A DNA stretch of 54,782 nucleotides from a virus: IMG/VR virus record IMGVR_UViG_3300034073_004114, positions 1-54,782 of that record, one strand, 5' to 3'. Position 1 is the first letter of the stretch; each line of letters begins with the position of its first letter. A program made the translations under genes and the position numbers. This document shows positions 1 through 54,782 of the stretch, piece by piece. The notes beneath the pieces were generated by a model. That model made no database searches, was not told where the DNA came from, and worked only from the letters and a program-made list of their open reading frames with translations.

Positions 1-145
1 GGTCTAGGTCTGTGTCTGGGTCTTGGTCTAGGTCTGTGTCTGTGTCTGGCCTCAGATCTAGATCTTGCTATGGGTCTTTGTCTGGGCCCACATCTAGGTC
101 TTGGTCTGGATCTGGGTTTAGATTTAAGTCTGGGTCTTTGTTTAA
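1..145. repeat. Degenerate hexanucleotide repeat (GGTCTN)n
   Basis: About 24 imperfect tandem copies of GGTCTN run from the window edge to about position 145. The first two bases vary (GG, TG, GA) and the last base is nearly random. Three reading frames stay open across it: + strand Gly-Leu dipeptides (open to a TGA near 204), + strand Ser-X dipeptides ending at a TAA near 148, and - strand Arg-Pro dipeptides. The repeat could be the 3' end of a low-complexity gene cut by the window edge, or a non-coding repeat ahead of the early operon. No start codon is visible for the minus frame. The coding status cannot be decided from this window. Confidence 0.7.
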
Positions 146-154
146 ATAAGTTAA

Positions 155-327
155 TTGGGACGGCGTGGGAAGCTGTGAGGGGGTTGAGTGTAACTCGGAT
201 ACCGTGAAAGCGGAGTGTTACTCACTGGAGACACGCTATGACGACAAAGGGTGAAAGGTCATTGGGAAAGCTGCTATCCCATCCCTGAAAACAGTAGGCA
301 GGAGTCGCGCCCTGCTCCCAATTTTTT
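155..327 (+). ncRNA. Structured 5' RNA upstream of the early operon (unassigned)
   Basis: This gene-free stretch folds into several helices. GCGTG (163-167) pairs with CACGC (232-236). A 12-bp imperfect stem (185-196 with 213-224) is capped by CCGT-GAAA-GCGG (202-213), a GNRA tetraloop. ATGAC (238-242) pairs with GTCAT (258-262). TGGGA (263-267) pairs with TCCCA (277-281). CTGT and AGGG (173-181) can pair with CCCT and ACAG (283-294). The density of short perfect helices and purine-rich joints is typical of a structured RNA or cis-regulator. It ends directly before the first strong ribosome binding site. I cannot match it to a named RNA class. Confidence 0.6.
298..327 (+). terminator. Terminator-like or attenuator hairpin ahead of the first early gene
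   Basis: GCAGG (298-302) pairs with CCTGC (311-315), with an alternative GGAG/CTCC register. A run of six T follows at 322-327, then AAGGAG and an ATG at 339. A terminator placed between a folded leader RNA and a ribosome binding site is the usual layout of a transcriptional attenuator. Function is inferred from layout only. Confidence 0.4.
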
Positions 328-338
328 AAGGAGTCTTT

Positions 339-380
339 ATGACAATACCATCAGAAAGAACACTTTGGGGGGAAACATGA
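339..380 (+). CDS. Thirteen-codon leader peptide
   Basis: An excellent AAGGAG ribosome binding site sits 5 nt before this ATG, and the reading frame encodes MTIPSERTLWGET. Its TGA overlaps the ATG of the next gene (ATGA), so it could translationally couple that gene. The residues resemble the N-terminus of a small family of host and phage proteins that begin with an M-T-x-P-x-E-R-T pattern, so it may also be a truncated remnant of such a gene. It could be a regulatory leader or a decayed gene. Confidence 0.4.
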   Translation: MTIPSERTLWGET

Positions 381-787
381 GCCTACATGAACGACTCAGG
401 GATTGTGAAGCAGCACCTTGGGTAATCAAAGAGATTAAAAAGATCGAAGAAGAAAGAGATTGTTTTAGGGAAGCATTAGTGCTAATAGCAGATGATCACT
501 GCACAAAAGAGTGTGTAGCTTTGGAAAAGCAGTGTGATCCATGTATAGCAAAAGAAGTATTAGGAAGCCAAATGAATAACAAGATGGAATTTAATAGTTA
601 CCGAGAACAAGAACTAGAAAGTCATATTAGAATTCAAGAGAATATAATTTCCAGATTAAAAACTGAGAACAACAGTTTAAAAATCGTATTAAAAAATCTT
701 AAAAATTCATTGACCGAGATCGGAATTCAAACCGATGGCTCGTTGGATCTTATTGATCATCTTGACTTAGACTCAAATCAAAAGTAA
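377..787 (+). CDS. Hypothetical early protein, coiled-coil C-terminal half
   Basis: The protein has 136 residues and is not recognised. The start MSLHERL was chosen because GGGGGGAAAC lies just before it and the frame overlaps the leader peptide by ATGA. A longer in-frame start at 251 would lie inside the structured RNA. The N-terminal half has a Cys cluster (four Cys at roughly residues 49-61, in D-H-C, E-C-V and C-D-P-C contexts) that could bind a metal. The C-terminal half is charged and heptad-like (roughly residues 75-115), consistent with a coiled coil. It is the first sizeable gene after the leader RNA, so it is probably expressed early. Confidence 0.6.
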   Translation: MSLHERLRDCEAAPWVIKEIKKIEEERDCFREALVLIADDHCTKECVALEKQCDPCIAKEVLGSQMNNKMEFNSYREQELESHIRIQENIISRLKTENNSLKIVLKNLKNSLTEIGIQTDGSLDLIDHLDLDSNQK

Positions 788-807
788 CCTGATTTGGAGG
801 TAGAACA

Positions 808-885
808 ATGGCTAGTTTTTATTTCTTTGCTATCTTTGCTGCAATATTTTTAAGTGTTGTTGTTATATTGGTAAATAAAAAATGA
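808..885 (+). CDS. Tiny single-pass membrane peptide (25 aa)
   Basis: A GGAGG ribosome binding site lies 8 nt before the ATG. The peptide is almost entirely a hydrophobic helix (Phe, Ile, Ala and Val rich) that ends in N-K-K. Its TGA overlaps the ATG of the next membrane protein gene in an ATGA junction, so the two are probably co-translated. Small membrane peptides of this kind are common in phage early regions, but no specific role can be assigned. Confidence 0.55.
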   Translation: MASFYFFAIFAAIFLSVVVILVNKK

Positions 886-1103
886 AAGAAGATATTCTTA
901 GATTTGTTTTAGATATATTTTACACCGGATGTTATTTATTCCTAACCCACACTGGGTATAATATATCAGACAAGATTTCTTCAAAAGAAGATATTAATTT
1001 TTTATATATTGTAGCTTGGCTAATTGCATCTGTTGTGATATTTCTTCTAACTAAACAGCGTTACGATAAAGAAGTTGAAGAAGGAAATGAAGAACAATAC
1101 TAA
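882..1103 (+). CDS. Small membrane protein, two predicted helices
   Basis: The protein has 73 residues. A hydrophobic stretch at about residues 6-24 and a second at about 41-58 are followed by a charged tail rich in Glu and Lys, which suggests two membrane segments. It overlaps the preceding tiny membrane peptide by four bases and probably works with it. The family is not recognised. Confidence 0.6.
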   Translation: MKEDILRFVLDIFYTGCYLFLTHTGYNISDKISSKEDINFLYIVAWLIASVVIFLLTKQRYDKEVEEGNEEQY

Positions 1104-1121
1104 AAAAAATAGACAATAGTA

Positions 1122-1157
1122 TTTGGATGTGTTAAGGTAAAACCACCAACATCCGAA
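1122..1157 (+). promoter_or_regulatory. Stem-loop in the 5' leader of the gene at 1170
   Basis: GGATGT (1125-1130) pairs with ACATCC (1149-1154), and the stem can extend by three more pairs (one G-U). Inside the loop GGT (1136-1138) can pair with ACC (1142-1144). It sits between an A-rich tract and an AGGAGC ribosome binding site, without a T-run, so it is not an intrinsic terminator. A leader element or RNA stability hairpin is the simplest reading. Confidence 0.4.
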
Positions 1158-1169
1158 CAGGAGCATCAG

Positions 1170-1433
1170 ATGGCTAAAAAGAAAAAAGACCTAACGTTGA
1201 CAGACTTTTTAAATCAAGAAGAAGTAACAGTAACTCAACCCACCCAGGAGGCCGTTTTAAACAGTCTAGCCTTGGGAATCGCCAAGCTACAAAACGGGAA
1301 ATGGGGATTGGTTGAGATCGCGTTCAACGCAAATACCGGGGAATCAGATGTTCAGGATGTAACTGAATTCCCTAGTAGAGATCTTGCTAGTGAAAGATTT
1401 AAAGTTATTGCTGCTAAAAAAATTAGAATCTAA
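1170..1433 (+). CDS. Conserved-looking hypothetical protein
   Basis: The protein has 87 residues with a Lys-rich N-terminus. The rest has mixed charge and looks globular, with no membrane segment. AGGAGC precedes the ATG at good spacing. It lies directly before the annealing-protein gene and may belong to the same recombination or replication unit. No family is recognised. Confidence 0.65.
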   Translation: MAKKKKDLTLTDFLNQEEVTVTQPTQEAVLNSLALGIAKLQNGKWGLVEIAFNANTGESDVQDVTEFPSRDLASERFKVIAAKKIRI

Positions 1434-1449
1434 TTAAAGGAGATAATAT

Positions 1450-1968
1450 ATGAAAACTGTAACTACCCCAAAAGGAACTTCATTACCACTCGCCAATCTA
1501 AAAGGTAAGGACTATCTTTTGGTGGCACATCGGCTTCAATGGTTTAATGAAACAGAAACTAATTTTCGTATCGAGACTGATTTTCTTCTTGTAAACGACG
1601 ACCAAACTGTTGCTCGAGCCGTGGTCACTGTTTTTGATAAAGAAGGTAAAGAGATCAAACGAGCTAGTGCCACTAAACGTGAAACTAAAAAAGATTTCTC
1701 CGACCACACTGAAAAGGCTGAAACCTCTGCAGTGGGGAGAGCTTTGGCTATGCTCGGGTACGGAACACAATTCGCTATCTCTGATCTTGACGAAGGAGAT
1801 AGAATCGTGGATAGTCCAGTAGTGGACGTTAGAGGCCAAGCAGCAGCAACTGTATCCAACTTAGAACAAGCTGTAGCTTCAACATCAACTACTAAAGCGG
1901 GATCATTTAGGAAACCAGCTAAGAAAACCGAACTAGCAGCAGGAGCTGAAAATGACGGATGGGAATGA
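1450..1968 (+). CDS. Rad52/ERF-like single-strand annealing or ssDNA-binding protein
   Basis: The protein has 172 residues. The central segment, E-K-A-E-T-S-A-V-G-R-A-L followed by A-M-L-G-Y-G-T (about residues 92-112), matches the helix typical of phage ERF/Rad52/DdrA-type annealing proteins, and a beta-rich segment ahead of it (about 15-85) fits the same fold. These proteins bind ssDNA and pair complementary strands in recombination-dependent replication. The C-terminal third is low complexity (Thr, Ser, Ala, Lys) and ends in N-D-G-W-E. The same G-W-E end is found on the primase-helicase at 3215-5167, which suggests a shared binding partner. The assignment is by motif. Confidence 0.65.
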   Translation: MKTVTTPKGTSLPLANLKGKDYLLVAHRLQWFNETETNFRIETDFLLVNDDQTVARAVVTVFDKEGKEIKRASATKRETKKDFSDHTEKAETSAVGRALAMLGYGTQFAISDLDEGDRIVDSPVVDVRGQAAATVSNLEQAVASTSTTKAGSFRKPAKKTELAAGAENDGWE

Positions 1969-2323
1969 AGCCTTAGAATTAACACAAGAAACCAATGTTT
2001 ATAACACAGACAGTAGCCATGTTGAAAATACGGCAGCGACAATGTTCACACTCTACTTGCCAAAATTTCAACTCATGGTTAACAAACTCAGCAACAAGGC
2101 ATTACGAAGAGTGTTAAAAGCATTAGTTGAGTATCCACTAGTTGAGGAGGAATATAACTTTTCTTCTCAGTCAGAAAAGGATACTTTTTTTATTGCAGAG
2201 CAATTGATTCTAGCAAAGCTAATGATGATTCAACAAACCATGTTAAATCATCCTGAGATGTTGCAAGAACCAAAAGCTTCTGATATTCTAGAAACACAAA
2301 CTGAGGTAATTAATAATGGCTAA
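1952..2323 (+). CDS. Hypothetical protein coupled to the annealing protein
   Basis: The protein has 123 residues and overlaps the end of the annealing-protein gene by 17 nt. The N-terminal 30 residues are polar and probably disordered, and the middle (about 31-100) is an alpha-helical domain rich in Leu and Lys. The tail is Glu/Thr rich. The overlap suggests translational coupling and a role in the same replication or recombination unit. The family is not recognised. Confidence 0.6.
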   Translation: MTDGNEALELTQETNVYNTDSSHVENTAATMFTLYLPKFQLMVNKLSNKALRRVLKALVEYPLVEEEYNFSSQSEKDTFFIAEQLILAKLMMIQQTMLNHPEMLQEPKASDILETQTEVINNG

Positions 2324-2624
2324 ATCTAAAAGAACTGTTGTTGGATCTGTATGTAAATCTAAAGATGCTGGTAAGCCAGACTATTTGGTTCTACGTGGAA
2401 ACACAGCAGAAGAACTTGCACGTGCCTTGATGAAGGCTGATAAAACTAAAGGTATTTCACTTAAACTTGAAAGTAAAAAATTCCAAATGGACAGTCTAGA
2501 TCAAGCTGTTTCTTCTGGAAAACTTTCGGGAGATTTAGCTGAAAAAATTAAAGCAGATCGAATCTCAAAAATTCCAGACTGGGTTCGATTTGAGGTTGTT
2601 CTAGTTGAGTCTGGTGGTAGCTAA
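2316..2624 (+). CDS. Hypothetical protein, basic N-terminus
   Basis: The protein has 102 residues with a basic start (M-A-K-S-K-R) and a mixed alpha/beta composition, and ends in E-S-G-G-S. It overlaps the previous gene by 8 nt. It is the last gene before the second structured RNA. No family is recognised. Confidence 0.6.
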   Translation: MAKSKRTVVGSVCKSKDAGKPDYLVLRGNTAEELARALMKADKTKGISLKLESKKFQMDSLDQAVSSGKLSGDLAEKIKADRISKIPDWVRFEVVLVESGGS

Positions 2625-2640
2625 CCCTTAATATTTTAGC

Positions 2641-2820
2641 TACGCTATTCGTGTCACCTACCAGACGAGATCAAATAGTCTGTGTAACTATTCGTTTTGA
2701 TCTGAATAGTGAGAATGGTGAGTTCTGGAGGCTAGGTCCAGACGCTTCGGCGGCAAGCGGGTTCTTCTCTACAAATGGGTTTTTGAGAAGATGGAAGGGT
2801 AATTCCCAGCCGCCCCACGT
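2641..2820 (+). ncRNA. Second structured intergenic RNA (unassigned)
   Basis: This gene-free stretch holds many perfect helices. AGATCAAA (2668-2675) pairs with TTTGATCT (2696-2703), enclosing TAGT/ACTA (2676-2679 with 2687-2690). CTATTC (2645-2650) pairs with GAATAG (2704-2709). TCTGGA (2724-2729) pairs with TCCAGA (2737-2742). CGC-TTCG-GCG (2743-2752) is a UUCG tetraloop hairpin. TTCTTCTC (2762-2769) pairs with GAGAAGA (2785-2791). GGAA (2793-2796) pairs with TTCC (2803-2806). GGCGGC (2749-2754) can instead pair with GCCGCC (2809-2814), competing with the UUCG hairpin. It ends 10 nt before the AAGGAG of the next gene. No known class is recognised. Confidence 0.65.
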
Positions 2821-2835
2821 TTAAGGAGATTTACA

Positions 2836-3201
2836 GTGGAACAATTTTTCCATCAACCAAATCCATCCTCCCAAAAATATACAGTCTGCGTAGATATCCC
2901 ACCCAAAGAAGAATTCTTAGAATTACTTTTAAATCCACACACAAAATTGGAATTGAATTGTGGTCTTGCATTATGCTCACCACAAGACAACTACAACAAA
3001 AAAATCGGAAGAAACTTATCGTCGTCCAGAAAACTTTCCACTGAGTTTGCTTGCGTCGGTATTTTTGGTAATGTGGAATTAATAGAAAAAGTTTACAGAC
3101 AGTTTCATATTTTTATTCTAGAGTCTAAAGATTTGAGTATTACTGTCAATGTAAGACACGATCATTCTAGAGCAATGTTTGTTCACGCAGAACTTAAATA
3201 A
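2836..3201 (+). CDS. Hypothetical protein with GTG start
   Basis: The protein has 121 residues. The GTG start is supported by AAGGAG 9 nt upstream, and no ATG start is available near it. It has a mixed alpha/beta pattern with Cys residues near 18, 42, 47 and 72 and a C-terminal H-D-H-S-R motif. It sits directly after the second structured RNA, so it is the first candidate for control by that RNA, and lies 13 nt before the primase-helicase. The family is not recognised. Confidence 0.6.
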   Translation: MEQFFHQPNPSSQKYTVCVDIPPKEEFLELLLNPHTKLELNCGLALCSPQDNYNKKIGRNLSSSRKLSTEFACVGIFGNVELIEKVYRQFHIFILESKDLSITVNVRHDHSRAMFVHAELK

Positions 3202-3214
3202 TTAAGGAGTCGAA

Positions 3215-5167
3215 ATGGTGTCTCATTTTGTTCGCTTTACTAAGGGTGTTGCTGACAAGGGTAAGCTTATTCCTGTGAATGAGGTATTCGATAATATTGA
3301 GGATAGCGACAAAGACTACTACGCCTCAGCCTTTCTTTATAACGAAAAACAAGCTGAAGAATTTAAAAGAACCGGAACCGTTCGAGGTATCAAGGATGTA
3401 GTCACCAATAAAATTTGGTTTGATTTTGATACCGCCGTAGATACATCCTTTGCTCAACGCGATGCAATTGAAGCAGTTCGTCGATTGACCAGATACGGAA
3501 TCGATAAGAAAAATATTGAAATTTATTTTTCTGGAAATAAAGGATTCCATTTAGTTGTCACTCTCAATAGACAAATTACACCTGACCAAGTTTTTAATAT
3601 TTGTGTTAAAAAATTTGGAAGTGGGCTTCAGTCGCTGGATAAAGCGGTTTATGATCCATCGCGTATTTTTCGAATCCCAGGAACAAGGCATCAGAAGAGT
3701 GGTCTTTATAAGGTTCCCTTGACGTATAATCAACTACACCGAATGTCTATTTCACAGATTAAAAATCTAGCTTCTTCTTTAGATAACATTAAAGATGAGT
3801 TCGAATGGGGTGTCGCATCCATCGACGATGAACTACTCCATATTGAAGAAACCAAAAAAGATGTAAGACCGACAACTTCCTCACTAGACTTTACACAAAA
3901 ACCAGTACAATGGAAGAACTGTAAGTGGGCGCTCCTACAAGGTAACTTCAAAGAAGGCGAAAGACATAACGCCCTCATGGTGATTGCAGCCACATGCAGA
4001 GGCTTAGGGTACGACAAAGACACCACATACTACATGTGTAAGTCTGCACTTAAAAAGCAAGCAGCCTCAACTGGTCAGGATGAGTTCCCAAAGGAAGAAC
4101 TATACAGTAACATCATTGAACAGTCGGTATTCACTGACAATTGGGAAGGCGGCCAGTACAGCTGTCAAAAACCAGGTTGGCTGCAAAGCTACTGCAATAG
4201 TCTAGGTGAGCATAAATGTAAACATGAAGCAGAAGAACCCCCAGTAATCAAAATTGATGACATGGGTGGTTTATTCACAAACTATGCTCAAAATTTCGAA
4301 CAGAATATCATCAAGACGGGCATCACAAAATTAGATGAAAGAGCAATGATTTGTGCCTCAACATTAAATGGGTTGCTAGGACAGCCAGGTGCGGGAAAAA
4401 CTTCAATGTCTTTGCAGTACCTCCTAAACACCTCCCAATCTGGCATCCAATCGACTTTCTTTAGCTTAGACATGGGTATGCCTATTGTCTATGCAAAAAT
4501 GGTACAGAAGCTAACTGGGATGAATTTTAAGGAAGTCTTAGCTATATTCAAAGACGATCCTAAAAAGGCAGCAGAGCTTAGTTCACAATTGAAAGACATG
4601 TATAAAAATGTCGGGTTTAATTTCAAATCGGGGTTAACTGTTCCAGATTTGAAAAGAACAATTGTCGAGCAACAACAAGAACGAGGGGAAAAGGTTAAGC
4701 TCGTAGTCATCGACTATCTCGAGTGTTTAGCTGGCCCCTATTCCGATCAAACCGCAAACACGGGATTCATTGCGAATCAACTCAAAGATTTAGCCAATGA
4801 GTTATCTGTTGCTGTTCTATTGCTGCTACAAACACAAAAGCACTCAACACCAGATGTCTCCGATCCACTACTATCCTTAAAGGGTGTAAAGGGATCTAGT
4901 TTGATTGAGCAAAGTTGTTCAACGATTCTGACATTATGGAGGGAAGGATACAATCCCAAAACTGTGCTTGACGATAGGTACATTTCTTTTGCTATTGTTA
5001 AAAACAGATTCGGATCTCTTTGGTCAGGTGATTTTAGTTGGAATGGTGTCACGGGTGACATTAGAGAACTCACTCAGGAAGAAGAGGAACAACTTGCTGA
5101 ATTCAAAGAACGTAAACAACAAGCAAAGCTCGAGGCGCTCGAAAAGCAGTCAACAGGGTGGGAATAA
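3215..5167 (+). CDS. AEP primase fused to RecA/DnaB-type replicative helicase
   Basis: The 650-residue protein joins two replication activities. The N-terminal third has archaeo-eukaryotic primase signatures: W-F-D-F-D (about 68-72, metal-binding Asp pair), S-G-N-K-G-F-H (about 106-112) and Y-D-P-S-R followed by R-I-P-G-T-R-H (about 146-158). A linker has a Cys/His cluster (C-x9-C-x7-C, about 317-335) that may bind a metal. The C-terminal half has Walker A G-Q-P-G-A-G-K-T (about 389-396) and Walker B L-V-V-I-D-Y (about 496-501), as in RecA/DnaB-fold helicases. It should prime and unwind DNA at the fork with the PolB at 5968-8103. It ends in S-T-G-W-E, like the annealing protein. Confidence 0.85.
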   Translation: MVSHFVRFTKGVADKGKLIPVNEVFDNIEDSDKDYYASAFLYNEKQAEEFKRTGTVRGIKDVVTNKIWFDFDTAVDTSFAQRDAIEAVRRLTRYGIDKKNIEIYFSGNKGFHLVVTLNRQITPDQVFNICVKKFGSGLQSLDKAVYDPSRIFRIPGTRHQKSGLYKVPLTYNQLHRMSISQIKNLASSLDNIKDEFEWGVASIDDELLHIEETKKDVRPTTSSLDFTQKPVQWKNCKWALLQGNFKEGERHNALMVIAATCRGLGYDKDTTYYMCKSALKKQAASTGQDEFPKEELYSNIIEQSVFTDNWEGGQYSCQKPGWLQSYCNSLGEHKCKHEAEEPPVIKIDDMGGLFTNYAQNFEQNIIKTGITKLDERAMICASTLNGLLGQPGAGKTSMSLQYLLNTSQSGIQSTFFSLDMGMPIVYAKMVQKLTGMNFKEVLAIFKDDPKKAAELSSQLKDMYKNVGFNFKSGLTVPDLKRTIVEQQQERGEKVKLVVIDYLECLAGPYSDQTANTGFIANQLKDLANELSVAVLLLLQTQKHSTPDVSDPLLSLKGVKGSSLIEQSCSTILTLWREGYNPKTVLDDRYISFAIVKNRFGSLWSGDFSWNGVTGDIRELTQEEEEQLAEFKERKQQAKLEALEKQSTGWE

Positions 5168-5168
5168 A

Positions 5169-5501
5169 ATGTCCAGAACAATCAGAAAAAAAGATGCAGA
5201 TGAATTAAAAACATTTTCACTGGCATTCATGGGCGAATACGTAAACGTGATTACAGATCTTATGATTGTTGATTATGCCAACACTGAAGATCAGACATAT
5301 GAGCAAAATGCACCAATGATTGCTCGCGGCTATCTTTTGGACGAGGATGATATGTTTCTTTATTTAGGTGATAACCCCTTTGAAATCACACAGGCAATCT
5401 CTAAAAAGAGACTTTGTATGGTTCAAGTACACGTCGAAAAAACAAAATATGATGAGATGTTAGAGTCTATGCCTGACCCAGAAAAAGAAGATCTCAATTA
5501 A
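5169..5501 (+). CDS. Hypothetical acidic protein in the replication operon
   Basis: The protein has 110 residues. The ATG lies 1 nt after the primase-helicase stop, and a longer in-frame start inside that gene was rejected. It is acidic with several Asp/Glu clusters, has a basic first ten residues, and contains aromatic D-D-M-F-L-Y-L. No membrane segment. Tight coupling between the helicase and polymerase genes suggests a replication accessory factor, but no family is recognised. Confidence 0.6.
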   Translation: MSRTIRKKDADELKTFSLAFMGEYVNVITDLMIVDYANTEDQTYEQNAPMIARGYLLDEDDMFLYLGDNPFEITQAISKKRLCMVQVHVEKTKYDEMLESMPDPEKEDLN

Positions 5502-5785
5502 TGGAACTATATGAAATAGAGTCAGTGCTCTATAAAAATTTCAACCCGGATTTCATATACGTAGATGATATGGATGATGATATGGTAAATATCATTATTT
5601 CATCTAGGTGTTTCATAAATCAAAAAATACCAGATAGGGTTAGATCTATTTATAGTACTCTTGAAAAAGAATGTCCGACTGTGTTTGAAACCAAAAGCAT
5701 ATTCGTGGCAGCATTGACATTAGAAGAACTTAATGGCTCGTTAGATCTCTTCCTAGAGGAAATTAATGAAGAAACAAATCAATGA
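5501..5785 (+). CDS. Hypothetical small acidic protein (alpha/beta)
   Basis: The protein has 94 residues and its ATG overlaps the previous stop by one base (TAATG). The pattern of short strands and helices, with the I-P-D-R-V-R segment in the middle, resembles small phage proteins of BolA-like fold, but that is only an impression. A ribosome binding site is weak, so translation is probably coupled. No function is assigned. Confidence 0.55.
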   Translation: MELYEIESVLYKNFNPDFIYVDDMDDDMVNIIISSRCFINQKIPDRVRSIYSTLEKECPTVFETKSIFVAALTLEELNGSLDLFLEEINEETNQ

Positions 5786-6023
5786 GTTACCAGAAGGAAG
5801 CGTCGTAATAATCACCGATAAAGTATCAGATAGGGTAAGAGAATCAGATAGTGACATAATCATAGGCACGCTCGTAAAAACTGAGGATAAACAATCCTGG
5901 GTACTACTTTCAAATGGTAATATCTGGGTAGGCGATAGCTGGAAAGTTTACATTTACGAGGAATATTATGAGCGACCAACTAATTTACGGCAAAAATCAG
6001 ATACAGAAGATAGTGTCAATTGA
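5766..6023 (+). CDS. Hypothetical small protein overlapping the polymerase start
   Basis: The protein has 85 residues and overlaps the previous gene by 20 nt and the polymerase gene by 56 nt in other frames. The core has a beta-rich pattern (G-S-V-V-I-I-T-D, W-V-L-L-S-N-G, W-K-V-Y-I-Y-E) like a small barrel domain. The last 20 residues fall within the polymerase overlap. No family is recognised. Confidence 0.55.
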   Translation: MKKQINELPEGSVVIITDKVSDRVRESDSDIIIGTLVKTEDKQSWVLLSNGNIWVGDSWKVYIYEEYYERPTNLRQKSDTEDSVN

Positions 6024-8103
6024 GCCACAAGACGAGTTTGCTATTGTATTTACTCAAAACGAAGATGGATCTATTACTGAAACTCAGGTTCAGAATAGGT
6101 ATTGGATTTTGTCGAATCAAAATGTCGATAATTCATTCGTTCGTTTAAATGGGAACTTACACTATAAATGGGGTAAGCAGTTCAAAGAACGTTCTGATTT
6201 TATTTCTTTTAAAAAGCAATACGGCAGATACGACATTTATTCCATACACGATCCAAAAGAATCGATTATGGTTAAGGATGGTTACACATACTTTAAAGGT
6301 ATGAAACCACAGGATGTGTCTATCCTATCTTTTGATATTGAGACCACTTCTCTTAATGCAGAAGATCCCCAAGCTAAAGTGTTGCTAATTTCAAATACCT
6401 ATAGAAAAAATGGTGTCACCAACAGAAAACTATTTAGTTTCACTGATTACCATTCTAGCGTACACATGCTGCTGGAATGGGCTAATTGGGTTAATGAAAT
6501 AGATCCTTCTGTTATATGTGGACACAATATCTATTCATTCGATTTGAAATATATTTCAGAATTCTTAGCTATAAATAAACACGAATTGAAATTGGGTAGA
6601 GACGGATCACCAATTAGATTTGAATCATATGAGTCTAAGTTTAGAGTAGACGGCACCCGCGACCTCCACTACAACAAGGTGAGGTGTTATGGTCGTGAAC
6701 TAATAGACACCATGTTCCTAGCGTATAAGTATGATATCGGTAGAAAATATGAAAGCTATGGACTAAAGAAAATCATTGCTCAAGAAAACCTAGAAGCAAA
6801 GGATCGGGTTTTTTATGATGCTTCTTTAATTAGATTCAATTACACCGATCCGTATGAATGGGAAAAAATCAAAGAGTACTGCTTACATGATGCAGACGAC
6901 TCCTTAAAATTGTTTGACCTGATGATTTCTCCGTTTTTCTACATGACACAATCTGTACCTAAAAGCTTCCAATCAATGATAGAATCTGCCTCTGGAAGTC
7001 AAATTAATTCTGTGATGGTTAGAAGCTATCTCCAGGAGAGACACAGCATACCCAAGGCTTCCCCTGCGGTAGAATTTGAAGGAGCTATTAGTTTTGGGAA
7101 CCCAGGGGTTTACAGAAATGTTTTTAAAGTTGACGTAGCATCCCTTTACCCATCAATCATGATCGAGTATAAAGTACATTCGCGTGAAAAGGATCCCAAC
7201 AAGAACTTCCTAAACTTAGTACAAACATTTACAGAACGACGTTTGTATCATAAAGGTCTATCCAAAAAGGATAAATACCATGATGATATGCAAGCCACAT
7301 TTAAAATATTTATTAACAGTTGCTATGGGTTTCTTGGTAGCACGGGGTTAAATTTTAACATGCCTGAGGGCGCAGCGTTCATCACGAAAATGGGAAGAGA
7401 CATCCTCACAAAATCCATTGAGTGGGCGCAAGAAAAAAATCACATCATTGTTAATGCTGACACCGACTCTATTTCTTTCACAAAATATAACGAGGGTGAA
7501 TTCTCCGAAGAAGAAAAGATGTCGTCCCTAAAAGAATTAAACGCACTGTTCCCCTCGACTATTAAGTTCGAGGACGACGGCTTATATAAATGTACAATTG
7601 TATTTAAGGCGAAGAATTACGTTTTATTCGACGGTAGTAAAATCAAAACGAAAGGCTCTGCTATTAAAGCAACAACAAAAGAACCAGCATTAAAAGAGTT
7701 CATTAATAGAATTATTAGTGCGATTATAGAAGGCTCGGAAAACTACAGCAGCATATATGAAGAATACGTCAAAGAAGCTATGCAAATAAAAGATATCAAA
7801 AGATGGGTTACAAGGAAAACTATCTCAGAGAAAACACTAAACCCACAGAGAACAAACGAACAAAAGATATTTGACATTATATCGGAAACAGAATATTCTG
7901 AGGGAGATAGAATTTATTGTTTCTTTAAATCTGACGGCACCCTAGCTCTGGTTGAAAATTTTGATGGCGATTACGATAAAGATAAAATGCTTGAAAAAAT
8001 ATTCAAAACATCTGAGATATTTAAAACGGTTCTCCCAGAAGGAACCTTCACGAACTATAAGTTAAAAAAGAATAAAGAGAAGTTGAAGGAACTATTAAAA
8101 TGA
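5968..8103 (+). CDS. Family B DNA polymerase with 3'-5' exonuclease
   Basis: The 711-residue protein is the replicative polymerase. The exonuclease domain starts with F-D-I-E-T-T (Exo I, about 122-127), followed by G-H-N-I-Y-S-F-D (Exo II region) and a C-L-H-D-A-D-D segment (Exo III region). The polymerase domain has D-V-A-S-L-Y-P-S-I (motif A, about 390-398), F-K-I-F-I-N-S-C-Y-G (motif B, about 446-455) and A-D-T-D-S (motif C, about 497-501), with K-A-K-N-Y (KxY motif) near 548. At 711 residues it is on the short side for the family, with a brief thumb. T7-like podoviruses normally carry family A enzymes, so this is unusual next to T7-like tail genes. Confidence 0.92.
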   Translation: MSDQLIYGKNQIQKIVSIEPQDEFAIVFTQNEDGSITETQVQNRYWILSNQNVDNSFVRLNGNLHYKWGKQFKERSDFISFKKQYGRYDIYSIHDPKESIMVKDGYTYFKGMKPQDVSILSFDIETTSLNAEDPQAKVLLISNTYRKNGVTNRKLFSFTDYHSSVHMLLEWANWVNEIDPSVICGHNIYSFDLKYISEFLAINKHELKLGRDGSPIRFESYESKFRVDGTRDLHYNKVRCYGRELIDTMFLAYKYDIGRKYESYGLKKIIAQENLEAKDRVFYDASLIRFNYTDPYEWEKIKEYCLHDADDSLKLFDLMISPFFYMTQSVPKSFQSMIESASGSQINSVMVRSYLQERHSIPKASPAVEFEGAISFGNPGVYRNVFKVDVASLYPSIMIEYKVHSREKDPNKNFLNLVQTFTERRLYHKGLSKKDKYHDDMQATFKIFINSCYGFLGSTGLNFNMPEGAAFITKMGRDILTKSIEWAQEKNHIIVNADTDSISFTKYNEGEFSEEEKMSSLKELNALFPSTIKFEDDGLYKCTIVFKAKNYVLFDGSKIKTKGSAIKATTKEPALKEFINRIISAIIEGSENYSSIYEEYVKEAMQIKDIKRWVTRKTISEKTLNPQRTNEQKIFDIISETEYSEGDRIYCFFKSDGTLALVENFDGDYDKDKMLEKIFKTSEIFKTVLPEGTFTNYKLKKNKEKLKELLK

Positions 8104-8285
8104 TGTTTGTATCAATTGGACTTATTTGGGGAATATCTTTATACGCTACCGCATATTTCTTTTATAAAAGGGGATACACGAATGCGGTAGATGACATTGT
8201 CTCGATGAGTGAGATGATAAAGAAATACACATCAAATAAAGAATCATTTGGTGTGGATGTTTCAAAAAGAACAGATTTAAATTGA
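8100..8285 (+). CDS. Small single-pass membrane protein
   Basis: The protein has 61 residues with one hydrophobic helix at about residues 2-22 and a charged, Ser-rich tail. Its start overlaps the polymerase stop (ATGATG) and its stop overlaps the deaminase start. Function unknown. Confidence 0.55.
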   Translation: MMFVSIGLIWGISLYATAYFFYKRGYTNAVDDIVSMSEMIKKYTSNKESFGVDVSKRTDLN

Positions 8286-8641
8286 TGAAAAAAAGATTTT
8301 TTGATTTGGCTAAATCAATATCAGTTCATTCCGATCATCCCCAACACAAGTTGGGTGCGGTAATCACACGGGGCAACAGAATCATTTCGCTGGGCTACAA
8401 CAAGAACAAAACTCACACCAAATCGAATCATAGTTGGAAAAGATTACACGCAGAAATATCCGCCATAATTAAAGCAACGGAAGATTTGAATAATTGTTCC
8501 ATTTATATTTACAGACAAAAAAAAGACGGTTCTTTGGGTATGGCAAGGCCATGTGTTACATGTATGCTTGCTATAAAAGAATCAGGGATAAAGAAGATTT
8601 GTTACTCCACAGAAAACGGATTTGTTGAGGAAAAGCTATGA
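8285..8641 (+). CDS. Zinc-dependent nucleotide deaminase (dCMP deaminase-like)
   Basis: The 118-residue protein has the cytidine/deoxycytidylate deaminase zinc signature: H-A-E (about 53-55, His ligand and catalytic Glu) and P-C-V-T-C (about 88-92, two Cys ligands). In phages these enzymes make dUMP from dCMP to feed dTTP synthesis, which fits the dUTPase at 12370. The ATG at 8285 was preferred to an upstream TTG; it overlaps the previous stop as TGATG. Substrate choice (dCMP, cytidine or another base) cannot be read from sequence alone. Confidence 0.75.
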   Translation: MKKRFFDLAKSISVHSDHPQHKLGAVITRGNRIISLGYNKNKTHTKSNHSWKRLHAEISAIIKATEDLNNCSIYIYRQKKDGSLGMARPCVTCMLAIKESGIKKICYSTENGFVEEKL

Positions 8642-9675
8642 TCGAAAATTCATATTGTTTTGATGACGTGTTAATTGTTCCCTCCTTCTCTAAGATAAGC
8701 TCTAGGAAAGAAGTTGATATTTCAACAAATGTTAATAATTTAAATCTATCTTTGCCCATTATTTCAGCCAACATGGACACCGTCACGGGTAGTAAAATGG
8801 CTAATGCAATGCAACAAAGTGGTGGCGTTGGGTGTCTTCATAGATTTATGTCCATTGAGGATAATGTAAAAGAATTCTTGGATTCTCCAAAGTCAACGAT
8901 TGTTTCAATTGGAATTGGCAAAGGTGAATTGGAGAGGGCTGAAGCTCTTTTCTATGCGGGAGCCAAGCAGTTTGTAATTGATGTGGCACACGCAGCGGCA
9001 CTTCACGTCGTTCAACAATATGATGAACTCAGGAAGATAGTAAAATCAGATGCTTCAATTATTATCGGTAATGTAGCCACGGCCAGGGATATAAGTGACT
9101 TTCTATACCATTCCAAAGCATCACAGATGCCAAATACTTTTAAAGTTGGGATTGGAGGAGGCAGCATGTGTACAACTAGGATTGTCACAGGATGCGGGAT
9201 GCCCACGTTACAATCCGTCATGGATTGTTATAGATATACAAATGAATTGGGAATTAATATTATCGCCGATGGGGGCATTAAAAATAGCGGTGATATTGTA
9301 AAGGCTCTCGCAGCTGGTGCAGATGCAGTAATGATTGGGAGTCTTCTTTCTGGTACAGATGAAACTCCAGGGGAATTAGTGGCATATACCGACGCCTATG
9401 GTGGGGGTTTTCGTAAAAAATACCGTGGTTCGGCATCACTTGAGTCTTACGAAGTTCAAGGCAAAGTATCCCAACACCGAACTGCCGAAGGTGAATCAAC
9501 CTATGTTCAGTACAAAGGTTCTGCGGTCGGAGTCCTACAGAGTCTCTCTGCTGGAATTAAATCGGGACTAACCTACGTAGGTGCTTCTAATTTGACAATG
9601 TTAAAGCAGAATGCTAGATTTATTAAGATTAGTAATAATGGATTGATTGAATCTAAACCACATGGGAAAAACTAA
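8638..9675 (+). CDS. IMP dehydrogenase / GMP reductase family enzyme without CBS domains
   Basis: The 345-residue protein is a TIM-barrel oxidoreductase of purine metabolism. The catalytic loop is [11 protein letters not shown] with Cys178. The phosphate-binding segment [11 protein letters not shown] follows, with [13 protein letters not shown] after it. It lacks the tandem CBS domains of cellular IMP dehydrogenase (about 490 residues), so it is close to GMP reductase in length. The mobile flap (H-R-T-A-E-G, then Y-K-G) resembles GMP reductase, while the end G-L-I-E-S-K-P-H-G resembles IMP dehydrogenase. It would either make XMP for guanine nucleotides or turn GMP into IMP. It starts within the deaminase stop. 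Confidence 0.8.
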
Positions 9676-10658
9676 TGGGTTACTTTACTATCAAGGCTAA
9701 ATCAAATCTAGATGAGATGGAAATTGGGTCTAAAATCACTGAATCGGATTTCAGTATTCTAACCCAAAAAAATAACTTCGTCCAAATGGAATACCACGAC
9801 GACGAGGATGAATCTCCAGCCTATGATGTAAAGCCTGGAATCTGGACAATCCAAAAAGTAATGGGAAAGTTATCCCTTGTTCCAACGTCTTTTGTTAAGG
9901 ACGACATCTTATCCTCATTTGTTCACACTAAAAATATCACAGATAAAATCGATTGTTTTTTTAATAAACTCGACGTGTACAAAAAGTATGGGATAGAAGT
10001 CCCCAAAAGGGGTATTCTTCTATACGGTCCAGCTGGAACAGGGAAAACCACTGTTCTAAATAAAGTTGCTCAACAATACCAAACCGATTCAAAGACAGCT
10101 ATCGTCGTCTGGACTACAGACAAATTCGAAGCTTTTGAAGTTAAAGATTTTGTTAAGTCTTTTAACTACACCAGCGGAGTCGAAAAGTTGGTACTGATAG
10201 TTGAAGATATTGGTGGCATTGAAATCGATCAAACTAGAATGAGAAGCGATTCTTCTCTTTTGAGTTTACTGGACAACCAAGAGAAAACATTTAAAATACC
10301 AGTACTTATTTTGGCAACTACTAATTTCCCAGAAGCATTTTTGGGCAACTTAACAAACCGACCACAGCGGTTTGATGACAAGATCGAAGTCGGATACCCG
10401 GACGGAGAACAAAGAAAAGAACTGTTGGGGTTTTTTTCTAAAGAGGGTAAGCCCAGCGAAGAAACACTAAATCTCATATCCAGCAATAAATGTGCAGAGT
10501 TTACACCAGCGCACATTAAAGAAGCCGTGATTAGATCCGCTATATATGACAAGGATCTAAAGGAAACTATTTCTGAAATAGTCAAAGAAATAGAAAAGTA
10601 TAAAAAGGCATTCAGTAAACAAAAGTCCGTAGGCATGGGGTTTTCTGATTATGAATAA
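9675..10658 (+). CDS. AAA+ ATPase
   Basis: The 327-residue protein has an N-terminal adaptor-like region of about 100 residues and a classic AAA module: Walker A G-P-A-G-T-G-K-T (about 118-125), Walker B L-I-V-E-D-I-G (about 174-180), sensor 1 L-A-T-T-N (about 215-219) and an arginine-finger region N-R-P-Q-R-F-D. This resembles the BCS1/FtsH-type AAA core rather than clamp loaders. It may remodel a protein complex or unfold a target. Its start overlaps the stop of the IMPDH-like gene (TAATG), and it overlaps the next gene by 8 nt. Confidence 0.8.
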   Translation: MGYFTIKAKSNLDEMEIGSKITESDFSILTQKNNFVQMEYHDDEDESPAYDVKPGIWTIQKVMGKLSLVPTSFVKDDILSSFVHTKNITDKIDCFFNKLDVYKKYGIEVPKRGILLYGPAGTGKTTVLNKVAQQYQTDSKTAIVVWTTDKFEAFEVKDFVKSFNYTSGVEKLVLIVEDIGGIEIDQTRMRSDSSLLSLLDNQEKTFKIPVLILATTNFPEAFLGNLTNRPQRFDDKIEVGYPDGEQRKELLGFFSKEGKPSEETLNLISSNKCAEFTPAHIKEAVIRSAIYDKDLKETISEIVKEIEKYKKAFSKQKSVGMGFSDYE

Positions 10659-10875
10659 CCGTATAAAAAATTCACACCTAAGTAGAAAAAATGACCGAAA
10701 AGCAGAATACAAAATATCCTACTACGACTTATTAATTAATTCTAGACCATTTAGGCTAGAAAAAAACTCAAGTAGAATATCGTCCTACACTTCATTGAAA
10801 GAAGAAGTAAATTTGAGCAATGAAATTCAACGAGCATTAGAACAACGAAGTGCGAAGAAATTTAGCAATGAATGA
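10651..10875 (+). CDS. Hypothetical basic protein
   Basis: The protein has 74 residues, rich in Lys, Arg, Ser and Asn, with no membrane segment. It overlaps the AAA+ gene by 8 nt and the following gene by 8 nt. It could bind nucleic acid given its charge, but no family is recognised. Confidence 0.5.
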   Translation: MNNRIKNSHLSRKNDRKAEYKISYYDLLINSRPFRLEKNSSRISSYTSLKEEVNLSNEIQRALEQRSAKKFSNE

Positions 10876-11173
10876 TGAAAATAATATTTTAGACTTTAAA
10901 AAAGTACAAGAGTACAACAAAAAGAAAAAATTACTTGAAAAATCAGAAAAAGTAGTTGAAGAGCTTAGTTTAGTGTTGTATATATTTGATTTAACGATTA
11001 ACGGATTATCTAACTTCAAAAGATATGTGTTCGTTATGGAGTGCATCTCTGTGTTGCAAAATAATAAACTACTTCTTGAGATTCATCTTAATAAATACAA
11101 AAAAGTAATTCTTAAAATAAAAGAAGAGATGGAAAATGTTAAGTTGGAAAAAACTCCTGAAGAAAATTCCTAG
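10868..11173 (+). CDS. Hypothetical helical protein
   Basis: The protein has 101 residues, almost all predicted helix, rich in Lys, Glu and Leu. The start MNDENN was chosen because it overlaps the preceding stop (ATGAATGA); a further in-frame ATG lies at 10850 inside the upstream gene. It overlaps the metallopeptidase gene by 38 nt. Function unknown. Confidence 0.5.
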   Translation: MNDENNILDFKKVQEYNKKKKLLEKSEKVVEELSLVLYIFDLTINGLSNFKRYVFVMECISVLQNNKLLLEIHLNKYKKVILKIKEEMENVKLEKTPEENS

Positions 11174-11450
11174 CAAAGTTCAAATAACAAAAACTCATTC
11201 TTATGAAGTTGTTTGGGTGGATTCGTTTACTAGTCAGGATGTTATGGGTGAAACGCGATTTGATAAAAGACAGATAGCAATTAAAAAAAGTATGTCACCC
11301 AAATTAACAGTCATTACATATCTACACGAAGTTCTTCATGCAACTTCTGGGGAGCACGAGGTCGATTTGACAGAGAAACAAGTTCTAGCTTTAGAGAAAT
11401 CCTTTTATTATTTTTTAAAGTCAAATAACATTTTTAAGGAAACAGAATAA
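11136..11450 (+). CDS. Small zinc metallopeptidase-like protein (HExxH)
   Basis: The 104-residue protein has H-E-V-L-H (about residues 69-73) followed by a conserved-looking G-E-H-E-V-D segment. This is the gluzincin arrangement of small phage metallopeptidases related to the ImmA/IrrE and SprT-like groups. The N-terminal half is beta-rich. Such proteins may cut a host or phage regulator, but the target is not visible. It starts inside the previous gene and its stop overlaps the metallophosphoesterase ATG (TAATG). Confidence 0.6.
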   Translation: MLSWKKLLKKIPSKVQITKTHSYEVVWVDSFTSQDVMGETRFDKRQIAIKKSMSPKLTVITYLHEVLHATSGEHEVDLTEKQVLALEKSFYYFLKSNNIFKETE

Positions 11451-12106
11451 TGAAAATACTTGTACTGGGCGATTCCCACTTACCATTCACCGACTTCGAT
11501 GTAATCGAGCAAGCTCGAGACTTTGCTAAAAAAGCGAAGCCTGATATCGTTATATCGACAGGTGATATGACTGATCAGAAGTACTGGAGTAGGTTCCCCA
11601 AAGGTCCGGAAGATGATGGTGGAATGGCAGAATGGGAAAAGGTTTTAAAAACAGCTAAAGAATTTGCAAAAATGTTTCCCGAACTCGTTATCCTAAATTC
11701 AAACCATGATCGACGTTATGCAAAGAAGGCAGCTGAAAGCGGCATTCCTAAAATAATGATCAGAACTCTTTCAGAGCTTATCCCCAATAAAGGCTGGAAA
11801 TGGCACCTTGGACCTGATCCACTTATTGTAGACAAGATAGCATTCATGCACGGCGATGAGCTACACGGCGGGGTTAAAGCGAAGGCCGCCACACTCGGTA
11901 TGAACGTTGTCCAAGGACACTCCCACAAAGCAGAACTACACTACTTAAATCGTTTTGATAAACAGATATTCGCAATGGACGTGGGGTGTACTGTGGATCC
12001 CAAAAGTTCAGCATTTGATTATGCGGCAAGTTCTTTAACCAAAGTATGGGTGGGGTTTGGATACATCGAACACGGTGTTCCACATCTCATTCCAAAGAAA
12101 AAATAA
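11450..12106 (+). CDS. Calcineurin-like metallophosphoesterase
   Basis: The 218-residue protein has the complete set of metal-binding blocks of the family: G-D-S-H (about 7-10), S-T-G-D-M-T-D (about 36-42), N-S-N-H-D (about 82-86), M-H-G-D (about 125-128) and G-H-S-H (about 152-155). Phage relatives act as phosphodiesterases or nucleases on nucleic acids or nucleotides, though the substrate cannot be read from sequence. No signal peptide is seen, so it acts in the cytoplasm. Confidence 0.8.
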   Translation: MKILVLGDSHLPFTDFDVIEQARDFAKKAKPDIVISTGDMTDQKYWSRFPKGPEDDGGMAEWEKVLKTAKEFAKMFPELVILNSNHDRRYAKKAAESGIPKIMIRTLSELIPNKGWKWHLGPDPLIVDKIAFMHGDELHGGVKAKAATLGMNVVQGHSHKAELHYLNRFDKQIFAMDVGCTVDPKSSAFDYAASSLTKVWVGFGYIEHGVPHLIPKKK

Positions 12107-12117
12107 GAGGATATAAT

Positions 12118-12360
12118 ATGAAATCAGCATTAGAAAATAAACAAACCGCCCAACAGATTTTATCACAGAGACAACAAGAACCAGCACAACTAGAACGACT
12201 ACATGACATCATTGAGCAGGAAGCAGAAGCGGGTGGACTCGTAACCACGGTATCGGTTCAAAACGGAACTGCGGACAGCACAAAGTCCTCACTAGAAGAA
12301 CTAGGCTATGTTGTATCTAAGCTATCTGAAACTGCTCTACTAATCAGTTGGGATATTTAA
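12118..12360 (+). CDS. Hypothetical small protein
   Basis: The protein has 80 residues. The ATG at 12118 has AGAGGA 6 nt upstream; a longer frame starting inside the phosphoesterase gene was rejected. The N-terminal half is Gln/Glu rich and helical, and the C-terminal half has a beta-strand pattern ending W-D-I. Function unknown; it lies between the phosphoesterase and dUTPase genes. Confidence 0.6.
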   Translation: MKSALENKQTAQQILSQRQQEPAQLERLHDIIEQEAEAGGLVTTVSVQNGTADSTKSSLEELGYVVSKLSETALLISWDI

Positions 12361-12369
12361 TTTTAAAAT

Positions 12370-12813
12370 ATGAATAACATTAAAGTCGTACTTTTAAACG
12401 ATAAAGCATCTCTCCCCACTAGAAATAAATCTACCGACGCTGGGTTGGATCTTTACGCATCACAAGACTGCTTTATTAAATTAGGCTCTACAGTGGTAGT
12501 CAACACTTCAGTTGCACTTGCAGTACCGGAAGGTTACGTGGGTAAGATTGAAGATCGCTCATCCCTAGCCGCTAAAGGATTACGGACAGGGGGAGGTGTG
12601 GTTGACCATGGATATACCGGAGAAGTTAAAGTGGTCATACACAATCTAACCCATGGAATCCCAGGTATAGAAAACTCAGGTTATTTCATCTCCAAAGGTG
12701 ATAAAATAGCACAAATACTTTTTTACAGAGTCGAAACCCCTTCAGTTGTGGTAACAGATTCCCTAGATGAAAGTGAGAGAGGTTTGCATGGATTTGGGAG
12801 TTCTGGCCGATGA
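12370..12813 (+). CDS. dut: dUTPase (deoxyuridine 5'-triphosphate nucleotidohydrolase)
   Basis: The 147-residue protein is the trimeric all-beta dUTPase that converts dUTP to dUMP and keeps uracil out of DNA. All five motifs are present: S-T-D-A-G-L-D-L-Y-A (motif 1), R-S-S-L-A-A-K-G-L (motif 2), G-V-V-D-H-G-Y-T-G-E-V (motif 3, catalytic Asp), K-G-D-K-I-A-Q-I-L-F (motif 4) and R-G-L-H-G-F-G-S-S-G-R (motif 5, phosphate lid). Length matches the family. It complements the deaminase at 8285. Its stop overlaps the next start (ATGA). Confidence 0.93.
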   Translation: MNNIKVVLLNDKASLPTRNKSTDAGLDLYASQDCFIKLGSTVVVNTSVALAVPEGYVGKIEDRSSLAAKGLRTGGGVVDHGYTGEVKVVIHNLTHGIPGIENSGYFISKGDKIAQILFYRVETPSVVVTDSLDESERGLHGFGSSGR

Positions 12814-13037
12814 TCACCAACGATTATATAAAAGGCTATATAACAGCGTTAAAAACTGTAGAAGAAAACGCTGACCATTTAATAGCCAGCTACAAAAGCG
12901 TTCAATCCTCTAGATATGAAGAACATTCTGAAATTGCCTTGGAAGCACTATACAACGTAAAGAGTCATATTAAACAACTCAAAGAAAGCTACAAAGATCT
13001 AGTTCAGAGGCTAAACAATGGGCAGAAAAAAGAGTGA
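12810..13037 (+). CDS. Hypothetical helical protein
   Basis: The protein has 75 residues, mostly predicted helix with heptad-like spacing of Leu and Val, so possibly a small coiled coil. Its ATGA overlap with the dUTPase gene and the 20-nt overlap with the next gene place it inside one translated unit. Family not recognised. Confidence 0.55.
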   Translation: MITNDYIKGYITALKTVEENADHLIASYKSVQSSRYEEHSEIALEALYNVKSHIKQLKESYKDLVQRLNNGQKKE

Positions 13038-13317
13038 AGACGAAGACAAGATCGAGCAACTCGAGGATCAAATAAGAACATTAAAAGCAATCAACAAGTC
13101 TCTAGTTAGAAGATTAAAAAAAATAGATAAAAAATTTACTTACCATGAATTCGAAGAAACCGACGTACAAACAAAGTTTAAAAACGAAGAGTATGTCCCC
13201 AAACTATATTCCTGTGAATTCTGTAATAAAACCGAAGTAGAAGAATTCGAAATTGTTGGTAGGAAAATAAGAAAGTGTAATAGTTGTGGCAAAAGAACCA
13301 AAGCTCAAAAAACATAA
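13018..13317 (+). CDS. Small zinc-ribbon protein with coiled-coil start
   Basis: The 99-residue protein begins with a charged heptad segment (about 5-42). It ends with C-E-F-C (about 64-67) and C-N-S-C (about 91-94) pairs, which form a two-knuckle zinc ribbon. Such proteins usually bind nucleic acids or proteins. It overlaps the HNH gene by 32 nt, so the two may act together. Confidence 0.6.
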   Translation: MGRKKSEDEDKIEQLEDQIRTLKAINKSLVRRLKKIDKKFTYHEFEETDVQTKFKNEEYVPKLYSCEFCNKTEVEEFEIVGRKIRKCNSCGKRTKAQKT

Positions 13318-13648
13318 CAGAAAAACCTTTGTCACCGGAGCATTAAGAAGGGCATCATTACGTTGGCCTCCTAGGAATGAAGCCCTCAAAAAAGCAAGAG
13401 TCGATCGCGGCCTATACAGATGTGCAATGTGTGAGGGTAACTTCAAAAAGGACGAAGTACACATCGATCACATAAAACCAGTAATCAATCCTTCAGTTGG
13501 ATTCTCTGGGTGGGATGACTTTATAAATAATCTACTCTGTGATGTCGAAGGTTTCCAGATTCTTTGTAAGATGGATCATGAAATTAAAACTATGTTAGAA
13601 GATGAAATGAGAAAATCTTTTAAAGAACTTGACAAATCAGAAGATTAG
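13286..13648 (+). CDS. Free-standing HNH endonuclease
   Basis: The 120-residue protein has C-A-M-C (about 47-50) and an H-I-D-H-I-K-P core (about 62-68), with N-N-L-L-C and I-L-C-K-x-x-H after it. These are the His-Asn-His nuclease fold and its zinc knuckles. The basic N-terminus (R-R-A-S-L-R-W-P-P-R-N) is typical of small phage HNH proteins that occur next to replication or packaging genes. It may cut DNA during packaging or be a homing nuclease. It is not within an intron. Confidence 0.75.
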   Translation: MAKEPKLKKHNRKTFVTGALRRASLRWPPRNEALKKARVDRGLYRCAMCEGNFKKDEVHIDHIKPVINPSVGFSGWDDFINNLLCDVEGFQILCKMDHEIKTMLEDEMRKSFKELDKSED

Positions 13649-13665
13649 ATGTTTATTTATAATGT

Positions 13666-13911
13666 ATGCAGATAAAAATACCTTTTATATTAGATCCAAT
13701 AACTAAAAAGCCGTCTGTATCGTTAAGTAATTTGATGATATCGACGGTTTTTTTATTGGTAGCAGCATCACTCGATCTTTCGGGTAAAGTGGAAGATACG
13801 AGTATTGCATTAGAATATTTTGGCGTTTCTTCTGCCTTGTACTTCTCAAGAAGAATTAGTATAAATGGACGTGAATTTACGTCAGAAAGTGATAAAAATA
13901 ATAATGTTTAA
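13666..13911 (+). CDS. Holin-like small membrane protein
   Basis: The 81-residue protein has two hydrophobic segments (about 22-38 and 46-62) separated by a short polar turn, and polar ends. This matches small phage membrane proteins found in lysis regions. It sits just upstream of the membrane-anchored ClpP-like protease and the spanin-like pair, which supports a lysis role. A role is inferred from layout and hydropathy. Confidence 0.5.
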   Translation: MQIKIPFILDPITKKPSVSLSNLMISTVFLLVAASLDLSGKVEDTSIALEYFGVSSALYFSRRISINGREFTSESDKNNNV

Positions 13912-14725
13912 AGCAGTAGTAAAAAATGTTTTTTTCCTATCTATTGGAGTTTCTCTCGGGTACGCAGCATACTACACCGTAGGGGAAATTTACACTGGAG
14001 TTAAAACCAAGGTACAAAACATTAACGTAAGTAGTAGTTTACTACCTGAAGTAGATGATGCTGATTCAAAAGAACCTAAAACGGCTCTTCAGACAAGTAA
14101 TGTTAAAATGGTGGATTTAACCGATGAAAAGGTAATTCACATTACTGGTCCTATTGGAAGAAACGCTTTCAATGTTTCTGATGCAATAAAACTTGCAGCG
14201 CGTTCGGGCGATCCCATTTGGGTTCTAATTGATAGTCCTGGTGGTAGTGTAATTGCTGGAGCGCAGATTATCAGTGCAATCGAGTCAGCTGGTGTTGAAG
14301 TAAACACAGTTTGTCTTTCCCTTTGCGCCTCCATGGGTGCAATCATTCACCAGCACGGAACAAAACGATATATGGTTGATAGATCCTTCTTGATGTTTCA
14401 CGAGGCATCTGGTGGTGTATCGGGAACTATGCCTCAGATGTTATCACAACTTAAATCTATGAATCGATACATAAACAAAATGATTGCAAAAATTGCAACT
14501 CGAGCTGGGATGTCGTTTAAAGATTTAAGTTCTAAATTGGCGGCTGAACTATGGATTGACGCCGAGGATTCTTTGGTCTCCCATTTTAGTGATGGGACAA
14601 TTAACGTTCTTTTTGATCCTTCACGTGTTCTAAATTCAACACAAGGATTCGAGGAACGCGTTACGCCTTATTTACCCTCACCAAATAGAGGTGAGAGACA
14701 TAAGATTTTGGATATGCAACTATGA
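13904..14725 (+). CDS. Membrane-anchored ClpP-like serine protease
   Basis: The 273-residue protein (from MFKAVV) begins with a hydrophobic helix at about residues 8-26. The remainder is a ClpP/SppA-type fold: I-D-S-P-G-G-S-V (about 107-114), a nucleophile elbow C-A-S-M-G-A (Ser near 142), F-H-E-A-S-G-G (catalytic His near 165) and W-I-D-A-E-D (Asp near 215). The layout suggests an N-in anchor with the catalytic domain outside the inner membrane. ClpP-like proteins in phages are often prohead proteases, but this one is in the early arm, beside holin- and spanin-like genes, far from the capsid genes. A further in-frame ATG lies at 13865. Confidence 0.72.
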   Translation: MFKAVVKNVFFLSIGVSLGYAAYYTVGEIYTGVKTKVQNINVSSSLLPEVDDADSKEPKTALQTSNVKMVDLTDEKVIHITGPIGRNAFNVSDAIKLAARSGDPIWVLIDSPGGSVIAGAQIISAIESAGVEVNTVCLSLCASMGAIIHQHGTKRYMVDRSFLMFHEASGGVSGTMPQMLSQLKSMNRYINKMIAKIATRAGMSFKDLSSKLAAELWIDAEDSLVSHFSDGTINVLFDPSRVLNSTQGFEERVTPYLPSPNRGERHKILDMQL

Positions 14726-14973
14726 TAGAAACACTAGCAGCTTTAATTGTAGGTTTAGTGGGTGCTTTTCTTTTTCAAAGATCGAAAGCTAAATCAGCAG
14801 AAGCACTGAACGATAATTTAGAAATAAAAAAAGATCTCTTAGACAAACAAAAAGAAGTAGTTAAAAACCAAGGTCTAATTGAAGCAGAAGAGCAAAAAAG
14901 AGAAGAGATTAAAAATGATGAAAAAACTCCAACTCTTATCGACATTGCTGATTACATCAATCGCCGTAAATAA
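14722..14973 (+). CDS. i-spanin-like membrane coiled-coil protein
   Basis: The 83-residue protein has one N-terminal hydrophobic helix (about 4-20) followed by a highly charged heptad-like region (about 21-70). That is the topology of an inner-membrane spanin. The next gene starts inside it in another frame, as in Rz/Rz1 pairs. Its start overlaps the protease stop (ATGA). The role is inferred from topology and overlap. Confidence 0.5.
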   Translation: MIETLAALIVGLVGAFLFQRSKAKSAEALNDNLEIKKDLLDKQKEVVKNQGLIEAEEQKREEIKNDEKTPTLIDIADYINRRK

Positions 14974-15310
14974 CGCATCCGCTCAAGAAGCCTTGGTGCT
15001 TCCAAAGGGATCACAGGCACCATTCACCGGACTACTTCTACCTGAGCAAAAGGCAATAGAGGTTTATAATGATCTCAATAAGTATAAACTACTTAGTGAA
15101 TCATATGAGCGTTCTATTGCCCTTTATAAAAGCAATGAAGAGATTTTAGACAATAAAACGAAAATTCTTTTAGAACAAAACGATAAACTATCTACACAGC
15201 TATCTAAAGCTAGAACAACAAGTAATATCGAAAAGGCTGTATACTACGCCTTAGGATTTTTATCTGTTATAGGTGGTGCCTATGCCGTCAAATTCACGTC
15301 TAATCTATGA
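14915..15310 (+). CDS. Secreted coiled-coil protein with C-terminal membrane helix (spanin-like partner)
   Basis: The 131-residue protein has a signal peptide (basic M-M-K-K, hydrophobic core, then A-S-A-Q near residue 25). A conserved-looking segment L-P-K-G-S-Q-A-P-F-T-G follows. The middle is a charged coiled coil (about 50-105), and a hydrophobic C-terminal helix ends the protein. It has no lipobox Cys, so it is not a classic outer-membrane spanin; the C-terminal helix could anchor it instead. The start inside the previous gene mirrors spanin pairs. A start three bases later is equally possible. Confidence 0.5.
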   Translation: MMKKLQLLSTLLITSIAVNNASAQEALVLPKGSQAPFTGLLLPEQKAIEVYNDLNKYKLLSESYERSIALYKSNEEILDNKTKILLEQNDKLSTQLSKARTTSNIEKAVYYALGFLSVIGGAYAVKFTSNL

Positions 15311-15995
15311 GAAATCTTTAGAGGAACTTCTACAAAGTTTAGAGTCAAAAGAAGAAGCGTCTTCTGTGGGTGTCACGGATGACGTTTTTTCTTTTTTAAG
15401 ATATTTTGATTTTAAACCCGGAGACCATTTAATATGTAAATCTGTTTTTTACAAACTGTACACAAATTGGAGTGATTTTCCTTTAAATAAAGTCAACTTT
15501 GGTATGAAAATAGGTGCATACTTTGAAGCACACGCAAAGGGTCCGAAAACCTTTTGGAAAGTAAACTTCGATTCTTTACAAATAAATGAATTTTTGTTAA
15601 AGTATATTGAGAAAAATACCCAAGATAAAACAAAGTACCCTGGGTGGAGAAAACACTTCGAGGACTTTATAGGTTTTTATAACATAAAACCAGGAAAATC
15701 TTGGATACAACCATACGTATTAAAACATTATTATGATAAATGGTGTTTTAATAATAAAAGAAAATCAATGTTTTCAGAAGTGCAGCTATTTAATTTTTGT
15801 AAGCTCTACTTCGACTACAAGAGAAACACAACTAGTAGAATGCAGTGGTTTGGAGTTAACGAGGAATTTATGAATACTATCCCTAAAAAAACTCTCACTA
15901 ATCTACAACTAGCATGGGAAAAGAAAAATGGCAAAAAACAGAAGAGAGCGAGCCAAGTACCCCGCTCTAAGACCAGAACTAAACCTAAAAACTAG
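15282..15995 (+). CDS. Duplicated PriCT-like winged-helix protein
   Basis: The 237-residue protein holds two copies of one module. Copy one (about residues 30-95) reads F-L-R-Y-F-D-F-K-P-G-D; copy two (about 124-195) reads F-I-G-F-Y-N-I-K-P-G-K. Each continues with a Y-x-x-W segment and a hydrophobic helix. This pattern is like the small C-terminal helical/winged domain of viral primases and D5-type ATPases. The last 25 residues are Lys/Arg rich, so it probably binds nucleic acid. The start MPSNSR follows AGGTGG. It may act in replication or packaging. Confidence 0.6.
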   Translation: MPSNSRLIYEKSLEELLQSLESKEEASSVGVTDDVFSFLRYFDFKPGDHLICKSVFYKLYTNWSDFPLNKVNFGMKIGAYFEAHAKGPKTFWKVNFDSLQINEFLLKYIEKNTQDKTKYPGWRKHFEDFIGFYNIKPGKSWIQPYVLKHYYDKWCFNNKRKSMFSEVQLFNFCKLYFDYKRNTTSRMQWFGVNEEFMNTIPKKTLTNLQLAWEKKNGKKQKRASQVPRSKTRTKPKN

Positions 15996-16362
15996 ATATG
16001 AATTAATAGACTATGATTATGTAAATGATTTAACCGAAGAAGAAAAAGCTTGGTTGAATAAATTTACCGAAGAATACGTCAATGCATCTTTAGATAGTCA
16101 GAATCTAGAAAAAAATCTACATAACACTAAAGAGCTAAAGCAAGACTGCTACAGAAGGAACAATGCGCGTAACCGAGACATGCTTACAAAGTCTAAAGCG
16201 TCTGGTACACACGTATCAATAGATGAATTAAGATTAAATAAAAAAGCGATACTGATCGATAAAACAAATGAATTACTTCATGTAGTTGATGATTTTACTG
16301 ATGATCTCGAAGATACCTGCAGCAGAACCAATAATAACGGAAACGACACCGATGACGCGTAA
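15928..16362 (+). CDS. Conserved phage protein of unknown function (convergent overlap)
   Basis: The 144-residue protein has patterns seen in many marine and soil phages: R-E-R-A-K-Y-P-A-L, a helical E-E-Y-V-N-A segment and D-C-Y-R-R-N-N-A-R-N-R-D. The function is not established. The last 30 codons lie on top of the 3' end of the gene on the opposite strand, and the last 20 residues (N-T-N-N-N-G-N type) look unconstrained, so the minus-strand gene probably imposes the sequence there. Confidence 0.65.
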   Translation: MAKNRRERAKYPALRPELNLKTRYELIDYDYVNDLTEEEKAWLNKFTEEYVNASLDSQNLEKNLHNTKELKQDCYRRNNARNRDMLTKSKASGTHVSIDELRLNKKAILIDKTNELLHVVDDFTDDLEDTCSRTNNNGNDTDDA

Positions 16363-16557
16363 AATCCCATTAATCACAATGACGTGTTGTTTTAAGGGTT
16401 CGATTTCTTGACGCAGAATAGTTAAATTTTCTTCTGCTAGTTCTGTTCTACGAATGTGTTCTTTAATATTTTCTTCTTGTTTAGCGGAAATAATTCGTAG
16501 TTCGGTTAATTCAGAATCAATTTTATCTAAACTTTCGTATATACGGTCGATATCCAT
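16273..16557 (-). CDS. Small coiled-coil membrane protein
   Basis: The 94-residue protein has an N-terminal coiled coil (about 1-58) and a C-terminal hydrophobic region (about 59-88) rich in Val, Ile and Gly, ending in N-Y-M-K. Similar small phage proteins are annotated as holin-like or membrane-associated. It lies at the very end of the late unit, so it would be expressed late and could help in lysis. Its last 90 bases are antisense to the plus-strand gene. Confidence 0.6.
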   Translation of the reverse strand: MDIDRIYESLDKIDSELTELRIISAKQEENIKEHIRRTELAEENLTILRQEIEPLKQHVIVINGILRVIGVVSVIIGSAAGIFEIISKIINYMK

Positions 16558-18579
16558 TTATTCTTCCTCACCGATTAAATCGGGTACGATTGCTCGCATT
16601 TTAGGGTTTTGCATTAGTAAGAATAAGACAGCGTCTCTTTTAACGGTGTCACCGGCATCTAATGCATCATTTAATCTTTTTGCATATTTACTAAACTCCG
16701 GTGATTGTTCTAATTTAGATGCAACTCGTCTTAATCCAGTCTCTGGAAGAGAATATAAGGCAGATGAAATTTTAACTGGTGCAGTTTCGGATGCTCTCTT
16801 TGCGGCGCGTTTACCAAAAGCACTCACACCCCCTGCAATATTAGAAATCCTAAGTGCACCCTCTCTACCAAGAGTTTTCAGTTCAGAGATCAATCCCGAA
16901 CCATAATTGGATTGTTTTGCGCTTTCACCAACCACTCCTTTAAAAGTTGATTCCTTAATTCCCGCGTCTTCTATTTTAGAAATTAGTGCCTTTTTAAAAT
17001 CGTCTATGTTTTTAATTTCACCGAAAACTTTGGTTATTTTTGGATCCCCCCCTGCGTCTTTAATTGCCTTGTTTAAAACACTAACTAACTCTGGGTCAGA
17101 ACCTATTTTATCTAGATTACTCTTTAAAACGGTCATTGTATAAATGGAGTCTTTAATGTCTGCACCAGGTGAGAATAACTTACTAACAAGGCTCTCTAGT
17201 GACTTATTCAGAGTGCCAGGGGGGTCGCCATACTCATTTATGAATTTAGATCTAAGTTCTGGGGGCGCGCCCTTACTAATGATTGTTTCAGGAACAGCAC
17301 TAGCAAGTTTTGTGTAATTCTCCATTGCCTTTTTGTATGAAGCAGGAAGTCCCAATTCTTTAAGTTTTTCTTTTAATCCTGGGCTTTTTTCAAACGATTC
17401 TTGTATTGAGTCTTTTAAAGAATCTATAGTCGGTTTTAATGCTTCATATAATTTTGGATCGTCGTTGGTTTCTTTTAGAAGATTTCTAATTTTGCTTATA
17501 ACAGACGGAGAATTGGCCTCTTGTCTAGTTAATGTTAAAGGGTCCATTTTCTGATCTAGAGTGTCCTTAATTTCTTTGATCAATCCTTCTCTATTTTTTG
17601 ATTTTAAAATAGAAATGGCATCGTCTAGTGCACCAGTTGGGAGAGAAACCCTCACACCAAATTTATCTGCCTCACTTAAGACCTCTTCTATGGTATTACC
17701 GGCACTTTTTAGTGTAGTACTCATTAATTTAGTCGCATCTTCAACGGCAGTTTTAATACCCACACTAATGGCAGTTTTATCCGGGATGGTTGTATAACCT
17801 ATACCCTTGGCTCCCGTTTCGAAGGCTTCCTCTATTTGCTTACCAGCTACGGTCTTACCTGCATAGTCTTTAGTGGCTTTACTTACTGCACCACCAATTT
17901 TACCAAGTCCAGTCAAGATCCCCCCGATAGATCCCCCAGCGACACCCCCGGTAAGAGCACCAGACATAATATCCTCTAACAGCTTACTTTTTTCTTCTTC
18001 TGTTGCACCAATGAGTTTACCTTCACTACTTAGACCACCAGCAAGAGCACCACCTGCAGCTCCTATAGCTCCTTCAGTTGCTGCCCGTCTCCCTGCAGCC
18101 TTAAATAGCTCTTTTCCAACCAAACGCCCGACAGTACTACCGCCAGTAGCAGCCATTGAAGCGCCACCAGTAAAAAAGGCAGGTGCTAACCCACCTGCAA
18201 ATTCACCAACCATGGACGCAACAGGACTTCTTTCTCGTGCTTCTTTTGTTTTCTTCTCTTCTATTTCAAGGTATCTCCTATAAAGGTCTTCTAATGATTC
18301 ATCTTTGGTGCTAGTTAAAGACTCTAAAGCGGCCTTACCACCTGCAGTTAACTCTTCAATACCACCAAAAGTTATCCCCGAAGCGGCACCTCTTGAAAAA
18401 TCAGACGCAGTTTCACCTAAAGATTCTAGGGTCGATTTTGGCTCTTCAATTCCGAGCGATTTTAAAGTCTCTTCCGACGGAGCTTTAAAACCAGTCTCCG
18501 CTTGTGGACTAGTAATCGACCCATCTCCGAGAAGTTTTAATGTTTCTTCTGACGGTGGTTTAAAACGGGATTTAGCCAT
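16558..18579 (-). CDS. Internal virion / ejection protein with membrane-active glycine-rich region
   Basis: The 673-residue protein is one of a run of large late proteins downstream of the nozzle. A pair of repeats opens it (F-K-P-P-S-E-E-T-L-K and F-K-A-P-S-E-E-T-L-K). A Gly/Ala-rich hydrophobic region (about 125-235) with GxxxG-like spacing suggests membrane insertion, and the rest is helical and charged. This fits ejectosome proteins that podoviruses push out of the head to build a channel in the host envelope. No lysozyme motif is seen. The start overlaps the stop of the previous gene (TAATG). Confidence 0.65.
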   Translation of the reverse strand: MAKSRFKPPSEETLKLLGDGSITSPQAETGFKAPSEETLKSLGIEEPKSTLESLGETASDFSRGAASGITFGGIEELTAGGKAALESLTSTKDESLEDLYRRYLEIEEKKTKEARERSPVASMVGEFAGGLAPAFFTGGASMAATGGSTVGRLVGKELFKAAGRRAATEGAIGAAGGALAGGLSSEGKLIGATEEEKSKLLEDIMSGALTGGVAGGSIGGILTGLGKIGGAVSKATKDYAGKTVAGKQIEEAFETGAKGIGYTTIPDKTAISVGIKTAVEDATKLMSTTLKSAGNTIEEVLSEADKFGVRVSLPTGALDDAISILKSKNREGLIKEIKDTLDQKMDPLTLTRQEANSPSVISKIRNLLKETNDDPKLYEALKPTIDSLKDSIQESFEKSPGLKEKLKELGLPASYKKAMENYTKLASAVPETIISKGAPPELRSKFINEYGDPPGTLNKSLESLVSKLFSPGADIKDSIYTMTVLKSNLDKIGSDPELVSVLNKAIKDAGGDPKITKVFGEIKNIDDFKKALISKIEDAGIKESTFKGVVGESAKQSNYGSGLISELKTLGREGALRISNIAGGVSAFGKRAAKRASETAPVKISSALYSLPETGLRRVASKLEQSPEFSKYAKRLNDALDAGDTVKRDAVLFLLMQNPKMRAIVPDLIGEEE

Positions 18580-21299
18580 TATAATTGTCCTTCTAGTTTT
18601 AATGCTCGTACTGCGCGATCGTAATCGCCTTTAAAATATTGGTTGGCATACTCTTGAATTTCAGGATCTTTTTCTTTTTGAGGACTGCGCTCTAACCCAT
18701 ATTCTGAAGTAATGCCGCCACCTTCTTTATACTCCTCGACAGCTTCCTTAGAAAATGCCGCTTCAGCGGACTTCATTCCTTCACGAAATAATTTTTTAGC
18801 TTGTGCCATAGCACCTAACATCTCTTCTTCGTTATTAAATACACCAGAGGAGAACTGAGTTTTAATTCTTTCTAGTTCATTTTTTGTAACAGCCTTACCA
18901 GCAAAAGAACGAATCATTTGGTTTAAAACAGTTTCAAGGTCTCTTTGAAGTTGTCTAGCATCAGACGAATAAAAGGATGTTCTACCCAACCCAGGAATAT
19001 TAGAACCAGGGAGATCCCCTTTGTATTCTTTTATGTTAAAGGTATCTAAAGAAAAGTTAGGATCTTTTAGATAATCAGTTCTAATATTACTTTCTAAGTT
19101 ATTCAACGCCGATAAAGTCGCCGATGGTTCAGCCAATCTTTTCTCTAGTTTTTGTTTTTCTTCTGAACGCAGTTTCTCTTTTTTTTCACCAGAAGCAATA
19201 GCCTCTTGTCTTAGACGATCTTGTCTAGCTAACTCAGATTGAAATGCACGGTACTCTCTATTTTCCTTCTGATTATACAAATTAGTTATCCACGGTGCAT
19301 ACTTCTCTAATATTTCAGCAGTCGAACCTTCAGGAACACTTATACCTTGGTTTTTTAATAAATCTCTAGCGAACTTAGATTCGGAACTTAAAGGATCTCT
19401 TTTACGAGCAATAGTATCCCTCTCGTCCTTTATTTTTTCAAGCTTAACTTGACTACCAACATCTTCAACGTAGTTTTCCGCTTGTTTAGCTAGATCTTTG
19501 TAGAAATCCGTGCCCATTGATTTTGTTATGGTGCCACCTCTAGCCATACCGCTAATCGCACTTGAAAGGGTTTCACCTGCTCTACCCAGACCAGCAAGTA
19601 ATTGCTGCTGATCTCTAGCTTGTTTTGCTCTTTCTAAAAGAGCAAGGATATCGGTTTCTTCCTTTCGTTTGATCGGCACCTCATCCACCAGAGAGGGGAT
19701 TTGCACCGATGTTCCAGTATCATCGCCATTTTTATTAGAAGCCAAGCTCCTCTCCGCAGTTTTTGGTCTAGACATTTCAGCCAATGCTAGTCTTTTATCT
19801 TCTTCCGACTTAAATGGAAAAAAGGAAGGAGATTCTCCGTCGGCTGCAGCTACTTTAGCACTTGCTTCAGAAAATAATTCAGCCTGTCCAGCCGAAGTTA
19901 ATTCTCTAGGATCTTTAAATTTAATCATACTTTCAATTGGGGTTCCCGACAGCGCCGATTGGTAGTTAAAATCGGCTTCATTTATACCAAGACCCTTTAA
20001 AAACTCACTGCGATTCTTTTCGACTTCTTCTTCCTCTTTGATATCCCGTTTGAGCTTCTCTATATTAGATCTACTATCTTGTTCTGCTGCCTGGGTGTCT
20101 GTAGGGCGCAAAAGTTCTAAAGCAGCCGCAATTCTAGCTGATTTAATAGAAGGGGTTAAACGGCTTAAACCGGGTAAAAATTTACCCAATTTATCAACAT
20201 AACCAACAGCATCGATTGCAGCACCGACGAGATCACCTTGTGTAATGTCGGCTGCTAATCCCAAAGCACCAACCCCTTTGCCCAACTTAGATCCAACGGA
20301 AGGCAAACTGCTAGAATTCAATTTTCTTTGTGCTTCAGCGATTTCTTCCATTGTTGGCGCTGCTGCCTTACTCAAGATTGGTGGTGATTTAAATTTTGGT
20401 TCTGTGGTTTTGCTCAGGTCGAGAGATGATGTCTTAGATGAAGTGGAAAATTGCGGCTCTGAGGGATAAACAACAGAAGAAAGGGCCTCGGCACTCTCTT
20501 GTGCTGATTTTCCAGAAAGAGCCGATTCTTGTGCATTTAAAAGTCTGTCTATGACTGGATTTTGTTTTTTTATAACGCTAGCTGATATTTTGGCCGGACT
20601 AGTCTCATCAAAAGCTTTTGCACTCTCAGCAGCGGAAGGGGCCACTCTATCAATTCCAGTAGCTTCCGAAATAATACCAGAGGTGGGCTTTTTCACTTCG
20701 ACCGTTCTTCTTTTTATTTCATCTTTAACCAATTCGCCCACTTTCGGGGTTTCCAATAAACCCCCTCCATCAAATACTTGGGCCGATTTTTTAGCTGATT
20801 TTATCCGCTCAGGAACCACACCAAGGGTCTCAGCGGATTCCTTAGCAGTCTTACCTGGGATGGATTGTGCTTTAACGTATTCCTCCAACGCCTTTTTTTC
20901 TGCCTTTTGTTTTCGAGATAGCCTACTAGCTTCTTTTCTAAGATCAGTCTTATCCGCCTCAATTTCACCGGGTAATTTTGGTACTTCGTTAAATACAGCA
21001 GCACTTTGCTCGGCTGTCTTACCTGGGGCTGATCGTGCCTTAACGTATTCCTCTAATGCTTTTTTCCCTACCCTTTGCCCTGGACCAGGGGGGATTTTTT
21101 CAGAAATTTTCACATCACGAAGACTAGGAGCAGATTCACCCAATGTTGAAATTGGTTTACTTGCTACTTTTTCAGCACGAGCTAATTCCTCTGCTTGAAT
21201 TAATTTAGCCCTTCTAGCATCTTCATCTAGTTCTTCTAGGCTCTTGCCCTGTTCTAGCCATTTTCGGTATTCTTCTAATTCTTCTGGTGTAAAATCCAT
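18579..21299 (-). CDS. Large internal virion protein with repeated SA-motif
   Basis: The 906-residue protein is charged, mostly helical and rich in Lys, Glu, Ala and Ser. Five short repeats of the form G-K-T-A-x-E/Q-S-A or x-x-S-A-x-x-F lie in the first 280 residues. Two longer ones read K-K-A-L-E-E-Y-V-K-A followed by P-G-K-T-A. A Gly/Ala hydrophobic segment lies near 340-380, ending with E-L-L-R-P-T-D-T. The position between other internal proteins and the late operon suggests an ejection protein. The repeats may pack coaxially in the head core. Confidence 0.65.
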   Translation of the reverse strand: MDFTPEELEEYRKWLEQGKSLEELDEDARRAKLIQAEELARAEKVASKPISTLGESAPSLRDVKISEKIPPGPGQRVGKKALEEYVKARSAPGKTAEQSAAVFNEVPKLPGEIEADKTDLRKEASRLSRKQKAEKKALEEYVKAQSIPGKTAKESAETLGVVPERIKSAKKSAQVFDGGGLLETPKVGELVKDEIKRRTVEVKKPTSGIISEATGIDRVAPSAAESAKAFDETSPAKISASVIKKQNPVIDRLLNAQESALSGKSAQESAEALSSVVYPSEPQFSTSSKTSSLDLSKTTEPKFKSPPILSKAAAPTMEEIAEAQRKLNSSSLPSVGSKLGKGVGALGLAADITQGDLVGAAIDAVGYVDKLGKFLPGLSRLTPSIKSARIAAALELLRPTDTQAAEQDSRSNIEKLKRDIKEEEEVEKNRSEFLKGLGINEADFNYQSALSGTPIESMIKFKDPRELTSAGQAELFSEASAKVAAADGESPSFFPFKSEEDKRLALAEMSRPKTAERSLASNKNGDDTGTSVQIPSLVDEVPIKRKEETDILALLERAKQARDQQQLLAGLGRAGETLSSAISGMARGGTITKSMGTDFYKDLAKQAENYVEDVGSQVKLEKIKDERDTIARKRDPLSSESKFARDLLKNQGISVPEGSTAEILEKYAPWITNLYNQKENREYRAFQSELARQDRLRQEAIASGEKKEKLRSEEKQKLEKRLAEPSATLSALNNLESNIRTDYLKDPNFSLDTFNIKEYKGDLPGSNIPGLGRTSFYSSDARQLQRDLETVLNQMIRSFAGKAVTKNELERIKTQFSSGVFNNEEEMLGAMAQAKKLFREGMKSAEAAFSKEAVEEYKEGGGITSEYGLERSPQKEKDPEIQEYANQYFKGDYDRAVRALKLEGQL

Positions 21300-21310
21300 A
21301 AATCAATCCT

Positions 21311-22462
21311 CTAAAAATTAATACGAGGTAACCTAATTTCATCTTCTGGACTTAAGGGTTGAATAAGAGGTGGAACATACACCCCTCCGGGGGTCGTAGC
21401 AGGGATTGGAGTAGCGGCAACGGTAGGAGTAGCTACACCAGCACCAGTTTTACCAGCAGCTAAAGAATTGTAATAGTTAGTTTGTGCATCTCTAAGACCC
21501 TTTCCCGCCTCATACTGACCATAAGCACCAATCCCTTGGCCAATCGCCTGACCAGCTTGCGACCAAGCTTGTTGCGTTGTTCCAGCTCTTTGTGTTGCTT
21601 GGTCAGCCTGAGCACCATATGTCCCAGCCCTCATTCCAACAACAGTCAATTTATTTTGATACATACGTTGTTCTGCTTCGCGTTGTCTTTGTAATTCAGC
21701 ATTTATCATTTGTGTATTCATATTCATAATCGCTTGTTGATTTGATAAATTAAACTGACGAGCTTGATTTTCCATAGCAACTCGTCGTTGTTCTTGTGCC
21801 ATTCTATTAGCAACATTAAAGCGATTCATTTCATCTTCGGCACCAGCTCGAGTTCTTTCAACATCAAAGTCCTGTGCCCTAACTCTACCCGCAACATCCC
21901 CCGCTTGAACCATTGACTGTAAAGCCCTTTGAGACGCTTGGGCACTACGTTGTTGACCTAGCATCATTTGTCTTTCAGCCAATTCATCAGCGGATTGCAA
22001 TTGAGCACGCAACCCAGCCCCGGAATCCATCAATCCCCGAGCACGTAAACCTTCAACAATACCCGCTCTTTGTGCCCCAGCCTCACGTTCAGCAGCTCTT
22101 TGTTGCTGCATCATTTCTAAGCGTTCTTCTGGGGTAAAACCCAATTGTCCTCGCTCTTGTAAAGCAGATAGAGCCTTGAGTTGGGCTTCTTTAAATCTAG
22201 GATCCTCTTTGATTTTTGATACTTCTGAAGAAACCTTATCTACAGCACGCTCTAGTTCAGGAGTTAATACACCAGCAACCTGAAACTTATCTAAAAGAAT
22301 CTCTCTGGCTAGATCGGGACCAGCACCTATAGCTTCGATCTCGGCTAGTGCCTTCTCCCTAGCTTCTTCCGCTGCACGTCTATCCCCCCTAGAAGCGAAA
22401 TTACCGATGACAGATCCCAGTACTTGGGAGCCAACCATTAATGCAATTGTTGCTGGATCCAT
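21311..22462 (-). CDS. Internal virion protein-like, coiled coil and Gln-rich
   Basis: The 383-residue protein opens with a hydrophobic helix (about 1-25, A-T-I-A-L-M-V-G-S-Q-V-L-G-S) and continues with a long coiled-coil region rich in Ala, Arg, Glu and Gln (about 26-290). It ends in a Pro-rich tail (P-P-L-I-Q-P-L-S-P). The architecture matches podovirus core proteins that line or leave the head. No enzyme domain is visible. Confidence 0.6.
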   Translation of the reverse strand: MDPATIALMVGSQVLGSVIGNFASRGDRRAAEEAREKALAEIEAIGAGPDLAREILLDKFQVAGVLTPELERAVDKVSSEVSKIKEDPRFKEAQLKALSALQERGQLGFTPEERLEMMQQQRAAEREAGAQRAGIVEGLRARGLMDSGAGLRAQLQSADELAERQMMLGQQRSAQASQRALQSMVQAGDVAGRVRAQDFDVERTRAGAEDEMNRFNVANRMAQEQRRVAMENQARQFNLSNQQAIMNMNTQMINAELQRQREAEQRMYQNKLTVVGMRAGTYGAQADQATQRAGTTQQAWSQAGQAIGQGIGAYGQYEAGKGLRDAQTNYYNSLAAGKTGAGVATPTVAATPIPATTPGGVYVPPLIQPLSPEDEIRLPRINF

Positions 22463-22476
22463 TATAATAACCTCTT

Positions 22477-24090
22477 TTAAATTAACTTTCTGCCACCGAA
22501 GGTGTCAGCACGGTTTAACTGCTGTGTTAATCTGTCTTTTTCACTTTTGATATTACTTAAGACAGTTCGCACGGCTTCATCTGCCAACCTATCCTCAGTA
22601 GCCTTACTAGGGTTTTTGAACATCTTTTTATGTTCTTCGATGGATGCATTATAAACACCATAAATTCCATTGGCAATTGACTCACCATAAGGCCCTAAGT
22701 CCTTAACTAAACGTTTCTTAAGTCTACCAAGAGCAGCCTTTATATCACCTGTACCATAGAAATCTTTATTGGTCGAAATTCCAGTACTGTAGGCGCTATC
22801 GTAGAATTCATCCGAAGCCGTATCTAGAGCCTTTTGCATTTCTGCACCCTTCGCTTCAATATTTATTTTTTCTTGGCTTGCCTCGGTAGCCCCGGTCATA
22901 GTGCGCTTGAGAGCGTCTAATTGACCTAAAGAAGTTGCCTTCTCAGCACCACCAATAGATTCAGCGGTGACATCACCCTGGCCAGTTAAACGTCTTAAGG
23001 CATTAATTCTAGCCAATTGATCTGGGGCAGCGGCAGCGTATTCACCGGTAACATCTGACGATCTTGTCAGATAACTATCTAGATTTTTGTAATAATCAAG
23101 AAAACGTTTTTGTTCATCTGTAAGGTCGCCTGAAAATAGAGAACCCCCTCGATTTCCTTTTGTAAGCTCTTCAACCCTTTTATCTAAAGCGGCTATGTCA
23201 GTAACGCCTTCAAATCCAGACACTAAACCTAAATCAATACCACTCATTTCAGATAGATCCCGTCTAGTTAAACCTAGTTGAGTTTCCATTTTTGCGATCT
23301 GTTCCTCACTAAGGGGAGTTCCAAACACGATGGCATTTTTCAATTCGTTTAATGTTGCATCCTTTTCAGTGGAATAGCCTTTGGCTTTACTTTCGAGATC
23401 CCTTAAAAATGAACTTTGGGCAGCACTAGCAGCAGTTCCACTTAATCCACGTAATTGTGCAGCTCGAGCCTCTTCGAGAGCCAATGCTTGGTCGGATATT
23501 GCAGCTTGACGTTCAGCTTCCATTGCACCCTGTTTAGCAGCAAGAAGTGCATTAGACATTCCACCATTACCTTGTAACGCCATTGTTTGATATGAAGTCG
23601 GACCTGTAGCGTAAGCTGACACTAATCCCCCACCAGAAAGCCTACTCAATGCTGCTAAATTAGCTTGAGCTTGACGCATCTCTTCCGATGGTTGCACCAT
23701 GGTGGGAGCCTGTTGATTCATTAATTTTTGATATTCAGCAGTGGCTGATGCAACTTCATTGGGATCGGTGGACGTATTTATTGTAGTTAATAAGTCTTGT
23801 ATTCTATTTGTGGACTGAACCTTAGGTGCTGATAACTGTTGAGTACGTAATTTTTCCTGTTCAGCGGCCACTTTATTCTGTTGTCTTTGAACATCAGTTT
23901 TATATCTTTCAGTTAAAGCTGTTTTAAACCTATTATCTTGTGTGGCTTGAGCCATTTGAGAGGCAGATGCAGCTTGATTAACAGGAGGCAAACTGGACTT
24001 AACAGGGGTGATTTCCTGTTTGGTTTGCGCCACCGGCTCCGGCTTTTTAACTGGTTCTGGTTTTTTAATTAAAGTACTAAACGGTTGCAT
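22477..24090 (-). CDS. Internal virion protein, first gene of the ejection operon
   Basis: The 537-residue protein has a Pro/Lys/Val-rich start (K-K-P-E-P-V repeats, about residues 8-32). A Gln/Ala-rich helical body follows, with short hydrophobic stretches and no catalytic motif. It directly follows the late-promoter-like site at 24097-24114 and heads the run of internal virion proteins. By position and composition it is an ejection or head core protein. Confidence 0.6.
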   Translation of the reverse strand: MQPFSTLIKKPEPVKKPEPVAQTKQEITPVKSSLPPVNQAASASQMAQATQDNRFKTALTERYKTDVQRQQNKVAAEQEKLRTQQLSAPKVQSTNRIQDLLTTINTSTDPNEVASATAEYQKLMNQQAPTMVQPSEEMRQAQANLAALSRLSGGGLVSAYATGPTSYQTMALQGNGGMSNALLAAKQGAMEAERQAAISDQALALEEARAAQLRGLSGTAASAAQSSFLRDLESKAKGYSTEKDATLNELKNAIVFGTPLSEEQIAKMETQLGLTRRDLSEMSGIDLGLVSGFEGVTDIAALDKRVEELTKGNRGGSLFSGDLTDEQKRFLDYYKNLDSYLTRSSDVTGEYAAAAPDQLARINALRRLTGQGDVTAESIGGAEKATSLGQLDALKRTMTGATEASQEKINIEAKGAEMQKALDTASDEFYDSAYSTGISTNKDFYGTGDIKAALGRLKKRLVKDLGPYGESIANGIYGVYNASIEEHKKMFKNPSKATEDRLADEAVRTVLSNIKSEKDRLTQQLNRADTFGGRKLI

Positions 24091-24096
24091 AAAATT

Positions 24097-24114
24097 CCTA
24101 TATATAGTTGTTAC
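24097..24114 (-). promoter_or_regulatory. Late promoter-like site GTAACAACTATATATAGG
   Basis: Read on the - strand, the site is GTAACAACTATATATAGG, 6 nt before the ATG of the gene at 24090. It matches the other sites of the family (31881, 42921, 46887, 50539, 52378) in the AACAACTATA core and overlaps the stop of the preceding gene. The layout resembles T7-family RNA polymerase promoters, which end in ACTATA just before the start site. Confidence 0.6.
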
Positions 24115-24536
24115 GCTTCTTCACCATAAATAACAATACGTAGAACATGGGAATTGTTGGGTAAAATACCCGAAATATGCTTAATAGAAATGCCATTATT
24201 TGATACTTGCTCCCAATAAACGCCAACACCAGAAGAGGGATAGCCCGAAGGGTTGGTTAAGTTAGTGATTTTCCCAACTGAAACCACTGACACTGAACCA
24301 ACAAAATCATATGTTATATTAATAGGCGCTAAAGGAATACCAGAAGAGTTGACAACAACATTAATATCCCTAACCGAGCAAAGTATATTATTTTTTAATG
24401 ATAATTTCCTATTAAGAGCATTTAAAATCGAATCAATAATACTATTAAGTGATAAAATTAATTTTTCAATTAAATCGGCATATTCAGGATTAAAATCGCC
24501 TTTATTCAATCTTTTAAATGAGGGTAGTTTAGCCAT
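24111..24536 (-). CDS. Hypothetical tail-associated protein
   Basis: The 141-residue protein has an N-terminal helical region (about 15-50) and a beta-rich C-terminal half with Ser/Val/Gly repeats. It directly follows the nozzle gene (one-base overlap), so it is probably a tail component. The late-promoter site for the ejection operon overlaps its stop. Family not recognised. Confidence 0.55.
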   Translation of the reverse strand: MAKLPSFKRLNKGDFNPEYADLIEKLILSLNSIIDSILNALNRKLSLKNNILCSVRDINVVVNSSGIPLAPINITYDFVGSVSVVSVGKITNLTNPSGYPSSGVGVYWEQVSNNGISIKHISGILPNNSHVLRIVIYGEEA

Positions 24537-27500
24537 TATCGATATGCCCTCGTGCTGACAGACCTACCTGTCAATGTAATACCCAACAAAGAATATTCCT
24601 CACGAGCATTTCTGTGGGTAAATTTTAGGTTTAAAAACCTACATCTTTGGCAGTTCCTTGGAACATACGTTCTAAATGGAATGGAATTAGATACCCCACC
24701 AAAAAAGTTTTCACCAAAATCATCATTACCAAACAATCCCTTTCCATCTCCCGTAAATGAAACATCCACAAAGCCGGGTAAAAGATCTGTAGAAAAGGAC
24801 ATTATGCCCGATGTGAACGCTTTACTGGAAAACATCGCCGTTGCTTCTCTGATATGTTTTACAGACAGAGCATCCCCAAAGGTGTTTGGTGCATATGTGA
24901 CAACATTGTCAATAGCTTGGAAGGTTTTTACCTCACCCTGCACAAAGGGTAAAGAGCGCCTTAGTGTAATAGTTTTATTTATTCTATTTACTTCCACGAT
25001 GCTCGACTCAACTGTTGATATATAATCTATAGGTTGGTAGTTGCTATAACTAACGGCTGTGTCCAGATTAATCAATTCAACTAGTTTATTGTAACAAGAA
25101 GAAATATCTACTATATTTTGAATGGATGTGACCCACACAACCGCATCTGTTGGTGAATTTTCTAAGGAATCTAACTCAATATCTATTGTAAATGTGTCCT
25201 CATCTATAACAGTAACCATGTATTCGCCATTTAAATCAGGAGAACTAATAGCATTTGAAATGGAGATTACTCTGCCTGTAAAAAGCCCATGGTTGGTAGA
25301 TGTGATGACTAGAGGATATTCAAAAGAGATGTCTTCTAGACTAAATGTACCACTTTTAGAGTCAATCGAAGAGCTGTAATCTGTTGTACCCAAATCGTCT
25401 AATTTAGCTGCTAGTTCGGTAATTTTAATTCTTAAATTTTCACCACTAGTCATTTCTAGTGTGGAAAAATCATCTTTACTAGCGGATTTAATTTGAGGAT
25501 CTGAATCTAATTTCTTTAGCAGACTATTAAAATGGTATATATTTAAAATCTGAGTTTGAACAAAAGAATCACCGACTTGGACGTTCCCCAAGTCACTCAA
25601 ATTGATTACCGAACCATTTATAGCGCCCTGTCCAAGATTGAATAGGAACTCCCTATCGGCATAGTCTTCTCTTGTGAATTTTTTTCTCTCTTGTTCTAAA
25701 AACGGAACATCTCCTGCACCAAGATACATGGTGTCGTCAACTGAATTAACTAAACCACAAGTGTTTGTTTTGGTGTACTTTGTCCATGACCCTGTCAAAG
25801 AGGAATACCTGAATGCTTGAGTTGCTACGGTATCCGTCACTTTACTCACCGTCCAAACGATGTAAGAATTATCAGATTCATATCCCACACCAAATGTGGA
25901 GGTTTTAAAGTTTGTGTAATTGGAAGAACCTAATTTCAAAATTTCAGTGTCGATTGGTCGTGACACAATTGATGTACCCGACTCACTAATCACTGTAATT
26001 CCCTGCCTAGTCCAAGCATAAATAACATTACCACTAATTGCAACCGAGTCAGGGGCGGTTAAAATACAACTACTATCGAATAGAGCCTCATTAAAGGGGG
26101 CTGTAAATCCAGAGAGACGATATAATCCATCTTCTTTAAATACGAACAAGGATTCCCTTAAAGGAATAACACGTAGAATTTCCTTCTCTTCCGATCCAAT
26201 ATCCTGAAAAGATCCAAGGAAAACATTGTTATAAACAGCTTCGGGTATTCCAGCCTTAGAGTAATATAGACGGTTCTTCCTTTTATAGTTATCAGATTTT
26301 AAAGAATTTTTAGCATTGACATAGCTAAATGTTCCACCAGGACTAACAGATAATAGTTGATTTTGTATTTTTAAAGTAAGCGAGTCCACATACTTAACTT
26401 CAAAAACACCATAAAAAGTAGGATCATTTTGAATATTAAATAAAATAATTTTATCGTTATTCAAAAATCCATGAGCAGAACTAAACACAAGAGTGATATC
26501 TGCAAGAGGGGAACCACTATTACCACAAGAGGAACCATTTAAACTCAATATGGAAGGAGTGAATGAGTTACCTAAACCAGCAACATTCGCTGAGACATAA
26601 AATGGATCGTCTTTAAAAAAGATTCCCTCTAGGGTGAAGTCGCCCTGTAGTTGTGAGTCGTAGTAACAGTAGACATCTGAAAGAGAATCTTGATTCGATG
26701 TTGTTCTATTAATTATCCTGGCCAAACTTTTAATAGTTAGAATAGTTTGTTGCTCTGGTGTTAACAAAGGATTGCTAGGCAGAGCTACTTTTTTAGAGTC
26801 GATGTCCTCACCGATCCCATAGGTGGTTATGGAGAATGTAGCAGGGAAAGAAGCACTTCCAACAGGGGGGTCTGCTTCCCCATCAGTAAGATATTTGATG
26901 GTTAATATGTTACTGGCCAATGAAGAGGAGAACGCGGATCCAACAGAATTTAGAGCGGCATTTGTTTTTTTCAAAAATTGATCAATACTTGTACCATTGT
27001 CTATGTAGATCTCAATAAATTCATCTACATTGGTAACAGTCGGTTGTATAGTTGACCCATCCGAATACCAAAAGCAGTATGTATATTGATTATTGTTATT
27101 GTTATTAACGACACTTTGACCAATTGATTGAATCGTGAAATATTTTTCAATAACAGTCGAATTAAGCACACCCGAGCTTGGGGTGGGAGTTATAGTGACA
27201 ACTTGCTGTTTACCATTCACAAATTCATAAACATTTTGATTGTTACCGGTTTCATCACCAATGAACAGCTTTGGTTTTTGTAGTGGTGTAATAGAATCAC
27301 GAATCAAGGTTGTTCCTAATAAGGTCATCCCTCGTAATTGCTTCAACTTTGTACTTGCATATATAGCATAGTCAGTAAAAAGACTAATGTCGTGAGCAAA
27401 TGGAGGATAGTCGTTTGGATCTTGATCCCCAGTCGCACTATTACTGGTGTACAGCTTGAGACTACTATTAAAAGGATCAATTGTTAAAGGTAACTGATCA

Positions 27501-29245
27501 TAGTAGATGATAGTTTGTCTATCGGTTTTTGATGTATAATTTTCTTGAGTTAAAAAGAAATAATCAGTTGGTGGTTCTATTAGTTCTGGATCATCTGTTA
27601 ATTGTGCTTGAACTATCTCACTGCGATACACTCGATAAAAATAACCTTGAGTTATCCCAATTGGAACAGTAAATTCCAATCTAACCGAAGCTTTAGTGGT
27701 AGATGTAAATTCCTTCAATCCGGCCCTTTCTGACAGTACTGAGCCTATTACACCAGATTTTTCTGATTTTAGATTATCAATAATAGCAGTTAAGTAAGAC
27801 CGTAATGCCGAAACCTGTGATGCTGTACCATTTGGTTCGGTAATAGAAATTTCGACAGGAGGCGTGATTGAACGATACTTATAGCTCTCTATTGTTGAAG
27901 TCGCTAAAACGGAAGATTTGATATCCCAAACGCCTATGCTACCAACCACAACTCCGGCAGCGGAAATAATAAAAGTCTCAGTTCCACTCACAGAGATACT
28001 GAATGTAGTACCATCTAAAGCAGATTGTCCCGTATTGGTTATGATGATTTCTTGACCATCAGCTAAACCATGTGGCTTATCGGTTGTGATTGTAACCTTA
28101 CCGCCAGTTGTTGCTGTATTGGATTTAATAAACCCACTGATACCAGCTGAGTTTGCTTCGGAATACTCTCTAGCTGTGAATATTATGTTGTTGGAATTAA
28201 CTTCTTGTATAATCTGATTGCCATTTAAAAACTCAATATCTACACTATTTGATTTGAAATCTTTTAGGTTAACTAGATCTCCAACCGAAAAATAGTCGGA
28301 AGCTGTCGAGGTTGAAAATGTTATTGTAACAATACCCAAGTTAATGGAAACAGATGTTATTTGGAGAGATTCATAAGCAAGCCCAGTGCCATTCCCTGAA
28401 GCAAAGACTAAATCTTCATCTACTTTTGTGGCTAATTCAACTATATTTTCTCTTACATAAAATAAACTATCGCTTGAAGGAACAGCCAAATCATCGACAT
28501 AATCACCGTCGGAGATGAGACTACTAGGACCACCTGAACCGGAATTATTCTTTAAATTATCTAGAGAGGTTAATAGTCTTTGGAAGTCGTTTCTTATTAA
28601 TTGACCACCTGGGTTTCTAATAACAATACGTTCCGAGGGAGTTCCAAGAAGCTCAACGTTATTTGCGTCTGTATTACCCCAAACTATTTTATATGCAACT
28701 GCTTCATTTTCACCAAGAAAAGAGCTTTGGTCTTCTGCTTTGATTATGAGATCACCATTAAGATCTAAAGCCTTAATTGCACCTGCTTGGGTGATATAAT
28801 TTTCTTCATCCGGGGACGACTCATTTGCAGAAACAAAATCATCTGCAGTAGACGCAGATATTTTTTTAATACCATCAATTGAGGTAAAGTACATATTCCC
28901 ATTTTGGGCTTGAATACTTTTTATTCTTAGTCCAGGCTTAGTTTCTAAAAAATTACCACCAAATAGGGTGAATTTTACATCACCATTATTTAAAATACCA
29001 TCTTGAAACTCAATACGGTCGGAATAGTGCCTTAAAATTCTATCCCTATAAACTAAAATTTGTTTAGCTAATTCTTCTTCTGGGATTTCTTCGCCATATA
29101 GCTTAAATCCCCTACGCGATTCAACGACATTATCACGTCGAATAATCACGTTGTCGGCTTGGATTAATGAACCGGGGGGTAACTCTAGGGGATTCGGCGA
29201 AAAATTTAAACCTAAAGCCTTTAGATTGACTGTAGATGATGCCAT
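24536..29245 (-). CDS. T7 gp12-like tail nozzle protein, greatly enlarged
   Basis: The 1569-residue protein starts with a segment typical of podovirus nozzle (tail tubular B / stabilisation) proteins: L-N-F-S-P-N-P-L-E-L-P-P-G-S, then A-D-N-V-I-I-R-R-D-N-V-V-E-S-R-R-G. T7 gp12 has about 790 residues, so this one is about twice as long. The extra length is beta-rich and includes three copies of a module with H-G-L/F-x-x-G/N-x-x-I and L-N-G/L-D-G/F-Y-G and T-F-x-I-type elements (about 390-430, 930-975 and 1290-1335). It follows the adaptor gene at 29255 and should form the distal tail tube. Confidence 0.75.
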   Translation of the reverse strand: MASSTVNLKALGLNFSPNPLELPPGSLIQADNVIIRRDNVVESRRGFKLYGEEIPEEELAKQILVYRDRILRHYSDRIEFQDGILNNGDVKFTLFGGNFLETKPGLRIKSIQAQNGNMYFTSIDGIKKISASTADDFVSANESSPDEENYITQAGAIKALDLNGDLIIKAEDQSSFLGENEAVAYKIVWGNTDANNVELLGTPSERIVIRNPGGQLIRNDFQRLLTSLDNLKNNSGSGGPSSLISDGDYVDDLAVPSSDSLFYVRENIVELATKVDEDLVFASGNGTGLAYESLQITSVSINLGIVTITFSTSTASDYFSVGDLVNLKDFKSNSVDIEFLNGNQIIQEVNSNNIIFTAREYSEANSAGISGFIKSNTATTGGKVTITTDKPHGLADGQEIIITNTGQSALDGTTFSISVSGTETFIISAAGVVVGSIGVWDIKSSVLATSTIESYKYRSITPPVEISITEPNGTASQVSALRSYLTAIIDNLKSEKSGVIGSVLSERAGLKEFTSTTKASVRLEFTVPIGITQGYFYRVYRSEIVQAQLTDDPELIEPPTDYFFLTQENYTSKTDRQTIIYYDQLPLTIDPFNSSLKLYTSNSATGDQDPNDYPPFAHDISLFTDYAIYASTKLKQLRGMTLLGTTLIRDSITPLQKPKLFIGDETGNNQNVYEFVNGKQQVVTITPTPSSGVLNSTVIEKYFTIQSIGQSVVNNNNNNQYTYCFWYSDGSTIQPTVTNVDEFIEIYIDNGTSIDQFLKKTNAALNSVGSAFSSSLASNILTIKYLTDGEADPPVGSASFPATFSITTYGIGEDIDSKKVALPSNPLLTPEQQTILTIKSLARIINRTTSNQDSLSDVYCYYDSQLQGDFTLEGIFFKDDPFYVSANVAGLGNSFTPSILSLNGSSCGNSGSPLADITLVFSSAHGFLNNDKIILFNIQNDPTFYGVFEVKYVDSLTLKIQNQLLSVSPGGTFSYVNAKNSLKSDNYKRKNRLYYSKAGIPEAVYNNVFLGSFQDIGSEEKEILRVIPLRESLFVFKEDGLYRLSGFTAPFNEALFDSSCILTAPDSVAISGNVIYAWTRQGITVISESGTSIVSRPIDTEILKLGSSNYTNFKTSTFGVGYESDNSYIVWTVSKVTDTVATQAFRYSSLTGSWTKYTKTNTCGLVNSVDDTMYLGAGDVPFLEQERKKFTREDYADREFLFNLGQGAINGSVINLSDLGNVQVGDSFVQTQILNIYHFNSLLKKLDSDPQIKSASKDDFSTLEMTSGENLRIKITELAAKLDDLGTTDYSSSIDSKSGTFSLEDISFEYPLVITSTNHGLFTGRVISISNAISSPDLNGEYMVTVIDEDTFTIDIELDSLENSPTDAVVWVTSIQNIVDISSCYNKLVELINLDTAVSYSNYQPIDYISTVESSIVEVNRINKTITLRRSLPFVQGEVKTFQAIDNVVTYAPNTFGDALSVKHIREATAMFSSKAFTSGIMSFSTDLLPGFVDVSFTGDGKGLFGNDDFGENFFGGVSNSIPFRTYVPRNCQRCRFLNLKFTHRNAREEYSLLGITLTGRSVSTRAYR

Positions 29246-29254
29246 TTAACCCTC

Positions 29255-30544
29255 TTAAGTTCTACGTCTTGGACCCATTTGACCGTAACGTAATAGTGAA
29301 TGTCTAGCGGTTACTTTTTGTGGAGCACCTTCGACACGATTATCTAATATGGTGCCTTGCCTAACTTCAATCTCTTGTAACTTAGCGTTACTTACTTGTA
29401 AGCCCTCTGCGTCGCCTTGGGCTGCAAGTATTCTAGCGGCAGTTCTTTCAGCTAATACATTATGTAAATCTGGTGGGATCTGTGGAATAATACACTCATT
29501 AGCTAAACAGACATAATCTCCCACCTGTATGTTTGAAATTGCAGGATCGAAGTTATACCCATTTGAGTAATATGTATATAAATCTGATTTTTTAACTTTA
29601 AAGGTGGAACCAGAAACATCTTCAACCACAACATCGTATGTGTAAGTACGGTGTCCGGGTTTTGTTTGCAAAAAATCAACCAGGGTATCTTTTGATAATA
29701 GAGAAGTTACCTCTGCATTGGTGATGAATCCAATTAAAGATTCAATTGAAAACGGATCCACGACACCCATTGGCACTGACACAAAAGATGTAGTGACATC
29801 TTTATGTGAGAAAATAAGTGTGGTTTGCCCACCAACAACCTGAGTGGCAACAGTTAAATTGTTTATAGAAGCCGAGTCTATTGCTGCTTTCAAATTCGTA
29901 GCGGTATCGGTTATCGTACCACCGATTGCAAAATCTAATCCAGCTTCAAATTTATATTCTTTAGGTGAATTGCTTTGGTTATTTAAAGAGATTATTAGCT
30001 TATCCCCAGCAACAGGATTGGACGATAGGGTTATATCCTGTGTAAATGCTGTAAAAAACCTAGCTCTACTGTCACGAACTAATTGATTAGGTCTGAGAAA
30101 AATGAAGTAATTTAATTTACCTGTCGGATCTCCAACAACGCTAGGAGTTAAAATAACGTCATTGTTTTCTAGGTAAAACTTGTGTATACTTTGATTGGCA
30201 CCTATACTACCTTGAAAATAAGCTTTGTCGTCTTCGGCTATTCTAGTCATTTCAAAGTAGTTTCCAGAAGCATCAGACCAAAAAAGATCTCTTAACTTCA
30301 TACCAATTGCGCGATCTGGTATTGGATATCGGCTTATGTTACCAACTAGAGGAGTTTGAACCCGATAGACAAAATACTCTTCATGATATTGCATTACAGC
30401 GGGGACTTGACTAATGAACATCTCTTCATTGGCAAACGCAAGAATATCGTCTTCCGTAAAAGTCACTTGACTAATAGGAATTGCGATTTTTCTTTTGACA
30501 GCTTCAATGAGCTTATCGCTTGTATACCAAGGAGTGGTGGCCAT
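29255..30544 (-). CDS. Tail adaptor protein (T7 gp11-like position)
   Basis: The 429-residue protein has an N-terminal helical region with I-L-A-F-A-N-E-E-M as in gp11-like adaptors that bind the portal. A beta-rich insert (about 170-260) and a C-terminal helical region follow. It immediately precedes the nozzle gene, as gp11 precedes gp12 in T7-like phages, and its start is 1 nt from the stop of the next gene upstream. It probably joins portal and nozzle. Sequence similarity to T7 is not visible by eye, so the call rests mostly on order. Confidence 0.6.
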   Translation of the reverse strand: MATTPWYTSDKLIEAVKRKIAIPISQVTFTEDDILAFANEEMFISQVPAVMQYHEEYFVYRVQTPLVGNISRYPIPDRAIGMKLRDLFWSDASGNYFEMTRIAEDDKAYFQGSIGANQSIHKFYLENNDVILTPSVVGDPTGKLNYFIFLRPNQLVRDSRARFFTAFTQDITLSSNPVAGDKLIISLNNQSNSPKEYKFEAGLDFAIGGTITDTATNLKAAIDSASINNLTVATQVVGGQTTLIFSHKDVTTSFVSVPMGVVDPFSIESLIGFITNAEVTSLLSKDTLVDFLQTKPGHRTYTYDVVVEDVSGSTFKVKKSDLYTYYSNGYNFDPAISNIQVGDYVCLANECIIPQIPPDLHNVLAERTAARILAAQGDAEGLQVSNAKLQEIEVRQGTILDNRVEGAPQKVTARHSLLRYGQMGPRRRT

Positions 30545-30927
30545 TACGCCTCCTCGTATTCTTCTTCGGACTCTTCTTCAGTCTTTTGTTTTTTCGCCTT
30601 GAGCATGGCTAATTTTTTCTCAAGCATTGCGATTTCTGAATCTTCATCGCCTTCTTCAGTCATTTCTTCTTCTAATTCTTCTTCGCCGTTTGGCATTTCT
30701 TCAACAAGCTCTTTTGCTTTATCGAGACCCTTTTCAAGATCTTCTTTACTACCAGCCATCACGGAGACTTTTTTAGCAGCGAGTGCATTCTTAAGACCAG
30801 ACCCCATTTCTGCGGCCATGTCGTCCTTAAGCTCACTAAGAACGCCCATTTTAGCCTTCTTCTCGACTGGATCGAGTTTTTTCATTTTCTTTTTTTCCAA
30901 CATTTTCATCATTTTTTCGCGCATCAT
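30544..30927 (-). CDS. Highly charged structural-type protein
   Basis: The 127-residue protein is basic at the start (M-M-R-E-K-M-M-K-M-L-E-K-K-K) and strongly acidic at the end, with a coiled-coil middle. Such low-complexity proteins recur next to podovirus tail genes. It lies between the repeat protein at 30943 and the adaptor. Function unknown. Confidence 0.55.
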   Translation of the reverse strand: MMREKMMKMLEKKKMKKLDPVEKKAKMGVLSELKDDMAAEMGSGLKNALAAKKVSVMAGSKEDLEKGLDKAKELVEEMPNGEEELEEEMTEEGDEDSEIAMLEKKLAMLKAKKQKTEEESEEEYEEA

Positions 30928-30942
30928 ATATTAATTTAACTC

Positions 30943-31347
30943 CTAGATTAATAACAAATAAATAGAGATAATTACATTAAGGACTAAACTCCCATAAACC
31001 CATTTTGGGATCACCTTAATAATAACTTCTTTTTCTATTTCTTTTAGAACTTCAATTTCTTTTACGACTTCCACCGGAACTTCCACCAATTTTTCTACTT
31101 CTTTGGTGACAAGAACTGGCTTATCGACATAAACGACTTCCTTAAGAACCTTTTCAACGATCTTCTCAACCTGTACTTCAACTGGTTTCTCAACCACTTT
31201 CTCAACAGGAATCTCCACAATCCGCTCAACTTCTCTAATAACTTCAACTGGAACCTCTACAACGCGTTCGATTTCTTTGATTGTTTCAATTGTTAAAGGG
31301 CTAGTTTGTATTTTGGCACCAGCCGGCCCCATTCTAAACTTACCCAT
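30943..31347 (-). CDS. VE-P repeat protein with C-terminal membrane helix
   Basis: The 134-residue protein holds about a dozen short repeats of the form V-E-x-P-V-E-V and V-E-K-V-V-E-K (about residues 20-105), then a hydrophobic helix near the C-terminus (about 115-134). This could form an extended beta or coiled rod anchored in the membrane, or a virion-associated rod. Similar V-E-x-P repeats occur in several podoviruses. No catalytic motif. Confidence 0.6.
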   Translation of the reverse strand: MGKFRMGPAGAKIQTSPLTIETIKEIERVVEVPVEVIREVERIVEIPVEKVVEKPVEVQVEKIVEKVLKEVVYVDKPVLVTKEVEKLVEVPVEVVKEIEVLKEIEKEVIIKVIPKWVYGSLVLNVIISIYLLLI

Positions 31348-31871
31348 TATGTTCTCATGACTATAGAATATGTTACTGTTCCACTGCTAGGTTTTCCAGC
31401 TACAGGAACGAGAAGTCTAATTCTTTTTGCTGCAATCCCTATTGTACCGGAGCTACCCTGCTTGGCAGTAGCATCAGTTGAACTTGAGGCAGCAGGAGGT
31501 ATTTTCCCAGCATAGACTGGAGCTGCTAAATCGTGCCAATTCGAACCTGTTTCCGAACAAGATCCCTGTAAAATGACATAACCACTAGCGACTGGATTCC
31601 CACTAATGTTTGTGAATATACAACAAGTTGTGTATCTGGATGCATCGATTGCAATGGAGGTGACATCATTCCCTCCCGCTGAAGAGGCGGTGACTTGGCA
31701 AACAGTTTGCGAATCACTATAAGTAGTTACACTATCCCCATCAAATGCATCCAATTCAATGGCGTATTCAACAGAATTAACAATAGAAACACGTTGAGAC
31801 TCTTCTACCGAGTCATACGCTCCTACTATACACTGATTAGCATCTAACCTTGATTTATTTAAATTAGCCAT
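31347..31871 (-). CDS. Hypothetical beta-rich virion protein
   Basis: The 174-residue protein is beta-rich with many Ser, Thr, Val and Gly, and pairs of Cys (including C-C near residue 79). It directly follows a late-promoter-like site and is the first gene of the adaptor and nozzle unit. A tail or head decoration role is likely, but not shown. Confidence 0.6.
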   Translation of the reverse strand: MANLNKSRLDANQCIVGAYDSVEESQRVSIVNSVEYAIELDAFDGDSVTTYSDSQTVCQVTASSAGGNDVTSIAIDASRYTTCCIFTNISGNPVASGYVILQGSCSETGSNWHDLAAPVYAGKIPPAASSSTDATAKQGSSGTIGIAAKRIRLLVPVAGKPSSGTVTYSIVMRT

Positions 31872-31880
31872 AAATATCCA

Positions 31881-31895
31881 TTATATAGTTGTTAA
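31881..31895 (-). promoter_or_regulatory. Late promoter-like site TTAACAACTATATAA
   Basis: The - strand reads TTAACAACTATATAA followed by TGG, 9 nt before the ATG at 31871. The stop of the 1043-residue tail protein overlaps the first T of the motif. It belongs to the same family as the other five sites. Confidence 0.6.
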
Positions 31896-34800
31896 ACTGT
31901 AAATGCTCTAAACCCTAAAATAGCAGGAGAGCCTAAATCTGTTGTGGTATATAAAACTGAACCCGTAGAATCAATTGTAAACGAGATGCCCACCTCATCT
32001 CCAATATAATCCTGACTCATTTCCCATAAAAAGCCTTTATATATTCCTCTTAAATTATATTGCGCTACCGATGAGCCTCTGACAATGGACATTTGGACTT
32101 CGAAACTACGACACAACAGCATATCGAAATATAAACCCACCACCTCACCAATACTGTCATTGGGTGCGGTAAAATAAGTAACTGGGATGTCACCTACATT
32201 AGATGCACTCACTTGCACATACGAAAGATTACCAGATGCGTCACTTACTAACGCTGAGTTACTGAGAGTTGCGACAGAAGGCGGTAAAGTTAGTGTGTAG
32301 CTAGCGGAAACAGAAGCGGGTGCTTTTATTTCAACGTGGTCAGTTCCCGGTGAAGCCTCTGTAAATTTAATGGAAGATTCATCATCTAGCGTAATATCAC
32401 CCGTTAATACCCCACCGGAGAGATCTAATTTCAATGCTAGAGCATCGAATACAGCATTCTGAGAAGGAGCTTTGTCTGTGACATCGTCGATTATTGTATC
32501 CTCGACTTTAGAGTCTACATAGTTTTTAGTGGCTGCATCTTGGGGGAAGGTTGGATCCACAACGTCAGTGATTTGGTTTGTCCCCATATTGAGGGCACCA
32601 AACATCGCGCGTGAACCACTAGCAAGCAAGTATTGCGTATGGTCATCATTAGCTAATCCACTAAGTAGGCTGTGTGTTGTTGCTTCACCAGCTGGGGTAT
32701 ATAATTGTGTACCTCTAAAATCAACGTAGTCAGCACCGTCGATTGAACGAGTTCTAGCTTTTGTTGGGTTGGTTACAACATTATATGAATCGGCAGTTTC
32801 AAATATAACGCTACCGACGGGCACAAATTCAGCAAAAGGTAAACCACTTAACGACGTGATTTCGGTAGAAGCAGCGTTTCTAGCGTCGGTGATATTCCCA
32901 TACTCAGCTATACCTTGTACACCTACAACCCCATTGTCCTTATCATTTGTCCCAAAAAAATGGACAAGAACGAATGAATTATTCCCAGCTTCAGCTAAAC
33001 TCCAGGAGGTTCCATCGAAATAGTTGTAAGCAATTCTACCTTCATCTAATCCAACGTATCCAGCAGACCCACTATAAATAAGAGGATAGCTGTCAGCAGC
33101 CTTTTTACGCCATAGTGAACCATCCCTATAAAGTATTGGTATTTCATTTTGTTGTGCTATCTCTATTAAGAGATCCTCGTCTCTAATTTTTCCTAAATCA
33201 GAAGTAAATTGTGCGTCAGCATCATCATCTCCCGTACCGTCGATTTGAAAATTATCCAAAGCTAGACCAGAAATAAACCTAGCTCCAAAGACAGTGTGGA
33301 GGTATGTGTGCGTAGCTCCATCCATCGTAAGGCCGTGACGCTCTTCCGCAAAATAAACGTGTGAATTTGTTTCATTATTCCAATAAACAATAGACACTAA
33401 CGCATTGTCTGAAAAAATTGAAGGATCAAAAATTGTATTGTCTACTAGAACACCGGATTCGTTGTAGTAGATGTAGTGGTTTCCAGAATCAGTGCTAATC
33501 TCAATTGACTCTTCTTCTTTGGTAAATTTTTGACCTTTAATATAAACATCAAAAGTTGTGCCGGTTGGAGTAATAGTTAGAACCCTTCCAACCAAGGAAA
33601 CGGATGAATCATCCCTGTTAGGGAATCCAGTGGGTTCTTTTGTGACCTGTGAAACTCCCGTAGTGAGGGCATCCACGTAAAACTTTGTCGCGGCGTCTTG
33701 TGGATCGACTGGATCGACCACATCCGTTATTTTATTTGTACCCATCGATAGGGGGGAATTTAACGTAGCCTCGTAACCCAGACCGACGAGAAAGTTTAAA
33801 TTTTTATCAGAACTCAATGTTATAGAAGAATATGAGGAGGGGTCTATTTTTAGATATCCACTGATTGATTCTGTTGAGATATTGTCAACGCCGTACAAGT
33901 CCAATCCATCGGGTCCGATGCCTGATGATTTATATTGTTCATCCGTACCGTATTCAACTGCAACTTGGTTAGTGCCTAAATATCCATAGGAATTGTTGTT
34001 TGCGGCTGCGTTTTCTTCCGCTACTGTTATCCCAAATTTAGTTAGTTCGGTATATTGGGTCTGGGATGTACTTGTATTGTTATACTCAATTTTAATTGTG
34101 TCTGCAGTTTGAGTTGAATTTGATGATTCATTGAGGGTAATAACTTGATTAGATTCAACGCCGGATGAACTAACATTTAATGTTGTTCCAGCCGCATCAT
34201 CGAATTGGACAGTGTGAGTATCCATGACAAGATCACCTGTCATAGATCGAGAACCATCAAGAGGTAATAAATCAGAGGTTGATTCATCTAGGCTAATACC
34301 GTCTGAACCACCATTGAGTATGATAACACCAAGTTGTCCTGGGGCCTTTAATTCCCAAGTATTTCTATCGGAAGAAACTTTAGAATAACCAGTGATAGAA
34401 CCGTCTTCTTCTACTTCAATTCCAGCGTTTCCCGCTGAATCAACAGCGCCACCATCATTAAGGGTGATTGTTTTATCTTGGACCAATAAGTCGGTGACGT
34501 TTTCGTAAAGAGTAGTACCCGCAATTGTAACTGTGCTACCAGAATTGCCAATGTTAATAGTAGTGGCGGTAACACCGATATCTAAAGTACCCGAAGTAGA
34601 ATCAATTCCATCCTGAGCGTCAATAGATCCTTCAACAATAATATCGTCGGCAAAAGTCTTATTTCCAGAAAAGATTTGGTCTGTTGTAGAAACGGCTCCG
34701 GGATTAGTTTCGTCAGCTGGTTGAAGAACTATTTTATCTTTTCTAATTGTTGGATCGGAGTCGTCCACTTCAAGGGAAAGACCATCAACATTAGGGGTAT

Positions 34801-35023
34801 CACCAAATGCACCTATAGACACACCCGTGTCATGCCATTTTTCTGGCGAGCCGCTCCATACGTAGATCTTTCCACTTTCTTGGACAGCTATTGCGTCCCC
34901 AATAATATTCCCTGAAATCGGAAGTTCAGCTTCGGTGGGAACAGATCCTTTCCATGTCACTGCACCTGCTGCGGGTATATTAATGAGTCCGCTGAATACT
35001 AATGGATTAAAAGATATACCCAT
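31892..35023 (-). CDS. Large tail fibre / tailspike-type protein
   Basis: The 1043-residue protein starts with a G-x-x-T-W-K-G-S-V-P-T-E-A-E-L-P attachment-type module like those in virion fibre proteins. It continues with beta-helix-like repeats (many D-G, I-G-N-S-G and T-I-N-I-type strands). Two repeats of the form D-V-V-D-P-x-x-P-Q-D-A-A-T-K-x-Y-V-D (about residues 425 and 830) mark module borders. The C-terminus (about 930-1043) is shared with the 161-residue protein at 42431-42916. It is probably a receptor-binding fibre. Confidence 0.7.
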   Translation of the reverse strand: MGISFNPLVFSGLINIPAAGAVTWKGSVPTEAELPISGNIIGDAIAVQESGKIYVWSGSPEKWHDTGVSIGAFGDTPNVDGLSLEVDDSDPTIRKDKIVLQPADETNPGAVSTTDQIFSGNKTFADDIIVEGSIDAQDGIDSTSGTLDIGVTATTINIGNSGSTVTIAGTTLYENVTDLLVQDKTITLNDGGAVDSAGNAGIEVEEDGSITGYSKVSSDRNTWELKAPGQLGVIILNGGSDGISLDESTSDLLPLDGSRSMTGDLVMDTHTVQFDDAAGTTLNVSSSGVESNQVITLNESSNSTQTADTIKIEYNNTSTSQTQYTELTKFGITVAEENAAANNNSYGYLGTNQVAVEYGTDEQYKSSGIGPDGLDLYGVDNISTESISGYLKIDPSSYSSITLSSDKNLNFLVGLGYEATLNSPLSMGTNKITDVVDPVDPQDAATKFYVDALTTGVSQVTKEPTGFPNRDDSSVSLVGRVLTITPTGTTFDVYIKGQKFTKEEESIEISTDSGNHYIYYNESGVLVDNTIFDPSIFSDNALVSIVYWNNETNSHVYFAEERHGLTMDGATHTYLHTVFGARFISGLALDNFQIDGTGDDDADAQFTSDLGKIRDEDLLIEIAQQNEIPILYRDGSLWRKKAADSYPLIYSGSAGYVGLDEGRIAYNYFDGTSWSLAEAGNNSFVLVHFFGTNDKDNGVVGVQGIAEYGNITDARNAASTEITSLSGLPFAEFVPVGSVIFETADSYNVVTNPTKARTRSIDGADYVDFRGTQLYTPAGEATTHSLLSGLANDDHTQYLLASGSRAMFGALNMGTNQITDVVDPTFPQDAATKNYVDSKVEDTIIDDVTDKAPSQNAVFDALALKLDLSGGVLTGDITLDDESSIKFTEASPGTDHVEIKAPASVSASYTLTLPPSVATLSNSALVSDASGNLSYVQVSASNVGDIPVTYFTAPNDSIGEVVGLYFDMLLCRSFEVQMSIVRGSSVAQYNLRGIYKGFLWEMSQDYIGDEVGISFTIDSTGSVLYTTTDLGSPAILGFRAFTV

Positions 35024-35033
35024 TGAGGTCTCC

Positions 35034-35291
35034 TTAAGCGATTCGTTCCACTGAAGCTAAATCTTGTTTAAGTGCGCTTGTATAAGTTATACGTAATTTA
35101 TATAAAAGAGTCGTGTTATCGTAGAAAGAATAATCTTCTTCTGTTGCTGAAAAATTCTCTTTTACGATTTTATGTCCAACCTTACCAACAATAAAACCAT
35201 CAACCGAGAGAGTTGAATTTACATCATTAAATGATCCCTGAATAGCTTGCTCATAATCTAACTTGGTGGGCTTTTTTGTTGTGATTGACAT
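35034..35291 (-). CDS. Small tail-associated protein
   Basis: The 85-residue protein is beta/alpha mixed. It begins with M-S-I-T-T-K-K-P-T-K and ends with a helix S-A-L-K-Q-D-L-A-S-V-E-R-I. It sits directly upstream of the large fibre, so it may be a fibre chaperone or attachment protein. Family not recognised. Confidence 0.5.
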   Translation of the reverse strand: MSITTKKPTKLDYEQAIQGSFNDVNSTLSVDGFIVGKVGHKIVKENFSATEEDYSFYDNTTLLYKLRITYTSALKQDLASVERIA

Positions 35292-35292
35292 T

Positions 35293-35454
35293 TTACTTAC
35301 CTTTTTTCATTGCTGCTTTTGTTTTGGAAAACTTAGATTTACCGGCTTTACTCAATGAAATAGCCACGGCTTGCTTTTGAGGATAGCCCTCTTTAATAAG
35401 TTGTTTAATGTTAGAACTTACTGTTTTATCACTACTTCCTTTTTTTAATGGCAT
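35293..35454 (-). CDS. DUF6496-like small phage protein (53 aa)
   Basis: The protein begins M-P-L-K-K-G-S-S and continues S-N-I-K-Q-L-I and [13 protein letters not shown]. This is a well-known small basic protein pattern in phages and giant viruses. The Lys-rich tail resembles the tails of other small genes in this arm. The function is unknown; it may bind nucleic acid. It starts immediately after the previous stop. Confidence 0.65.
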
Positions 35455-35455
35455 A

Positions 35456-35629
35456 TCATCCTCTAGTTCCAAAAACAGCAGCTTTAGTGCGGGGTATTTG
35501 AGAATCCCTAATTAGTTTTTTTAAATACTCTTCTTTAATTTTTGCTAATAATTCTTTTTCGGTTTGAACCCCACCATCCAAAGAATTCGAATCTACATCT
35601 TTAATTGAGAGAAGTTCTTCTAAAGTCAT
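35456..35629 (-). CDS. Small hypothetical protein (57 aa)
   Basis: The protein has mixed charge and a helical middle ([11 protein letters not shown]), and ends with [11 protein letters not shown]. Its ATG overlaps the stop of an alternative -1 frame upstream (TAATG). Family not recognised. Confidence 0.5.
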
Positions 35630-35669
35630 TATTTAATTCTCTGCTTAATGAGATATTGTCTAGATTCAC

Positions 35670-35846
35670 TTATGGTGCAAATGTCGGCGAGCATGTTTTT
35701 GTGCCCTCTGTGTAACCACCTTGCTCTACAAGCATATCCACCATAGAACAAACTTCTTTTTCTTTACCAAGAAGAATAGTAAAATATTCTTTATTCTCTT
35801 TTACTTGTGAAGGTATTCCCTGCATAGAAGACATTACCATTTGCAT
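35670..35846 (-). CDS. Small hypothetical protein with an overlapping -1 frame
   Basis: The 58-residue reading frame starts at ATG 35846 and ends C-S-P-T-F-A-P before a TAA. A second open frame in the -1 register runs through its last 30 codons and on to a TAA that overlaps the next gene's ATG (35629-35631), so a frameshift product or a short coupled peptide (M-L-A-D-I-C) is possible. The start has no strong ribosome binding site. Confidence 0.45.
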   Translation of the reverse strand: MQMVMSSMQGIPSQVKENKEYFTILLGKEKEVCSMVDMLVEQGGYTEGTKTCSPTFAP

Positions 35847-35849
35847 TAC

Positions 35850-36056
35850 TTAGTTTATATTATACGCTCCATAAAGGGAAACGTATTTTTCGCCAGCCCG
35901 GTCATACTCACCTTGTAATGCTGCGTAAAAATCACCAAGGGCAGCGTGATCTTGAAAAAACAGCGAGCCCTTCACATTATGATGAGCGGCTTGATAAGCA
36001 ATCTGAAGCATACGAAGTTGAGCAACTAATTTTAAAAACAATTCTTGTGGATTCAT
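35850..36056 (-). CDS. Ferritin-like helical protein (68 aa)
   Basis: The protein is two amphipathic helices with H-H near residue 28. The second helix carries D-H and E-Y-D-R residues that resemble a ferritin/Dps-like half-bundle, as in phage DUF5856-type proteins. Residues for a full metal site are not all present, so activity is doubtful. It lies between small tail genes. Confidence 0.45.
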   Translation of the reverse strand: MNPQELFLKLVAQLRMLQIAYQAAHHNVKGSLFFQDHAALGDFYAALQGEYDRAGEKYVSLYGAYNIN

Positions 36057-36060
36057 ATTT

Positions 36061-36621
36061 TTAATCTCTTAATTTTTTAACAGTAAAAGTAGAAAGGTTA
36101 TAAACAGTCCCATCTCCACCAGTAGATCCAATAACTGCTGGCCTTATTTGTACCCCAGCATTTAAATACTTACTTGTTATATGCGTAATAGAAACTCGGT
36201 GAAAGTGAAGAGCAGAAGCAGCACTGGACTGACCGGGCATGTTTTCTATAAAGACAGAAATTGGGAAATTCACTGCATTAGCTTGAGGGTCACCAACGTT
36301 AGTGGAGACAGTGACACAAAATGTTGCTTCATAATAACCAGCAGATGGCGTCGTGAAAATTCCAGTGGACGGATTGTACGCTCCGGTTGGATCCGCTTCT
36401 TCAATATTACATATTGGATAAATGGTATCATCGGCTTGTACAAGGAGATTACCTGCGGTTCTTCTTGCCGAGCACATTGGTATGGCAACGCTTTGTGCTG
36501 TTGTAGCAGTTGTAGCAGTAGTGGCTGTTGTAGCGGTGTCGGCTGTATCAGCAGAAGCAGCCTCAGCAACTTTACCAGCTGCGTCAATTGAAAGTTTTTG
36601 TTGGTTTTTAACAAATGACAT
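36061..36621 (-). CDS. Modular tail protein with C1q-like C-terminal domain
   Basis: The 186-residue protein starts M-S-F-V-K-N-Q-Q-K-L-S-I, an N-terminal tag shared with 36930-37472 and 40402-40776. A Thr-Ala repeat follows (T-A-T-T, about residues 24-42). The C-terminal 130 residues form a jelly-roll like TNF/C1q heads (T-G-I-F-T-T-P-S-A-G-Y-Y pattern), typical of phage receptor-binding tips. It probably attaches to a common tail site through its tag. Confidence 0.6.
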   Translation of the reverse strand: MSFVKNQQKLSIDAAGKVAEAASADTADTATTATTATTATTAQSVAIPMCSARRTAGNLLVQADDTIYPICNIEEADPTGAYNPSTGIFTTPSAGYYEATFCVTVSTNVGDPQANAVNFPISVFIENMPGQSSAASALHFHRVSITHITSKYLNAGVQIRPAVIGSTGGDGTVYNLSTFTVKKLRD

Positions 36622-36629
36622 ATTAATTC

Positions 36630-36917
36630 CTATAGAATGTAAAAGTTTGTACCAGAGCCAATAATTGTTAGAGAGGCATTCTGTAATGCTAGAACCTTTG
36701 TTGCATCACCGTCAATAACTCCACTTGTTGTTGCAATTGTCACCGCATTTGCACTAGAGTCTACTTTCTTGATGTCAAAATACTTCCCAATGACAGACGC
36801 AGGGAGGGTTATTGTTAATGGACCACTTGTTGCATCCACTAGAACAACACTATCAATGTTAGATAGAGTTTTGTTTGTTGTATATGTATTTACTACTCTG
36901 TTTATTGTGTATGCCAT
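36630..36917 (-). CDS. Stand-alone beta module of tail proteins
   Basis: The 95-residue protein consists of one beta module: V-V-L-V-D-A-T-S-G-P, T-I-T-L-P, Y-F-D-I-K-K-V-D, then I-D-G-D and a final L-T-I-I-G-S. Copies occur as the C-terminus of 37481-37963 and of 40785-42422. It may act as a separate tip or trimer domain for the tail fibres. Confidence 0.6.
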   Translation of the reverse strand: MAYTINRVVNTYTTNKTLSNIDSVVLVDATSGPLTITLPASVIGKYFDIKKVDSSANAVTIATTSGVIDGDATKVLALQNASLTIIGSGTNFYIL

Positions 36918-36929
36918 TGGTTAATCCTT

Positions 36930-37472
36930 TTAAAATTCTAAACAATGAAAAGCCGCTCGACACGACCAGCCAACCGCATCTCCACTAGTTGATATGATTG
37001 CTCTATAGGTGTGAGTACCAGACGGTGGATAATCAAACATAAAATGAGATGAAGTTGGGTGTGCAAACAATCCATCGCCAGCATCCTCGAAATTAGAATA
37101 GGCAATACGAACTCCATTTCTATAAAATTCAACAAGCATATCTCTCGGTGGGGAAGAGCTGTTGTACATTGTTCCATCGTTTGTGTTGGCGGTGCCTTGG
37201 GATAGAATACCTAAAAAAACTGGCCTATTTCCTGTCACGGTCAATACTAAATCAATTGTTTTGGTTCCAATACCACCGTTGATAGTTTCCCCCATTAAAA
37301 AATCACTTTTAACCTTATTAGCGACAGCTAATTTCGCCGTTGTAACTGCCCCTGCCGCTAATTTTGCTGTTGTAATTGAACCGTCTGCTGGTACGGTGGG
37401 TGGAACATTAGTTGCGTCTATAATACCAGATGAATTGATTGTTAATTTTTCTTGATTTGGAACGTAGCTCAT
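36930..37472 (-). CDS. Modular tail protein with N-terminal tag and beta-sandwich C-terminus
   Basis: The 180-residue protein starts M-S-Y-V-P-N-Q-E-K-L-T-I, the shared tag. A short Ala/Thr repeat (T-T-A-K-L-A, about residues 35-50) acts as a linker. The C-terminal part is a beta-sandwich of about 120 residues with G-T-H-T-Y-R-A and no enzyme motif. A receptor-binding or decoration role is likely. Confidence 0.6.
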   Translation of the reverse strand: MSYVPNQEKLTINSSGIIDATNVPPTVPADGSITTAKLAAGAVTTAKLAVANKVKSDFLMGETINGGIGTKTIDLVLTVTGNRPVFLGILSQGTANTNDGTMYNSSSPPRDMLVEFYRNGVRIAYSNFEDAGDGLFAHPTSSHFMFDYPPSGTHTYRAIISTSGDAVGWSCRAAFHCLEF

Positions 37473-37480
37473 ATATCACC

Positions 37481-37963
37481 TTAAATTAAAATAAAATCTG
37501 ATCCATCACCGATTATTGTGAGAGATGAATAAGCAAAATCCAATGTCACAGAAGGATCACCGTCAATTGTTTGAGTTGGATGTAGTATTGTTACAACGTT
37601 TGCAGATGTATCTATTTTCTTTATGTCGAAGTATTTACCACTGATCGAATCTGGCAATGTGATTGTTACTGGACCACTTGTTGCATCCACCAAAACAACA
37701 CTATCGAGATTTGTTATAGTGGTGTTAACGCTGTAGACGTTTAACATTCTATCTGTGGATGATCCCGCACCACCGAGAATAGCCCACTTACCATCTGAGA
37801 AGTCGTTTGGGAAAGAAATGCTTGAGGTGTGATCAATCAATGCGACATAGAGGGAGTAGTTGTAAAGCACTACTTGATTGAGGATGTAGCTCTGTCCACT
37901 AGCCCATACAGTGGCTAGTTCTTGGCTAGATGTAAAATGTTGTAAGGTTCTGTTAAATGCCAT
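37481..37963 (-). CDS. Modular tail protein with C-terminal beta module
   Basis: The 160-residue protein has a Trp/Tyr-rich N-terminal half (W-A-S-G-Q-S-Y, N-Y-S-L-Y-V-A), like a carbohydrate-binding module, and a C-terminal half that matches the beta module of 36630-36917. It starts within the end of the methyltransferase gene in another frame. A virion component is likely. Confidence 0.6.
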   Translation of the reverse strand: MAFNRTLQHFTSSQELATVWASGQSYILNQVVLYNYSLYVALIDHTSSISFPNDFSDGKWAILGGAGSSTDRMLNVYSVNTTITNLDSVVLVDATSGPVTITLPDSISGKYFDIKKIDTSANVVTILHPTQTIDGDPSVTLDFAYSSLTIIGDGSDFILI

Positions 37964-38627
37964 ATTGACCTTCTATAAATATTATTTTAAGTTCAGAATT
38001 CTTAGCGTTTATAGTTTCTACAGAGGCTTCTATCCCACTATTTGATAGTTGTTCAATTATTTCTTCTTTTGTAAAGGCAGCTTTTAAAGAAGCCCTAAAA
38101 TCTCCTTTAAACAACTCACCGGCATCCTTAGCGTGGATTTCTATTATTTGATCTATCTTTAAGTCATCTTCTTCCCTGAGTAAATCTAAAATAAAAAATT
38201 TACTATTTGGTAAACATGCCTTTTTAAGTGTATTCCACAACACAGTAGGATTTTGCAATTGATGTAGAGTGTTAACACATATGAAAAAATTATATTTTTT
38301 TTCTATCTCTGTGTTTTCCTCAATTAAAACTTCTTTTAAGTTAATTTTATCCTCTACATTATTTAATGAGATAACAGCTTTCGCTAATTTATTCATTTCA
38401 CGAGAAGCTTCGTATGCGTCTATACTTACTAAATTTTGAGAAGATGCGATTTTACTTTCATATTCACAGGTTCCAGAACCAAAGCTGAAAATAGTAAGCT
38501 GATTATCTTTAAAATGATGATTTATTTTATTGTAAAAAAAATCAATAAGATTAATTTTATTAAACTTTAAATATTGTAAGCATTGTTCTGGATCATCCAT
38601 AATTTCTTTTTCTATAAGCCTACTCAT
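37953..38627 (-). CDS. Class I SAM-dependent methyltransferase
   Basis: The 224-residue protein has motif I as F-S-F-G-S-G-T-C-E-Y-E (about residues 44-54), an acidic motif II region (S-I-D-A-Y-E-A) and a later F-F-I-C-V-N-T-L (motif IV region). It overlaps the cupin-like gene at 38620 and the tail gene at 37963, and sits amid tail-fibre genes. Its substrate is unknown: it could modify a virion protein or a host surface sugar. It is an unusual gene to find between fibre genes. Confidence 0.65.
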   Translation of the reverse strand: MSRLIEKEIMDDPEQCLQYLKFNKINLIDFFYNKINHHFKDNQLTIFSFGSGTCEYESKIASSQNLVSIDAYEASREMNKLAKAVISLNNVEDKINLKEVLIEENTEIEKKYNFFICVNTLHQLQNPTVLWNTLKKACLPNSKFFILDLLREEDDLKIDQIIEIHAKDAGELFKGDFRASLKAAFTKEEIIEQLSNSGIEASVETINAKNSELKIIFIEGQYGI

Positions 38628-39174
38628 TTTTATAATCCTTAATATAATCCATTGTTTTAGTTACATCAGCGTAGTCTTCTAGTATTAATGCGTTTGGACT
38701 GAATCTTTTTATAATCTCACGATGCTTAGGCCCGACGGTCCGACCTCTCCATCTCGCAGCTACGGTACTCGGTGTTAAATCTTCATCCCACTTCTGTATT
38801 GCTAATAGAAAAAACCCATTTTTTTCAAACTCCACCCTAAATCCCGCGCCGTGTGATTCGTTTTTTCTTAGTACTTCTGACAATAGAATTTTATCATCAA
38901 CAACCCTAGCCTTAATCACTTCTACACCTGGATGTTCGTGCAATGGAACTAAAGGACTCGGGTGAATTAAATATGTTTCAACTTGAAATTGTTTATGTCT
39001 AAAAATACAAACAGCCGTTGCATCGTCTGATAGAAAAACTTCATGATCAATAGGTAATCGAATTGGTAATCCATTGGCCACATACCAATCAGCAAAAGAC
39101 TCAATGCTCTCCCAATTTTCTGGGATGATAAGAGCATTTAATTCTACTGTTTTTCTTTTTGGTAGGGTTAGCAT
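38620..39174 (-). CDS. Cupin-fold protein
   Basis: The 184-residue protein has a cupin-like metal motif H-E-H-P-G-V-E-V-I (about residues 77-85) with further H-G-A-G-F (about 105-109). This matches a small metal-binding beta-barrel used by oxygenases, isomerases or sugar-binding proteins. It overlaps the methyltransferase by 8 nt. A conserved-looking W-R-G-R-T-V-G-P-K-H stretch follows. Function is unknown; pairing with a methyltransferase suggests a two-step modification. Confidence 0.55.
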   Translation of the reverse strand: MLTLPKRKTVELNALIIPENWESIESFADWYVANGLPIRLPIDHEVFLSDDATAVCIFRHKQFQVETYLIHPSPLVPLHEHPGVEVIKARVVDDKILLSEVLRKNESHGAGFRVEFEKNGFFLLAIQKWDEDLTPSTVAARWRGRTVGPKHREIIKRFSPNALILEDYADVTKTMDYIKDYKNE

Positions 39175-39185
39175 AATTATAAAAT

Positions 39186-39431
39186 TTATTCTAATTTTTT
39201 CATTAATTCTTCTAAATATTCATCATGTAATTTAGAAAGTTCTTCTCTAGATGGAGCTGTTATTTTAACTGTATCATTTTCTATGATTTTTTCTGATATG
39301 GTGTGACCTTGTGTAGTGGTTAAGTATAATTCCAAACACGTTGAAACTAGATAATTTTTAGCCGATTCAATGTCGTCAAATTCAACATTCATTCCATTCA
39401 AGGGGTTATAAACAATATAAACTTTATCCAT
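39186..39431 (-). CDS. Hypothetical small protein
   Basis: The 81-residue protein has mixed alpha/beta composition, with E-L-Y-L-T-T-T-Q in the middle and a helical C-terminus (L-H-D-E-Y-L-E-E-L). It sits between the cupin-like gene and the glycine-rich protein. No family recognised. Confidence 0.5.
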   Translation of the reverse strand: MDKVYIVYNPLNGMNVEFDDIESAKNYLVSTCLELYLTTTQGHTISEKIIENDTVKITAPSREELSKLHDEYLEELMKKLE

Positions 39432-39445
39432 TTATAAATTCCTCA

Positions 39446-40402
39446 TTATGTTGGTGAAGTTGGACCCAATAGGGTTCCTTGTGGGGAAAAGGTAATAAAA
39501 TTTGTACCTTTTACTGAATTACCAGCAGCGCCGCCAGCGCCACCTGCACCAGCTACTGTTGAGGCTGCAGCGCCACCAGCGGAGCCTGGGGATCCACCAA
39601 GTCCACCGTTCCCCACCCCAGAGCTAATAGTGGTTTCACCTTCAGCGGTAAAATTCGTTTTTAACACAGTGAATCTACCATTACTGAAGAACAAGGCACC
39701 GGTAAGCCCCCACTCTACTTCCTGGTTTATGGGGGGGAGATACTCCGGCCCCCCTCCTTGCCCAGCCCCACCCGCAACTAAAACGTCAATATTGGGGAAG
39801 TATGCTCCAGAGATTTGTTTTATTTCACATCTATCATTTCCACCACTACCGCCACCACCTGCAATTGTCCCAAAATTTTCAAGCCTACAAGGGGTTTGAA
39901 TCAGCAAAGCCGCGCCTCCGGGTAAACCATTTATATTGGTTTGGGAAAATGTAGCAGCGTCATACGTTGCGGGTGAAGTAAACCTATTATACCTAGAAGG
40001 AGCACCTCTACCATAGATCGCCCCATAAGTTCTTAGCGTTATTCCCCAAATATAAGAACCGCTTACTGTAATAGCCGCGTTACTAGTTGAACTTGCACTA
40101 GCATTTATAACAGTTATTATTGGTCTCGCTACCCCATTCCATCCAAAAAGCAATTGACCGCTGCCAGTACCAGTAACAGCATTTACTACATTAGAAAAAG
40201 AAACATCAAATGTCGATGATTTGGATCGGGCTTCAGATATTTTTATCTCAGTATTACTAGATGGATTTGTTTGTGTTTTTAATAGTCTTCTAACATTTAA
40301 TGTATTTAAAGAGATAGGTGAAGTAGTCGATCTGGATTCAATTTTAGACAGTTCGTTATTTAATTGACTAAAAGAAATAGGTCCAGAAGCAGGGAGAGCC
40401 AT
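39446..40402 (-). CDS. Glycine-rich tail protein
   Basis: The 318-residue protein opens with A-L-P-A-S-G-P-I-S-F-S-Q-L-N, a common tail attachment start in phages. A beta-rich middle follows, then Gly-rich segments (G-G-G-G-S-G-G and G-A-G-G-A-G-G-A-A) that suggest a glycine-rich adhesin like those of T-even type phages. It would bind a host receptor by its loops. The start overlaps the stop of the next upstream gene by one base. Confidence 0.6.
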   Translation of the reverse strand: MALPASGPISFSQLNNELSKIESRSTTSPISLNTLNVRRLLKTQTNPSSNTEIKISEARSKSSTFDVSFSNVVNAVTGTGSGQLLFGWNGVARPIITVINASASSTSNAAITVSGSYIWGITLRTYGAIYGRGAPSRYNRFTSPATYDAATFSQTNINGLPGGAALLIQTPCRLENFGTIAGGGGSGGNDRCEIKQISGAYFPNIDVLVAGGAGQGGGPEYLPPINQEVEWGLTGALFFSNGRFTVLKTNFTAEGETTISSGVGNGGLGGSPGSAGGAAASTVAGAGGAGGAAGNSVKGTNFITFSPQGTLLGPTSPT

Positions 40403-40776
40403 TATCTGTTCTCCTTTAATCTTTTAACTTCTTCATTTAATTCTTTAACGGCTTGCACCAAAACTCCCACCAAGTTTCCGTATGCAACAGACATATACTC
40501 ACTATTTTTTTGAACAGCCTGTGGTATAACAGCCTCTACGTTTTGTGCAATTAGACCAATGCTTTGTTTTCCATCTTTTATATATGTAACACCAACTAGT
40601 GAATTGACTTTGTCTAAAGCGTTTTCAATGGGTTGCACGTCGTCCTTTAACGCCTCATCGGAAAAGGCAGTGATGTCACCCCCCGCATAGATTGTTGTAG
40701 TAACTGTCAGTGAATTTGCAGTTAAATCGCCTGTTGCGTTAATTACTAATTTTTCTTGATTTGACTTATAACTCAT
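40402..40776 (-). CDS. S74 self-cleaving chaperone (stand-alone)
   Basis: The 124-residue protein has the shared tag M-S-Y-K-S-N-Q-E-K-L and then a peptidase S74 / intramolecular chaperone domain: F-S-D-E-A-L-K-D-D (Ser/Lys catalytic dyad, about residues 38-46), I-G-L-I-A-Q-N-V-E, and a coiled tail L-N-E-E-V-K-R-L-K-E. S74 domains usually end a long fibre, fold it, and then cleave themselves off. Here the domain is a separate small gene with its own tag, so it may fold other tagged proteins in trans. Confidence 0.75.
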   Translation of the reverse strand: MSYKSNQEKLVINATGDLTANSLTVTTTIYAGGDITAFSDEALKDDVQPIENALDKVNSLVGVTYIKDGKQSIGLIAQNVEAVIPQAVQKNSEYMSVAYGNLVGVLVQAVKELNEEVKRLKENR

Positions 40777-40784
40777 ATTTCACC

Positions 40785-42422
40785 TTAAATAATAAAGAAA
40801 TCGGTTTCGCTACTAGCAATTGTCAATGAATCGTACTGTGCTGTGATAATCTTTGAAGCAGAACCATCGATAGTTCCACTAGAAGTATTGATTGTAATTG
40901 CCCCAGCTCCAGTATCAACCTTTTTAATGTTAAAAATCTTACCATTAGTTGGTGAGGGTAACGTTAGCGTGATACCACTTGTACCACCTGTTGCTAAAAC
41001 AATGTTATTATTATTTGTTAATACCTGTGTTGTGTTAACAGAAGCAACATCAGCATAAACCATTTGGGTAACTTCAGATGTAATTTTAACGGCTGTGGCA
41101 GATCCAGCAGCGTTAATCAACATCTTATCAGCAGCAGTAGCTATACCTGCTTGGATAATCCACTGTTCAGCTCCTGACGGTGCAGTTTGCGTGTACGCGC
41201 CTGATGGGGCTGTATTGATGAAAACAGGTTCACCCTTTGTAAAAGACGCGCCAGTGATGGTTACTTCACCCGATGTTTGCACTCGAGTTGGTACATTAGT
41301 AAGTGCAGAATCAATAACAACACCAATATATTCAATAGAAGCATCTGAGCTAGGGTTTATTTTAAATGCCTTACCGTCAGAGTTTAAATAAACGGCATCG
41401 CCTGGACTAAGTGACTCACCAGCAACTACCGAGATTGTGGATGAAGCTCCACCACCAGATCCACCAACGACCATCCACTTTGGATTAGGTAACGTTGCAT
41501 CATAGATGAGAAACAACGAAGCATTTGGTTCAAGCAGAATATCTTCGCCCGTTCCAGTAACGACTCTATTTTCTGGGGTCGATTCCGCTAAAGATTGATT
41601 GGCAATTGTTATATTCGTACCAGTTAGATTAGAGATAACAAGATGTTGCCCATATAACCCAGCTGTGATACCATTGATTGTGGTGCCGGTGCCCGAAGTT
41701 AGTCTAACGAAAGACTTAGATACGATAATTGTTGACTCAACAGAAACTTCCTGAACTTGTGTACTCAATTTACCAGAAGTAGCAACATTCGCCATTGTAC
41801 CAACGGTGGTAACACCCAAATCATCGATTGTCACTTCACCTGTTATTGTTCTTGCAGTTGGAACATTAGAAATACTACCTAAAATAATTTGTGCTGGTGC
41901 TAACCCTAAGGTGGACATTACCCCTGTACCGTCATTCACAACAACAGTATTAACTGTTCCAGTTGCTAGTTTAGCACGTGAAATGTTAGCACCGACCTTA
42001 ATATTAGAATCTTTTATATTGGTGAGGGAATTACCAGTGCCTTCCGCGTCAAATGTTTTGTTGGTAAAACTCTGAGTTGCATCCAATGTGACAATTTCAC
42101 TAGTGTTTGGAACCAAGTTCCCCGAAACAACCGCACCTGCAGCATCCCTCCGTATAACCTTATTCGCGTCATCCAATGCTGTTTTTAACGAAGATAATCC
42201 AACTGAAATAGTGTTATTATCTTCACTGTCTATTGTTTTATTTTCAAGAGTGGCAGTATGTGTCTCAGTGACAATTGCAGATTCAGTGGTTCCATCGTAA
42301 TAGCGAAGCTTTCCAGCGGCGTCGTCCTTGACTTGTAGGTCGCCCTTTTGTAAATCCTCGGTTAATGTGTCTTTTGGAACAACCCGGATTCCGTCTATAA
42401 ATTTTCTAAATTGAATAGCCAT
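40785..42422 (-). CDS. Tail fibre protein with C-terminal beta module
   Basis: The 545-residue protein is beta-rich, opening with F-R-K-F-I-D-G-I-R-V and repeats of A-T-L-E-N-K-T-I and I-V-T-L-D-A-T-Q-S-F-T-N-K-T type. The C-terminal 85 residues match the beta module of 36630-36917. The repeats suggest a trimeric fibre shaft. It is expressed from the late-promoter site at 42921 together with the next genes. Confidence 0.65.
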   Translation of the reverse strand: MAIQFRKFIDGIRVVPKDTLTEDLQKGDLQVKDDAAGKLRYYDGTTESAIVTETHTATLENKTIDSEDNNTISVGLSSLKTALDDANKVIRRDAAGAVVSGNLVPNTSEIVTLDATQSFTNKTFDAEGTGNSLTNIKDSNIKVGANISRAKLATGTVNTVVVNDGTGVMSTLGLAPAQIILGSISNVPTARTITGEVTIDDLGVTTVGTMANVATSGKLSTQVQEVSVESTIIVSKSFVRLTSGTGTTINGITAGLYGQHLVISNLTGTNITIANQSLAESTPENRVVTGTGEDILLEPNASLFLIYDATLPNPKWMVVGGSGGGASSTISVVAGESLSPGDAVYLNSDGKAFKINPSSDASIEYIGVVIDSALTNVPTRVQTSGEVTITGASFTKGEPVFINTAPSGAYTQTAPSGAEQWIIQAGIATAADKMLINAAGSATAVKITSEVTQMVYADVASVNTTQVLTNNNNIVLATGGTSGITLTLPSPTNGKIFNIKKVDTGAGAITINTSSGTIDGSASKIITAQYDSLTIASSETDFFII

Positions 42423-42430
42423 TAAATCCT

Positions 42431-42916
42431 CTATGAACTTTGAGATAATGTTTTAGCTGAAAAACTAATTCTTGATGTAGTGTATCCTACTAATGGAGGC
42501 GTCTGTAACGTGACCTGCCCACTACTGTCAATATCAAAAATAATCGAACCATCTAAAGCTTGGCGGACATATTCTCTCGACAAATGCCAAATTGAGCCGT
42601 CGTATGTAACTGTAATTGTTCCGCTTTCGGAAGTTTTCCCTTCCTCACCACTGTCATCAAAATATAAAGAATAATTAATAAATGCTGCTCTAACCAAAGA
42701 CGAATCAAACTTTAGATTAATAATTACCCTAGGTTCAGTAAGTGCATCTGCGGGTATATCATAAACTTGTGGTGCAATATCAGTCGAGATACTTGAAGCT
42801 AGTAGTGCTTCTTCAACGGACTGTGCGAATTGTATGACAGCTGGAGCCCAATTAGGAGATTCTCCTGTGGATGGAAATTCTATTGGCGTTCCTTTTATCT
42901 CTATGACAACACTCAT
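42431..42916 (-). CDS. Small tail protein sharing the fibre C-terminal domain
   Basis: The 161-residue protein starts right after a late-promoter-like site (ATG 4 nt beyond the motif). Its last 90 residues match the C-terminal domain of the large fibre at 31892-35023 (W-H-L-S-R-E-Y-V against W-E-M-S-Q-D-Y-I, then F-D-I-D-S-S-G against F-T-I-D-S-T-G). This may be the common base or tip domain of fibres. First gene of the 42916-31892 unit. Confidence 0.6.
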   Translation of the reverse strand: MSVVIEIKGTPIEFPSTGESPNWAPAVIQFAQSVEEALLASSISTDIAPQVYDIPADALTEPRVIINLKFDSSLVRAAFINYSLYFDDSGEEGKTSESGTITVTYDGSIWHLSREYVRQALDGSIIFDIDSSGQVTLQTPPLVGYTTSRISFSAKTLSQSS

Positions 42917-42920
42917 ACTT

Positions 42921-42933
42921 TTATAGTTGTTAA
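42921..42933 (-). promoter_or_regulatory. Late promoter-like site TTAACAACTATAA
   Basis: The - strand reads TTAACAACTATAAAAGT and the ATG of the next gene follows at once. A terminator lies upstream at 42976-43010, so transcription ends after the capsid gene and starts again here. A very short leader is implied, as in T7-type promoters. Confidence 0.6.
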
Positions 42934-42975
42934 ATATGGTTAAAATATATTAATATTACATTGATTATATTAAAT

Positions 42976-43010
42976 AAAAAGGAGGGATGGGGAACACACC
43001 CCACCCCTCC
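42976..43010 (-). terminator. Intrinsic terminator after the major capsid gene
   Basis: The - strand RNA has a 12-bp G/C-rich stem (GGAGGGGTGGGG with CCCCATCCCTCC, one G-U pair, positions 42981-42992 and 42999-43010), a 6-nt loop and a T-run (42976-42980). It closes the capsid unit and precedes the promoter-like site at 42921. Confidence 0.85.
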
Positions 43011-43025
43011 CCTAAAGGACCGTTA

Positions 43026-44084
43026 TTATGGACTTGCTACAACATCATCGGAATTTACAATATTGACGATGACGGTATTACGTCCAGGAGCCTGACAGAA
43101 GAGAGCTTGGTCGGTATAGAGGCGAAGCTCGTAACCAGCACTATTCTCAAGATCACGGAAGAACTCTTCCCCTTGACCAGGACGCTTGAATGAAATGTCG
43201 GAAGAACCAACACGCATCCAATCCTCGAGGCTTAGGAGGAAAGCATGACCTTCTTTAACATAAAGAGATGATTCGATCTCGATTTCTCCACCTTGGGAAT
43301 GATAGAGGAGTGAGCGAGCGCCGTTCTCCATCTTTGCGGAGGTGTAGCTACCGTCGTAGTCACGAAGAGCAGCTTGATCCGAAAGCATATCCTGCCATGC
43401 ACGTGGGTTAACAAGAGCAAGAAGTTTTCCTTCTTGACCCTTTTCAACCGCACGAGTGGAAGCCTGTCCTAACTTAGTGAAAGAAAGGGGGGCTCCATCA
43501 GCATCATATTCGTTACCCTTGAAAAGGTTATAAGCACTAGCATCGATATTGAAAAGAGTGCCAGTATTGGTGAGGATTTTATGAACTCCAGGGAATTCAT
43601 TTCCATAAGCACCACGATGATAAATATCATCTCCATCATCACATGTCACAGGACCATCGACTGTGATAGTTCTTGCTGCCATATCGACTTTAGTGACTTT
43701 AACCGAAGCCTTTAGCGTAGATCCAAGACGAATTTCAATAGGCATCCCTTCGGCACCTGCCCAAATTCCAGGAGCCCATTCTTGTGCCTTAATTGGTATA
43801 ACAGTGGCAGCGGTTAAAGCACCATCCACTTTAGCATAACCCATTTGACCATAAAGCATTTCAATCTCAAGCTTTTTGGACATAGAACGAAGCATGTTTG
43901 CAACGAGATACTTGGTTGCATCCATGAAAGCCTTTTGTCCACCAAGAGCAGCACGAGATGCAGCTACGTATCCGAGAACGGAACGTAGAACTGCTGGATA
44001 ACCTTTAACCTGTGCGTCCTTGATCTGACCAGAAACTGGAGTCTGGAGATTAAACGCGTCATCATCAGAACTTGCGAATGTAAC
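43026..44084 (-). CDS. Major capsid protein, exon 2 (C-terminal 352 residues)
   Basis: This is the second exon of the capsid gene; exon 1 is 45235-45390, giving 404 residues when joined. The exon opens V-T-F-A-S-S-D-D-D-A-F-N, and a later internal Met at 43925 is not the true start. The mid section (A-V-L-R-S-V-L-G-Y, M-L-R-S-M-S-K-K-L-E-I-E) and the C-terminus are typical of HK97-fold podovirus capsid proteins. Order (scaffold, then this gene, then a terminator) supports the call. The exon frame is restored only if the intron is spliced. Confidence 0.8.
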   Translation of the reverse strand, partial: VTFASSDDDAFNLQTPVSGQIKDAQVKGYPAVLRSVLGYVAASRAALGGQKAFMDATKYLVANMLRSMSKKLEIEMLYGQMGYAKVDGALTAATVIPIKAQEWAPGIWAGAEGMPIEIRLGSTLKASVKVTKVDMAARTITVDGPVTCDDGDDIYHRGAYGNEFPGVHKILTNTGTLFNIDASAYNLFKGNEYDADGAPLSFTKLGQASTRAVEKGQEGKLLALVNPRAWQDMLSDQAALRDYDGSYTSAKMENGARSLLYHSQGGEIEIESSLYVKEGHAFLLSLEDWMRVGSSDISFKRPGQGEEFFRDLENSAGYELRLYTDQALFCQAPGRNTVIVNIVNSDDVVASP

Positions 44085-45234
44085 CTAGTGTTATCGTAAG
44101 GGCTCTTTATCCCCTACTTCTTATAGTTTCCTATAAGGTCAGACTATCTTTTCAATCCCTGTAATTGAGATTGTTGGTGACTCGTGGGATTATTTTATTC
44201 CGCTAAAGCGGGTTCAAATCCTAGTCGTTGCGCGTGTTCAGAGGTATTACCCTTAGAACTTCCGCTCTGATTAGCATGGAGAATTAATTCTCTGTAGCTT
44301 TCCAAGTTTTTTCACCAATTTATACACGGCATTACTGTTTACCGTGTTCTAGTCCTAAAATAATCATAATGTTACGCCTGTATTGGCTACAGGGGAAGAA
44401 CCTCTTCGGATTCTTCTCTGTGGCTTTATTTATTCCCACAGTTCAGACTATTGCATCTGTTTTTTTCAAAACAGCCAAATCACTTAGTCGTTCACGGTCC
44501 AATGAGTATTTCACTACTAATTCCTCTGTTATTAAACTAATATCAAAAGTGTGCCAATTTGAATTATGCGCCTTTTCAAAATGGCAAGTAGTACATACAG
44601 TAATCAAATTCTTTTCATCAAGAAAAGCTTCTGGCTTAATCCAGTAGGGTAGAATATGATGGGCATGCAAATGTCCACCCTTTTTCTTACAATAAAAACA
44701 AGTAAACTTGTCCCTATTAAACACAAAACTACGGAGAGGTTTAAATTCCGAAATTTTATAATCTCTAGGTCTTCTAACATATTTACCGTTTTTGTAGTTG
44801 GGGTTTCTATCCTTTGTTCTTTTTTTAGCATTATCTGATAATTTGTTTTTAACTTCTTGAGAATGTTTCTTCCCAAAAAAGGGATTATTTTCACCAGTTC
44901 TTTGTTTTGCTAAATTAGAAAGATTTTCTTTTTGAAGAGGGGTTCTCTCGTATTTATTGAATTGATTTTTTCTGTATCTAATTTCAGCTGCTACGTTTTG
45001 AGTCCTAAGCACTCCTGCTTTTTTTAAAAGCCGCTTCACAGCAGTAGCACTCACGCCATGTTTATGTGCAACCTTATAAGAACTATCTAATTCTAGATAA
45101 TCACTAATTAAGATTTCAATTTTAATGTCGTCTGCTACTTTTTTCATTGGTTCCGCCTCGTTGTCCTAAAATTAGACTAATATTTTTAGGGTTTCCGAGT
45201 CAATCAGATTCGGTTTAAACAGCCCCTTATATTA
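44085..45234 (-). other. Group I intron in the major capsid gene
   Basis: The 1150-nt insert interrupts the capsid gene; an in-frame TAA lies right at its 5' end. The exon 1 end CAGCCT (+ strand 45235-45240) pairs with GGGCTG (+ 45220-45225) to form P1 with the U-G splice pair. The core has GACTA and TAGTC (P7, + 44222-44226 with 44142-44146), a CCGC/GCGG hairpin (+ 44200-44211), and a 7-bp stem with a GAAA tetraloop (+ 44120-44137). The 3' end is G at 44085, joining in frame. The non-coding stretch 44085-44442 is ribozyme core. Confidence 0.85.
44443..45147 (-). CDS. Intron-encoded HNH homing endonuclease (NUMOD3)
   Basis: The 234-residue protein has an N-terminal helix-turn-helix-like region. 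NUMOD3-type DNA-binding motifs follow (G-E-N-N-P-F-F-G-K-K-H-S, about residues 90-101, and R-N-P-N-Y). The HNH nuclease domain has C-F-Y-C, H-A-H-H-I-L-P-Y, then N-L-I-T-V-C-T-T-C-H (about 153-195). It lies wholly within the group I intron and on the same strand, so it should cut intron-less capsid alleles and spread the intron. The stop codon overlaps a structural segment of the ribozyme. Confidence 0.9.
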   Translation of the reverse strand: MKKVADDIKIEILISDYLELDSSYKVAHKHGVSATAVKRLLKKAGVLRTQNVAAEIRYRKNQFNKYERTPLQKENLSNLAKQRTGENNPFFGKKHSQEVKNKLSDNAKKRTKDRNPNYKNGKYVRRPRDYKISEFKPLRSFVFNRDKFTCFYCKKKGGHLHAHHILPYWIKPEAFLDEKNLITVCTTCHFEKAHNSNWHTFDISLITEELVVKYSLDRERLSDLAVLKKTDAIV

Positions 45235-45390
45235 AGGCTGATGGTAAAGGTTACCAGGTGTCTTATCCTTACTCTGAAATTTGATTTTATTTAGAACCTT
45301 AACTCCATCTGGAATAAGTTCTTGGAGCTTGTCTCCATAAGTTTCTTTGAACATTCCGTTCAAACTAACAACAGTATTTGCAGTTGACAT
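45235..45390 (-). CDS. Major capsid protein, exon 1 (N-terminal 52 residues)
   Basis: The exon encodes M-S-T-A-N-T-V-V-S-L-N-G-M-F-K-E-T-Y-G-D and ends K-T-P-G-N-L-Y-H-Q-P at the intron, 52 codons with the last codon complete. Without splicing, a TAA would stop it immediately. The N-terminus with T-Y-G-D-K-L-Q-E-L-I-P matches phage major capsid protein starts. A ribosome binding site (AAAGG) lies 11 nt upstream. Confidence 0.8.
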
Positions 45391-45412
45391 ATATTATTTA
45401 CCTTTCTAAAAG

Positions 45413-45763
45413 TTATTCCTTAACGATATATTTAACAATGACACAATCGTCTTCGCCTAATGGACTAGCGAGATTGTACCCAGGCGCAGCGCCCAAGTTC
45501 AATGTGATTGTGGAGCCACTGACAGTGACCCAACCTGGAACGTTGGTCAAAAAGTCATGCCGTATGCCGTATAAGTCCGGTGCTTTTTGAACAAGACTTA
45601 CCAATCTAACTTCCTCGAGTTCTTCACCGATGTCGATTGTTACGGTAATAGCATCCCCAGCCACAACTTGCGTCATTACTGAACTATCGGATAATTTTAA
45701 ACAAAGCTCTTGCACTTTGAGTGCAACTGCAAGTACTTTGTCATCTTTTGCTTGATATGACAT
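45413..45763 (-). CDS. Small virion-associated protein before the capsid gene
   Basis: The 116-residue protein is beta-rich (I-T-V-T-I-D-I-G-E-E-L) with a helical N-terminus (L-A-V-A-L-K-V-Q-E-L-C). It lies between the scaffold and the capsid protein genes and could be a head decoration or head-completion protein. Family not recognised. Confidence 0.55.
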   Translation of the reverse strand: MSYQAKDDKVLAVALKVQELCLKLSDSSVMTQVVAGDAITVTIDIGEELEEVRLVSLVQKAPDLYGIRHDFLTNVPGWVTVSGSTITLNLGAAPGYNLASPLGEDDCVIVKYIVKE

Positions 45764-45883
45764 ATATATTCCTATATATAAATTTAATTAGTTAATATTA
45801 CTACCCTGCGATTCTCTTAGGATATTCCCACTCGGTATTTCCGGTTATGAGAAGTCAAATTTGAATCACCCAATAAAACGTCA

Positions 45884-46816
45884 TTAAACCCCAAAAAAGT
45901 CCTTGAAAGAAACTTTTTTTCCAACAGGTTTTTCTTGTTGTTTAACGCCCGTATCTTTTATAGCCTTTGCAGCAGAGACACTAGCTGCCTCTTTTGCTTT
46001 AGCTAAATTCTTTTTACGGAAAGAGTTTAAACGCTCTTTTCCTAAAAACTGTTCAAGAGCCTCGTCTGGCATCGCGCCAACTAGAGACTGTAAATCCTTT
46101 TTAAGCTCTTCTTTAACGAGAGGAATGACATCTTCAGGAGATACATCATACCCTTCTTGAAGAGCAGCAAGCATATAATCTGCAATCTTTTTAACTACAT
46201 AAGGTTCTTTAGGAAGTTCAGACTTCTCAAGAGCAGCAGTCATTTGGTTGTCATAACGCTCGTAAGCTTGTTCTTGTAAACGCTCGAATTCTCTGCGCTC
46301 AAGTTCGGTTTTTTCACGTTCACGCTCTTCCTTCATTAAACGCAATTCTTCCTCAAGTTGTTCACGTTGAATTTGTTCAGGTGATTTTTGAGCGTTTTCG
46401 ATTTCTTGTTCGATGATCTGTCGAGCTAGTTCTCGTTCATCGATGTTGAGTTCTTTAAGTAGTTTGCGAGGATTTTTAGTTCCCTCGGTAATCAATTGAC
46501 GAATTTCTTTTTCTAGTTGCGCGTATTCTTGAGCGCGCTTAGAACCCATGCGAGACATTTGTAGTTGTCTTGTCATGTATTCAACAGCTTCGGGATCATC
46601 AGGAATTTCAAATGGGAGTTCTTCTTCAATCTCACGTCCATCGACTTTGAGCTTTAAAGAACGCAAGCGAGCAGCTTCTTTTTTGGCAGCTGCGGTGGCT
46701 TGTTCCTGAGATAGTTGTTGGGATTGTTCTTGTGAATCTGATGATTCTAGAGACGACTCAACTGATTCTGTTGAGGTTTCAGGGGAAACGGATTGTACTG
46801 ATTCTGTGTTATCCAT
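45884..46816 (-). CDS. Scaffolding protein
   Basis: The 310-residue protein is highly charged and almost wholly helical, with a Ser/Gln/Glu-rich N-terminus, a central coiled coil (about 120-190) and a Lys-rich C-terminal tail (S-F-K-D-F-F-G-V). This composition and its place just before the capsid gene fit podovirus scaffolds, which organise the procapsid and then leave. An in-frame ATG at 46834 gives six more residues but its spacing to a ribosome binding site is short; the start at 46816 is preferred. Confidence 0.75.
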   Translation of the reverse strand: MDNTESVQSVSPETSTESVESSLESSDSQEQSQQLSQEQATAAAKKEAARLRSLKLKVDGREIEEELPFEIPDDPEAVEYMTRQLQMSRMGSKRAQEYAQLEKEIRQLITEGTKNPRKLLKELNIDERELARQIIEQEIENAQKSPEQIQREQLEEELRLMKEEREREKTELERREFERLQEQAYERYDNQMTAALEKSELPKEPYVVKKIADYMLAALQEGYDVSPEDVIPLVKEELKKDLQSLVGAMPDEALEQFLGKERLNSFRKKNLAKAKEAASVSAAKAIKDTGVKQQEKPVGKKVSFKDFFGV

Positions 46817-46857
46817 AATAGATTTGCCTTTCATCGCCCTTTCGGGTAGAATTAAGT

Positions 46858-46881
46858 GAACCGCTCATTGTGAGTAGGTTT
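46858..46881 (-). promoter_or_regulatory. Leader stem-loop of the capsid unit
   Basis: In the 5' leader, AACC and CTCA pair with TGAG and GGTT around a 3-nt loop (- strand, within 46858-46881), just after the promoter-like site. A second small hairpin, CCC-GAAA-GGG, sits right before the ATG at 46834. These may protect the transcript's 5' end, as stem-loops do in T7 late messages, or tune translation. Confidence 0.4.
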
Positions 46882-46882
46882 C

Positions 46883-46899
46883 TATTATAGTTGTTAACA
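46883..46899 (-). promoter_or_regulatory. Late promoter-like site TTAACAACTATAATA
   Basis: The - strand reads GTTAACAACTATAATAGAAACC. It precedes the capsid unit by about 65 nt and belongs to the late-promoter family. It lies just after the small gene at 46913. Confidence 0.6.
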
Positions 46900-46912
46900 T
46901 TATAGAAAAAGA

Positions 46913-47026
46913 TCATTTTTCTTTCTTAACTGCCTTTTTGAGTTTAGAAAATCTTTTCTTTTTAGAATCAGAGTAAGATTCTTTATAAATAGGTTTTAAT
47001 GATTGGAATGTATTAGAAGATGACAT
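46913..47026 (-). CDS. Small basic protein (37 aa)
   Basis: The protein opens M-S-S-S-N-T-F-Q and ends with a Lys-rich segment K-K-R-F-S-K-L-K-K-A-V-K-K. The same R/K-F-S-K-x-K-K pattern closes the gene at 47505. It lies between the lysozyme-like protein and the capsid promoter. Function unknown. Confidence 0.5.
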   Translation of the reverse strand: MSSSNTFQSLKPIYKESYSDSKKKRFSKLKKAVKKEK

Positions 47027-47036
47027 ATATCAATTA

Positions 47037-47501
47037 CTATTCCTCACTAGCAATAACCCTTTTTTTATCCAAATAATCTCTAATATTTCTAAATTTTTTC
47101 ACATAATCAGAAGAATCTAAATTTTTATCGTCTATAGAGGAAGCTAGTTTATTATGACCTTGATTCCACATATAAGCTGCCTTTTCCATGTCCCCGTTGG
47201 ATCGAGCTATAACTCTATCGGCAATATCTTCAGCTAAATTTTGTTCCACTCTATCTTGATTTTTTAAAAATTCTGAAAGTTCGTTTGACGACATTTTAGA
47301 CATCAATGCTTCATCTGGACCATATTGATTTTGCATTTTTCGCCTATTAACAAATTCCTTGGCTGTTTTTGGCATTATACCATATTCACCAATTGCAGCA
47401 TCCCCTTTATGTATACCGTAATTAATAGTGTCGTGGTTTAAGTTTTTACCACCAGAAGATTCTATTAGACGAATTATATCTAAAAATTTACTTTTATCCA
47501 C
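47037..47501 (-). CDS. Lysozyme/transglycosylase-like protein
   Basis: The 154-residue protein has the lysozyme-fold pattern: I-E-S-S-G-G (catalytic Glu near residue 13), then A-I-G-E-Y-G-I-M-P (about 36-44) and a later A-Y-M-W-N-Q-G-H-N (about 108-116). This resembles the SLT/goose lysozyme-like group. It could be the endolysin that cuts host murein or a virion-bound enzyme for entry. There is no signal peptide, which fits a holin-dependent endolysin. It lies in the late, structural arm. Confidence 0.65.
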   Translation of the reverse strand: MDKSKFLDIIRLIESSGGKNLNHDTINYGIHKGDAAIGEYGIMPKTAKEFVNRRKMQNQYGPDEALMSKMSSNELSEFLKNQDRVEQNLAEDIADRVIARSNGDMEKAAYMWNQGHNKLASSIDDKNLDSSDYVKKFRNIRDYLDKKRVIASEE

Positions 47502-47504
47502 AAC

Positions 47505-47747
47505 CTAATCCTTTAAATTCTTTTTAATCTTAGAAAAACGCACCTTACTTGTCTTATGTCCAACCTTCTTTTTGTCGGAAATAGCTTTTTTACGTTCAGA
47601 TGGGGATAATTCTGACCAAGTTTTGGGCGTTTCAGATGTCACACGCTTAGATGGCCTACACTTGGGTGTACCCTTAGTGGTGCCAGAACCACATTCATCA
47701 CCCTTTTGGTTGGTCCATTTTTCAGCAAACCATCTTTTTAGGCTCAT
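47505..47747 (-). CDS. Small basic Cys-containing protein (DUF5872-like)
   Basis: The 80-residue protein has W-F-A-E-K-W-T near the start and then C-G-S-G-T-T-K-G-T-P-K-C, a pattern seen in small proteins of phages and giant viruses. It ends K-V-R-F-S-K-I-K-K-N-L-K-D. It overlaps the next upstream gene by 4 nt (ATGA). Function unknown, possibly nucleic-acid binding. Confidence 0.6.
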   Translation of the reverse strand: MSLKRWFAEKWTNQKGDECGSGTTKGTPKCRPSKRVTSETPKTWSELSPSERKKAISDKKKVGHKTSKVRFSKIKKNLKD

Positions 47748-47929
47748 TTATAACCACCACCACGAGCTTTATACGTCTTAACAATCCATGCAGATGCATA
47801 GGCGGAGGGAAATCTATCGAACTTCTGTTTGGCCTCGGATTTTACACGGGAATACAACGCGGGATCCGTGGGTTTGGCTCCGTCTGACGTACGACCTAGT
47901 GTTTTTTTAAGACGTTTAAATTTCGACAT
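47744..47929 (-). CDS. Small basic protein (DUF5872-like, 61 aa)
   Basis: The protein begins M-S-K-F-K-R-L-K-K and has D-P-A-L-Y-S-R-V-K-S-E-A-K-Q-K-F, then S-A-Y-A-S-A-W-I-V-K-T-Y-K, and ends G-G-G-Y-K. This is typical of small phage proteins with conserved Tyr/Lys patterns. The start at 47929 was chosen by position; a longer in-frame start lies inside the previous gene. Function unknown. Confidence 0.6.
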   Translation of the reverse strand: MSKFKRLKKTLGRTSDGAKPTDPALYSRVKSEAKQKFDRFPSAYASAWIVKTYKARGGGYK

Positions 47930-47933
47930 ATAA

Positions 47934-48581
47934 TTATTCTTTTGCTGGACTTCTTTCGCTGGATTGCGCACCGTTTGTCATCATATTTTTAATTCCCTTG
48001 AATCTTCCTCGATGTTTTTCCAACTCAGCCATTTCTTGCTCTTCCGTCGCGGTGTCTGTAGAACGTAGGAGTTCTAGAAAGGGTGCCGCTCTAGAAATAA
48101 ACTTACCACCAAGTGAAGCTCCACCCTCTATTAAATCAATTAAAGTATTCCCTGCATTTTTTTCTTGAATATCTTTCACTGCCATTCCAGCACTAGTCGC
48201 CGCCCCTAAACCCTTTAACCCACGTTCAATCGCTCTTGCCTTTCTATATTCACCAATATTAATATCTCTGACTGGATCGTCGGCTATGTACGTAGTTGAA
48301 GGTGCGTCTGATGAGAGCGTAGGTGGTGTTTTTGGTGCGGTGAATTTGGGATTTGATGTTATATTTTCTGTGGTTTTAATTTGATTTAGTGCATTTTTTT
48401 TGGCTAATTCTTCTATGTACTGAACATCTTCTGGGTCAGAGGGTGTGCCAACTAATTCCATTAGGGAATTTTTATATTTTTCATACAATTCATTGAATTG
48501 TGCTTTTTTTAAAGCGTTTTTTACCTCTTCCGGGGTTACACCAGGTGCCACTTCATTAGAAATTTTAGTTATCTCATCCAT
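47934..48581 (-). CDS. Hypothetical virion protein sharing a segment with the 906-residue protein
   Basis: The 215-residue protein has a helical N-terminus, a Pro/Ser/Thr linker and a Gly/Ala-rich hydrophobic region (about 128-165). It ends with a segment E-L-L-R-S-T-D-T followed by Glu/Gln. The same E-L-L-R-x-T-D-T signature follows a similar Gly/Ala-rich region in the large internal protein at 18579-21299, which suggests a shared membrane or packing element. Confidence 0.55.
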   Translation of the reverse strand: MDEITKISNEVAPGVTPEEVKNALKKAQFNELYEKYKNSLMELVGTPSDPEDVQYIEELAKKNALNQIKTTENITSNPKFTAPKTPPTLSSDAPSTTYIADDPVRDINIGEYRKARAIERGLKGLGAATSAGMAVKDIQEKNAGNTLIDLIEGGASLGGKFISRAAPFLELLRSTDTATEEQEMAELEKHRGRFKGIKNMMTNGAQSSERSPAKE

Positions 48582-48627
48582 TTATCAATATCTCCCGGAT
48601 TTGTTCGTGTATTATGATCTTTTAGAT

Positions 48628-48939
48628 TTACTGCCCGTACATTTGTTCTTGTTCTTTATGTAATTTTTCTGCGGCGTCTAAGGCTTCTTTTTCAGTTCTA
48701 TATACACCTAAATGTTGTTTTGTTTTTTTAAAATGATTAATTGCTTCTTGTGGACTAACAACTTGATTACCAATTACTGTCGGGATATTAATTCCTTTAC
48801 CTTCATCATCTGTAATAGTTATAGTTCTGACTGTACTATAAGAACCATCAGGATTTTTCACTTTTGGTCTTTTAGTTAAATCAATATTACCCGGAGATAC
48901 TAGCGAAGATAGGGCTGAAATTTTAGCCAATTTTTCCAT
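48628..48939 (-). CDS. Small conserved virion-type protein
   Basis: The 103-residue protein has P-K-V-K-N-P-D-G-S-Y-S-T-V-R-T, then I-N-I-P-T-V-I-G and S-P-Q-E-A-I-N-H-F and a helical end (E-K-L-H-K-E-Q). This pattern recurs as a domain in large podovirus virion proteins, here free-standing. A GTG start at 48948 inside the neighbour is also possible. The ATG follows the previous stop by one base (TAACATG). Confidence 0.6.
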   Translation of the reverse strand: MEKLAKISALSSLVSPGNIDLTKRPKVKNPDGSYSTVRTITITDDEGKGINIPTVIGNQVVSPQEAINHFKKTKQHLGVYRTEKEALDAAEKLHKEQEQMYGQ

Positions 48940-48940
48940 G

Positions 48941-49204
48941 TTACCCACTTGATTTTTTTCCGATGCATTTCCAGCGCCTTCTGGAAAGTCTTAGTGGTGA
49001 GTTTTTATCCTTTGCTGCGGAAGGGTGCATTTTCATTTGTCCGTAACTTCTCGAGCAATAGGCGTCACCTTTAGATGTCCCAGGACGAATTCTATCGCCC
49101 CCATCAGCAGCCTTACCTGCCTGACCATAAGACACTTTACGTGTTCTACCACCAACAGTTTTAACTAACTTAACAAATCTTTTACCTTTTGCAGGTTTAG
49201 CCAT
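48941..49204 (-). CDS. Small basic Cys-rich protein
   Basis: The 87-residue protein is strongly basic (K-R-F-V-K-L-V-K-T near the start) and has C-S-R-S-Y-G and W-K-C-I-G-K-K, with R-P-G-T-S-K-G-D in the middle. It resembles the DUF5872-type small genes nearby. The stop is 1 nt before the ATG of the next gene. Function unknown. Confidence 0.6.
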   Translation of the reverse strand: MAKPAKGKRFVKLVKTVGGRTRKVSYGQAGKAADGGDRIRPGTSKGDAYCSRSYGQMKMHPSAAKDKNSPLRLSRRRWKCIGKKSSG

Positions 49205-49217
49205 AATTATCTTCCAC

Positions 49218-50333
49218 CTAACCGATTGGACCCAAGCGAGTAGCTACTCCAGTTCTAGCTGTCACTGTTAGTGTTCCAGTTGTAACTCGCACATACACAC
49301 GCAATTCCTGCGTTCCATCAAAATCAGCTACAGCCAACGTATTCATTTGAAATGTGAAATTTGATGCGACAGACTGCGTTACTCTTTCGCTTTCTGCTAT
49401 AATCGTATTCCCTCTATACAAAGCTAAATATGTCAAAGAGTTGTTGGTAACAGAGGATGCGGAACAATTAAACCATATTGCATATTTACCAGCAGCAGGT
49501 ACAACAACAAAATCCGTTACCGGTACATAAACACTTGAAGATGTTGAGAACGGTGTTAACGATGACGCTGAATAATTTAAAATACCAGCAGCTTGGGCTA
49601 TTTCTATTGTGAAGGGCGAAAAAACACCTTTAGATGTCGAGTTGTTCTGTAGTATCAACGACGCCACAGATTCTACTGAAATAACACCCAAAGTAGACCC
49701 GTCTGAATACTTTAAAACAACAGGCGAACTAGTTCTGTTGTAAATTTCATAATTGGTTCCAGGGGAAATTGTTGTTGCATCTGGTAGAACAACATTAAAA
49801 CCAGCTGCCACACCTGTTAAAAATTGAATAGTGCTAGATGAATCGTCTAAAGTCAGTGTACCCCCAGTAGTCACGGTTGTATATTGAGGGTTTGTCACTA
49901 ATATTTTGTTGGATGTTTTATTTATATTAGAAATATCATTATTATTTAAATCTAAATTACCTGCCATTGGGCGGGAACCATCTCTATTTAGATACTGAAG
50001 ATGATCGTCGTCATCTAATCCAGACAAATTGCCATGATCAAATCCATCAATATCTTGGTAGGTTAATTCAACATTACCCGTTCTTCCCGCAACAGTTAAA
50101 ACGTCGTCCGTGGTGTCGATTTTTTGCCAGGTCGTGTCGTTGAACATGATCCAGTCGCCTTCCACCCAGTTATTTTCACCATCAACTGAGGTATTACCAC
50201 CAACAGAAACAATATAATAATCGTTTCTTTTTCCGACGCCACTTAAAATTTCAGGGGAGTTTTGAGAAGCATCCCAAAAACCTTTAAAATCCAGACCGCC
50301 TAACTTTTTAATTCGTCTTTGTAAGAATGACAT
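49218..50333 (-). CDS. Tail fibre with GVG-NDYY module and C1q-like head
   Basis: The 371-residue protein has an N-terminal module F-W-D-A-S-Q-N-S-P, G-V-G-K-R-N-D-Y-Y and G-D-W-I-M-F-N that is shared with 50617-52362 and 52454-53188. A collagen-like repeat (G-S-R-P-M-A-G-N-L-D-L-N) and a C-terminal jelly-roll of about 130 residues follow. The layout suggests a virion receptor-binding protein. Its start lies just before the membrane-protein gene at 50358. Confidence 0.65.
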   Translation of the reverse strand: MSFLQRRIKKLGGLDFKGFWDASQNSPEILSGVGKRNDYYIVSVGGNTSVDGENNWVEGDWIMFNDTTWQKIDTTDDVLTVAGRTGNVELTYQDIDGFDHGNLSGLDDDDHLQYLNRDGSRPMAGNLDLNNNDISNINKTSNKILVTNPQYTTVTTGGTLTLDDSSSTIQFLTGVAAGFNVVLPDATTISPGTNYEIYNRTSSPVVLKYSDGSTLGVISVESVASLILQNNSTSKGVFSPFTIEIAQAAGILNYSASSLTPFSTSSSVYVPVTDFVVVPAAGKYAIWFNCSASSVTNNSLTYLALYRGNTIIAESERVTQSVASNFTFQMNTLAVADFDGTQELRVYVRVTTGTLTVTARTGVATRLGPIG

Positions 50334-50357
50334 TGAAATTCCTGTTTAAAAAAAATT

Positions 50358-50531
50358 TTAGATCGAACCGACGTACAAAAGTAAACCAATATTAACAATT
50401 AGAGAGCAAAAAAACAGAATTTTATATATTTTTTGTGTTTCTTTAAAATGCTTATGTTCTAAACTTAAGTCAATAAACTCTTTTTTAGGCTTGGATTTAT
50501 CATTTTTTGATTTAGCTACTATAACAGCCAT
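50358..50531 (-). CDS. Small C-terminal membrane protein
   Basis: The 57-residue protein opens M-A-V-I-V-A-K-S-K-N-D and has a hydrophobic helix near the end (L-F-F-C-S-L-I-V-N-I-G-L-L-L). It starts right after a late-promoter-like site. The longer in-frame ATG further upstream was rejected since it overlaps that site. Function unknown. Confidence 0.55.
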   Translation of the reverse strand: MAVIVAKSKNDKSKPKKEFIDLSLEHKHFKETQKIYKILFFCSLIVNIGLLLYVGSI

Positions 50532-50534
50532 ACC

Positions 50535-50548
50535 TTTAGTTGTTAAAA
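50535..50548 (-). promoter_or_regulatory. Late promoter-like site TTTTAACAACTAAAGG
   Basis: The - strand reads TTTTAACAACTAAAGG, which resembles the T3 RNA polymerase promoter end TTAACCCTCACTAAAGG. It lies directly after a terminator and directly before the ATG at 50531. Confidence 0.65.
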
Positions 50549-50551
50549 TAT

Positions 50552-50583
50552 AAAAAAAGGGTAATAACATTACGCTATTACCC
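50552..50583 (-). terminator. Intrinsic terminator after the fibre at 50617-52362
   Basis: The - strand RNA has GGGTAATA (50576-50583) and TATTACCC (50559-50566) forming an 8-bp stem, a 9-nt loop, then seven T (50552-50558). It closes the 52362 unit. Confidence 0.8.
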
Positions 50584-50616
50584 TAATTAATATATAATTT
50601 ATATTATTTTTTTTAT

Positions 50617-52362
50617 TTATCCACAATATAAAGCAACGGGAACTGTATAGCTACCGTCTTCGTATGTGTGTGCAATTGTTGTTGAAAGTACTTTTCCAAT
50701 GGTTTTAGAGCGAATTATATCATCAGATTGTACTCTAGCGCAACCATCGCCATTAGAGACGAGTAAATCTCCCTTTTTCACTGAGATATTCGGGGCTATT
50801 CGGCAATAAAAAACACCAACAGATGCCACTAATATGTCACTATCTTCTTTTTTACCACTATAAACCCCGTAAACAGAGCTAGATTCTTCGGTTACACATA
50901 CCTTTGCCTTAGGTAATCTATCCTCTATTGGTTCACCAACCCACCCACACATATCATCCAAGGATTCCATAACCGTCCCAACTTTAATTTCATTGAATTC
51001 CTCTTGTAATTGGGAAGTGTGTGAGCCACAGAAGTTACTATAAAATACGGTTGAACCGGAAATTTCAATCTGACCATGCTGCGTTCCAGCAGTATTATAA
51101 AAGGCAATGAGACTGCTACCATTTGATTGTTCTTTTATCCTTAATGACGCATCAAATTTTACTAAATGATCGGTATTACCGCTTACTGGTGAAATTTTTA
51201 CTACTTCAGACCAAGAATTAAGATCGGTTTGTCCAAAAACATAAGTGTTTATTAATTTAATTAAAGTTCTATCGTTTACATCATCATAGATAGTATGATC
51301 ACCGTTGAGTTTTATGTATGAATTAGGTTTAAAATTAATTTCATATGTTTCCAAACCTTGTAAATTATATATATTTTTATAATTAGCATCAACATGGCTT
51401 TGAAACCATGTTTTTAGGTAAGGAGTAAGCATAGTTTCAACTATACTCTTACTAACGGCAGCTAGTCCATTACTTGGGTTGGAGTAATTTAAATTAATAT
51501 GAGAATTTGTGGTTACAGGCCCACTCAAAGTACCACCAGTTACACTCAATTTATCGTTTAATTGGGACTGAATTGAATTAATCTCAGTGTTTAAAGTTGA
51601 AACTTCACCTAAAAGTTCATTTTGAACAGTAGAAATTAATTGTTTTGAATGAAGATAACGCAGTTCATCCATCACGGAAGCAGTATTTATTTCTACTTCT
51701 AAATAATTGTTTTGGTGAAACAGTGACCCATCGGGCAATCCACTACTAGACGAGGTAATTTCTGCTATTGGGAAAAGCACATCGACAAAAGGTATCTTTA
51801 CGCCTCCGCCAATGTCTAACCCTGGAGCATAAACAATGTAAAATTTGACTCCCGCATTACCGGCTCCTGACACCATTCCCGAAAAGAATACGGTATTATT
51901 TTGATTGGAAACGTAACCCGAAGGAAGGGAGTCTAATAAATTTTGCGTGAGTTGTGAAGTAAATATCTCTTCACTAATACAATATAGTCTACCATCAAGA
52001 GGTAAAGGAGCAGCTAATTCAAGCTCAAAATATGTATTATTAACAGCACCGCCTGGGGTAAAATTATTAATTGAAGAAACATATGTAACGGGGGTGGCAC
52101 CATCTCCATTACCACTAGAGCCACTCAAATCGTCGGTATTATCTATTTTTTTCCATACAGTTCCTGTGAAATAAACCCAGTCATCGACTTTCCAATCTGA
52201 TTCACCGTCTAATTCAGTTGAACCGCTAACAGAAACAATATAATATCCGTTAACTTGCCCCACCCCAGAAGTCAGTTGGGGTGTGTTTGTTTGTGCATTC
52301 CATTCACCTAGATGCTCATTAACGCCCATTTTTCTAGCTAATCTAGTTTTAAATGATGTCAT
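50617..52362 (-). CDS. Tail fibre with GVG-NGYY module and G2-like C-terminal domain
   Basis: The 581-residue protein opens with the shared fibre module (L-G-E-W-N-A, G-V-G-Q-V-N-G-Y-Y, D-W-V-Y-F-T-G). A long beta-rich shaft with a coiled part (about 250-300) follows. The C-terminal 140 residues read G-T-V-M-E-S-L-D-D-M, V-Y-G-V-Y-S-G-K, A-S-V-G-V-F-Y-C and G-D-L-L-V-S-N-G-D-G-C-A-R-V, a conserved end domain seen in many phage fibres that helps fold or trim them. It starts after a late-promoter-like site. Confidence 0.7.
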   Translation of the reverse strand: MTSFKTRLARKMGVNEHLGEWNAQTNTPQLTSGVGQVNGYYIVSVSGSTELDGESDWKVDDWVYFTGTVWKKIDNTDDLSGSSGNGDGATPVTYVSSINNFTPGGAVNNTYFELELAAPLPLDGRLYCISEEIFTSQLTQNLLDSLPSGYVSNQNNTVFFSGMVSGAGNAGVKFYIVYAPGLDIGGGVKIPFVDVLFPIAEITSSSSGLPDGSLFHQNNYLEVEINTASVMDELRYLHSKQLISTVQNELLGEVSTLNTEINSIQSQLNDKLSVTGGTLSGPVTTNSHINLNYSNPSNGLAAVSKSIVETMLTPYLKTWFQSHVDANYKNIYNLQGLETYEINFKPNSYIKLNGDHTIYDDVNDRTLIKLINTYVFGQTDLNSWSEVVKISPVSGNTDHLVKFDASLRIKEQSNGSSLIAFYNTAGTQHGQIEISGSTVFYSNFCGSHTSQLQEEFNEIKVGTVMESLDDMCGWVGEPIEDRLPKAKVCVTEESSSVYGVYSGKKEDSDILVASVGVFYCRIAPNISVKKGDLLVSNGDGCARVQSDDIIRSKTIGKVLSTTIAHTYEDGSYTVPVALYCG

Positions 52363-52375
52363 ATTTTACCTCTGA

Positions 52376-52390
52376 TAACAGTTGTTAATG
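52376..52390 (-). promoter_or_regulatory. Late promoter-like site ATTAACAACTGTTATC
   Basis: The - strand reads ATTAACAACTGTTATCAGAGG. It sits between the terminator at 52394-52427 and the ATG at 52362. It shares the TTAACAACT core but lacks the TATA that follows in other sites, so it is the weakest family member. Confidence 0.5.
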
Positions 52391-52393
52391 AAT

Positions 52394-52427
52394 AAAAAAA
52401 GGGATAATGGTAACATCCCATTATCCC
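52394..52427 (-). terminator. Intrinsic terminator after the fibre at 52454-53188
   Basis: The - strand RNA has a perfect 10-bp stem (GGGATAATGG with CCATTATCCC, positions 52418-52427 and 52401-52410), a 7-nt loop, then seven T (52394-52400). Confidence 0.9.
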
Positions 52428-52453
52428 TAATTTATACCGTATAATCAATATAA

Positions 52454-53188
52454 TTAAATTTTATGAATTGAAAATGTGGTATTATCTGGACCAGTAAAAA
52501 TTGCTAGCGATACCCCAGAATTTTGATAAGTAAACAATTCAACATAGTCATTTGTATTTAAATAAACCAAAGCACTACCACCAATTCGACCAAAATCTCC
52601 CGTTGGAGATTGAGTTCCACTCATCCATCTAACAAAAGAGGCATTAATTCGATAGCCAACAACTCTTGAACCATTTGAATTTACTGGAAATGCTACTGTG
52701 GCATTTATTGAATACCACCCACTAACTGGCGCGACGTATCTATCAGTTGTAAAATTAAAAGCATTATGAGTATCACCAAAATTCAGTGTATCAAATAAAA
52801 CTTTAGTTACTGCACTACTATTAATTGTTTGACTTGACGAGGGATAAACACTACAAGCAACGGTGGGAAAATTACTAGTGAGATATGTTTTAACTGATGA
52901 AACTGAAGGTGCCTTGTCAGTTTCAGTGCCAGACATAGAGTCCACCACTTCTACTAATTCAGAATTATCTATTTTTTTCCATTCAGTTCCATTGAAATAA
53001 ATCCAATCACCGACACCCCAGGAAGATTCACCGTCGATTAAAGAACTACCGGCAGTCGAGACAACATAATAACCATTAGTTTGACCAACACCAGAAGAAA
53101 TTGACGGAGAGTTAGATGAAGCGTCCCATTCCCCTAAATAAAGATTAATACCCAATCTATTAGCTAATTTTTGTTTAAAAGTTAACAT
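52454..53188 (-). CDS. Tail fibre with GVG-NGYY module and C1q-like head
   Basis: The 244-residue protein opens with the shared module (L-G-E-W-D-A-S-S-N-S-P, G-V-G-Q-T-N-G-Y-Y, G-D-W-I-Y-F-N-G-T). The C-terminal 135 residues look like a C1q/TNF jelly-roll (P-V-S-G-W-Y-S-I, Y-L-N-T-N-D-Y-V-E-L). It is flanked by terminators on both sides and is preceded by AAAGGAG. A receptor-binding role is likely. Confidence 0.65.
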   Translation of the reverse strand: MLTFKQKLANRLGINLYLGEWDASSNSPSISSGVGQTNGYYVVSTAGSSLIDGESSWGVGDWIYFNGTEWKKIDNSELVEVVDSMSGTETDKAPSVSSVKTYLTSNFPTVACSVYPSSSQTINSSAVTKVLFDTLNFGDTHNAFNFTTDRYVAPVSGWYSINATVAFPVNSNGSRVVGYRINASFVRWMSGTQSPTGDFGRIGGSALVYLNTNDYVELFTYQNSGVSLAIFTGPDNTTFSIHKI

Positions 53189-53201
53189 AAATTACTCCTT
53201 T

Positions 53202-53237
53202 AAAAAAAGGGGCGGGTTGCAATAAACAACCCACCCC
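53202..53237 (-). terminator. Intrinsic terminator after the coiled-coil fibre
   Basis: The - strand RNA has a stem of about 11 bp (GGGGTGGGTTG with CAACCCGCCCC, positions 53227-53237 and 53209-53219, one G-U pair), a 7-nt loop, and seven T (53202-53208). The ribosome binding site of the next gene directly follows, so some read-through is expected. Confidence 0.85.
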
Positions 53238-53258
53238 AAATTTATTATAAGTTAAAAA

Positions 53259-54782
53259 TTACACACGGCGAGCGTAAGTAACTTTAATCTTATCACCGAC
53301 AGCTAGTTCTTCGTCGCCACCAGTCATCACGGATCCTGCCCAAGTTAAGCTAGTTACGCCACCAACGACAGAAACAGTGAAGTCTTCATAAAGATGAAGA
53401 CCAAGACGATCAACGAAAGCACAAATACTGTTAGCTTCAACTTCATAGCCAAGATCGATATAAACAAGATCACCAGAAGTGAGTGTGAATGATTCTTTAG
53501 CAAAAACATAGTTATTTGCTTCAAGAGCATCAAGTCTTGTGTCGATTGCAGAGTCCGCAGCTTCACGAGCAGCAGTTTCAGCAGCAAGTGCAGCATCGTT
53601 CGAAAGAACATAAGCAGCAAATGCGCTGTCATTTTCAGTGTCAACACTGTTGATCAAGGCAACGATTTCAGCAAAGCTATCTTTATCTGCATCAGCAGCA
53701 AGAAGAATTGCATCGATACGTCCTTTTTCGACATCAATATTTGATTGTAAGACGCCTTCGGCTGCTAGAGCACGAGCTTCTTCTGCATCAATATTAGACT
53801 GAAGAACTCCCTCAGCAGCAAGTGCTCGGGTTTCTTCGGCATCGATGTTTGACTGAAGGGTCGCTTCAGCTGCAAGTGCTCGAGTTTCTTCTGCAGCAAT
53901 GTCAGAAGCGAGAACACCTTCAGCAGCTAGAGCACGAGCCTCTTCCGCATCAATATTAGATTGAAGAGTGGCATCACCAGCAATACGAGCAGTTTCTTCT
54001 GCTGTAATATTCGACTGGAGGGTCGCTTCAGCGGCCATTGCACGAGATTCTTCAGCGTCAACATCAGCAGTACGATCTAGAACTTCTTGTGCTAAAGCAG
54101 CTTCAACTGCATCAATTTCAGATTGAAGAGCAGCATCTGCAGCATCAACATAAGCCTTTGTTACAGCGTCAGCTTCTAAAACATCAAGTCTATCACTAAG
54201 AGCATCATCACCAGCAATACGAGCTGTTTCTTCAGCAGAAACAGCAGCAATTCTAGCAGCTTCTTCAGCATCAATGTTATCTTGTAATACTCCTTCAGCA
54301 GCAGTCGCACGTGCTACTTCTGCAGCTAAGTCAGAAGTTAGTTGTGCATCAGCAGCTTCACGAGCAGATTGTTCCGCAGAAACCGCAGCAATACGTGCAG
54401 CTTCTTCAGCATCAATGTTGTCTTGTAGTAAGCCTTCGGCTGCTAGAGCACGAGCTTCTTCATCGCTGATATCTTGTGATAATGAACTATCAGCAGCTGT
54501 GCGAGCTGCAACTTCAGCTGCAAGCGCCGCGTCATTTGAAAGAACATAAGACGCAAATGCTGTGTCATTTTCAGTATCAACTGAGTTAATTAATGCAACA
54601 ATTTCAGCGAAGCTGTCTTTGTCTGCATCAGAAGCGAGAAGAATCGCATCAATACGACCCTTTTCTACATCGATATTAGACTGAAGAGTTGTTTCAGCAG
54701 CAATTGCACGAGCTTCTTCAGCGTCAATTGCATCTTGAAGATCAGACTCAGCAGCTAAAGCACGAGCTTCTTCTGCATCAAC
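53259..54782 (-). CDS. Coiled-coil tail fibre (partial, N-terminus beyond window)
   Basis: The frame is open for all of 53259-54782, so the true start lies outside the window; the Met at 54038 is internal. It is made of repeats like I-D-A-E-E-A-R-A-L-A-A-E, with periodic Ala and Glu that form a trimeric coiled coil. A longer module (V-E-K-G-R-I-D-A-I-L-L-A to S-N-D-A-A-L-A-A-E) occurs twice, near 53560-53740 and 54500-54690. The C-terminus (about 85 residues) is a beta domain ending T-Y-A-R-R-V. It is probably a long side tail fibre. Confidence 0.75.
   Translation of the reverse strand, partial: VDAEEARALAAESDLQDAIDAEEARAIAAETTLQSNIDVEKGRIDAILLASDADKDSFAEIVALINSVDTENDTAFASYVLSNDAALAAEVAARTAADSSLSQDISDEEARALAAEGLLQDNIDAEEAARIAAVSAEQSAREAADAQLTSDLAAEVARATAAEGVLQDNIDAEEAARIAAVSAEETARIAGDDALSDRLDVLEADAVTKAYVDAADAALQSEIDAVEAALAQEVLDRTADVDAEESRAMAAEATLQSNITAEETARIAGDATLQSNIDAEEARALAAEGVLASDIAAEETRALAAEATLQSNIDAEETRALAAEGVLQSNIDAEEARALAAEGVLQSNIDVEKGRIDAILLAADADKDSFAEIVALINSVDTENDSAFAAYVLSNDAALAAETAAREAADSAIDTRLDALEANNYVFAKESFTLTSGDLVYIDLGYEVEANSICAFVDRLGLHLYEDFTVSVVGGVTSLTWAGSVMTGGDEELAVGDKIKVTYARRV

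What the first reader, a model, noticed from the sequence alone, without database searches (positions are those of the whole stretch)
44085..45234. Group I intron with a homing endonuclease interrupts the major capsid gene, and its splice sites can be read
The capsid N-terminal exon (52 codons, 45235-45390) and C-terminal exon (43026-44084) are separated by 1150 nt. P1 is visible as exon CAGCCT paired with internal GGGCTG, with the U-G splice pair. P7-like GACTA/TAGTC and a 7-bp stem with a GAAA tetraloop follow. The 3' splice site after G at 44085 restores the frame exactly. An HNH/NUMOD3 gene lies inside. Introns in capsid genes are far less common than in polymerase or lysin genes, so annotators are likely to miss exon 1 and call a truncated capsid protein.
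Basis: partly seen in the sequence, partly recalled or inferred. Interest (0 to 1): 0.75.

Follow-up and report, generated by a model that had tools for sequence, protein, structure and literature searches.

The report
Two tandem introns split capsid gene
A phage's main shell-protein gene is interrupted not by one but by two neighbouring RNA introns that appear able to splice themselves out, separated by a 24-letter exon, and this short stretch of the gene proves to be a crowded landing zone where related phages carry introns at fourteen or more different positions.

Summary
The insert is real at the stated outer coordinates (44085-45234, minus strand), but it is two group I introns, not one. 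Intron A (45234-44365, 870 nt) carries the HNH/NUMOD3 homing endonuclease gene. Intron B (44340-44085, 256 nt, no ORF) is the Rfam RF00028 hit (50.3 bits). Between them lies a 24-nt exon (44364-44341) encoding IILGLEHG. Intron A's core, including the part inside the ORF, is supported by a 234-nt ORF-less relative at the same site and by covariation (32 pairs, 100% of cells paired, 14 pairs with compensatory changes; slid controls 1-3).

Wider picture: of 73 distinct informative genes of this capsid family, 23 carry one to four introns, 44 in all, at 14 sites within codons 18-86. Exons between them are as short as 13 nt, and HNH, GIY-YIG and LAGLIDADG endonucleases all occur. Intron B is 98.4% identical to its copy in a phage whose capsid gene is only 74% identical, so it moved recently. 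Group I introns in capsid genes are known; the density, tiny exons and fast turnover are a notable variant. Splicing itself was not tested.

The parts
45235..45390 (-). Capsid exon 1, codons 1-52 (MSTAN...GNLYHQP); last six bases CAGCCT are the 5' strand of P1 of intron A
44365..45234 (-). Group I intron A, 870 nt, compact core without P7.1/P7.2, HEG in P6; begins with an in-frame TAA, ends with G at 44365
   Evidence: spliced alignment; ORF-less homologue L019 2992-3225 (234 nt, core 201/226 identical); covariation; identical 870-nt copy in L001
45220..45225 (-). Intron A P1 3' strand GGGCTG (internal guide)
45207..45213 (-). Intron A P3 5' strand CCGAATC, pairs with GATTTGG 44481-44475
   Evidence: 4 of 7 pairs with compensatory change
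45157..45199 (-). Intron A P4 (CTCG 45199-45196 / CGAG 45160-45157) and P5 (CCTAAAA 45190-45184 / TTTTAGG 45171-45165)
44443..45147 (-). HNH homing endonuclease gene, 234 aa, NUMOD3 (residues 81-104) and HNH (150-192); its 3' end encodes P7, P3', P8 and P7' of the ribozyme
   Evidence: Pfam (HNH 1.2e-5, NUMOD3 6.2e-8), PHROG; 65% identical to the HEG of L089 at site 56
44446..44489 (-). Intron A P7 (GACTA 44489-44485 / TAGTC 44450-44446), P3 3' strand (44481-44475) and P8 with GAAA loop (44474-44457)
44378..44441 (-). Intron A P9 (44441-44436/44423-44418), P9.1 (44416-44411/44400-44395) and P9.2 (44392-44388/44382-44378) hairpins
   Evidence: sequence
44341..44364 (-). 24-nt exon ATTATTTTAGGACTAGAACACGGT = IILGLEHG, capsid codons 53-60
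   Evidence: uninterrupted relatives; spliced alignment; P10 UUAU:AUAA with intron A guide
44085..44340 (-). Group I intron B, 256 nt, P7.1/P7.2 present (subgroup IA type), no ORF; ends with G at 44085
   Evidence: Rfam RF00028 50.3 bits, E 7.1e-10; L019 copy 252/256 identical, L001 copy 256/256; L011 holds the same intron with a GIY-YIG HEG
44325..44335 (-). Intron B guide: GTAAT (44335-44331, P10 with exon GUUAC 44084-44080) and GCCGTG (44330-44325, P1 with CACGGU 44346-44341)
44120..44318 (-). Intron B core: P3 44318-44312/44180-44174, P7 44226-44222/44146-44142, P7.1 44221-44217/44191-44187, P7.2 44211-44208/44203-44200, P8 44173-44167/44159-44153, P9 44137-44131/44126-44120
43026..44084 (-).
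   Evidence: phrog_14242 major head protein; Foldseek match of the family model to phage capsids

Best explanation
The major capsid gene holds two independent, differently classed group I introns 24 nt apart. Each ribozyme folds, defines its own 5' site with a P1 ending in U.G and its own 3' site with a terminal G and a short P10, and leaves; the three exons (156, 24 and 1059 nt) join in frame to a 412-aa capsid protein that contains the conserved HQPIILGLEHGVTFAS segment. Intron A encodes an HNH homing endonuclease that should nick or cut intron-less capsid alleles nearby and drive copying of intron A. Intron B has most likely lost the GIY-YIG endonuclease that its homologue still carries, and was exchanged recently with another phage lineage. 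The pair is one occupancy state of a shared landing zone (codons 18-86) in which introns are gained and lost repeatedly. Shown by sequence: both cores, both splice-site sets, the 24-nt exon, relatives with and without each intron, horizontal movement of intron B. Inferred: splicing in the cell, endonuclease activity, order of arrival.
For: Rfam hit for B only. Uninterrupted relatives contain VILGLEHG. Spliced alignment chose T|...G| boundaries 45235/45234, 44365/44364, 44341/44340, 44085/44084. L001, a separate assembly, has identical introns. L019 holds ORF-less intron A at the same site; the structure scores 100% paired cells, 14 pairs with changes on both sides against 1-3 when slid and a mean of 8.5 when shuffled. 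P1 and P10 of both introns. Intron B 98.4% identical to L019 while exon 3 is 74.3% identical. HEG domains. L019 and L024 share 91.4% exon identity yet have disjoint intron sets, 42/52/60 against 56/71. Intron presence needs at least 11 changes on the capsid tree.
Against: No RNA data. Rfam does not report intron A, expected because a 640-nt ORF interrupts P6, but it leaves A resting on comparison and a hand-built structure. The alignment was not fitted to the structure, yet I chose the pairs with the sequences in view. The guide of intron A can also pair, more weakly (3 against 4 bp), with exon 3, so some exon skipping is possible.
Confidence: 0.93

Rival explanations
1. A single 1150-nt group I intron splices exon 1 directly to 44084.
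For: Outer P1 and terminal G are real and the frame is kept.
Against: The protein would lack eight residues that 50 uninterrupted relatives encode; the insert holds two complete sets of P3/P7/P8; each half occurs without the other in relatives (L011 has B only; L098 has a site-52 intron without B).
Confidence: 0.02
2. Both introns splice, but the 24-nt exon is also skipped in part of the transcripts, giving a second capsid protein eight residues shorter, as exon skipping was reported for phage Twort.
For: Skipping is in frame; the intron A guide can pair 3 bp with exon 3. [quoted passage not shown] the paper itself was not held).
Against: The skipped segment is nearly invariant, so the short form is unlikely to assemble; both correct P10 helices are longer.
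Confidence: 0.15
3. Intron B is spliced but intron A is a decayed element, so the capsid gene is broken in this phage.
For: Intron A is not found by Rfam.
Against: All core helices of A are intact and conserved with an ORF-less relative and with introns at sites 50 and 56; the HEG is open with intact HNH and NUMOD3 motifs; L001 shows the same allele independently.
Confidence: 0.03
4. Assembly chimera or sequencing artefact joined unrelated intron fragments to the capsid gene.
For: The record is a metagenome assembly.
Against: Identical arrangement in L001, a separate assembly record; sites 52 and 60 occupied together in L019 too.
Confidence: 0.01

Closest known systems
Group I intron of mycobacteriophage LittleE capsid gene (PMC3706429)
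   Same: Group I-type intron with an HNH gene in a phage major capsid gene; U before and G at the end; splicing shown there by RT-PCR
   Different: One intron of about 0.8 kb, HNH gene on the opposite strand, no tandem intron and no tiny exon
Multi-intron MCP genes of crAss-like Zeta/Delta phages (PMC7886860)
   Same: Several group I introns in one capsid gene (five fragments in OLRF01000054)
   Different: Different phage group; introns were located by endonuclease domains; no exon as short as 13-24 nt was reported in the passages read
Staphylococcus phage Twort introns (Landthaler and Shub; cited in PMC6669764 and PMC3984707)
   Same: Several group I introns in one phage gene, exon skipping possible
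   Different: Other genes; the Twort paper was not held, so exon lengths were not compared
PhiPA3 gp210 intron-encoded HNH endonuclease (PMC11620839)
   Same: HNH enzyme in a group I intron of a conserved phage gene, presumed to cut intron-less alleles of co-infecting phages
   Different: RNA polymerase gene, interference shown experimentally; here activity is only inferred
Didymium-type twin-ribozyme introns and nested twintrons (from memory)
   Same: Two ribozymes and an HEG close together
   Different: Here the two ribozymes lie side by side with coding sequence between them and each has its own P1 and U.G pair

Membership tests
Group I intron (intron B) | Match to the Rfam group I model above gathering score | tested here: met
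   50.3 bits against 50, full model 1-253
Group I intron (intron B) | P1 with U.G at the 5' site, terminal G, P10 | tested here: met
Group I intron subgroup IA (intron B) | P7.1 and P7.2 hairpins between P7 and P3' | tested here: met
   GGATT/AATCC and CCGC/GCGG at 44221-44187, by inspection; no subgroup model was available
Group I intron (intron A) | Core helices P3, P4, P5, P6, P7, P8 supported by covariation | tested here: met
   224 of 224 cells paired, 14 pairs with compensatory change
Group I intron (intron A) | Rfam group I model match | tested here: not met
   the model cannot span a 640-nt ORF in P6; not counted as exclusion because the core was shown by covariation
Group I intron (both) | GTP-initiated self-splicing | not testable with these tools
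   needs in vitro transcription
HNH homing endonuclease of NUMOD type | HNH and NUMOD motifs | tested here: met
   PF01844 1.2e-5 and PF07460 6.2e-8, both above cut-off
HNH homing endonuclease of NUMOD type | Cuts intron-less alleles at the insertion site | not testable with these tools
   activity assay needed
Twintron (nested introns) | One intron inserted inside another | tested here: not met
   Coding sequence lies between A and B, and intron-less relatives encode it
Phage major capsid protein, HK97 type | Similarity to known head proteins | tested here: met
   phrog_14242 5.4e-12; Foldseek to phage VP1 capsid 3.1e-5 on a model of low mean confidence (58)

The most novel reading that the evidence does not exclude
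The first fifth of this capsid gene is an arena of competing homing elements: HNH, GIY-YIG and LAGLIDADG introns of several lineages target overlapping recognition sites, an intron at one site protects the allele against endonucleases aimed at neighbouring sites, and introns shift to sites a few bases away. Multi-intron genes would then be multiply immunised alleles, limited only by the roughly 13 nt that an exon needs to serve both a P10 and a P1.
Probability: 0.3. Interest if true: 0.75.

Novelty: new variant of a known kind. Interest (0 to 1): 0.58.

Why it matters
Group I introns in phage genes, even capsid genes, are known. What I did not find described in the papers searched is such density: 14 sites in about 205 nt of one structural gene, genes with up to four introns, exons down to 13 nt, three endonuclease families, and closely related capsid genes (91% identical exons) with disjoint intron sets. 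It gives a natural series for testing how small an exon group I ribozymes can handle, whether a resident intron blocks homing at adjacent sites, and whether introns move by a few bases. It also matters for annotation: gene callers lose the capsid N-terminus and cannot see 13-30 nt exons.

Tried and rejected
Single intron (rejected by relatives). Nested twintron and twin-ribozyme (rejected: coding exon between, each core with its own P1). Alternative 3' ends of intron A: splicing after AGG, 12 nt upstream, gives an in-frame 36-nt exon (RNIMIILGLEHG), four residues too long against relatives; after GCG gives a stop. Rfam with an E-value threshold on 44373-45390 gave only chance matches. Conservation alone as cause of the clustering: other stretches of the gene (codons 112-131, 160-170, 330) are as conserved or more and have no introns; none of 20,000 random draws from equally conserved positions clustered as tightly. 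In-frame stop at intron starts: present within four codons in 29 of 31 distinct introns, but individually weak against shuffles, and an already proposed feature of group I introns in coding genes (PMC3984707). AlphaFold of the capsid family: N-terminal part of low confidence, so the hotspot could not be placed on the fold. One search with wrong frame and one paper not held. Possible C-terminal intron in L098 near codon 394 left open because its ends do not fit.

Full report
WHAT WAS CLAIMED. One 1150-nt group I intron with an HNH gene splits the major capsid gene on the minus strand, spliced from 45235 to 44084.

WHAT IS THERE. The outer coordinates are right. The Rfam group I model reaches its gathering score in the window, but only at 44372-44120. 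Reading the insert, a second and earlier set of group I elements is visible: P1 CAGCCU/GGGCUG, P3 CCGAAUC/GAUUUGG, P4 CUCG/CGAG, P5 CCUAAAA/UUUUAGG, P7 GACUA/UAGUC, P8 CUGUUUU-GAAA-AAAACAG. Between the two sets lies ATTATTTTAGGACTAGAACACGGT, which reads IILGLEHG and ends in CACGGU, the 5' strand of a second P1 (GCCGUG, 44330-44325). I predicted a three-exon gene from this before any relatives were fetched (note written).

TEST WITH RELATIVES. The spliced 412-aa protein finds 41 IMG/VR loci. Uninterrupted relatives read GNLYHQPVILGLEHGVTFA, so the predicted eight residues are present and the one-intron junction Q-P-V-T-F is wrong. A dynamic-programming spliced alignment with a small preference for T before and G at the end of introns returned intron A 45234-44365 and intron B 44340-44085, both phase 0. 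Its query was the window's own predicted spliced protein, so for the window it is a check of boundaries, and for the relatives an independent mapping. L001, a separate assembly, has identical introns (870/870 and 256/256), which argues against an artefact.

INTRON A. L019 holds at the same site a 234-nt version without an ORF. Its sequence joins the two halves of the window's core where the ORF sits, in P6, and the core is 201/226 identical. On an alignment of the window core with six compact introns from sites 50, 52 and 56 (A3), the named structure pairs in all 224 cells; 14 of 32 pairs show changes on both sides, against 1-3 when partners are slid and a mean of 8.5 when shuffled. The HEG (45147-44443) has NUMOD3 and HNH. 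Its 3' part encodes P7, P3', P8 and P7', and a GAGG (45159-45156) eight bases before its ATG lies across P4/P6. From this I infer that translating the HEG and folding the ribozyme compete on the same RNA.

INTRON B. P7.1 and P7.2 make it a subgroup IA type, unlike A. L011 carries the same intron with a full GIY-YIG HEG (847 nt; 46/46 and 188/193 identical to the two parts of B); the window's B keeps the reading frame of the HEG's end (NQSGSSKG..SEHAQRLGFEPALAE), so B most likely lost its HEG. B is 252/256 identical to the L019 copy, while exon 3 of the two phages is 74.3% identical and the first 60 nt after the intron only 44/60. This is recent horizontal movement. Parts of B resemble introns in Staphylococcus and Streptococcus phages at about 70-95% over shorter stretches.

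SPLICE SITES. Each intron has a 6-bp P1 closing with U.G (chance 2-3% each) and a P10: UUAU:AUAA for A with the 24-nt exon, GUUAC:GUAAU for B with exon 3. Direct joining of exon 1 to exon 3 by A would have only UUA:UAA. Skipping cannot be excluded, but it removes nearly invariant residues.

THE WIDER PATTERN. Three further viral scans and one genome scan brought the set to 76 distinct contigs plus the window; the last scans added only one new contig. Fifty are uninterrupted over codons 15-100, 22 contigs and the window are interrupted, and four are truncated; some are near-duplicates. Sites (codon/phase): 18/1, 27/0, 42/0, 46/0, 48/2, 50/0, 52/0, 56/0, 60/0, 61/2, 71/1, 73/2, 79/0, 86/2. Here 61/2 means after the second base of codon 61. 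Up to four introns occur in one gene (L098). Exons between them are 13 (L098), 14 and 18 (L028), 18 (L089), 24 (window, L001, L019), 29 (L033) and 30 nt (L019, L013-L015). HEGs are HNH at 52 and 56, GIY-YIG at 50, 60, 61, 71, 73 and 79, LAGLIDADG at 42 and 46 (Pfam; the HEGs of L089, L098 and L103 by similarity). Related HEGs sit at neighbouring sites: HNH of site 52 and 56 are 65% identical, GIY-YIG of 60 and 61 69%. The window HNH's residues 10-51 are 64% identical to the C-terminus of the site-46 LAGLIDADG enzyme, probably a shared DNA-binding module. No two introns in one gene are closer than 13 nt although many sites are 2-12 nt apart; this fits an exon having to supply both P10 to the intron before it and P1 to the intron after it, but numbers are small. 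On a tree of the downstream part of the protein, intron presence needs at least 11 changes, and it is more clustered than shuffled labels. L019 and L024, 91.4% identical in exon sequence, have disjoint intron sets. Sequence conservation does not explain the clustering.

MECHANISM, SHOWN AND INFERRED. Shown by sequence: two cores, two sets of splice sites, the 24-nt exon, gain/loss and horizontal transfer. Inferred: splicing in the cell, endonuclease cutting, protection by occupancy, competition between HEG translation and folding.

COMPARISON. Introns in phage capsid genes are known (PMC3706429, PMC7886860), as are genomes crowded with group I introns (PMC12363816) and endonucleases that harm co-infecting phages (PMC11620839). 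I judge this a new variant of a known kind: ordinary parts in an unusually dense and fast-changing arrangement.

Noticed in passing
L098 3175-4999: Four group I introns in one capsid gene (sites 48/2, 52/0, 73/2, 86/2) with a 13-nt exon TTTCCACCAGCCT; a possible fifth near codon 394 (5928-about 6907) does not show clean ends.
   Followed up: partly
L028 2059-4008: Three introns at 50, 56 and 61/2 with exons of 18 and 14 nt; the site-50 intron holds a GIY-YIG-like reading frame that is no longer open.
   Followed up: partly
L033 1724-4000: Introns at sites 18/1 (225 nt), 27/0 (1030 nt) and 79/0 (837 nt); the first two are the only ones upstream of codon 42.
   Followed up: partly
window 45147-44995; L013 HEG residues 249-290: A 42-residue helix-turn-helix-like module is shared (64% identity) between the HNH enzyme of site 52 and the LAGLIDADG enzyme of site 46, which suggests swapping of DNA-binding modules between endonuclease families that target the same gene.
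   Followed up: no
L016 3135-3351: Another likely group I intron (RF00028, 37.3 bits, E 6.2e-6) upstream of the capsid gene; host gene not identified.
   Followed up: no
L103 3811-4094: Site-46 intron whose best 3' end falls after A instead of G; either the boundary is off or the end is unusual.
   Followed up: no
L107 2488-3302: A contig binned with a betaproteobacterial genome carries this capsid gene with a site-56 intron similar to L089's; only weak host evidence, since bins are often contaminated.
   Followed up: no
window 13865-14725: ClpP-like protein (head maturation protease, phrog_94, E 4.6e-31) encoded on the + strand, far from the capsid gene on the - strand.
   Followed up: no
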